Assembly (NCBI RefSeq): GCF_002443295.1
Contig: NZ_BAOS01000036.1
Span: 1 to 34,707 of the forward strand
Length of the DNA: 34,707 nt
DNA from: Candidatus Scalindua japonica
GTDB taxonomy: Bacteria > Planctomycetota > Brocadiia > Brocadiales > Scalinduaceae
Direction: 5' to 3'
The notes beneath the pieces were generated by a model. The model worked only from the letters and a program-made list of their open reading frames with translations, did no database searches and was not told the DNA's origin. Below, piece after piece: positions 1 through 34,707 of this stretch. A program made the translations under genes and the position numbers. The number at the start of each line of letters is the position of its first letter. The first letter of the stretch is position 1.

Positions 1-27
1 ATAGAGAGAAGAGGTGAGCTATATAAA

Positions 28-249
28 ATGAATGCGGAGGTTATGGGAAAAGCCCATTTTGTTCTGCAGGTTCTGGAAAAAGAGTGGGGTGCATGGGAGT
101 ACAACATGAAAAAGGGGGGTGTATATTTTGAATCTAAGAGGGCCGTTATAGAATTCAATAGCACAATGGAACAGATTGGAGTTCTTGTGCGGAAGATTAA
201 GGAGTTACAGCTTACGATTCTAGAAACCCAGTCAGGTGAAAATGGATAG
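28..249 (+). CDS. Small hypothetical protein (73 aa)
   Basis: A short ORF preceded by a good ribosome binding site (GAGGTGAG about 12 bases before the ATG). The product is hydrophilic and probably mostly helical, with no signal peptide or membrane segment. I do not recognise the family. The C-terminal half (EFNSTMEQIG...) looks amphipathic. It is convergent with the tonB gene and may be the last gene of an operon that begins outside the window, since no promoter is visible in the 27 bases before it. Real coding is likely from the ribosome binding site but not proven. Confidence 0.5.
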   Translation: MNAEVMGKAHFVLQVLEKEWGAWEYNMKKGGVYFESKRAVIEFNSTMEQIGVLVRKIKELQLTILETQSGENG

Positions 250-391
250 TACCATTGGCGTATACTTTATTTATCATTACTTTAATAAAATAACAAAATA
301 TTTTTACATTTTCCCCAGTATAACAATAGTCTTACAATTTTAATCTTGCTTAACAGGCTGTCCGAAAATAACCAAAAACACCTTTTTTGTC

Positions 392-419
392 ATTCTGGAT
401 TTATTTCAGAATCTAGAAT
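392..419. repeat. Imperfect palindromic intergenic element
   Basis: ATTCTGGATT and AATCTAGAAT form 10-base inverted arms with one mismatch (G-U if transcribed rightwards) around an 8-base spacer. It lies between two convergent genes. The type GTCATTCTG...CAGAATC resembles the short palindromic units found scattered between genes in many bacteria. It could also end transcription, although no T run follows on either side. A GGCTGTCCGAAAA stretch just upstream (about 356-368) resembles an insertion-sequence end, but no partner was found. Confidence 0.35.
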
Positions 420-439
420 AAGAAATTAAATTTCACCTC

Positions 440-1334
440 CTATGTGTTTAATTTATAAGTTATGGGAATTACAATTCTTACTTCAACCGGTGGTGGAGGA
501 AATGGAGAAGCCTTTCTGACAGCTTGTTCAGCATTATCATCCAGGATTGAGAAACCTGAACTTTTATTTACCTTAATACCTTTTACATTCCCGTCCAGGC
601 AGACAATGAATGATAGTATGACATCACCTTCCATAGACATCTTTCGCGCTTTGTAAGGATATGATATATTTATACGAATTATTTTGTTTATGTAATCAAA
701 ATGTTCCTTGATATATCGGTTTTCAGAACTCTGATTTAATTCATGCTGCATTCTATCTGATTTTGAAATCCCTCCTGATTGTCCAGCATTTACAACACTT
801 TTGGGTTTACACGTGGTTTCTGTAACAGCTTGCTTTACTTTTTCTGTTACCTCAACAGCCTTTGCAGGTACTCTTTTTTTCGTCTTGACTACCCTCTCCT
901 GTTTGACATTGTCAGGCACTGGCAACTCTTCTTTTATCACAACATTCGCTTTAATCTCTTTGGAATCTTGAGTGGCCGTATTATTTTTCTGTATTTGCGG
1001 TTGTTTAGTATTAATCTCCTTTTGCGTTTTAAAGTATTCAGCGCTATAATTTACTTCCTGATTTTCCTTTTCTACTATTTCTTCTTCCACCTTGTTTTTA
1101 GTTTCCTGTTTAACGATGGCAGGGATTGATGCCTCGTTTTTTATAGTCTCTGCCGTTTCCATTCTGTTTTTATCGGCCTCTTGTTTGCCTGTTTTTATGA
1201 TATTTGTTACATTAAACTCCAGGACCACTTTCATGTTTTGCTGTGCAACCGGTTTCTTAATATAAAAAGGCCAGGGCCACAAGCAGAATGTGAATAAAAA
1301 TAGAGATAACAAACCCTGGTTTATGGTAATTCAT
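440..1334 (-). CDS. tonB: TonB energy transducer, apparent frameshift after codon 23
   Basis: TonB couples the inner-membrane ExbB/ExbD motor to outer-membrane receptors. The C-terminal domain is clear: a YPYKAR motif, then EGDVILSFIV, ending PITYKLNT. A long Lys/Glu/Pro/Val-rich periplasmic spacer precedes it. The best start is the ATG at 1334 with AGGAAAC upstream; it encodes MNYHKPGFVISIFIHILLVA, a TonB-type anchor with the S-x3-H pattern. That frame stops at 1257-1259, while the rest of the protein lies in the +1 frame, open from a TTG at 1312. The join falls at a T5 run (sense strand, 1264-1268); removing one T gives ...VALAFYIKKPVAQQ. It is either a disrupted gene, a sequencing indel or a slippage site. 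The partner genes exbD and exbB are just upstream. Confidence 0.85.
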
Positions 1335-1398
1335 TTGTTTCCTTTTTTTGGGTATAATAATCAATACAAATCAGGTTCTATGGGGGCGAAAGATAATC

Positions 1399-1440
1399 CT
1401 TCGACTCCCGGCCCGCGCCGCATCGGACGGGGAGTCGAAG
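1399..1440. terminator. GC-rich hairpin between exbD and tonB
   Basis: CTTCGACTCCC (1399-1409) and GGGAGTCGAAG (1430-1440) pair perfectly over 11 bases around a 20-base GC-rich loop. The element stands out against the AT-rich surroundings. There is no T run, so it is not a classical rho-independent terminator. It could attenuate tonB relative to exbBD, protect the exbBD mRNA 3' end, or be an inserted palindromic repeat unit. Confidence 0.4.
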
Positions 1441-1502
1441 TGTAATCAATATTGAACTTTCTATACATAAACAATAATGTTAAGCTGTTTTTTTCCGCAT
1501 CC

Positions 1503-1886
1503 TCATTTCAATACTTCTGTCTGCAGGGTCACTTTTTCAAAACCGGTATTTTTAACGGTATCAAGGACGTCCACAAATGCCTGTAAGACAATATTTTTAT
1601 CAGCTCTTATTGTCACTGGTGTTGTTTTGTCAAATGAGTTGATAGATTCTTTAAGGCCATTTATATCTACCGGTTTGGAGTTCAAGTATATTCTTTCTTC
1701 TCTATCTATCTCTACGATCAGCGATTCTATAGACTTCGATTGTTTCTCTGATGCTCCCGGCAATTGGATAGGCAACAGTTCGGCCTTTATAAAAGTAGAG
1801 GTAGTAAGGACTATGGTCAGCAGCACAAGCATAATGTCTACAAACGGAATAATATTTATTGAATTAAACTCCTCATCTTCCATCAT
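1503..1886 (-). CDS. exbD: ExbD/TolR-type proton-channel subunit
   Basis: A 127-residue protein with a short cytoplasmic N-terminus, one membrane helix and a periplasmic domain, the standard ExbD layout. The helix contains the family signature PFVDIMLVLL; its Asp is the protonatable residue that carries the proton flux. The periplasmic part (IESLIVEIDREERIYLNSKP, then TPVTIRADKN) matches the ExbD/TolR fold. The start is the first of two adjacent ATGs, with GGGAG seven bases upstream. It overlaps the end of exbB by 14 bases, which implies translational coupling. With ExbB and TonB it should power the copper receptor encoded upstream. Confidence 0.93.
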   Translation of the reverse strand: MMEDEEFNSINIIPFVDIMLVLLTIVLTTSTFIKAELLPIQLPGASEKQSKSIESLIVEIDREERIYLNSKPVDINGLKESINSFDKTTPVTIRADKNIVLQAFVDVLDTVKNTGFEKVTLQTEVLK

Positions 1887-2301
1887 TGTTAATCTCCCAC
1901 TCCATCAAGATGACCTTTGCCTTTCTCAGGAGAAAGTTGTGTAGAGCTACGGAAGGAATCGCAACAAGCAGGCCGATTGCCGTGGCCTTGAGAGCGAGAG
2001 CAAGTCCAGTCATAATCTTGCCTGTTTCCATATACCCTTCTTCTCCTATATTGTAGAAGGTAAACATTATACCCAATACCGTACCCAGTAAACCGATGTA
2101 AGGGGCGTTGCTGCCGATAGTGGCAATTAAGTGGATTTTCCTCGTAAGCGCGAGTTCCAGTGATTTTCTCTTAATGAAATCGTCTGATCTAATATTCCTG
2201 TATACCAGGAATCTTTCCATTGCAATAGAAAGAGATACAATACTCATAAAGATCAGGAACCCGATGATTCCATAGTCAACAAACAATTTAGTTAATTCCA
2301 T
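1873..2301 (-). CDS. exbB: ExbB/TolQ/MotA-family proton-channel protein
   Basis: A 142-residue protein of the compact ExbB type. The first membrane helix starts near residue 10 (GIIGFLIFMSIVSLSIAMER). The conserved stretch APYIGLLGTVLGIMFTF lies at about residues 66-82, and ALALKATAIGLLVAIPSVAL in the last third holds the Thr/Ala-rich helix that lines the proton path. It lacks the long cytoplasmic inserts of E. coli ExbB, as is common in dedicated TonB clusters. AGGAGGCGTA before the ATG is a strong ribosome binding site. It is the first gene of the exbB-exbD-tonB unit, and its leader contains a long hairpin. Confidence 0.93.
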   Translation of the reverse strand: MELTKLFVDYGIIGFLIFMSIVSLSIAMERFLVYRNIRSDDFIKRKSLELALTRKIHLIATIGSNAPYIGLLGTVLGIMFTFYNIGEEGYMETGKIMTGLALALKATAIGLLVAIPSVALHNFLLRKAKVILMEWEINNDGR

Positions 2302-2355
2302 TACGCCTCCTGTATTTAGTTAATTCCTTGCCTGTCATTAGCAGGGTAGAGTATC

Positions 2356-2428
2356 TCCGTTTCACTCAGAATGTCATCATAGTAACAAATGTGTCATTTT
2401 CTGCCGGAAGACGGGTGAGCGAAACGGA
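2356..2428 (-). promoter_or_regulatory. Long hairpin in the exbB leader
   Basis: TCCGTTTCACTCA (2356-2368) and TGAGCGAAACGGA (2416-2428) are inverted. On the minus strand, the transcript that leads into exbB, all 13 positions pair, with one as a G-U wobble; on the plus strand the same position would be an A-C mismatch. This favours an RNA element acting in the exbB transcript. The loop is 47 bases, and a small CCTG/CAGG hairpin lies between the stem and the ribosome binding site. I could not match it to a known riboswitch; no cobalamin-type motif was seen. Confidence 0.4.
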
Positions 2429-2527
2429 AAATATAACTTGTTTAAAATGTGAAATCTACTCCGACAAATTACAATCTTTATACATAAGGAGCATATAACT
2501 CATGTTTATAAAAAAATTCAGCGTAAG

Positions 2528-4632
2528 TCAAAACGTGATATCCATCGTGATCCAGACGCTTCGACCAGGTTCTTTTACCTGGACCTGGTCGACGTCAAAG
2601 GCATTGCTCAGGTTCAGATGTTTAGCGTAGTTTTGTCGAATAGATTATCTACACCGAATTTTATCCTGGCTCCCATGTCAAATGTGTAAGAACCATACAG
2701 ATCTGCTACAGCATATCCCGGTGTTTTTCTCGCATCAAGACCGCTGCCAATACTCGTGGTATCATCCACCCGGCTCTGTCTATTCACCATGAGAACCTTG
2801 CCACCTACACTCCAGTTCCTCTTTTTATAGTCAGTGGTCACAGATACTTCCAATGGAGGAATCTGCGCTAATGGGCGGTCTTCCCTGAGGTTTTCTCCAT
2901 ATACGTAAGCCAGAGAAGCCCCGCTGAATAAATGTTCTGTCCAATATCTGTTTAACGATATTTCACTGCCAATGAGGTAGGCGCTTACATTCCGGTAAAT
3001 GGTGGCATTGTTACCTGCAGCACTGGCACCGTGATCCCGAGTTCTCATGATAAAATCACTGATCCGGTTGTAATAGACATTGGAATCAAATCCCCATGAT
3101 TCTGTTTTGCACCTGGTGCCTATCTCTATCTGATGGTGTTTCTCCGGGTCAATAAAAGGGTTGCCTACCCATCGGCTGCTTTCTGTCATGTTGTTGTTGG
3201 AAGCCATATAGCGCTCTGTGGCATCAGCAGTCCTTACACTACGACTCAACGTCGTGTAAAATGTCCCTTTGCCTTGCAGATAATCCTGTTCAAAGCGCAC
3301 CATACCACTGATATTATTCTCGATTTCTGACCTAGAACTCCCACCGTAGTATATCGTATAAAGCCCGGAGGCGCTAAGCTTGGCTAGCATACCCAAGGTA
3401 TCTGTCGGAGTCCTGTCTGCTTTGTCGGCGGTTGCCCTGACATGATCATAGCGCAAGCCGATCTTAATGCGTCTGTTATAACTCATGATCCATTCCGATT
3501 CTCCGTATAGCCCGATAGTCTGGAGCCTTACATCAGGCCAGAGAAAAGAATTAATAGCATTCACATTATCGCGAGCATTGCCCCGGTAGCGAACAGCGTC
3601 CCGTTTATTGCTCTGGTAATCAATACCAAAATTGGTCAGAAAATCACCATGTACGGCATCAAAATCAAGTCGCCCACTCAAAGTATCGGATGTGGATGGT
3701 GCCTTCATATGCATCATGGCCATGGGAGGGGTGCGTAAGCTATAGTTGTCCATCTGATGTTTCAGGTCTGAGTAGGAAACCCTTCCCGACACCTTTTGTA
3801 TTGCACCAAAAGATAGACCACGATTGAATTTTAATCGGTAGACATCATGTAGTGTATAAGGCGAGTCCATGCCAGCCCCGGCAAAGTAAACATCATCGGT
3901 ATCTGTTGCCTCATAGCCGAACTCAACCCTGGTTTCATCGTCCGGAGTCCAACCCAACATCACATTTCCCGTAGACACTTCATATGCTGATCGAACTGAA
4001 TGTCCGTCACCGTCTTCGTAGTTCTCGCTGTTGTCATAGTTACCGATAATACGGAGATATCCCTGGGTATTTCCAACAGACAGATCGGCAAATCCTTCAC
4101 GTCCGTCAGCATTGCCGCGATACCCACCGCCAGCTCTGCCTCGATACCATTCTCCTTCTGTAAAACGTTCTGTGTTGCGTTTGAACAGTACAGTGCCTCC
4201 ACTGCCACCGCCACCCTGCTGAACGGTCTGAAATCCTTTGATCACTTCCACTTCATCATAAGTTTCGGAAGGGCCATAGGAACTGGGCGGGTCCATGCGG
4301 TTTGGACAACCGCCATGAACGTAGGCACCATCCAACAGAATGTTCAGGCGGTTATGGGACTGTCCCCGAACGACTGGGTCAACGCCGTGACCACCCATAC
4401 GGGCGGAAGAGATGCCTGGAATAGTTGTCAGCAGATCACCGCCATCAGACACAGGTCCCTTTGCTCGTTCACTAATGATCAGCCGGGACCTGGCAGGTTC
4501 AGAAATTTGAGTGTCTTCAACAATAATAGGCTCCATTTTAATAATAGTCTCTCTGTTGTCTGTCGTGTTTTCAGCCCAAACCGGCATTAGCCATAGTAAA
4601 AACAGCGCAGACAGTACAAGTGATTTCTTCAT
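2528..4632 (-). CDS. oprC: TonB-dependent copper receptor, OprC/NosA type, with 3' frameshift
   Basis: Outer-membrane receptor. The start at 4632 follows AGAGGAAAG and gives a signal peptide MKKSLVLSALFLLWLMPVWA; an in-frame upstream ATG is less likely. The plug domain has LLDGAYVHGGCPNRMDPP and the run EVEVIKG...GTVLFKR, the pattern of the OprC/NosA copper receptors. C109 and M113 form the CxxxM half of the OprC copper site, and a Met/His cluster MAMMHM (304-309) lies where the HxM half is expected. One reading frame stops at 2614 right after NLFDKTTLNI. Restoring one T near 2628-2632 gives DKTYAKHLNLSNAF and a normal barrel end ...GRSVWITMDITF at 2528. The gene is therefore either frameshifted or carries a sequencing error. 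Confidence 0.9.
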
Positions 4633-5242
4633 AATTTCTTTCCTCTCGTTTTTATTAGAAAACAGGAATGAGCATGTGCAATAATACAATTTGCGTGCAT
4701 GTACAGGTTATCGCTTTAAAGAGATCTTCGTCTCTGAATTTAATACAGCGTGCAATCCTGAAAGTGTATATACTGCCGCATAAACATTCTTGTAAGTTTA
4801 GAAAACTCTGTGTGATTTCTGGTATGTCTATCCAATCTGATGATATCGCTCTCAACAATGGGGTATGGTCGATTTACATACCCTTCCCAGTTCCTGTACC
4901 TATTCCTCTGTATTCATATTATGATAGGCCAGGATTATCTGTATGAGTCACAGTGCAAAATAAATGCAACATGGTACCTGCATTTGCCCTGAAGCAAAAG
5001 AAATTCTGCAGGTAAGTTGATAAAACAAAATTTCTATTGATGCGGCATAAAAAACTTGAGTGTCATTGTTATTAGTCAGATGTAGTGTATGAAGACAATC
5101 CTTTCATACAGCTTCCATAACAGAAAACATCCAGAGGATTTTTCAATTGATGATATTGGAATAATGACATGACACTGCCGTCTACACGCCTTATCTTATT
5201 TATTCAGCGAATTTATTGTTTCACGATATTATTTGATGGACT
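4633..5242. other. Intergenic region with a small inverted repeat
   Basis: About 610 bases between the Cys-rich gene and the copper receptor, with no convincing gene; ORFs of 67 and 92 residues are present on opposite strands but have no family signal. AAATGCA (4962-4968) and TGCATTT (4979-4985) are inverted around ATGGTACC and could be a regulator site for the receptor. No clear promoter was identified. Confidence 0.35.
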
Positions 5243-5713
5243 TTATGCAAGATGGCGTGGTGGTTTATCCGGCGGAGATATTTTTATGGATGCCGGAAAA
5301 ACTCTCTGCTGTTTGTCTATAAAATGAAGCATGGGTAGATCTGGTGGAGTGATACCATCCTCGGGAATGGTAACATTATATGAAAATGAAGAAAGCTGGT
5401 CAGGAAACCCTGCACATCCCAGACTCTTAATGAATGTGGAGAATATACCTTGATAATTCTCCTTAAGCAAACTTTTCCCTTCAGTGGCATTGATATCTAT
5501 TGCACAGCAACAACTGCTTATGCTATGCGGTTCAGGATTACATTTACAAATATGAGATTCAGGATGTAACGCGACACTCTTATTATGAATAACAGTGCTG
5601 AAGCCCGGCGCAAAGAGGTTTACGAGCAGACACATTGAGATGACAATGCTGACAAAAGATGAGGACAGTATATATTTATTAGTTTTTGACAATAATAATT
5701 TATCTTTCATCAT
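5243..5713 (-). CDS. Exported Cys-rich protein next to the copper receptor
   Basis: I do not recognise the family. From the paired ATGs at 5713/5710 the protein has a short basic N-terminus, a hydrophobic segment (FVSIVISMCLLVNLFAPGF), then a cysteine cluster: CKC within SHICKCNPEPH, followed nine residues later by CCC in SSCCCAID. The rest is hydrophilic, with a Pro-rich end (PPDLPMLHF, PPDKPPRHLA). An in-frame ATG at 5767 would add 18 residues without a good signal. Position and the CxC...CCC pattern suggest a periplasmic or membrane-anchored copper-binding or sensing protein; this is inference. It is transcribed towards oprC and could share regulation with it. Confidence 0.6.
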   Translation of the reverse strand: MMKDKLLLSKTNKYILSSSFVSIVISMCLLVNLFAPGFSTVIHNKSVALHPESHICKCNPEPHSISSCCCAIDINATEGKSLLKENYQGIFSTFIKSLGCAGFPDQLSSFSYNVTIPEDGITPPDLPMLHFIDKQQRVFPASIKISPPDKPPRHLA

Positions 5714-6319
5714 GGTTGCTGAAACGTTACAAAGAAGCTCGTTAGCTCCGGAAAGTATTACCTGCAACGGCCATATAAAACTGAACTTTCATTTTTCAGA
5801 GGGTACAATTTACTACTTTATATGAAAATTGTAAAGAAATAATTCATTTAAGAGAAAGAGAGATCATGTGTCATATTAATTTTCCCAGTGGTTTCCGTCT
5901 TTGAAATCTCTCTTTACATAATACAGAAATATGATATCCTTCTTCTTGGATTAGTTAAAATCATTATGCAAGAATGGATAGACACTGCAAAAGAGTTTAA
6001 TCGTCCAATCCCGGAAGTGAAGGGGGCGTTTAATATAATATGCCTGACAGATTAGCCAATTGACAGCATCTGAAGAGCAGAGAACCCTTTTTATCAGATT
6101 ACTGTCTACGACACGGGTGACTCTTAAGACTTGAATAATAAGCTTTCTAGCTTCGAAACCATCTCAAAATTTTGCTTGCAGCAGCCTGGCAAAGTATTAC
6201 AATTGACTGGTGGAAAAACGAAGGAATTTGTTTGATATATTTAATTATATATTCAATTAGATTCTCTGCTAAAATGAATGCATTTACAATTCCGTTATCT
6301 TTTTTGAAAATAAAATTCT
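5714..6319. other. Divergent intergenic region
   Basis: This separates the leftward copper genes from the rightward ATP-grasp operon. AAAGAGAGAT (5855-5864) and ATCTCTCTTT (5906-5915) are perfectly inverted over a 41-base spacer and may be a regulatory structure. A 29-codon ORF from the ATG at 5966 (MQEWIDTAKEFNRPIPEVKG) has coding-like composition and could be a remnant or small protein, but has no ribosome binding site. The ATP-grasp gene itself has no strong ribosome binding site. Confidence 0.3.
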
Positions 6320-8470
6320 ATGAAAATTGCAGTTGTCTATAATCGAGAAAGTCAGAAGGTAATCAACCTTTTTGGTATTCCTAACCGTGAAAAATATGGA
6401 TTAAAGGCCATAAAACGTATCACAGACTCTTTAAAAAAGGGTAAACACCAGGCTATCGCTTTAGAAGGTGATAAAGATTTGATTGATAATCTGGAAGAAT
6501 TCATGCCGAGAGTATTGAAAGGCGAACAACCTGGCATGGTGTTTAACCTGTCCTATGGCATTCAAGGCCAGGCCAGATATACACACGTACCCAGCATATT
6601 AGAAATGATCGGTATTCCCTATGTCGGTTCAGGACCACTGGCACACTCACTTGCTCTGGACAAAGTAGTTGCCAAAATGATGTTTGTGCAAAACAACTTG
6701 CCAACACCTCCATTTGCGGTAGTTACCAATCCGGACTTTGAGATGCCGGATTTGGCTTTTCCGCTTATTGTGAAACCTAAAAATGAAGCGGTGTCATTAG
6801 GAATAAAGATCGTTAATAGTGAACAGGAACTTAGGGATGCTACCCAGGTTATTTTTGATGCATTCAGCCAACCAGTCCTGGTAGAAAGTTATATTGAAGG
6901 CAGGGAAATAAACGTTGGCATTCTGGGAAATAACCCGCCTTTAGTATTTGAACCTGCGGAAATTTGTTTTGGTGAAAGTGGGCCAAAAATTTACACCTAT
7001 GAAGACAAAACCAGAAACTCCGGACGTGAAATATCTGTCATTTGTCCGGCACCCATCGAAGCTGGCCTGGCCGCCAGGGCACAACAAATAGCGATAGATG
7101 CATTCACGACATTAGGTTGTTATGACTGTGCGCGAGTGGATATGAGGATTGATAGTCAAAATAATTTATATATTCTGGAAATAAACAGCTTGCCAAGTTT
7201 AGGAGAACACGGATCTTATGTTGCCGCAGCAGAACACATGGGAATGGATTTTTCTGCTTTAGTAAACCGACTGGTGGACGTTGCGAGCGCCCGTTATTTT
7301 GATACACCAAACCCTCCCGAAGTTACCGGTAAAAACCAACCTTCTGATAAAGCTGCGTTTGGTTTCCTGACCAATCGAAGAGATCAAATGGAGAAACAGG
7401 TACAACAATGGTGCCAGATATCCAGCCGTACCAATGATCCTATTGGGATCCAGATTGCATATAATGAACTCGATAAAAAGCTGAATGAACTGGGACTCAA
7501 ACAAGCGCCGGAATATAGCGATGACCCGCATGTCTGGGTATGGCAGACACCTGCCGGTCTGGAAAAAGGTACCTTGCTGATTGGTCAACTTGATGTACCC
7601 TTGGACATAGGTATTTCTACTGAGCCTTTTCGAAGAGACCCGGAATGTTTGCATGGTGAAGGTGTTGGCTCGTCCCGTGCGCCATTGGTTATGCTTGAGT
7701 ATGCGCTGAAAGCCTTAAAATTCTGTCGCCAGCTTAAGCATACCCATTTGGGGATTATGTATTATGCAGATGAAGGTAATGATACCCGCTATAGTTCTAC
7801 GGCAATTTCAAAAGTCACCGGTCTTGCTAAACAGGTGCTCGTATTGAACCCGGGTAACATAGAGGATAAAATAGTTACCAAACGTCGGGGACAACGGAAA
7901 TATCGTTTGACCGTCGAAGGAAAATCATTAAAACTGGGACAACCTTCAAAAACCCCTGATATAATGTTATGGCTATTTAGTAAACTTGAAAAAATATCCA
8001 GACTCTCTTCCAGTAAAGATAGGATCGCTATTGCTGCAGTTGACTTTCATACCAAATCATTCCCAATGTTACTTCCCCATCGTATTACAGCAACATTGCA
8101 GATGTCGTTTCCTGATATTAGGACGGCAAATAAAACAGAAGAGGCAATTCACGAAATACTTAAGGACAAAAGTGTACGCTGGAATTTAGCCATGTTATCG
8201 AGTAGGCCGGCAATGAAGGATAGAAGAGTGAATGCCAGATTGATTAATTCCTTACAATCTGTTGCCGATCATTGGGAAATTCCACTTGGTAAAGAAGCTT
8301 CACTTATACCCTCGGTTGCCGGTTTAGTGCCCACAAACATTCCGGTAGTTTGTGGTATAGGCCCTGTGGCTACTAAAATACATACTTCACAGTCAGCAGT
8401 TCAACGTATCAGTCTGGTCCAGAGAACATTACTACTAACAGAGTTCCTGATAAACACTATTGAGAAATAA
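6320..8470 (+). CDS. ATP-grasp (D-Ala-D-Ala ligase-like) fused to an M20-peptidase-like domain
   Basis: Residues 1 to about 320 are a D-Ala-D-Ala-ligase-like ATP-grasp: VGSGPLAHSLALDK near 102-115, the nucleotide-binding IVKPKN (150-155), LVESYIEGREINV, RVDMR (272-276) and LEINSLPSLGEHGS (286-299) with the Glu/Asn metal ligands. From about 400 the chain follows the M20 fold: GQLDV (422-426) replaces the GHxDV motif, GEGVGSSRAP (446-455) replaces GRGxxDxKG, and ADEG (483-486) replaces DEE. A dimerisation-lobe motif RRGQRKYRLTVEG and a late His (KIHTSQSA) remain. Several metal ligands appear missing, so the second half may not be a working peptidase. It ends two bases before the GGT gene. The likely chemistry is amide-bond formation with amino acids; the substrate is unknown. 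Confidence 0.85.
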   Translation: MKIAVVYNRESQKVINLFGIPNREKYGLKAIKRITDSLKKGKHQAIALEGDKDLIDNLEEFMPRVLKGEQPGMVFNLSYGIQGQARYTHVPSILEMIGIPYVGSGPLAHSLALDKVVAKMMFVQNNLPTPPFAVVTNPDFEMPDLAFPLIVKPKNEAVSLGIKIVNSEQELRDATQVIFDAFSQPVLVESYIEGREINVGILGNNPPLVFEPAEICFGESGPKIYTYEDKTRNSGREISVICPAPIEAGLAARAQQIAIDAFTTLGCYDCARVDMRIDSQNNLYILEINSLPSLGEHGSYVAAAEHMGMDFSALVNRLVDVASARYFDTPNPPEVTGKNQPSDKAAFGFLTNRRDQMEKQVQQWCQISSRTNDPIGIQIAYNELDKKLNELGLKQAPEYSDDPHVWVWQTPAGLEKGTLLIGQLDVPLDIGISTEPFRRDPECLHGEGVGSSRAPLVMLEYALKALKFCRQLKHTHLGIMYYADEGNDTRYSSTAISKVTGLAKQVLVLNPGNIEDKIVTKRRGQRKYRLTVEGKSLKLGQPSKTPDIMLWLFSKLEKISRLSSSKDRIAIAAVDFHTKSFPMLLPHRITATLQMSFPDIRTANKTEEAIHEILKDKSVRWNLAMLSSRPAMKDRRVNARLINSLQSVADHWEIPLGKEASLIPSVAGLVPTNIPVVCGIGPVATKIHTSQSAVQRISLVQRTLLLTEFLINTIEK

Positions 8471-8472
8471 GC

Positions 8473-10089
8473 ATGATACCTGTTTATAATAAGAACGCCG
8501 ATACCGAGTTATTAGAACTTGGTAATCGTCGCCTGACTAAACCACAAAAAGTGTCAGTATCCAAATACGGTATGGTGTCAACTGCTCACTACCGCGCCAC
8601 TGAACTGGCATTTGATGTATTAAATGCCGGCGGCAACGCTATGGACGCAGCAGTGACTGCGGCGTTTGCGTTGGGCGTTTGCGAACCTGCAGCTTCCGGC
8701 CTGGGCGGTCAAACCATGATGTTGTTTTACGATGCGCAAAGCCGCAAAAAAATTGCCCTGGACGGCTCTTCAAGAGCTCCTCATAGAATCGTTCCAGGAG
8801 AATCAAATAAATCAGAACTTCTCAGGGGATACAACGCAAGCACCGTTCCCAGCACCCCGGCGGTACTGGCCTATGCTCTAAAAAATTATGGAAGCTTAAC
8901 TCTGAAAGATGTATTAGGTCCTGTCGTTGATTTAGCGAAAAAAGGATATGAAATATCCCAATTACAATATGATTTGACTAAACGTGAACTGAAACATTTA
9001 CGCAACAATACTGCGGCACCACTGTTTCTGAAGAAAGGTAAACATCCTTACCCTGTTGGGTCATTATTCAAACAGGAGAAGCTGGCCGGGACTCTCGAAA
9101 GAATGGCTACGGCAGGTATTGAGGATTTCTATCTTGGTGATATAGCGCAGATGATTAAGGCTGACATGATAGCGAATGACGGACTTATTCAGGCTGATGA
9201 TCTTGCTCAAATTCCATGGCCGGTAGAACGCAGACCGCTTACTACAAGCTTTGAAAATACCCGTGTGTTTACTATGTGCCCTCCCGGAGCGGGTAGGGTT
9301 TTAATAGCAATGTTAAATATACTGTCCCAGTTTTCGCCGAAACAGAGGGACCCGGACACGCCACGAGGGGCACTATTGCTGGCAAATGTCATTCGGCAGA
9401 CAAATCTTGATCGCCAGGACCGCCCTATTGAACCGAATTTGTACCATCAAATTGACAATGAACATATGGGAAGGCCCGAGTATGCACAACGTAATGCAAA
9501 AAAAATAAAAAAGAAATTGAAAGGTAAGGGTGAAACGACTCATTTATCTGTTGTTGATCGTTACGGTAATGCAGTCTCCCTTACACAGTCAATTGAACGC
9601 GTATACGGTTCATTCTGCGCGTCAGCAGAACTTGGTTTTCTCTACAATAATTATATGAGCGCTTTTGAGTACAATGATATCACCCACCCTTATTATTTAC
9701 GGCCTAATGCGGTGCCATGGGCGAGTGTTTCTCCAACCATCTTCTTTCGGGGAAGAAAGCCGTGGCTGGTTATCGGCTCTCCGGGAAGTGAGCGTATTGC
9801 ATCAACAATTATTCAAGTATTATTGAGACTTGACAAACATTCTCCCTATGAAGCTGTCGCCGCACCGAGACTTTTTTGTTCTCTAAAAGGTAAGGTATCA
9901 CTGGAAGCAAGCCGTATGAGGGATGATATAACTGATATGTTAGCTTCTAAAGGCTTTGAAATCGATGTTCGTGATCCATATTCTTTCTACTTAGGCTGTG
10001 TACAAATGATCATGCGTAGCAGGAGAGGTGAATATATTGGAGTAGCCGACCCTCGACGTGATGGTTCCGCGAAAGGGCCTAGACTGTGA
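8473..10089 (+). CDS. Gamma-glutamyltranspeptidase-family Ntn hydrolase, no signal peptide
   Basis: A 538-residue member of the gamma-glutamyltranspeptidase family, autocatalytically cleaved before a Thr nucleophile. Visible motifs are NAGGNAMDAAVTAAFALGV (51-69), EPAASGLGG, the cleavage/nucleophile site GETTHLSVVDRYGNAVSLT (T355 as nucleophile) and WLVIGSPGSERI. The family's substrate-binding Arg (LDxREMAP in E. coli) is not obvious here; the equivalent stretch is LDGSSRAP. No signal peptide precedes the core, so the enzyme is probably cytoplasmic, unlike typical GGT. It starts two bases after the ATP-grasp stop and overlaps the next gene by four bases, so it acts in the same pathway, perhaps hydrolysing or transferring a gamma-glutamyl-like amide. 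Confidence 0.9.
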   Translation: MIPVYNKNADTELLELGNRRLTKPQKVSVSKYGMVSTAHYRATELAFDVLNAGGNAMDAAVTAAFALGVCEPAASGLGGQTMMLFYDAQSRKKIALDGSSRAPHRIVPGESNKSELLRGYNASTVPSTPAVLAYALKNYGSLTLKDVLGPVVDLAKKGYEISQLQYDLTKRELKHLRNNTAAPLFLKKGKHPYPVGSLFKQEKLAGTLERMATAGIEDFYLGDIAQMIKADMIANDGLIQADDLAQIPWPVERRPLTTSFENTRVFTMCPPGAGRVLIAMLNILSQFSPKQRDPDTPRGALLLANVIRQTNLDRQDRPIEPNLYHQIDNEHMGRPEYAQRNAKKIKKKLKGKGETTHLSVVDRYGNAVSLTQSIERVYGSFCASAELGFLYNNYMSAFEYNDITHPYYLRPNAVPWASVSPTIFFRGRKPWLVIGSPGSERIASTIIQVLLRLDKHSPYEAVAAPRLFCSLKGKVSLEASRMRDDITDMLASKGFEIDVRDPYSFYLGCVQMIMRSRRGEYIGVADPRRDGSAKGPRL

Positions 10090-10784
10090 ACAAACTACCT
10101 CTTTTAATATCCGTACCACATGCAGGATTAGCCATTCCACCGGAAGTAGAACCATTCAATCTTCTGACGTCTGACCAGATTATTGCGGATGGAGATGAAG
10201 GGGCAAGGGAAATCTATGCCATTGAAGAATTGGTCAATAAATTTATTACTACGGATATTGCCAGGGCTTTTGTTGACATGAACCGGAAAGAAAATGATTT
10301 TTCCAGAGACGGTGTGGTAAAAACCCATACCTGTTGGAGTGAACCCGTGTATAAATCACCATTGTCATCGGAAATAATTAAACTATTACTGGAACGCTAT
10401 TACTTCCCCTACCATCGGCAGCTTATAGATGCTGCCGATAAGGATATTATACTTGCGATTGACTGCCATACCATGGCATCCGCAGGCCCACCTGTTGGCC
10501 CAGACCATGGGTCTGTGCGTCCAATGGTTTGCTTGAGTAATGCAGATGGTACTTGCCATGAAGAGTGGTTCTATTTATTAGCCGATTGCCTGAGTGAGAC
10601 TTTTTGTTGCGAGGTATCCCTCAACAAACCTTTCAAGGGAGGATATATAATCAGGCGTCATTCCAGGGAAATTTCCTGGTTACAATTGGAGTTGTCCCGT
10701 AATCCCTCTTTATCTATTGAATACAAAAGAAATGCAGTAATATCCGCTTTGAAAAAATGGTGCAAGACGGTTACAAAATCGTAG
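10086..10784 (+). CDS. N-formylglutamate amidohydrolase-like protein
   Basis: A 232-residue protein of the N-formylglutamate amidohydrolase (HutG-like) family. The N-terminus LLISVPHAGLAIPPEV is the family signature; DGDEGAREIY, FVDMNRKENDFSRDG and LAIDCHTMASAGPP follow, supplying the Asp/Asn/His residues expected for a metal-dependent deformylase, and FKGGYIIRRH matches the C-terminal substrate region. The start is a GTG that overlaps the GGT stop (GTGA), a typical coupled junction. There are no histidine-degradation genes nearby, so the substrate is more likely an N-acylated or amide-linked product of the two upstream genes than formylglutamate from histidine. Confidence 0.88.
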   Translation: MNKLPLLISVPHAGLAIPPEVEPFNLLTSDQIIADGDEGAREIYAIEELVNKFITTDIARAFVDMNRKENDFSRDGVVKTHTCWSEPVYKSPLSSEIIKLLLERYYFPYHRQLIDAADKDIILAIDCHTMASAGPPVGPDHGSVRPMVCLSNADGTCHEEWFYLLADCLSETFCCEVSLNKPFKGGYIIRRHSREISWLQLELSRNPSLSIEYKRNAVISALKKWCKTVTKS

Positions 10785-11268
10785 AAATTCTGTATTGCCT
10801 GTAAGGAGAATATTTCATGCTTTAAACGCTTTACTTTGTCATATTCATCAGCAGTTCTTACTGAAAAAGATTTTCTCGGCCAGTAAAGATATTCACTGAG
10901 ATAACAGGATATTGACATTTGTCACACCGGATAGCATCAACACTGGGATTATATTAACCTGGCAATTAAATACGTGTCATTACGGTTTGTTGATCTAATT
11001 GTTAAATAACACTTTATGATATTATAAATATCCTCTAAATATTTGCCAGGTTAATAACAAGGTAAGAAGAGGAATATTTCCCCTATATTGTGTACTTAAT
11101 GGTAAAATAGACCATAAGGGAATTCAGATGATTTAAATACGGACAATAAGAAGATAAAACAATTATCATTATAAAGAGTATGTTCAAACCATGTTGGTAC
11201 GGTTTGTTAGCAACGATTTACAGAGGCACCCTTTATTAGCAGATTTACAGAAAGGCGGAGTATATATT
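10785..11268. other. Intergenic region with a 13-bp inverted repeat pair
   Basis: 484 bases with no convincing gene. ATTAACCTGGCAA (10953-10965) and TTGCCAGGTTAAT (11043-11055) are perfect inverted copies 77 bases apart. They could be two operator half-regions upstream of the following secreted-protein gene, a long stem, or the ends of a tiny non-autonomous element of about 103 bases; no clear target duplication flanks it. Confidence 0.4.
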
Positions 11269-12348
11269 ATGAAGTATTTTTTTGCTGTTTGTTTTTTTGC
11301 AATTTTTCTTATTAGTACTAGTACAAAGAGTAATTCTGATGAATTTAAAAACCCAAAAAGTGAAATTCATGTTTCATTCGAAACATTGAGAACAATGATT
11401 CAGTCTCTTGATGAAAGAATTTCAAAACTTGAAGAGAAATCAGAAAAAGAAGAAATGCAATTACAAGATCCTGAGGCTGAAACGACAACAACGAAAAACA
11501 CTATGTCTGAAATGAATAAAAGGCTTGCCAAGGTAGAAAAAATAATAGCAAGCATAGAAATGAAAGAAATCGAAAAAGCATTGACTTCAGTTGAGAATAC
11601 ATTAGATATTTTAAAGAAAAGATTATCAGAAAACTCAAAGAAGCTGGAAGATTCGGAAGTCCATGCTTCTGTCCAGGAAAAGATGTTTCGTAAAATACTA
11701 TCAGATCTAAAGAAACAAGATACGCTAACAAATAGAAATGATGAGAAAGAGACGGTGAAGACATTGGACACAAAAACAAAGGTTCTGGTTAAAACGTCAC
11801 AGGAAGCAACAATAACAAATTCAAATGATGATCAACTTCAAACAATAAAGAAGGAAACAGATAATATAGTGAAGGAGAAACAAACTGAAGTAATGAAAAA
11901 ACCAAAAGAGTCAACAGAGCTCGAAGGTTTAAAAGGATTGAAAGATCAGGATGAATCAGGACAATTGAGTGGATTGAAAAATCAGGACGTATCGGGTCAA
12001 TTGAGTGGATTGAAAGGAACAGCTAAAACGACAGAAACTACTCAATTGAATAAGATGGAAGAATCGACAGAAATTGGTAATGATTTTTCTGTAAGCAATG
12101 TTACTTTTGAAAAATTTGGCAGTTCGTCTATTGTACAAGGAGAGATTAAAAATGGGTCTAGAGATGATATTATAACTGTTTCATTTGTCATGAAACTATT
12201 TGGAGGAGATGGTAATACGATTGCTGAATTTGATTTTAACATTATGAATATCAAGAGCAGCTCAACAGAACCATTCAAAGAGATGGTTAACGGTGTACTG
12301 CCGTCTCAAATATCAAGGTATGAAATAAAATATAAAAGATCAAGATAA
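11269..12348 (+). CDS. Exported coiled-coil protein with a C-terminal beta domain
   Basis: The start at 11269 follows AAAGGCGGAG and gives a signal peptide MKYFFAVCFFAIFLISTSTKS; an ATG 26 codons earlier is less likely. After the signal come long heptad-like helices rich in Lys/Glu (LDERISKLEEKSEKE, MNKRLAKVEKIIASIE), then a Thr/Lys-rich low-complexity stretch, then a 12-residue tandem repeat (QLSGLKNQD-type), and finally a globular end (SNVTFEKFGSSSIVQGEIKN...) that resembles FxLYD-like beta-sandwich domains. It may be a periplasmic or cell-envelope scaffold; no enzyme motif is present. Family not recognised. Confidence 0.75.
   Translation: MKYFFAVCFFAIFLISTSTKSNSDEFKNPKSEIHVSFETLRTMIQSLDERISKLEEKSEKEEMQLQDPEAETTTTKNTMSEMNKRLAKVEKIIASIEMKEIEKALTSVENTLDILKKRLSENSKKLEDSEVHASVQEKMFRKILSDLKKQDTLTNRNDEKETVKTLDTKTKVLVKTSQEATITNSNDDQLQTIKKETDNIVKEKQTEVMKKPKESTELEGLKGLKDQDESGQLSGLKNQDVSGQLSGLKGTAKTTETTQLNKMEESTEIGNDFSVSNVTFEKFGSSSIVQGEIKNGSRDDIITVSFVMKLFGGDGNTIAEFDFNIMNIKSSSTEPFKEMVNGVLPSQISRYEIKYKRSR
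11944..12015 (+). repeat. Two 36-bp in-frame tandem repeats
   Basis: Two adjacent 36-base units (11944-11979 and 11980-12015) encode DQDESGQLSGLK and NQDVSGQLSGLK. A partial GLKGLK precedes them, so the array may have been longer or be growing. Third-position differences between units show the repeat is not brand new. Confidence 0.75.
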
Positions 12349-12365
12349 GTGAGAGGACACTGATT

Positions 12366-12399
12366 ATTGAGCGGGCCCGCATATTCAATTGGTTTTTTT
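12366..12399 (+). terminator. Probable terminator after the coiled-coil gene
   Basis: ATTGA (12366-12370) pairs with TCAAT (12385-12389) around an inner GC-rich palindrome GCGGGCCCGC, which can fold as a small GCG/CGC stem, and a T8 run follows at 12392-12399. It lies 18 bases past the stop at 12348. The stem is interrupted, so strength is uncertain. The remaining bases up to the mgtE end at 12682 show nothing I can name. Confidence 0.45.
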
Positions 12400-12681
12400 T
12401 AATATCCAGAAAATTAGTATTGATACCAAACTGATAGGGTTGTTGTGTGATACCAAGCAGTGACCGGATCTTAATTAATTGTGTTAACAATAGCATGATT
12501 ATAGGCATGTTGAGTACTCTCTATGGAATGAGATTCAAAAGTAAACAGGCAGCCATTCAGGAGAAAGCAAATTGAAACAAAAAGTAATAAAATTTTTCTG
12601 TGCATGGTTTTCCTGAAATTAACTTAGGATTCGTAAATACATGTGAAAAATTATCAACTCTTTTAGTTATGATGGTTTCTT

Positions 12682-13992
12682 TTAAATGAGAAATTGTTGA
12701 AACATCACTGCAAAGCTTAGAAACGCGAAAAACCCCACTACATCAGTGATTGTTGTTAAGATAATACTTGATGACTGAGCAGGGTCTGCACCAAGTTTTT
12801 TCATAATGATTGGAATAGTAGCACCTGCTAAACCTGCCGCAATCAGATTTACAATCATTCCTAAACCAATCACGATTCCCAGAAACGGATTAGCCTTCCA
12901 TAGCCAGGCAATCACGGCGGTTACCATACCAATAATAACACCATTAAGCGCTCCCAGACCAGCTTCCTTCATGAGCAAACCTTTAAACCTGCCCTTGGGG
13001 ATTTCCCGCATTACCAACCCCCTCATAACAACAGCAAGGGTCTGTGCGCCAGCATTACCTCCTTGTCCGGCGACTACCGGTAAAAAGATTGCCAGCGCTG
13101 TTATCTGGTGAATGAGATCCTCAAAAATGGCGACGACGCCAGCGGCAGCAAAGGCTGTTACCAGATTGATATGCAGCCATGGCAAACGCCTGCGGAGAGA
13201 AAACCATATAGACGAGAATGTTCTTTCTTCGGGCGCTACACCAACCATCATTTGGATATCCTGTGCCACATCTTCCTGTGCTTCCATGATCAGTTTTTCT
13301 GCCCGCACAATACCGATAAGGTGGTTCTGGGCATCAACAACAGGTGCAGTGGAGTATTTTTGTATTTTTAAATCATTGGCAATGTCCTCTCTATCGGAAA
13401 AGCTATCGATAGTATAAACCTCTTCTTTCATAATTGACCTCAAGGTAACATCTCTTGGCGCCGCAATCAGGTCAAACATCCGCAATACTCCGACCAACCG
13501 GTTACCACTATCTACTACATAGGCATAAGAAAATGACGCTTTCCTGCGAGCCATAGCCTTAATCTTATTAGTGGCATCCTTTACCTTTAGATCCACATGG
13601 AATGCCAGGTAATCTCTACTCATAATACGTCCGACACTGTCTTCCGGGAAGGTAAGCATTTCTCTGATCAGTTTCTTTTTCCTTTGAGGAGTTTTCTCCA
13701 GCAAATCATATCTAAGTTCCTCCGGCAAACTCAGGATGATATCACTGATTTTTTCAGGATCGAGATCACCAACAATCTTTTCAAGAAATTCAGATGGCAG
13801 TTGTATCAAAAGAGTTGCAACAAGATTTTGAGGTAGTACAGAGACGACTTTTGCGGATAGAGCATGGGGAAGAATTTTCATTACATTCAATACTTCAGCT
13901 TCATCCATCCCCTCCATTATCCAGGCCAGTTTTTCACAATCGTCCTCAACCAGTTTTCTGACAATTGATAATAATAGTTCTTGGTCTGACAT
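12682..13992 (-). CDS. mgtE: Magnesium channel/transporter MgtE
   Basis: A 436-residue full-length MgtE. Residues 1-120 form the alpha-solenoid N domain (acidic repeats such as SLPEELRYDLLEKTP). Residues about 122-245 hold two CBS domains (SYAYVVDSGNRLVGVL; YSTAPVVDAQNHLIGIVR) that sense cytoplasmic Mg2+. A plug helix leads into five membrane helices with the signature PVVAGQGGNAGAQTLAVVMR (305-324) and TDVVGFFAFL (416-425); D417 corresponds to the pore-lining Mg2+-binding Asp. GGAAAGGATAACC precedes the ATG. It is transcribed alone. It imports Mg2+, gated by the cytoplasmic domain. Confidence 0.96.
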   Translation of the reverse strand: MSDQELLLSIVRKLVEDDCEKLAWIMEGMDEAEVLNVMKILPHALSAKVVSVLPQNLVATLLIQLPSEFLEKIVGDLDPEKISDIILSLPEELRYDLLEKTPQRKKKLIREMLTFPEDSVGRIMSRDYLAFHVDLKVKDATNKIKAMARRKASFSYAYVVDSGNRLVGVLRMFDLIAAPRDVTLRSIMKEEVYTIDSFSDREDIANDLKIQKYSTAPVVDAQNHLIGIVRAEKLIMEAQEDVAQDIQMMVGVAPEERTFSSIWFSLRRRLPWLHINLVTAFAAAGVVAIFEDLIHQITALAIFLPVVAGQGGNAGAQTLAVVMRGLVMREIPKGRFKGLLMKEAGLGALNGVIIGMVTAVIAWLWKANPFLGIVIGLGMIVNLIAAGLAGATIPIIMKKLGADPAQSSSIILTTITDVVGFFAFLSFAVMFQQFLI

Positions 13993-14196
13993 TGGTTATC
14001 CTTTCCATCTCCAGACAAATTGTGACAAAAAAGCATCAAAGGAGAAACACATTGTATTTATACAATACTACTTCATGTTCCCGTTAATCTCCATAACAGG
14101 TTTTGGATGACAATTATTACACAGTCGCTACAAATAAGTTTTAGGATATGTATTATGTGATGAATAATTACGATGAAAAAAAGCTCTGCCTACATT

Positions 14197-14754
14197 TTAA
14201 TCAAGGAACATATCCAAAGGAAAAGAGTATGAGATGCCGCCCAGTAAATCTCCTTGTTTATTATGCGGATGACAAATAGTACAGCCATCGGTAACGATAG
14301 AGACACTTGTAGCTGCTTTATAATAATACACACCATCAACTTTTTCAACCTTTTCATAAAATGACTTTCCATCAATGAATGCTTCGATTGCATCTCTCTC
14401 GAATTTGGTTCTGGCAGAATTATCAGGATTATGCGGATCACCGGTTGCGTCAAGTAATCTTGCGTTATACCACCCTTTTGCACTCATCCTCTCAAAAACC
14501 TTCTTTGATATAGTTAAGGCAGAAAACATGGTCTCGTCTTTCACATATTCATCTGTAACAAGAACAATAAAAGTTTTATACATTTCATCCAGCATTTTTA
14601 CCGTCTGCCTTCCCCTCTTAATCGCCTTTTCTCTCCCGATTTCTTCAATCTTTACGTAGAAGTCATGTTTTATTTCTTTGGCTGGCAAATCGAGATATAA
14701 AAAATTAAATACAATTGTACAAATAAAACATATTTTCAGAAATCTTCTCAGCAT
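14197..14754 (-). CDS. Monoheme DUF3365 (Tll0287-like) exported protein
   Basis: A 185-residue protein with an N-terminal signal sequence (FLKICFICTIVFNFLYLDLPAKE) and one heme c site, C158-TI-C161-H162, followed by GDLLGGISYSFPLD, the usual end of DUF3365 domains. Conserved DUF3365 features such as FDGKSFYEKVEKVDGVYYYKAA-type beta strands before the heme site are present. The family is periplasmic and proposed to sense redox state or small gases through its heme; a stand-alone copy such as this could pass electrons or act as sensor partner. AAAGGTTTTT precedes the ATG. It lies 73 bases downstream of the sigma-factor gene on the same strand and may be cotranscribed. Confidence 0.82.
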   Translation of the reverse strand: MLRRFLKICFICTIVFNFLYLDLPAKEIKHDFYVKIEEIGREKAIKRGRQTVKMLDEMYKTFIVLVTDEYVKDETMFSALTISKKVFERMSAKGWYNARLLDATGDPHNPDNSARTKFERDAIEAFIDGKSFYEKVEKVDGVYYYKAATSVSIVTDGCTICHPHNKQGDLLGGISYSFPLDMFLD

Positions 14755-14827
14755 AAAAACCTTTCTTTATGTATAGAGAGTTAAGAGGAAGGATAAATAT
14801 CTAAATTTTATTTGATTACAATTTCTT

Positions 14828-16465
14828 TTACCTGCTGACACCTATACTATCCAAAAACCCTTCCAGGTTTCTACTTCTGACGGGATGCTGTAATTTTTTC
14901 ATCGCTGCTACTTCAATTTGCCTTACTCTTTCGCGGGTGACCATAAATTTTTTGCCAACTTCTTCGAGGGTATATGTATAACCTCCAATGCCATAACGAA
15001 GCTTAATTATTTCCCTTTCACGATCAGTAAGTGTTTCCAGTACGCTTTCTATCTTTTCTTTAAGCATTTCCTGTGCTACAGCCAGAAAGGGAGACTCCGT
15101 CTTGTTGTCTTCAATAAATTCTCCGAAAGCGGTATTTTCACTTTCTCCCACCGTCATATCAAGAGAGATTTGATGTCTTGAAATTTTTAACACCCTTCTG
15201 ACCTCAGACACAGAAATCTTTATTTCATTCGAAATCTCCTCAATACCAGGCTCTCTACCGCTCTCTTGTAATAGTTTTTTTGACACATTTCTTATTTTGT
15301 TCATTGCCTCAATCATATGCACCGGTATTCGGATAGTTCTTGCCTGATCAGCAATCGAGCGAGTTATGGCTTGTCTTATCCACCAGGTGGCATAGGTGCT
15401 GAATTTAAAACCTCTTCTATATTCAAACTTATCAACTGCTCTCATTAATCCAGTATTTCCTTCCTGTATGAGATCCAGAAAACTTAGACCACAATTTCTG
15501 TATTTTTTCGCAACGCTTACTACCAATCTTAAATTTGCGCTGCAAAGTTTTCTCTTTGCGGCTTCATGTTCTTTGAAGGCATTTTCAAAAGACTCAACTC
15601 GTTTGCTTAACCGTTCAGGAGTTTCAAGCACCAACTTCTCATATTTATTTAGCTTGGATTTCACAATTCGCAATTTATCCTTAGCTTTGTCACATTTTTT
15701 ATATAATGAAATCTGTTTCTTTACATTATTCATTTCAGAAGAAATCCTCTGCAAACGTTTCATTATTGGTTCCAGTTTTTTAGTACGTATACAAAGTTCT
15801 TCAATAATTTCACAACCTTTTCTCTGACGGTTTCTCACATTTATAAGTAACCTGTACCTGCATTTTGCAGATGTGTTTTTGCGTTTTAATTGTCTAAAAT
15901 CCTCTCTGTTTTTCTTTAGGAGTGTGCTTATCACATTTGCATGTACCTGGAATTTTTTAAGCAGTTTGTCTTTTTGATTATCAAATTCAATATTAATAGC
16001 TAAAGTACGTTCAAAAAGTAGATCTCTATTAATGATGTCTTCCAGTATTTTTAAACAAATTTTCTGTGAAAAGTCAGACTTAAGTACTTTTCTATGAAAA
16101 TTTTTCTTCGTCACCTCTATTCTTTTTGCCAACGCTATCTCTTCTTCACGTGATAATAGAGGGTTACACCCCATTTGTGTTAAATACATCCTTAGAGGAT
16201 CGTCAATTTTTTCTGAAGCGCCAGCCGCGACGCCTAATTGTGTTTTTGCACTATCCTCTGGTTCGTCGTCATCACGGGCCTCTATTTGAGATTCTTCGAT
16301 AAGATCTATACCCAGTTCATCCAGCATGATCAATGTTTCATCGATCTTTCCAGGCTGAGCTAATGTGTCATCTGACAGAATCTTATTCAACTCTTCATAA
16401 GTTACAAATCCCTTTTCTTTACCCTTTCTTACAAGTATTTTAATTATTTGACTCGATTTGTCCAT
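14828..16465 (-). CDS. rpoD: RNA polymerase sigma-70 factor, RpoD type
   Basis: A 545-residue primary-type sigma factor. Residues 5-58 match region 1.1 ([20 protein letters not shown]). Region 1.2 starts at about 88 ([12 protein letters not shown]). A long Lys-rich helical non-conserved region spans about 120-300. Region 2 runs from about 305, with [20 protein letters not shown] and the -10 recognition helix [17 protein letters not shown] (358-374). Region 3 follows, then region 4.2 with [20 protein letters not shown] (499-518), the -35 recognition helix. All parts needed for housekeeping promoter recognition are present. Planctomycetes often carry several RpoD-like factors, so it may not be the only one. 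The ribosome binding site is weak. Confidence 0.92.
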
Positions 16466-16903
16466 TTTTTATTATTTTTTCAATCGAATACATTTCTGTA
16501 ATCATTTATTTAGAGTAAGAGATTGATTCCCTTCCAACATAAGCGATAAAGGTTATTATTTGGTGATCTTTACCTGTGTTCTCTGATACATGATAAAATT
16601 AAATTGTTTATAAAGTAATACTGTACCTCTTTATATAAGCAGGTGTATTTTAGGTTTTTGTCGGTCGAAAAAAGATAGCCACTGATTATAAAGACTGGCA
16701 TGTCATGATGGGTATGTCAGCATTTTCAGGCATGATTTTATTAAATGGATCTTTTTTTGTCTGAATCTCATTTCTTCTGTATTCTTTGTACTCTTCTAAT
16801 TCCACTATCTTTTTTTTTCAGTAGTTGCACTCTTTTTATTATGTCATTCCTTATGACTATAAATTATCCTCATCACATTATTACACAAATCTTAAATTCT
16901 TTA
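16466..16903. other. Intergenic region upstream of rpoD
   Basis: 438 AT-rich bases with no gene that I can support on either strand. It contains a T9 run at about 16808-16816 and is probably the rpoD promoter and leader region plus decayed sequence next to the broken gene that follows. No clear sigma promoter was identified. Confidence 0.3.
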
Positions 16904-17416
16904 TCAAACAGGTCGAAGTGATACTTCGGCAACTAACGCTCTATGATCAGAAAGATCTGTTCCGGTGCAATAGAATGATTTGATCTTATATTTTTTGGGG
17001 AGTCAAATAAACTCTAGTACGCATGAGTAATACAGTGTTTTGCTTTGATATTGACATATAAAATTCCCCGAGCGAACATGCCTGTCTTTATCATGTTGTA
17101 CTAATTTCTTTCTTATGGCCCTGGTGATTGGATACTTTGAAAGTACCGCAAGAACTTCAATACAGTCAGGGTTTTGTGACCGATTATTTACTTTATTTAC
17201 ATCCATGGTTTTCATAAATGCAAAATATTTTTAACCCAACTTCGTATTTAATTGTCTGGCATGATTGTGTCCTATCGAATTAAACCTTAAATCATCTCGT
17301 ACTTCCTGAAAGGTTATTATATCCGGATCATATTGCATAATTGCTTCTATTATATGTGATTTTCTCTCCTCAAAATTATTATAATTCCAAAGATTCAGGT
17401 CGAATATTTTAGTCAT
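16904..17416 (-). pseudogene. Decayed endonuclease/exonuclease/phosphatase-family gene
   Basis: Three pieces in order look like one gene. The N-terminal part (17416-17231) reads MTKIFDLNLWNYNNF... and includes DIITFQEVR, with the catalytic Glu of the Mg2+-dependent EEP hydrolases. A middle part (17215-17003, after a stop) contains EVLAVLSKYPITRAIRKK, the usual 'LSKYPI' core. The C-terminal part (about 16990-16904), in another frame, reads TGTDLSDHRALVAEVSLRPV with the SDHxAL catalytic motif. The total is shorter than the usual 250 residues, so internal sequence, including the Asp/His pocket, has been lost. The original product was probably a nuclease or phosphodiesterase-like enzyme. Confidence 0.75.
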
Positions 17417-17535
17417 TTCAGCGCAGATCTGTGTACTTTATCTGGGTTTTTGTCATTCTCTCTATGGTTATCACAAATTTCAATTATATGATTTCAAGCT
17501 CTACCTTATCGCCGGCAGAAAGTGTTTTAAAACCT

Positions 17536-17970
17536 TCATTCTTCCTCTAAATAAACAAATCCGGCTTTTTCTATAGCTGCTACAATCTGATCAACATCAA
17601 TCATGTCAGTATCGGCTTCTATAACAGCACTTCCTTCTATGTGACTAACCCAGGCAGTTTTAACACCTGAACACTTCAATAGTGCTCCTTTAACTTTCGT
17701 CTCGCAATTAGCGCAAGTCATTCCGTTAATGGATATTTCATACTCCTCTAGTCCTTCTAATTCTTCTGCCTCCAAGTCTTCCTTCTCAGTATTTTCTTCA
17801 GCTTGTTCATGCTCCTGAGTGGTAGAAAACTCATCATTTATTTTCAGCAATGTAAAGTCGCTGTTGCTTTGCAACGAGGAGTCTGCCTTGACAATTGCCG
17901 TGTTCATTGCGATTCCAAAAATGAAGAAAACTGAAAAGTAACCTAGATTTAAATATTTATTCGTAAACAT
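17536..17970 (-). CDS. Exported HMA-domain (copper/heavy-metal binding) protein
   Basis: A 144-residue protein. A signal segment (residues 8-29) is followed by an acidic linker (EHEQAEENTEKEDLEAEELE, 53-72) and one heavy-metal-associated domain, residues 77-144, with GMTCANCETKV; C86 and C89 are the metal ligands. The fold order (EISINGMTC... VSHIEGSAVIEAD ... IVAAIEKAGF) is complete. Export makes it a MerP- or CopZ-like periplasmic carrier, most plausibly of Cu(I) given the copper receptor elsewhere in the window, though Hg or Zn cannot be excluded. AAGGAGAAAAATAT precedes the ATG. It lies 37 bases after a small exported protein gene on the same strand. Confidence 0.85.
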   Translation of the reverse strand: MFTNKYLNLGYFSVFFIFGIAMNTAIVKADSSLQSNSDFTLLKINDEFSTTQEHEQAEENTEKEDLEAEELEGLEEYEISINGMTCANCETKVKGALLKCSGVKTAWVSHIEGSAVIEADTDMIDVDQIVAAIEKAGFVYLEEE

Positions 17971-18007
17971 ATATTTTTCTCCTTTTTACAAAAAAATTAA
18001 AAAATTC

Positions 18008-18418
18008 TTATTTAGCTTTGATGAGCAAGTGAAGTAACGTCTTCTGCAAATTTAATTCTTTGATTTTAACTATCTTTTCTATTTCAACAATTTCGTATTT
18101 GTCTTTAGATTCTTTACACTTTATGGACACGTCGTCACCTAATTTCAGTTCCTTGAAACTATCAACCGATAGCAGCCCTTTATCATCTCTGACAAATATG
18201 TAATTGATACCCTTACCAATCTTTATACTCAGTTCGTTGATATCATCCCTCCCCGCATTCATTTCAATCGTTATCATGTCCATTTGATAGTCAATATTTT
18301 TTACTTTTCCAATAATAGTTGAGTAACTATTTTCCAATTCCATAGCCATCGTAAATGTACAAATATTTGTTAAAACCAGTAAGTGTATAATTATGAAAGT
18401 AGATAGTTTTGTAAACAA
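18008..18418 (-). CDS. Small exported hypothetical protein (136 aa)
   Basis: It begins at a TTG (18418) with AGGAGG eight bases upstream, which decides the start. A signal peptide (IIIHLLVLTNICTFTMA) precedes a beta-rich domain (STIIGKVKNIDYQMDMITIEM... LKLGDDVSIKCKESKDKYEIVEIEK), which looks like the small OB-like domains found in exported proteins that bind metals or heme. I do not recognise a named family. The gene sits directly upstream of the HMA protein and may form an operon with it. Confidence 0.7.
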   Translation of the reverse strand: MFTKLSTFIIIHLLVLTNICTFTMAMELENSYSTIIGKVKNIDYQMDMITIEMNAGRDDINELSIKIGKGINYIFVRDDKGLLSVDSFKELKLGDDVSIKCKESKDKYEIVEIEKIVKIKELNLQKTLLHLLIKAK

Positions 18419-18421
18419 CTT

Positions 18422-18646
18422 CTATGCCTCCTGAATGCTTTTCATGCTGGTATGCAGAAGCTCTTCATTCCATTTATTTAAAACATTCCTGTTTTTATCA
18501 CAAAGAACAAGATTCCAGGTCCGTCGCATCTGATCTTCCTGGAAAATACTTTGTGCCGACAGGAATTCCATTTCACTTCTGATAATATATTTGCACCAAA
18601 GGCGTGACCTGATCGTTTCACATAAGTTAATATTTTTCAAATCCAT
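18422..18646 (-). CDS. Small hypothetical protein (74 aa)
   Basis: A short ORF whose stop is four bases before the TTG start of the next gene and whose last codons contain that gene's AGGAGG. The product (MDLKNINLCETIRSRLWCKY...) is hydrophilic with three Cys and no recognisable domain. The tight spacing favours a real translated ORF, but no ribosome binding site is clear, and it may be a fragment of decayed sequence like its neighbours. Confidence 0.35.
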   Translation of the reverse strand: MDLKNINLCETIRSRLWCKYIIRSEMEFLSAQSIFQEDQMRRTWNLVLCDKNRNVLNKWNEELLHTSMKSIQEA

Positions 18647-18672
18647 TTGTAATTGGAATTACTTTCTGTGTC

Positions 18673-18944
18673 CTAAATTTCAGTGTTAAAGTACATTGTT
18701 TCGACTGAATACCCGGTATTCTCTGTTACTTCTTTTAGTTCTTTAACATCTACATTAAAAATGTCAACCTTGATAGTTGCTTCAGCTTCTCTGTGACTGA
18801 CCATGGCATCATTAACGCCTTTACATTGTAGAAAGCACCCTTTATAGTCTCTTCACATTTGAGACTAGTCATTCCGCTGATCTTCAACATAATATTTCCT
18901 GAAAGGTGCTCTTGATTTGCAGATTCAGTAATTCTATAAACCAT
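18673..18944 (-). pseudogene. Frameshifted, degenerate HMA-domain gene
   Basis: The first part reads LKISGMTSLKCEETIKGAF, an HMA domain start in which the first Cys of CxxC is Ser. Past codon 36 or so (about 18828) the homology moves one frame over: QCKGVNDAMVSHREAEATIK, then FNVDVKELKEVTENTGYSVE, ending at 18673. The joined sequence aligns with the intact HMA protein about 700 bases downstream (compare VSHIEGSAVIEAD), so it looks like a decayed duplicate. Loss of one metal Cys plus the frameshift argue against function, but a one-base sequencing error could account for the shift. Confidence 0.7.
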
Positions 18945-19219
18945 TGAAATATAAATTTGTCAGGTAATGGATTAAAATCTATTAATGATGTTAGCGAAAA
19001 CCGTGCCACTTGCTAGTATTATTCAATGCCCTGTTGTATAAGTATTTATGACAATGCATGTATATTTTAATTGCTTTTTATTTATATTTTTGTTTAATTA
19101 TGCTATGTCATTATGGCGCAAAAGATTTAGTTATTTAGTAGTTAGTTGACATAATGGCACATTACTTCAGGGGTTTAAAAAAAAAGTATTATAATTTACG
19201 TATTTTGTGGAGCAATAGA
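18945..19219. other. Divergent intergenic region upstream of the sigma-54 activator
   Basis: 275 AT-rich bases separate the leftward metal-protein cluster from the rightward regulator. A TTGACA at 19147 and a TATAAT near 19188 occur but are not well spaced with each other. TGGCAC near 19154 resembles half of a sigma-54 (-24) element, but the -12 GC is missing. No gene is seen. Confidence 0.3.
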
Positions 19220-20565
19220 ATGCAAATTAACATTCTTACGGTTTTTCAAAGAGAAAAGCTGGAATGGAGAAGGATAATCAATTATTTGAAAAGAAAAAAA
19301 TAGGTGTTTACACGGTTTTTTCAGCACGCGAGGTTTACGAAACGCTAAAAATCGAACCCATAAATATTATTCTTTGTGAGTACCATCTTCCAAAGATTAA
19401 GACTTCAACTTTTCTAAAAAAGATAAAAACGATAAAACCAGATGTAGAGTTGGTTTTCCTTTCGGAAGGAGCGACTCTTTCAAATGCTATAGATGCGATG
19501 AAAGATGGCGCTTACGACTTTTATGAAATTCCCGTCAAACCGAGACTCTTAGCTACTGTGATAGAAAAGGCAATTGAAAAACAATTACTCTTCCTGGAAA
19601 AGATAGAACTTGAGAAAAAGGTAAGAGGAATGTTTAACTTTGAAGATATACACGGAAGAAGTAAGCCCATGCAGTATGTTATCAATCTAATCAGTTCCAT
19701 TGCTCAAAAGAATACGAATGTACTTATTACAGGGGAAACAGGAACAGGAAAAGAGATGGTGGCAAAGTCCATTCACTATAACAGCCCACGAGCATCAAAG
19801 CCGTTTATTAAGGTAAACTGTGGGGCATTTAATGAAGGGGTGCTTGAATCAGAAATTTTTGGACATGAAAAAGGGGCGTTTACCGGTGCAATTATAAAGA
19901 GGGTTGGAAGGTTTGAGCTTGCGGATGAGGGGACCATATTCCTTGATGAAATAGGAGATATGACTTTAAGCACACAGATTAAACTTCTCAGGGTACTTCA
20001 GGAAAAAGAGTTTGAAAGAGTTGGTGGAAATGAAACGATAAAAGTAAACATCAGGGTTTTGGCAGCAACGAATCAGGATCTTAATAAACTGATAGAAGAA
20101 AAAAAATTCAGGCAAGACCTTTATTATAGATTGAATATTGTACATATTGAAGTCCCGCCTCTTAGAGACAGAAAGGATGATATTCCCCTTCTGGTTAGTC
20201 ATTTTATTAATAATTTTAATGAAGAGAAAGAGTATGCTATTAAAGGCATAAATAAGAATGCAATGCAAATATTATTAAATTACACGTGGCCTGGAAATGT
20301 AAGAGAACTTGAAAATGCCGTTGAAGCTGCCATGGCACTTGCTCCTGGTCATGTAATAGAAGCAAAATACCTTCCTTCCTTCTTATTACTTTCTCAGCCA
20401 CAACATGCCGATTTCTACCAGATTCCTCAGCACTTTACTCTTCAAGAAGCAGAAAAGGAAATAATAAGGTTTACACTGGAGAAAACAAAAGGCAACAAGT
20501 CAAAAGCTGCCAGATTACTTGGAATTGGCTTAAGAACACTCCAGAGGAAGGTGCTTTGCGCGTAA
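19220..20565 (+). CDS. NtrC-family sigma-54 activator with an atypical receiver domain (needs a -1 frame shift)
   Basis: Domains: receiver, AAA+ sigma-54 activator and Fis-type helix-turn-helix. The AAA+ part has GETGTGKE (Walker A), GAFTGA for sigma-54 contact, GTIFLDEIGD (Walker B) and an arginine-finger region; the end NKSKAARLLGIGLRTLQRK is the DNA-binding helix. The open frame begins at 19264, but the ATG at 19220 (GGAG upstream) encodes MQINILTVFQREKLEWRRII, the missing first strand and helix of the receiver; it meets TAG at 19301 right after an A7 run. A -1 shift there joins the two into one receiver. In the joined product the phospho-acceptor Asp is E54 (IILCEYHLP), the acidic pair after strand 1 is Phe-Gln, but Ser (FLSEG) and Lys (IPVKP) remain. 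Probably phosphorylation-independent. Confidence 0.9.
19294..19303 (+). other. A7 slippery run followed by TAG
   Basis: In the frame of the ATG at 19220 the codons read AGA AAA AAA TAG. A AAA AAA is a canonical heptamer for -1 ribosomal slippage, and A runs also promote transcriptional slippage. Stepping back one base continues into ATA GGT GTT and gives KRKKIGVYTV, matching a receiver domain. It could equally be a sequencing or mutational loss of one A. Confidence 0.5.
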
Positions 20566-20871
20566 AATTATTCTTAACCATAGTTAGTTCGTTAGTTCTA
20601 TCACCAGGATCATGAAAAAATTGATCTAAAACTTTAAAGCATGATTCCCGTTTGGTGAGTTACCAGGAAACTCATTTGATGGGACCAGGATAGTTTTATT
20701 CCTATTCCAATTAAATATATTGTCAACTTGGCTCTAAGATTTTTGAAATGACTTATAAAGATTAGATAGTTGGCTTATGTTGATGCAGTACTGGTCGATG
20801 TACTCAGTGGATCTGAGCGTATCAGCACAAACCTTTCTGCCATAACGATAGAATTAAGGGAATAATCTGCC
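20566..20871. other. Convergent intergenic region
   Basis: About 306 bases between the sigma-54 activator and the end of the first octaheme cytochrome gene. No gene is seen. Short GTTAGTTC direct repeats lie near 20584-20600. No hairpin with a T run was found for either gene. Confidence 0.3.
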
Positions 20872-22530
20872 TTACTTAACACTTGCTTTCTTTATACATT
20901 TTTCGCAAGTAGTTCCTTTATCAAAACACTCTTTACAATCCGTTTTAGATCTATCCGCATAGCCAACGTTACATGAGGTGCACCAGATTGTTTCTCCGGC
21001 TTTCCCCTTTTTACACGCGGCACATTCCTGCTTGTGAGTTTTACTGATTTCTGCTTTTTGTTGTGACCTGAGTGACTGTATGATGCTAAGGTTATTCTCC
21101 AGTGTATTCAATCTCCTCAGAGTAGCGGCCTCACTCTGCATGTCTATGTACTTCTTAATCATGCTGGACCAGGAAATATAGGTAAACGCGTTCGGATTGG
21201 TGTGGGCCATGCCCTTACGTATGAGAAATGCGTCGTTCTCCCACATGTAAAGGAAGTCCTTCTCTATCCTGCTCGGGTTTCCATCCTTTGCCCAGAATTC
21301 ACCATAAAACCCGCCCAGGGTATTCGGCCATTTTTCTTCTACAGGGGCAGGAGCGTGAGGGCGGTCTTCCGGCATTGGATAAAGTGCCTTTTCACTGTAA
21401 AGTGACTTTAACAGCTCAAAAGACTCCTGTATATAAGCAAAGACAGCATCTGATGCAAGATCCATGGATGTAAGGTAATCCTTCGCGAAGATCTTTGAAT
21501 GGCATTTCCTGCATGTCGATACCCATGCCTTTCTCCTTGAAAGCAATTCAGGGTTTTTGTTTATATATTCACTGGGTTTGACCGGTGGGTCTTCAAAGAG
21601 ATTGTTATAAAAGAGCACATCTCCCTCACCCATAATAGCCTTCTGTACCATATTGTGAGAAAACTTTCCCTTATACTGCATGTGGCAGTATGCACATGTC
21701 GGGGCGGGCGCTGAGTACTCTTTGAGCGGCTTGTTCCAATCCCACTGATCTCCTTCTATCTTGTATATTGTGCCGTGTTTTGAATTTGTATAGTCTTCAA
21801 TGTCCGGATGGTCAGGTCCGTTATGACAGGTGGCACACGCTTCCGGCCTTCTGGCCTCTGATGCCTTAAACTCATGTCTCGTGTGGCAACTGTCACACTT
21901 GTGCTGTATATTGTGGCACATGTCGCAGCCCTGAACGATATTTTTGTCCATAGCTGCCCATATATCGGTATCAAGTCCGGCGTCATAAGCTTTTGCGTGG
22001 CTCTCCCTGCCTTCAGGCCAGCCCGGTATGCCAACTTTCTTCTCTGATTCAAACTCATCAAATTCCTTCTTATGGCATTCACCGCACAGTTTTGAAGTCG
22101 GCATCATCAGGTCTTTAGCATGATCAATCTTTTCTGCCCCGACTCCGCCATGGCAGTCAATACAGCTTACTTCGGTTATCTCTTTTCCAATATTTTCCTT
22201 TATATTCTTGAGATATTCCTGCTGATAAGGGAGAAGTTTGCTGAAATCCGCGTGACTACTCCTTTCCCATGCTTTCACAAGGAGGGGATTGATTGCTTTG
22301 TGACAGAGGACACACTCTTTTCTACCGTATTCGCCTTGCGGGTTTTCCGGAGGGGTATAAAAGTAACCCGGAGCCCAATACCTGTGTGTGGGTATGGGTT
22401 TCCAGTGTTCCGCGTACGGCCCTACACCCTTGCCCTTGTCTATCTTCTCATCAGCCTCAGGATTTGTGGCGGTAAAGAATGAAATGGTAAGCAATGTAAT
22501 CAGAAAACAAAGCAATCTGTTTATATTCAT
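20872..22530 (-). CDS. Octaheme HAO-family cytochrome c with a Cys-rich C-terminal tail
   Basis: A 552-residue exported protein. Eight CxxCH sites (C73, C123, C149, C202, C212, C232, C279, C340) with the order and spacing of hydroxylamine oxidoreductase. Signal segment LLCFLITLLTISFFTA. Hydroxylamine oxidoreductase-like proteins of anammox bacteria act in NO, hydroxylamine, hydrazine or nitrite conversions; those lacking the cross-linking Tyr are thought to be reductive. The region AHTNPNAFTYISW lies where that Tyr would be but does not match the usual pattern, so direction is uncertain. Residues 503-545 add CAAC, CTSC, CKEC and CEKC, four CxxC pairs without His, so not heme sites. GGGAGG precedes the ATG. 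A separate transcript from the second cytochrome. Confidence 0.9.
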   Translation of the reverse strand: MNINRLLCFLITLLTISFFTATNPEADEKIDKGKGVGPYAEHWKPIPTHRYWAPGYFYTPPENPQGEYGRKECVLCHKAINPLLVKAWERSSHADFSKLLPYQQEYLKNIKENIGKEITEVSCIDCHGGVGAEKIDHAKDLMMPTSKLCGECHKKEFDEFESEKKVGIPGWPEGRESHAKAYDAGLDTDIWAAMDKNIVQGCDMCHNIQHKCDSCHTRHEFKASEARRPEACATCHNGPDHPDIEDYTNSKHGTIYKIEGDQWDWNKPLKEYSAPAPTCAYCHMQYKGKFSHNMVQKAIMGEGDVLFYNNLFEDPPVKPSEYINKNPELLSRRKAWVSTCRKCHSKIFAKDYLTSMDLASDAVFAYIQESFELLKSLYSEKALYPMPEDRPHAPAPVEEKWPNTLGGFYGEFWAKDGNPSRIEKDFLYMWENDAFLIRKGMAHTNPNAFTYISWSSMIKKYIDMQSEAATLRRLNTLENNLSIIQSLRSQQKAEISKTHKQECAACKKGKAGETIWCTSCNVGYADRSKTDCKECFDKGTTCEKCIKKASVK

Positions 22531-22955
22531 TATCTGTTTTTTCCTCCCGATAGAAAATTAATGTTTCTTTTGTATGTATTTTTTAATTAATTATGTTAAT
22601 TAAAACAACTTGTAAAATCAGTGCAATAAGAACAATGAAATGTAATTATTCCGTTCATTTTATGCATAGCTTCTTTTCTAAACCAGGAACGGTGTTTTGT
22701 ATTTCCACCAGCTGTTTCATCTTTGATCAGTGTACATGAGAAACAGATTCTCTATTCAAACTTCTCCATTCTGAATAGCAGCAATAATAAACTTGTTAAT
22801 CAGTGCCTGGTTAGCAATGAAATATCAATACGAATAGGAAGAGATAAAATTGTAAAACTATATGTTATTTAAATCAAGGTGAAAAATAGATAAAACAGCG
22901 AATAGTAGATGGGTTGATGATTTGTATTACATCAGTGATAAGGTTTACTGTACTT
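22531..22955. other. Region upstream of the first octaheme gene
   Basis: About 425 AT-rich bases between the terminator of the second octaheme gene and the start of the first. No gene is seen on either strand. It must hold the promoter of the first octaheme gene; I could not place one with confidence. Confidence 0.35.
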
Positions 22956-22995
22956 CAAAAAAAGAGGGCAGGAGATATTATAACTCCTGCCCTCT
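22956..22995 (-). terminator. Rho-independent terminator of the second octaheme gene
   Basis: AGAGGGCAGGAG (22963-22974) and CTCCTGCCCTCT (22984-22995) form a perfect 12-base stem with a 9-base loop. On the minus strand the stem is followed by seven Ts (22957-22963). It lies 18 bases beyond the stop of the octaheme gene that ends at 23013, so the two octaheme genes have separate transcripts unless there is read-through. Confidence 0.92.
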
Positions 22996-23012
22996 AAAAG
23001 AATGGTAATCAC

Positions 23013-24359
23013 TTATTTAGTATCAATCGTATTGAGTGTATCCGTATATTCACCCTTCTTCCAGAAGTCATAAGGTATATGTGAAATACCTGCTTTTTCT
23101 TCCAGTGCTTTTAACCTTCTCAACTTGCTTGCTTCTGATTTTACTTTTAAAAGAGACTCGTCCTGTTGAAAAGCTGCGACGTATGTCTGCATATCCGCGG
23201 ACATATGGAAGGCAGACTTGAAAACAGTCGTTCCCTGGTAGACAAGCATATCAAAGTATGTTCGTTCAATTTCCGTGATATTATACATTCTGCTACCCAG
23301 GTTCCATTTATGACCTTCGTCAAGATATGGCGCCAGGTCCTTTGGCATGGCCTCCAGGAAACCGTCCTTCTGTAAATCCTCAACAATAGCCTTTGCCTCT
23401 CTCACTTTAGTATGGCTCACCTTCACAGTTTCATCAGCTCCTCTTAAATACGCGGCTGCAAATCGAGATGAATGGCAATCGTTACAGATACCAACCCACT
23501 TTTTTCTTTTTGCCGCGTGTTCCTCTGCCCCGCGATCAACTTCCAGTACTCCCATATGGGAATATACCGTGTTTTCAACGGCGTTGTGAGTACCTTTGTA
23601 CATGTGGCAATAGGCACATGTTGGCGCCCTGTAGTTTCCTGCCTTCAGTTTCTTGTTCCAGTCCCAGTTGTCTCCATCAATCTTTGTAATGACTCCATGG
23701 GCAGAAGATTCATAGCACTCTATATCACGGTGGTCCGGGCCGTTATGGCAATATCCACATGCTTCCGGCCGTCTTGCTTCCGCGGCCTTGAAAGTGTGTC
23801 TGAAATGACATGAGTCACATTTATTTTCAACAGCATGACACTGCGCGCACCCGGCGACCTCAGGCTGAGGTTTATTGATCTGCCATCCCGCTTCAACTAC
23901 ATCCGGATGGAAAGCCCTTGCATGTGCAGGATGCCCTGACTCTCTTTCAGACTTAAACTGCTTAACCTGTTTGGCATGACACCCCTTTGTCCCACAAGTC
24001 TCTGGAGTGGGCATAGAAAGTTTCTGGTGATCATTTCCATGACATTTGTCACAGGTTACTACAGCTCCGCTATGTTTACTCCTCTTCCAGTCAAGAACAA
24101 TCCCTGGAGTCGTTACTTTGTGACATGTAATACAATCCGTTCCCTGGAATTCACCTTCAACTTTGTTGTCAGGTTCAAAATAGTGTCCCGGGTCCCACCA
24201 GCGGAACATCTCGATTGGTTTCCAGAATTCGCCCCATTTCCCTTCGCCATTCGCGAGTTTTCCAAGGTCTCCGGCATAAGCGTTCATAGATGAAAAAAGC
24301 CCACAAGCTGCCAGTGTAAATATAAAAAAGAATACGAACATTTTCTTTTTTCTATTCAT
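23013..24359 (-). CDS. Octaheme HAO-family cytochrome c with an atypical CX4CH heme site
   Basis: A 448-residue exported protein; signal peptide ending NAYA-GD. Hemes: C76, C103, C122, C171, C181, C201, C248 and C292. Seven are CxxCH, but the third reads C122-GTKG-C127-H, a CX4CH site of the kind known from cytochromes c3. The first 400 residues follow the hydroxylamine-oxidoreductase core (WKPIEMFRWW, EARRPEACGYCHNGPDH, NWDWNKKLK, PTCAYCHM), similar to the other octaheme gene. The C-terminal part (SAFHMSADMQTYVAAFQQ) contains His and Tyr where the catalytic-heme region lies; whether a cross-linking Tyr exists needs alignment. GAAAGGAAGGAAAT precedes the ATG. Likely a periplasmic or anammoxosome nitrogen-oxide enzyme. 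Confidence 0.92.
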   Translation of the reverse strand: MNRKKKMFVFFFIFTLAACGLFSSMNAYAGDLGKLANGEGKWGEFWKPIEMFRWWDPGHYFEPDNKVEGEFQGTDCITCHKVTTPGIVLDWKRSKHSGAVVTCDKCHGNDHQKLSMPTPETCGTKGCHAKQVKQFKSERESGHPAHARAFHPDVVEAGWQINKPQPEVAGCAQCHAVENKCDSCHFRHTFKAAEARRPEACGYCHNGPDHRDIECYESSAHGVITKIDGDNWDWNKKLKAGNYRAPTCAYCHMYKGTHNAVENTVYSHMGVLEVDRGAEEHAAKRKKWVGICNDCHSSRFAAAYLRGADETVKVSHTKVREAKAIVEDLQKDGFLEAMPKDLAPYLDEGHKWNLGSRMYNITEIERTYFDMLVYQGTTVFKSAFHMSADMQTYVAAFQQDESLLKVKSEASKLRRLKALEEKAGISHIPYDFWKKGEYTDTLNTIDTK

Positions 24360-24572
24360 ATGTATTTCCTTCCTTTCTTAGCTTTTTTACTAATAATAAA
24401 TATTATGTCAGAAAGACGCACTCATAAAATTGTCTTCCCGATAGTGGGTAATGTTATAATTACTTATAATAGTATATGGTTAAAAAGAAAATCAAGAAGA
24501 AAAATAATGCCGGAGTTGAATCATTTAAAAAAGTTTGTTGACTGTTTTGTAAGTTTTAATAGAATTCTGGGT

Positions 24573-25460
24573 ATGATTAATGAAAATAAAATGGAACCTG
24601 AAGTGAAGAAAAGATACAAGTTTAAATTACATGGCTGGATTGGTATCTTTTTGATATCAATTGCTGAATTTGCGGTTATCTTTCAACACCGTTCCTACAT
24701 AGCGCACCGAGTAGGTGTCTGGACGACACCATTATGCTGGTGGGGATACATTTTTCTGATAGACGCTATAATTTTCCGGCTGAAGGGGAACTCGCTTATC
24801 TGCAACAGAAGAAGAAATTTTCTGCTGCAGCTTCCTCTTTCAATAATCATCTGGCTGCTCTTTGAACTTTACAACCTGCACCTTGTGAACTGGAAATATA
24901 TCGGCTTACCAACTAACCCTGTAGAACTCTGTCTGGGAATGGGACTGGCATTCGCGACGATAATGCCCGGAATGTTTCTCACGGCCGAGCTTCTTGATAC
25001 TCTTCGGGTTTTTGATAGATTTCATATTGCTAAACTTAAGGTAAATAACAGGATAATTTACGGGGGAATCATTCTTGGCTTCTTCTTCATCATGGCTCCA
25101 CTGTTACTACCGGAAAGTTCTGCAAAATATCTTTTCGGCCTCGTATGGACGGGCTTTGTAATGCTGTTTGAGCCTATTGTATATTCAAGCAGAGGAGATT
25201 CTCTGTTAGGAGATCTGGAGAATGGAACATTAAGAAGGATCCTCTCTCTCTTTGCGGCCGGGTTTATCTGTGGATTCTTCTGGGAATTCTGGAACTTCTG
25301 GGCGCCGTCGAAATGGGTTTACACAGCGCCTTTCATGCAAGACCTGAAGATATTTGAAATGCCTGTTGCGGGTTTCCTGGGCTTCGGTCCTTTCGCGTGG
25401 GAATATTTTGTAATGTATAACTTCGCCAGGTTGTTATTGAGGCGGGAAGGTGGAAAATAG
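24573..25460 (+). CDS. Polytopic membrane protein of unknown family
   Basis: The frame is open from 24360, but that ATG touches the start of the divergent octaheme gene and leaves no room for its promoter; starts at 24573 or 24591 (MEPEVKKRYKFKLHGWIGI) place the first membrane helix normally. About eight hydrophobic segments follow. Notable conserved-looking motifs are LLFELYNLHLVNWKYIGLP, ATIMPGMFLTAELLDTL, FFWEFWNFWAPSKWVYTAPF and FEMPVAGFLGFGPFAWEYFV, rich in Trp, Phe and Tyr. I do not recognise the family. It is a candidate membrane partner, carrier or assembly factor for the octaheme cytochrome, by position only. Confidence 0.75.
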   Translation: MINENKMEPEVKKRYKFKLHGWIGIFLISIAEFAVIFQHRSYIAHRVGVWTTPLCWWGYIFLIDAIIFRLKGNSLICNRRRNFLLQLPLSIIIWLLFELYNLHLVNWKYIGLPTNPVELCLGMGLAFATIMPGMFLTAELLDTLRVFDRFHIAKLKVNNRIIYGGIILGFFFIMAPLLLPESSAKYLFGLVWTGFVMLFEPIVYSSRGDSLLGDLENGTLRRILSLFAAGFICGFFWEFWNFWAPSKWVYTAPFMQDLKIFEMPVAGFLGFGPFAWEYFVMYNFARLLLRREGGK

Positions 25461-25472
25461 TCAGTTATGTTA

Positions 25473-26702
25473 TTACAATAATTTTAGTTTGAAACCATAC
25501 TCCTTACATCTCTGAAAAAAATTGTCTGCGCTGGAGTTATGTTTAATTATGAGCATACCTTTAGGTGATTTAGGCGCAATATAGCCTTTCAATTTAGGAT
25601 GCTGGCGTATAACATATAACATCTCAGGGTCTTCTGGTATTACAATGGCAGAACAGTATCCTACACGCAAGACGGCCCCCACCTCTGATGGTTTCTTGTC
25701 TCCAAGGAAGGCCCTTGTCGTCGACGGCAAGGGATCCAGTTCTTTAAGCGCTGTTAACAACTCCTTGCTGGCAGAGGTTTTGGACGGCACCTCCTGCATC
25801 ACCTTTTTATCAAACTGAAATTCAAAAATGCGGTCGATTCTTACGATTTTACAGTAACGGAAAAGTGGCACAAGTGTCTTTGCGGGACGGTCACATCCTG
25901 CCAGAACAGAGAGGTTGGATAATGCCTTAAATTCCGTACATACCGGTGGGGGGGGCGGCGCTGAGCAAAAGCCAAGCATGATCTGCCCTGTCTTATTCAG
26001 AAATATCCAATCCTTTCCTTTTTCCTCGGTTACGCAAGCCCATCTTGTAATATAGAGTGCTGAGAGCAGCGCCTGTTGCCCTTTTTCGTCTAACCATGAT
26101 TTCCAAGAATCCAGTGGTTGGTCTTTGATGTCGAGTTTTTTTTTAACGGGGAGAAGTGTTCTTTTTGGCAATTTGCTGAATTCAAGGAATGCTTTTCCAA
26201 TATCTTCTTCCAAAATGGCCTTGCCCTTAAAGCATTCAAAAAATAACATCAAGAATTCTACTAACCTGGAACTCATCGCAAAAGTAGGCCTATAAATCAG
26301 ATGCCCCGTATATTCCTGAACAAAATCTAATAATGCATCTTTTGCGGCAACTCGAATTTTTTTGATGTTACAGGTTGTAAAAGCGTTAAAGCATTCTCCT
26401 TCCTGATAACGTTTAGCACCAGATTTATCTTTTGTAATTACAACCTTACTATTAATCAATAACCTGGCAACGTCTTCAAACAAATATGTATTAAAATTTG
26501 CCTGTCTGCAAATGCGATCAACATCTGTCCTGTTAGGACATCCATCTGTTCTGGCTTTTACCCTGCCAGAAAGCAGAATATAAAGGACCGCTTTTATCCA
26601 GTATTCTGAATAAGGGAACCGATTCTCTTCCTCAGGGGCCGGTATTGTTTTCTGTTGAGCTATGAATTGTTTAAGATTCATTTCTGCCGCTGCTTTCGTC
26701 AT
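25473..26702 (-). CDS. XPB-partner-like protein of the helicase cluster (about 409 aa)
   Basis: Not a recognised named family. The first ATG at 26711 has its Shine-Dalgarno too close (GAGGATG); the ATG at 26702 is better placed. The N-terminal half is helical and winged-helix-like. The last 75 residues (VLRVGYCSAIVIPEDPEMLYVIRQHPK... then GMLIIKHNSSADNFFQRCKEYGFKL) match, by eye, the end of the helicase-associated module that also ends the 610- and 743-residue proteins here. A C8 run (25948-25955) in the coding strand encodes a Pro5 stretch in SAPPPPPV, a possible slippage site. It is the last gene of the cluster. Confidence 0.7.
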   Translation of the reverse strand: MTKAAAEMNLKQFIAQQKTIPAPEEENRFPYSEYWIKAVLYILLSGRVKARTDGCPNRTDVDRICRQANFNTYLFEDVARLLINSKVVITKDKSGAKRYQEGECFNAFTTCNIKKIRVAAKDALLDFVQEYTGHLIYRPTFAMSSRLVEFLMLFFECFKGKAILEEDIGKAFLEFSKLPKRTLLPVKKKLDIKDQPLDSWKSWLDEKGQQALLSALYITRWACVTEEKGKDWIFLNKTGQIMLGFCSAPPPPPVCTEFKALSNLSVLAGCDRPAKTLVPLFRYCKIVRIDRIFEFQFDKKVMQEVPSKTSASKELLTALKELDPLPSTTRAFLGDKKPSEVGAVLRVGYCSAIVIPEDPEMLYVIRQHPKLKGYIAPKSPKGMLIIKHNSSADNFFQRCKEYGFKLKLL

Positions 26703-26731
26703 TGTCTCCATCCTCGCATTTCTATCTACAT

Positions 26732-26989
26732 TCAGGATTGCTCGATAGTAAAACTATGGCCGGGTTTAATGGCAAACGAACTCCATCGATACTTTTTATT
26801 TTTATCCAGTTGGATAGATTGGGATTCGAGTCTTTTTGACGTTTGAAGTGGATCTGAACTCAAATGAATTATATAACCTATACCTTTGTAAGCAGGTTTA
26901 CTTCCCCAATTGAGAATCTTATTCAATCGCGCTACCGGATTATCAAGAATCGCAAAGTAATCTAACTCAATATCGAGTAGTGATGACAA
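26732..26989 (-). CDS. Small ORF after the HUH gene, possibly its frameshifted C-terminus
   Basis: 85 residues from a TTG, with no clear ribosome binding site. The frame is open back to a TGA only a few codons before the end of the HUH gene; read upstream it continues INGNNREAELSSLLDIELDYF. Adding one base near the HUH stop (GGATAAATGG, about 27009) would fuse the two: ...NYFIETVG-INGNN.... It may therefore be the C-terminal part of that protein. No domain is recognised. Coding-like composition but not proven. Confidence 0.4.
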   Translation of the reverse strand: MSSLLDIELDYFAILDNPVARLNKILNWGSKPAYKGIGYIIHLSSDPLQTSKRLESQSIQLDKNKKYRWSSFAIKPGHSFTIEQS

Positions 26990-27012
26990 TTCTGCTTCCC
27001 TATTGTTTCCAT

Positions 27013-27645
27013 TTATCCTACTGTCTCAATAAAATAATTTCTTATGAAAATATTTTCGGTATTTTTCTGATACTCCAGAAATACTTTTAGTATTTCTATT
27101 TCTGAATTTATGATAATTTTATTTACAATTTCATCTGCCGTGTAATCCGGCGGGGAATCTATGTGGATATGAAGATGATCTTCCCCCATGAAAAGTAAAT
27201 TAATTTTTCCATGAAAAAAATCACCGATGGAATTGAAAATTTCTGAAAATTTAACAAAATGGTCTTCAGTATTTGAAAATAGTTTTTCTCTTTTTGGTGT
27301 TATTATACACAAATGGTAATTTAATTCACAAAATATCATGTCCGGATCAAATTCCCATTGTTGTAATGCATATGCACGAAACCATTTGGTTCTGTCTGGT
27401 ATTTCTTTTTGAGGTCTGTTTAACTCCTTTTGTGATATTTCCCTTTTTGCTTCTTTTGTTCCAACAAAAGTCAAATTTGGTCTGAAAGCCTCACACTCGA
27501 AAATCTCATTTCCCTTTTGGGCGGCTCTTGTTAGTTCGCATAATATGCTCTCATTGAAACCATAATCTTTGCATAAATTACATGTTAATGAAGTTGTCTG
27601 ATTATGGCCTTTGAAACATTTGTTACATTTATTCTCAAATTTCAT
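27013..27645 (-). CDS. Zinc-finger plus HUH (IS200/IS605 TnpA-like) protein
   Basis: 210 residues. The N-terminus has CNKC...CNLC, a zinc ribbon. The rest matches the Y1 transposase fold: YHLCIITPKREKLF, then the HUH motif DHLHIHIDSPPDYTADEIVN, and at the end FIRNYFIETVG, which corresponds to the WxRGYFVxTVG box of TnpA. In TnpA the helix with the nucleophilic Tyr follows directly; here the frame stops there, so the catalytic Tyr is missing unless a shift into the next ORF restores the protein. It may be a domesticated HUH protein or a broken transposase. Single-stranded DNA binding or nicking is the family function. Confidence 0.75.
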   Translation of the reverse strand: MKFENKCNKCFKGHNQTTSLTCNLCKDYGFNESILCELTRAAQKGNEIFECEAFRPNLTFVGTKEAKREISQKELNRPQKEIPDRTKWFRAYALQQWEFDPDMIFCELNYHLCIITPKREKLFSNTEDHFVKFSEIFNSIGDFFHGKINLLFMGEDHLHIHIDSPPDYTADEIVNKIIINSEIEILKVFLEYQKNTENIFIRNYFIETVG

Positions 27646-27713
27646 TTTATATATTTTAAAGCTTCAAAAACAAAAATATATTGTTTCCTGAACTTCCTGT
27701 TTCCCTTATCAGG

Positions 27714-28151
27714 TTATTCATCTTCCCAACTTGGATATTGATCAGGGTTCTCACCTTCCGACTCGATCACCCTTGGATAAGTGATGCCTTTCACAAGATA
27801 CTTTTTCTTCCTCCCTTTTTTGATTTTAAACATCCATGAGTCACCAAAATCAAAATGGTAATAGAGTTTCAATCCCGTTAGCGGATACACTTCATTTAAC
27901 ATTGTGTCTAATCCCTTTCTTTCCTCAAAACCATTTTCATCTTCATTTCCAAAAACTCGCTCTCTTTTACGCCAACTCTTTCCGACAAAAAACTCGAAAA
28001 GGTGATCGTTGTCAAACCCGATTATCTTTTGAATGTATAGATGAAGATCATACAAATCTGTTTCTTCTGATAGTTCTATCACTCTCTTCCATGTGCTTTT
28101 AGCATTCATTCCTGACTCAAGTTCTACCGTTAGTGTATATATTTCTCTCAT
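27714..28151 (-). CDS. Plasmid pRiA4b ORF-3-family protein
   Basis: 145 residues matching the plasmid pRiA4b ORF-3-like (MM3350-like) family: YTLTVELESG...WKRVIELSEETDLYDLHLYIQKIIGFDNDHLFEF, then YYHFDFGDSWMFKI and an acidic end. The family is common on plasmids and in defence or mobile islands, and its biochemical role is not established. It lies 69 bases upstream of the HUH gene on the same strand. It supports the view that this part of the cluster is accessory DNA. Confidence 0.82.
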   Translation of the reverse strand: MREIYTLTVELESGMNAKSTWKRVIELSEETDLYDLHLYIQKIIGFDNDHLFEFFVGKSWRKRERVFGNEDENGFEERKGLDTMLNEVYPLTGLKLYYHFDFGDSWMFKIKKGRKKKYLVKGITYPRVIESEGENPDQYPSWEDE

Positions 28152-28254
28152 CTCTCGCTCTTATTAATTCCGGTTAATAGAAACTATTATTTGTTCCGAA
28201 TACGGTCCTTATTTACCAAGTACGTGTGTTTGTTGCTCCTTTTTCATTGAACTG

Positions 28255-28521
28255 TTAGCATTTTTTTACAGTTTGTTGGTCCGCGTTTAATTGTGAGAAA
28301 GCCCTCCCTTTTGCAATAGGTGTTTCAGGCAAGGAGGAATAAGGCTCTTCCCAATCTCCCCTATAAACATTCTTATCAGTAGGTTTAACACCCGTATATT
28401 TTAAAATTGTTCGTATTCTTTCCTGTCCATCTACAACTTCATAGATATAGGGATTAGAGTCATCATTTTCTTTCAAGTATTTTTTTATAGTATTCGTTAG
28501 TGTCTCCAATTGGATATCCAC
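28255..28521 (-). pseudogene. Fragment of a DUF262/GmrSD-type protein
   Basis: 88 residues from a GTG, containing IYEVVDGQERIRTILKYTG, the DGQxR nucleotide-binding motif of the DUF262/GmrS domain, and GRAFSQLNADQQTVKK, which corresponds to the following conserved GkrFsdL stretch. Full DUF262 domains are much longer and have an N-terminal QRxYxW motif; it is not in this frame. The fragment is truncated at both ends, so it is a remnant of a type IV restriction-like gene. Another frame just upstream (28540-28580) shows WKIDWETLVNSGYPIGD, which may be further debris. Confidence 0.6.
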
Positions 28522-28652
28522 TATTAACTAATGTTTCCCAGTCAATTTTCCAAAGGTAGAACTTTGGAATTCAAGCCCCAGAAATATTGTGTCTATTAAA
28601 AGTTTTTCTGGGCAAGCTTCCAACGGAAATCAAGATTTTACGAGCCACATAG

Positions 28653-28677
28653 ATACCCGATAAAGGAATTCGGGTAT
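28653..28677. repeat. Short perfect palindrome
   Basis: ATACCCGA (28653-28660) and TCGGGTAT (28670-28677) are inverted around nine bases. It sits in the spacer between the 610-residue gene and the DUF262 fragment. The sequence style resembles short palindromic intergenic units of the kind mobilised by REP-associated tyrosine transposases; an HUH gene lies 1 kb away. No strong T run, so not an evident terminator. The rest of 28522-28778 holds nothing else I can name. Confidence 0.4.
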
Positions 28678-28778
28678 GACAAACGCGGTATATGCAAAAA
28701 CCTAACCGGATGACGCTGGAATACCGTAATGATTATTTATATAAATTTACTGCAATTTTCAAGTAAAATTTCAACAAT

Positions 28779-30611
28779 CTAAGGCGTAGAAATTCCATAA
28801 CCCATCTTCCTCAGCTTCTTCCGAAATGCAGTCTCCTTTGACGAAGGTACCACAATATACCCACCTTCAGCAGATATACAGAGATTTTTCAGACGGCTGT
28901 CGTTGGCAAATGTCAATGCGGCTACCGGATCAGACACCTTTATAAGACGCGCGGGGCCTTCATCGCTGAACAGATTGTTTCGTCTTATCATATCTTCAAA
29001 AAATGATAATACTGTATCAGGTAAATCCTGGTCATTTTTAGAAAGAAGAAATTCTTTTATTTCTTCAATTGACTTTCCTTTTTCATATGCAATCAGTATT
29101 TTGTCAGGATCCAGTTTCCATACCTTATCCGAAATTTTGTTCGCTATTGTTTCCAGTAAAATAGCTTCTGAATGTGGAAATGGCGCTTTTGTTTCTGTGA
29201 TCTCTCGGTTGGGCAATACCTTCAATACTTGCCGTCTCTCTATTGGTGCAGCTTTGTAACTCTCTGCCAGCCCGAGACACCACGATCCCAGAGGATTGAT
29301 GCGAAAGTATTGCAGGCCATCGTAACGGCTGAGAAAATAAAGTTCGTCAGCTCCCCAAAGACCTCTGTAGTCATCTCTCGCCATTGAAGGCGGGATATAT
29401 GCCACGTCAATAATTCCCATAGTTGCCGCATATTCAAAAAGGAAGGCAAGGGTGAAGCGACCCTGCAAAATCTCCCAGGTATGTGAACCATCATATCCGA
29501 GAGAGCCATAACGAGGTTCACATATGTACAGGTTCCACTCATTTCGAGTCACTATAAAATTATAGTCTAAGGCTCTGATTGACTTAAAGAGGGTTTCGAC
29601 CGAGATCCATTTACCTACCGGACATGAGGCAAGAGTATAGGCAATGCACCTTCTTCTTTCTGCCACAGCGCTTAAACCGCGTTTTCCCTTGCCTTTCTGT
29701 CCTTTAATAGCATCAACTCTATTGAATTCATCTATAATTGTCGTACCGAGCCATTTGTTCCAAAGTGTCCGAATGGTCTCATGAGTTGGAGTGTTTAAGG
29801 CTTTTTGTCCCTGCTTTGTCAACTTTAACTTACTGCCTGACAATTCTGCCAGTTTAGCGCTTTGAACAATCAACGGCCATGCAAATGCCTTTATATGTCC
29901 TATTGCTGAATTGTCGCTATCTTTGTCAAATATATAAAAATCTCCATGCTCCAGGATAGACGCAATAGTTCGTGCTCCGGCTTCAGTCGGTCTCTTTGTT
30001 TTATCACTGACACCGATCTTTCCGGAATCTATAATACGTAATACTGAAATCACATCCTGCAGCGCCAAATTCTGTGTCTCAGCTTTTACAATTGGGATTT
30101 CACTGGAGACCTCTTTACGCTCATTACTTTTATAATCGTAACCGTAAGATCTCTGTATGAAGGTGTCTGGAACGTCACCCTCCACTTCAATTGTATACGA
30201 ACCAGGTTTCGGAACAAAATCTTTCAGGCGTACTTTCAGGTCTTCAGGCATTGTGCCATTAATGATAAGTAGATTTATTAAGGAAGGCTTACGTTCTCCA
30301 TATTCACTCAAATAGCCGGTGTAAGGCACACTCCCATACTTAGCCATAAACCTGGAGGTGTCAAATTGATTATCACATGAGTGGACAATCTCGGAAACGG
30401 CAGTTTGAGCAAGATTATCCAGGCGTGTCCAGATACTATGAAGCCCATCTCCCTTTATCGAATTACAAATAGATGTTACCATGTCCAATTTTCGGGTAGG
30501 CGGTTTAGGAGTAAGCAATTTGCAGATATTTTTTACTACCGGAGCGGTGTATCCATCCATTAGCGCCTCTTCCACTGTTTCATAAAATTCCAGTGAATTA
30601 TAACGTGACAT
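28779..30611 (-). CDS. Helicase-associated XPB-partner protein (610 aa)
   Basis: A 610-residue protein that overlaps the end of the XPB helicase gene by 14 bases, so the two are translationally coupled. The N-terminus has the pattern VVKNICKLLTPKPPTRKLDMVTSI, as in helicase-associated XPB/Ssl2 N-terminal-like proteins. Middle parts look like winged-helix modules (GQKALNTPTHETIRTLWNKW). The C-terminus, about 510-610 (LPDTVLSFFEDMIRR ... LIKVSDPVAALTFANDSRL, then GGYIVVPSSKETAFRKKLRK), matches the end of the PF13625-type module seen in the helicase and the 743-residue protein. In mycobacteria an XPB gene sits beside one such partner. The role is probably to load or regulate the helicase. Confidence 0.8.
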   Translation of the reverse strand: MSRYNSLEFYETVEEALMDGYTAPVVKNICKLLTPKPPTRKLDMVTSICNSIKGDGLHSIWTRLDNLAQTAVSEIVHSCDNQFDTSRFMAKYGSVPYTGYLSEYGERKPSLINLLIINGTMPEDLKVRLKDFVPKPGSYTIEVEGDVPDTFIQRSYGYDYKSNERKEVSSEIPIVKAETQNLALQDVISVLRIIDSGKIGVSDKTKRPTEAGARTIASILEHGDFYIFDKDSDNSAIGHIKAFAWPLIVQSAKLAELSGSKLKLTKQGQKALNTPTHETIRTLWNKWLGTTIIDEFNRVDAIKGQKGKGKRGLSAVAERRRCIAYTLASCPVGKWISVETLFKSIRALDYNFIVTRNEWNLYICEPRYGSLGYDGSHTWEILQGRFTLAFLFEYAATMGIIDVAYIPPSMARDDYRGLWGADELYFLSRYDGLQYFRINPLGSWCLGLAESYKAAPIERRQVLKVLPNREITETKAPFPHSEAILLETIANKISDKVWKLDPDKILIAYEKGKSIEEIKEFLLSKNDQDLPDTVLSFFEDMIRRNNLFSDEGPARLIKVSDPVAALTFANDSRLKNLCISAEGGYIVVPSSKETAFRKKLRKMGYGISTP

Positions 30612-32328
30612 CTTTTATATCTCCTTTTTGTTTCGCGTAATTTTTCTTAAGGATATCCTCGTAATCATGTATCTCGTATTGATAACCCTGTTCCGTAAGG
30701 AACAACTGGCGTTTTACGGCAAAATCCTGGTCCCTGGTATCGCGTGTTATGAGGGAATAAAAGTGTGCCCTGTTTTCCCCCTGCTTTGGCCTTAGTATGC
30801 GTCCGAGGCGCTGGGCCTCTTCCTGGCGGGAGCCAAACGTGCCCGAAACCTGTATGGCCACGTTTGCATCGGGAAGGTTTATGGCAAAATTAGCGACCTT
30901 GGACACAATAAGGACCTTTAAGGTCCCACTCTTAAACTCTCCGTATAATTTCTCTCGTTCCAGATTTGAAGTTTTTCCAGTTATTATGGGAGCATCCAGC
31001 TCGGTGGAAATCCTTTTGAGTTGTGAAATATACTGGCCTATAACCAGGACGTTGTCACTATCGTGTTTTTTTAACAATTGTTTGATAATATCATTTTTCA
31101 GGGGATTTTCTGAAGAAATTCTGAACTTTTCCCGTAACTCAGCTACGGCATATTCCATTCTTAACTCCTCTGCCAACGGGATGCGTATTTCAGTACAAAC
31201 TGCCTCTGCAATCCATCCCTGTTTTTCGAGGACTTTCCATGGAACATCATATTTCTTTGGTCCTATTAAGCTGAAAACGTCATCTTCCAACCCGTCCTCC
31301 CTGACTAATGTTGCTGTGAGACCCAGTCGCCTCTTGGACTGTATTTCGGCCGTAGTCCGGAATACAGGGGCAGGTAATAGATGTACTTCATCGTATATTA
31401 TCAAACCCCAGTTCTGTTTATTGAATAGTTCAAGATGGGGAAAACCCTCTTCCTGTTTTTTACGAAATGTCATGATTTGATATGTAGTTATTGTGATCGG
31501 TTTGATCTCTTTTTTTTCACCGCTATACTCCCCTATGTCATCCGCACACAGGCTTGTCTTATCGATAATTTCGTCCCTCCACTGCCTTAGCGCCGTAATA
31601 TTTGTCGCTAGTATCAAGGTCTGGTACTGATATTTTTCCATGACGGCAATGCCCAGAATAGTTTTGCCTGCTCCACACGGAAGCACAAGCACCCCGTTCC
31701 CTCCTGTTGCTTCTCCTCCTGCGTAAAATACATCAATCGCCTCGCGCTGATATTCCCTCATTGTGAAAGGAAGATTACTCGCAAGCAGGTCTTCCCTCAG
31801 GGTAAAGGTGATTGCCTCACCGTCATCATAACCAGCAACATCCTCAACGGGAAAACCGATTTTTATTAAAACCTGTTTTATATGGCCCCTGTTTAATGGA
31901 GCAATGGTGAATTCGAGTTGATTCAACTGCTGTTTGATCAATGGTATAACATGCTTATTGTGGGTTATTTCTGTAATCAGATACTGGTCTTGCGAGGTGA
32001 TAAGGAATTGTCCATCCCGTTTAATTAACTTCAGTTTGCCGTAACGGCTGATATTGTCTTTGACGTCTTCAACTATGTTCTGGGGAACGTCGTATTTACT
32101 ATATTTATTAAATATCTCTAAAATAGTGTCATTGGTAACACCTGATGACGCGGCGTTCCAGAGCGAAAGAGGCGTTATGCGGTATGTATGTATATGTTCC
32201 GGGCTCTTTTCAAGTTCGGCAAACCGTACTAGTTCATCACGGGCATCTTCATACCTCTGGTGGTCAACTTCCAGGAGAATAGTCTTATCGCTCTGGACAA
32301 TCATCGGGTTTTCAGGATTGTAGTTCAT
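30598..32328 (-). CDS. XPB/Ssl2 (ERCC3)-type DNA helicase
   Basis: A superfamily 2 3'-5' helicase of the XPB type, 576 residues. Residues 8-115 are the PF13625-type helicase-associated domain (IVQSDKTILLEV... ITPLSLWNAASSG ... YDVPQNIVEDV). The core follows: LPCGAGKT (Walker A, 216-223), DEVH (313-316), GLTATL, the XPB-specific RED motif (343-345), then the second RecA lobe with QRLGRILRPK. Residues 120-190 hold the damage-recognition-like region. It contains all motor motifs, so it should be active. Bacterial XPB proteins unwind or translocate on damaged DNA. It lies 66 bases downstream of the 743-residue gene. Confidence 0.93.
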   Translation of the reverse strand: MNYNPENPMIVQSDKTILLEVDHQRYEDARDELVRFAELEKSPEHIHTYRITPLSLWNAASSGVTNDTILEIFNKYSKYDVPQNIVEDVKDNISRYGKLKLIKRDGQFLITSQDQYLITEITHNKHVIPLIKQQLNQLEFTIAPLNRGHIKQVLIKIGFPVEDVAGYDDGEAITFTLREDLLASNLPFTMREYQREAIDVFYAGGEATGGNGVLVLPCGAGKTILGIAVMEKYQYQTLILATNITALRQWRDEIIDKTSLCADDIGEYSGEKKEIKPITITTYQIMTFRKKQEEGFPHLELFNKQNWGLIIYDEVHLLPAPVFRTTAEIQSKRRLGLTATLVREDGLEDDVFSLIGPKKYDVPWKVLEKQGWIAEAVCTEIRIPLAEELRMEYAVAELREKFRISSENPLKNDIIKQLLKKHDSDNVLVIGQYISQLKRISTELDAPIITGKTSNLEREKLYGEFKSGTLKVLIVSKVANFAINLPDANVAIQVSGTFGSRQEEAQRLGRILRPKQGENRAHFYSLITRDTRDQDFAVKRQLFLTEQGYQYEIHDYEDILKKNYAKQKGDIKDVTL

Positions 32329-32394
32329 ATCTGTTTTCTTGGATATCTTTGGGGCCCTGCGTAAGAATTAGTAATTTAACTGGCGGCTTTGAGA

Positions 32395-34707
32395 CTAAAA
32401 ATAATCATCCTCTTCATAACTGTCAAATCTTTGTACAGATTCCGGTTCCATCTCTTTCACCTTCGGCAAGTGTCCTTTTTTTCTGAGTTCACGCAATACT
32501 TCTTTGATGCCGGCATCCGATTTTAGAACCAGTACTGGCAGCTCATTTGAGTCGGCGATATGTTTCTGAACCGATTTTATGTTCTTAATATCCTCTAATA
32601 AAATACGGTCTTTGACCATTATATATCCACCGCATGTTCCAACTGTCAGAAGATCCTCTTTCTCCTTTAATTGTTTGAAAAGATAGGCGATATTCTGCGG
32701 CAGTTCCTTCCCTGTGTGGTCTGTTAAAAACGTTTTGATCTTTGCAAGATCCAGTTCAAAATTTGTAACACCCTTAATCAGACTTTTAGATGATAATTCA
32801 AAGATAATCGTATGGTCAATCTTTTTAAATTCAGTAAATTTTCCCAATTCAGACAGTATATCTAGTTGTGTTCCCGGCATACATAAAATCTCGCCATTCG
32901 GTTGCAATATTATTTTCTTTTCAGTATGGACCTTCGTCTGCTTTACGTCCATGACTTGATCTGTAGCAAGGGCAATAGCTGTTTTCGACAGTTTGAAGTG
33001 GGTAATACTCTTTTCACCTTGCACGATATCTACAAACCCAAGGAAATACATTGTTTTGATGATAGATACGTACATGCCATCTAAATCGTTATAATCAGAT
33101 TTTGATTGGATGAGATAATGTTCTTCCTGAATATGATCAAGGCTGTCATGAATATTATCTATTTTTGTAAAGTTGTAGTCTGCATACAACAACTCCCTGA
33201 ATTTATCCGTCTTCAGCCACTGGTGAGGCATGTCTTTCATGCATCGATACAGTAACCCTTTGAAATCACAATTGAGAGGAATAGCATAATAGTCTAACAC
33301 TCTGTTTGGTGATTTATATAATTCGTTCCAGTCAGTTGAGATTAAAAAGAAATTCTCGATTTCCTTCCTGAAATCCATGACAGACAATTTCCCGAACAAT
33401 AAATTTTTGCCTTTTTGTGTAAGAACAAAACACTTCCTTCCCCTGTTTGTAATGTATTCTTTCAATAAGAGAAATATTGATATACAGTCAATTTGTTCAA
33501 TATGATTAATACCTAGAATTCTGGCACATTTTTTAATTGCAGCCTTGGGAATCAGGCTTTTCTGGGTTGGTTTGACATGTGAAAAAACTAAAAAGATTAC
33601 GATATTTCTTGTCAGCATTTGAAGCAAAGAGTCTGTCGATTTCCCATTCATACTATTCGGTATATCGGAGATCATTTCAGCCATGATTTTCTGCTTAGCA
33701 GCCTCTGCCTTTGCGAGATATTCACGGGCCAGGAGAGGAAAAATTTCTTTGGGAATCAGTACATTGTTACTGTATTGGTGGTTCTTAAATACCAGTGCAC
33801 CCATATGAAACAGTTTTTGCAACTCTGTATACTTATCACCTTGTTGTCGGGCCTGAAAATGATAGAAATGGTTATTGAAAATAGTATTGATTGACGTATC
33901 CCATGCATGTACATTGTAGTTCGTAAATTGGTCTAACAGGACTTCTAACTCTACCTCATTTCCGCGCTGGAGTACGAATAAAATGATCTCTTTCTGCTTT
34001 GCTGTTAAAGTACTCTTTATTTCCTCTCCCCTTGATATGAGAAAGTTATAAAGAAAAGCCATATTGGAAGCCTTTGAGAGAGAAACATCAAACTTGCCAT
34101 TGAAATTTTCGTTTAAGTAATCTGTAATCTGTTTTACTTTTTCCACACCCATTGTCCTGAGCACATATAACACACTCTCTTTATCCCGGTTGTTTGAAAA
34201 AAGTAGATAGCGGTATTCATAAGGGAGTATAACTTTTTTCGGCTTCTCCAAATCCCAAATAATAAAGACCAGTCCAAAGAGGCATAATCCCTTTACCAGT
34301 TTTTCGGTAAACCCCGCACTCTTGATCTCTTCCCAACTGACTTCTTTTTTTGTTTTGCCACAGAGAAAAGAGAGAAAATGTTTCTCTGCCTTTGTTAAAT
34401 CAGCACTAATAGATTTAAACACCTCTACATTTGTCAATGTACGATAAACATATTGGACATTTGTTAATGTGTTTTTTGTGCCGGGGTTCTTATATTGTGA
34501 GAATCTTTTGATATTGTTCTTTATCCGGATAATATAATCATCCGATTGGACACTAAGGATATCCATTAATAGTCCGCTATCATAGCCTTTATCACTATTA
34601 TGATTAAACAACATTTTCTGACACATGAGTGCTTTTTTCGGTAATTTGTTAAAGAATATAAGTACGGAGGACTTACAAATAATATCGATTACTTGTCCCT
34701 TGTTGGA
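32395..34707 (-). CDS. Helicase-associated XPB-partner protein, 5' end beyond the window
   Basis: The first ATG in the frame is at 34626 (743 residues), but no ribosome binding site precedes it and the frame stays open to the window edge with coding-like sequence (VIDIICKSSVLIFFNKLPKK), so the gene probably starts outside. The long N-terminal and middle parts look like winged-helix repeats (SADLTKAEKHFLSFLCG). Residues about 595-690 (IILQPNGEILCMPGTQLDIL ... IIFELSSKSLIKGVTNFELD ... LPQNIAYLFKQL) are a clear PF13625-type helicase-associated domain, ending GGYIMVKDRILLEDI, VLVLKSDAGIKEVLRELRKK and an acidic tail (SYEEDDYF). It is the first gene of the transcript that continues with the XPB helicase. 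Confidence 0.78.
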   Translation of the reverse strand, partial: SNKGQVIDIICKSSVLIFFNKLPKKALMCQKMLFNHNSDKGYDSGLLMDILSVQSDDYIIRIKNNIKRFSQYKNPGTKNTLTNVQYVYRTLTNVEVFKSISADLTKAEKHFLSFLCGKTKKEVSWEEIKSAGFTEKLVKGLCLFGLVFIIWDLEKPKKVILPYEYRYLLFSNNRDKESVLYVLRTMGVEKVKQITDYLNENFNGKFDVSLSKASNMAFLYNFLISRGEEIKSTLTAKQKEIILFVLQRGNEVELEVLLDQFTNYNVHAWDTSINTIFNNHFYHFQARQQGDKYTELQKLFHMGALVFKNHQYSNNVLIPKEIFPLLAREYLAKAEAAKQKIMAEMISDIPNSMNGKSTDSLLQMLTRNIVIFLVFSHVKPTQKSLIPKAAIKKCARILGINHIEQIDCISIFLLLKEYITNRGRKCFVLTQKGKNLLFGKLSVMDFRKEIENFFLISTDWNELYKSPNRVLDYYAIPLNCDFKGLLYRCMKDMPHQWLKTDKFRELLYADYNFTKIDNIHDSLDHIQEEHYLIQSKSDYNDLDGMYVSIIKTMYFLGFVDIVQGEKSITHFKLSKTAIALATDQVMDVKQTKVHTEKKIILQPNGEILCMPGTQLDILSELGKFTEFKKIDHTIIFELSSKSLIKGVTNFELDLAKIKTFLTDHTGKELPQNIAYLFKQLKEKEDLLTVGTCGGYIMVKDRILLEDIKNIKSVQKHIADSNELPVLVLKSDAGIKEVLRELRKKGHLPKVKEMEPESVQRFDSYEEDDYF

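Follow-up and report, generated by a model that had tools for sequence, protein, structure and literature searches.

Among the closest described systems, the XPB-p52(-p8) part of TFIIH (XPB/Ssl2 and p52/Tfb2/GTF2H4) combines an XPB motor, which carries a clutch-type N-terminal domain, with a partner consisting of an N-terminal helical and winged-helix part, a clutch and a small C-terminal domain; the same features recur in the locus analysed here. The clutch of p52 is folded like the XPB N-terminus, with which it makes up a pseudo-symmetric dimer (PMC6422496), and the ATPase of XPB is both stimulated and limited by p52/p8 (PMC7708078). In the literature found on the topic bacteria are without p52. 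In Actinobacteria, Deinococcus and Paenibacillus XPB is paired with a 'helicase-associated domain-containing protein', and archaeal XPB has a dedicated partner, Bax1, a nuclease which binds the ThM and HD2 regions (PMC13024598). Archaeal fam18955 genes beside RfcS were called TFIIH-like and distantly RAD25-like in 2022 (PMC9258230).

The window, i.e. the whole stretch that was analysed, comprises 34,707 nucleotides from Candidatus Scalindua japonica (NZ_BAOS01000036.1). ORF calling placed P743, XPB, P610 and P412 on the same strand, and all features given below lie on this minus strand. XPB (30598-32328) is flanked on both sides: by P743 (32395-34626) upstream, across an intergenic gap of 66 nt, and by P610 (28779-30611) downstream, which overlaps the end of XPB by 14 nt and has AAGGAG ahead of its ATG. 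P743, XPB and P610 form an operon; this arrangement is established here and is kept in one other Scalindua; the trio is patchy within the genus, where 2 of 13 genomes have it. Scanning the locus for promoters and terminators gave chance-level results only. P412 (25473-26711) is found 2 kb downstream of the trio. A sequence-only reading of this DNA had noticed an XPB helicase with a RED motif and three further proteins on the same strand, two of them coupled or adjacent to the helicase, and the ORFs, the motifs and the distances given above bear this out.

The helicase is a genuine XPB, since its NF045503 score of 877 bits exceeds the cut-off of 610, and its motor motifs are intact (Walker A GAGKT at residue 219, DEVH at 313, RED at 343, and QRLGR, motif VI, at 506). 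Its N-terminal clutch-type domain (residues ~6-135, 31924-32313; PF13625 1.5e-36) is followed by a DRD-like stretch up to residue ~186, and human XPB (8ebt_A) matched residues 6-553 in a single-protein search. P743, encoded by the first gene of the operon, belongs to the 'helicase-associated domain-containing protein' class of XPB partners (HHalign 99.0%, E 9e-18, residues 355-731) and shares PF13625 and the adjacency to XPB with the known bacterial pairs; beyond such a pair, the window also contains P610, whose family is separate and has a lineage of its own, as well as P412. The P743 ORF is complete, because its Scalindua orthologue in locus L035 (73% identical, 747 aa) starts at the same Met.

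According to sequence profiles, P743, P610 and, less securely, P412 end in a common module of the PF13625 type, which is a homologue of the XPB N-terminus; for P743 and P610 this homology is established here. In P743 the module covers residues ~563-730 (32437-32940; PF13625 1.9e-5); its 25.1 bits are under the cut-off as a single sequence, which the orthologue in G006/G116 exceeds with 42.6 bits. The clutch and C-terminal domain of P610 occupy residues ~456-608 (28788-29246), and PF13625 matched 39 of the 40 members of the P610 family (best 2.3e-9), while the window P610 alone reached only 0.2. The module of P412 (residues ~245-410, 25482-25979) was recognized by phmmer matches to the Scalindua P743 (276-404) and to a 752-aa Chloroflexi partner (245-381). 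In a search of an 18-sequence set, the p610C profile matched P743 at 9.5e-7, the P412 of the other Scalindua at 5.9e-5 and the window P412 at 4.9e-4 (residues 316-409). The earlier proposal that the three C-termini share one helicase-associated module is therefore upheld by profiles, which give all three, P412 less securely, a PF13625-related module; the literal xGGYIxV...LxKxG pattern on which it had been built holds for P743 (residues 666 and 714) and P610 (583 and 600), but not for P412, where GYI stands by itself at residue 376 and LxKxG is missing.

In terms of TFIIH the common module is the clutch of XPB and p52, and the partners can thus be read as a p52-like subunit set. The p52-like fold of P610 is established by its AF2 model (pLDDT 84.6): in a Foldseek search of the PDB the first 35 matches were all TFIIH, with p52 on top over ~630 columns (8ebs_D 3.2e-6, 9pd3_D, 6trs_B, 6nmi_D) and XPB ranking after p52 over ~165-190 columns. 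The model aligned with p52/Tfb2, its best PDB fold, over the full length; differences in domain placement keep its TM-scores low (0.2-0.45). With this low TM-score, and for P610 only, the layout by fold corresponds to that of p52, with N-terminal and middle winged-helix domains, clutch and C-terminal domain. Near the N-terminus a SAP-like segment (residues ~23-52, 30456-30545), placed from the family alignment, is a probable DNA contact; SAP matched 6 of the 40 family members, the best at 6.1e-4. P610 is also related to the XPB-partner class (HHalign 99.8% over 547 columns). The structural comparison of the C-termini, which had been set as a test of their similarity, thus succeeded for P610 only; the AF2 model of P743, made from five sequences, had a pLDDT of 37.7 and was discarded. 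As a separate observation, one locus (L052) carries a natural P610-XPB read-through ORF without the XPB N-terminal domain.

At the sequence level, a partner profile built from 39 proteins adjacent to XPB, P743 among them, was searched against all PDB sequences. The best match was p52 (6trs_A, 3e-9) in two collinear stretches, together with the XPB N-terminus (7.5e-9), human p52 (9e-6) and yeast Tfb2 (4e-5), and no unrelated PDB sequence matched below 0.01; TFB5 (p8/Tfb5) gave E 1.7 only. The P610-family profile had no significant match among PDB sequences, p52 being reached only by fold and by the wider partner profile. The partner clutch is folded like the N-terminus of XPB, as the model shows for P610 and the profile for the partner class. 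These data also bear on a different explanation, namely that the partners merely share a domain copied from the XPB N-terminus within prokaryotes and dock on XPB by it, p52 having gained the domain separately, so that they would not be relatives of p52. It agrees with PF13625 spanning both XPB and the partners, with partner N-termini that are very diverse (SWIM or SAP-like elements, and in one case a WYL domain), and with a p52 sequence signal that lies mostly within the clutch (profile ~247-356). We regard it as rather unlikely, considering that the match to p52 runs collinearly and takes in a stretch ahead of the clutch (weak by itself, i-E 0.34), that P610 is p52-like over its full length by fold, and that the Pfam Tfb2 family PF03849 matches partners and not the window XPB (no match at E<=1, despite its strong PF13625 match). 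PF03849 is above its cut-off in two relatives (L155, 752 aa, 38.4 bits; L208, 37.1 bits); P743 and P610 of the window were not matched and stay below the Pfam cut-off.

We therefore prefer to see in P743-XPB-P610 what is probably a bacterial counterpart of the TFIIH XPB-p52 sub-assembly, in which p52-like clutch subunits would hold and regulate XPB. TFIIH offers the best PDB match of the partners both by fold and by profile. The locus differs from TFIIH in having two or more partners per XPB, diverse partner N-termini and a sequence identity of only 10-15%, and XPD, p44, p34, p62 and p8 were not recognised among the window genes scanned; it differs from XPB-Bax1 in that the partners carry a clutch and match no nuclease family. 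By analogy with TFIIH we infer that the partners bind XPB and regulate the motor. XPB would be the ATP-driven DNA motor, and P743, P610 and perhaps P412 would be p52-like subunits, at least two of them here. The variable N-terminus of a partner (in P610 the SAP-like element and winged helices) may contact DNA or a target, while its C-terminal clutch would pair with the XPB N-terminal domain of the same fold, thereby holding the motor and controlling its speed in the manner of eukaryotic p52. The most likely job of such an assembly would be the opening or remodelling of damaged or blocked DNA. Should the partners indeed be clutch subunits of the p52 kind, bacterial XPB would have a regulatory subunit amenable to purification and assay in simple systems, and phylogenies of Asgard archaea and bacteria could be used to test where TFIIH came from. 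Since the literature found denies p52 to bacteria, a p52-like operon makes a bacterial TFIIH-like sub-complex testable.

Systematic linkage of the partners to XPB is established by the survey of other genomes. XPB was present in 165 of 392 Planctomycetota genomes, and 34 of 39 XPB loci in this phylum had a module-bearing neighbour (raw counts, kinship ignored); no other ORF among the 1,814 scored at these loci matched the module. In Cyanobacteria P610 was beside XPB in 10 of 10 genomes and at 11 of 11 full-length P610 loci (Fisher 1e-18, kinship ignored). Co-occurrence, which had been named as a test, exceeds chance by far both for P610 and for the P743 class. Since XPB is accompanied by two or more module proteins at several loci (the window, L035, L036 with XPB, P610 and two more, and L234), it is likely that they form a multi-subunit assembly.

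The place of P412 in this assembly is uncertain. The protein, 412 aa long and not 409, was related to the partner class by HHalign (91%, E 1e-6, residues 213-410), and the partner profile gave 20.4 bits for it and 28.1 bits for its orthologue, the best of 2,000 shuffles reaching 5.3; it had no Pfam match, PF13625 included, nor a match to the XPB N-terminal profile. There is an even chance that P412 is an independent protein with the same module, standing 2 kb downstream by coincidence. In the other genome that has it (G006) P412 sits apart on a 3.3-kb contig, where the membrane gene downstream of it is the same but the upstream genes differ, and it was absent from every other XPB locus examined. 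Against an independent role speak its strand and module, shared with the XPB partners, and its presence in both Scalindua genomes with the trio, all other relatives searched being without it. No P412 was found on plasmids. As a fixed arrangement, the four-component set suggested by the sequence-only reading is not supported in view of these two genomes, the separate contig and the other XPB loci.

Three genes lie between P610 and P412: an 88-aa GmrSD_N remnant (28255-28521; PF03235 4.9e-4), a pRiA4b ORF-3-like protein (27714-28151; PF07929, PRiA4_ORF3, 4.7e-19) and a Y1/IS200-like HUH protein with an N-terminal extension (27013-27645; PF01797, Y1_Tnp, 1.4e-11). Their identities, as first proposed, agree with Pfam; their inclusion in the set does not stand, since in the other Scalindua their place is taken by a PIN protein and a duplicate of the P610 tail. 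For the pRiA4b protein this exclusion is only probable, and a relative from the same BLAST cluster adjoins a Chloroflexi XPB set (L037:3101-4501).

The GmrSD remnant and the patchy trio would also fit a system of anti-phage or plasmid-targeting defence, in which XPB would serve as motor and the partners for recognition. Proteobacteria, Verrucomicrobia and one acidobacterium have P610 homologues that retain the module although their genomes are without XPB, so P610 is not dependent on XPB everywhere, which counts against the TFIIH-like reading. Their neighbours are mixed (PAS kinases, metabolism, some defence), and AbiE, JetB, TIR or type I methyltransferase genes are among them, in raw counts without a control set. 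P610 was also found on plasmids, once next to Hachiman HamA and a DEAD/DEAH helicase. We nevertheless consider a defence role unlikely: PADLOC gave no hit for P743 or P412, gave chance level (0.018) for P610 and matched XPB with generic helicase models; no effector nuclease was recognised; XPB with a partner is widespread in Planctomycetota; and neither P610 and XPB in viral contigs nor P610 in phages was found in the collections searched. Of the multi-subunit repair or defence machine envisaged earlier, the multi-subunit part is retained as likely, the defence part is weak, coming from plasmids and some neighbours, and repair derives from the relatives of XPB.

Asgard archaea extend the comparison. 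Among 227 genomes of the phylum, 40 had XPB, 43 a p52-like gene and 39 both (kinship ignored); 12 of 20 members of the p52-like set matched PF03849 (best 6e-5), and an Asgard-only profile matched XPB (0.0015), not p52, in the PDB. It is an evenly balanced proposition that XPB of bacteria and Asgard archaea generally acts in a TFIIH-like XPB-p52 complex, so that the XPB-p52 heart would be older than eukaryotes; in this view anammox bacteria and some Chloroflexi have a multi-p52 version with clutch subunits competing for or sharing one motor. The passages of PMC9258230 on fam18955 give neither the p52 name nor a link to XPB; a Thorarchaeota p52-like gene of 570-588 aa beside RfcS (L151, L152) fits their description, and, judged by the RfcS neighbour alone, this gene may be fam18955.

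The window comprises an entire contig (C36) of the 4.8-Mb genome, and its minus strand encodes the partner protein P743 (743 aa), the DNA helicase XPB (576 aa) and a second partner, P610 (610 aa), whose nearest named relatives come from Candidatus Scalindua. Since the P610 ATG, preceded by AAGGAG, lies within a 14 nt overlap with the XPB stop, and 66 nt separate P743 from XPB, these three genes likely form an operon. XPB matched NF045503 with 877 bits and retained the motor motifs and RED. The third partner, P412 (412 aa), is located 2 kb beyond P610, the interval being occupied by three other genes: a remnant of GmrSD_N, one resembling pRiA4b ORF-3 (27714-28151) and one for an HUH (Y1) protein; a 466-aa pRiA4b ORF-3-like ORF was also seen near a Chloroflexi XPB set (L037:3101-4501). 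Two hydroxylamine-oxidoreductase-like multihaem (octahaem) cytochromes at 20872-22530 and 23013-24359 are consistent with an anammox host.

The sequence-only reading held that the three partners share a C-terminal motif. P743 and P610 carry this motif exactly as written, P412 only a degenerate form of it; the sharing was therefore examined by profiles. A profile of the P610 C-terminus detected, in a set of 18 proteins, the C-terminus of P743 (9.5e-7) and P412 (5.9e-5 and 4.9e-4), and a profile of other XPB partners gave 20 bits for P412 and 28 bits for its orthologue, against at most 5.3 bits in 2,000 shuffles. In profile-profile comparison with the 'helicase-associated domain-containing protein' class of XPB partners, P610 reached 99.8% across 547 columns, P743 99.0% in its C-terminal half, and P412 91%. 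PF13625, which is also the N-terminal domain of XPB, was found in 39/40 P610 homologues (best 2.3e-9), and the P743 orthologue exceeded its cut-off. These matches support homology of the module in all three C-termini, and for P610 only a structure model adds to this.

In human TFIIH the p52 clutch (residues 306-399) and the XPB N-terminal domain have the same fold and form a pseudo-symmetric dimer (PMC6422496). The AF2 model of P610 (pLDDT 84.6, built with 40 homologues) predicted a fold whose top 35 PDB matches were all TFIIH, the best being p52 chains over the full length, followed by XPB chains over the module only; TM-scores to p52 were low because the domains are displaced. A profile of 39 XPB-adjacent partners, P743 included, matched p52 (6trs_A, 3e-9) in two collinear stretches, as well as XPB, human p52 and yeast Tfb2, with no unrelated PDB match below 0.01. 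The Pfam model of eukaryotic Tfb2 exceeded its cut-off in two XPB partners, and in genome-wide scans XPB partners were its top matches in six genomes; its weak, scattered matches elsewhere (e.g. 9.5e-5 in genome G010, at a different place in the model) resemble chance hits, and the window XPB gave no match. The fold, the PDB profile matches and the Tfb2 signal in partners but not in XPB together make the partners p52-like rather than merely XPB-like. This reading is weakened by the clutch holding most of the sequence signal.

Linkage to XPB was likewise established. XPB is present in 165/392 Planctomycetota genomes, and a module-bearing gene adjoins it in 34 of 39 loci (one genome per family), while none of the remaining 1,814 ORFs at these loci scored with the module profiles. 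Three partners from Planctomycetota had gone into these profiles, which makes the count mildly circular; those for P610 and XPB are independent of them. Some of the five partner-less loci are on contigs ending nearby. Among 367 Cyanobacteria, 11 carry XPB and 10 full-length P610, all 10 of the latter with XPB (Fisher 1e-18, uncorrected for ancestry); 11/11 P610 loci are within 3.4 kb of XPB on the same strand. P610 occurred in 4 of the first 78 relatives, each time together with an intact or remnant XPB. Of 227 genomes from the phylum to which a Thorarchaeota MAG belongs, 40 have XPB with this domain, 43 a p52-like protein (~590 aa) and 39 both, 26 pairs being at most 8 kb apart on a single contig; PF03849 was found in 12/20 Asgard p52-like members (best 6e-5). 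The p52-like gene adjoins RfcS in two loci (L151:3361-5073, L152:7538-9304), therefore these contigs look archaeal.

The P743-XPB-P610 set is present in two Scalindua genomes, an Anaerolineae contig (L036) carries XPB, P610 and two further partners, of which one bears a SWIM zinc finger and the other has the module twice, and at a planctomycete locus (L234) XPB is accompanied by a P610-like gene and a partner of 654 aa; thus the multi-p52 arrangement recurs. The exact set of four genes including P412 does not, P412 having been found only in this genome and G006, where it is on a separate contig with different upstream genes. G006 also has a second, truncated P610 C-terminal module (L004:155-463), 1 kb downstream of P610 beyond a PIN-domain-like gene. 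Further domains related to DNA thus occur in XPB partners: the SWIM finger is N-terminal (L036:3710-6046), and another partner has a C-terminal WYL (L162:9966-12095).

Some observations run against this picture. P610 homologues of Proteobacteria, Verrucomicrobia and one acidobacterium retain the module in genomes where searches found no XPB and no other protein with PF13625. In Scalindua SCAELEC01 the XPB ORF (L034:8900-9979) has 359 aa and lacks, in frame, residues ~162-364 (Walker A, DEVH, RED), reflecting either a decayed set or assembly collapse; the downstream P610 is still open. Such cases reflect either an XPB-independent role of P610 or decaying sets. Polaromonas glacialis has three P610 loci, one apparently split, with no XPB nearby (L069:9908-11767, L072:9908-11767, L083:3008-4309). 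In a Richelia MAG (L052:4244-6988) P610 reads in frame into XPB at the RecA1 start, so that the N-terminal domain of XPB and the DRD are missing and the P610 module seems to take the place of that domain; this could be an assembly artefact.

The pair of XPB plus helicase-associated protein is already annotated in databases. A 2022 study termed fam18955 TFIIH-like from distant RAD25 similarity (PMC9258230), and the Asgard gene, which fits the description of this family, is probably the one noticed there. Bacteria were stated to lack p52 (PMC3353954), and our identification of p52-like clutch subunits among bacterial partners runs counter to that; no prior report of it was found in the open-access papers searched.

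It is known that p52/p8 stimulate and cap XPB (PMC7708078). By analogy with TFIIH, P610 or P743 would pair through its clutch with the XPB N-terminus, tether the motor and set the ATPase rate of XPB, and the N-terminal parts of the partners might select DNA or partners. Two or three partners per XPB may compete or build a larger assembly. A role in DNA repair or remodelling is favoured, because XPB with a partner is widespread in many chromosomes. P610 might instead be a defence component, a less favoured but conceivable reading, as it also occurs on plasmids, once adjoining Hachiman. Sixteen plasmid records carry P610 homologues, chiefly of Rhodococcus, Cupriavidus and Polaromonas; on the conjugative Polaromonas plasmid pPNAP01 the homologue (L169:6908-8683) adjoins a DEAD/DEAH helicase and Hachiman HamA.
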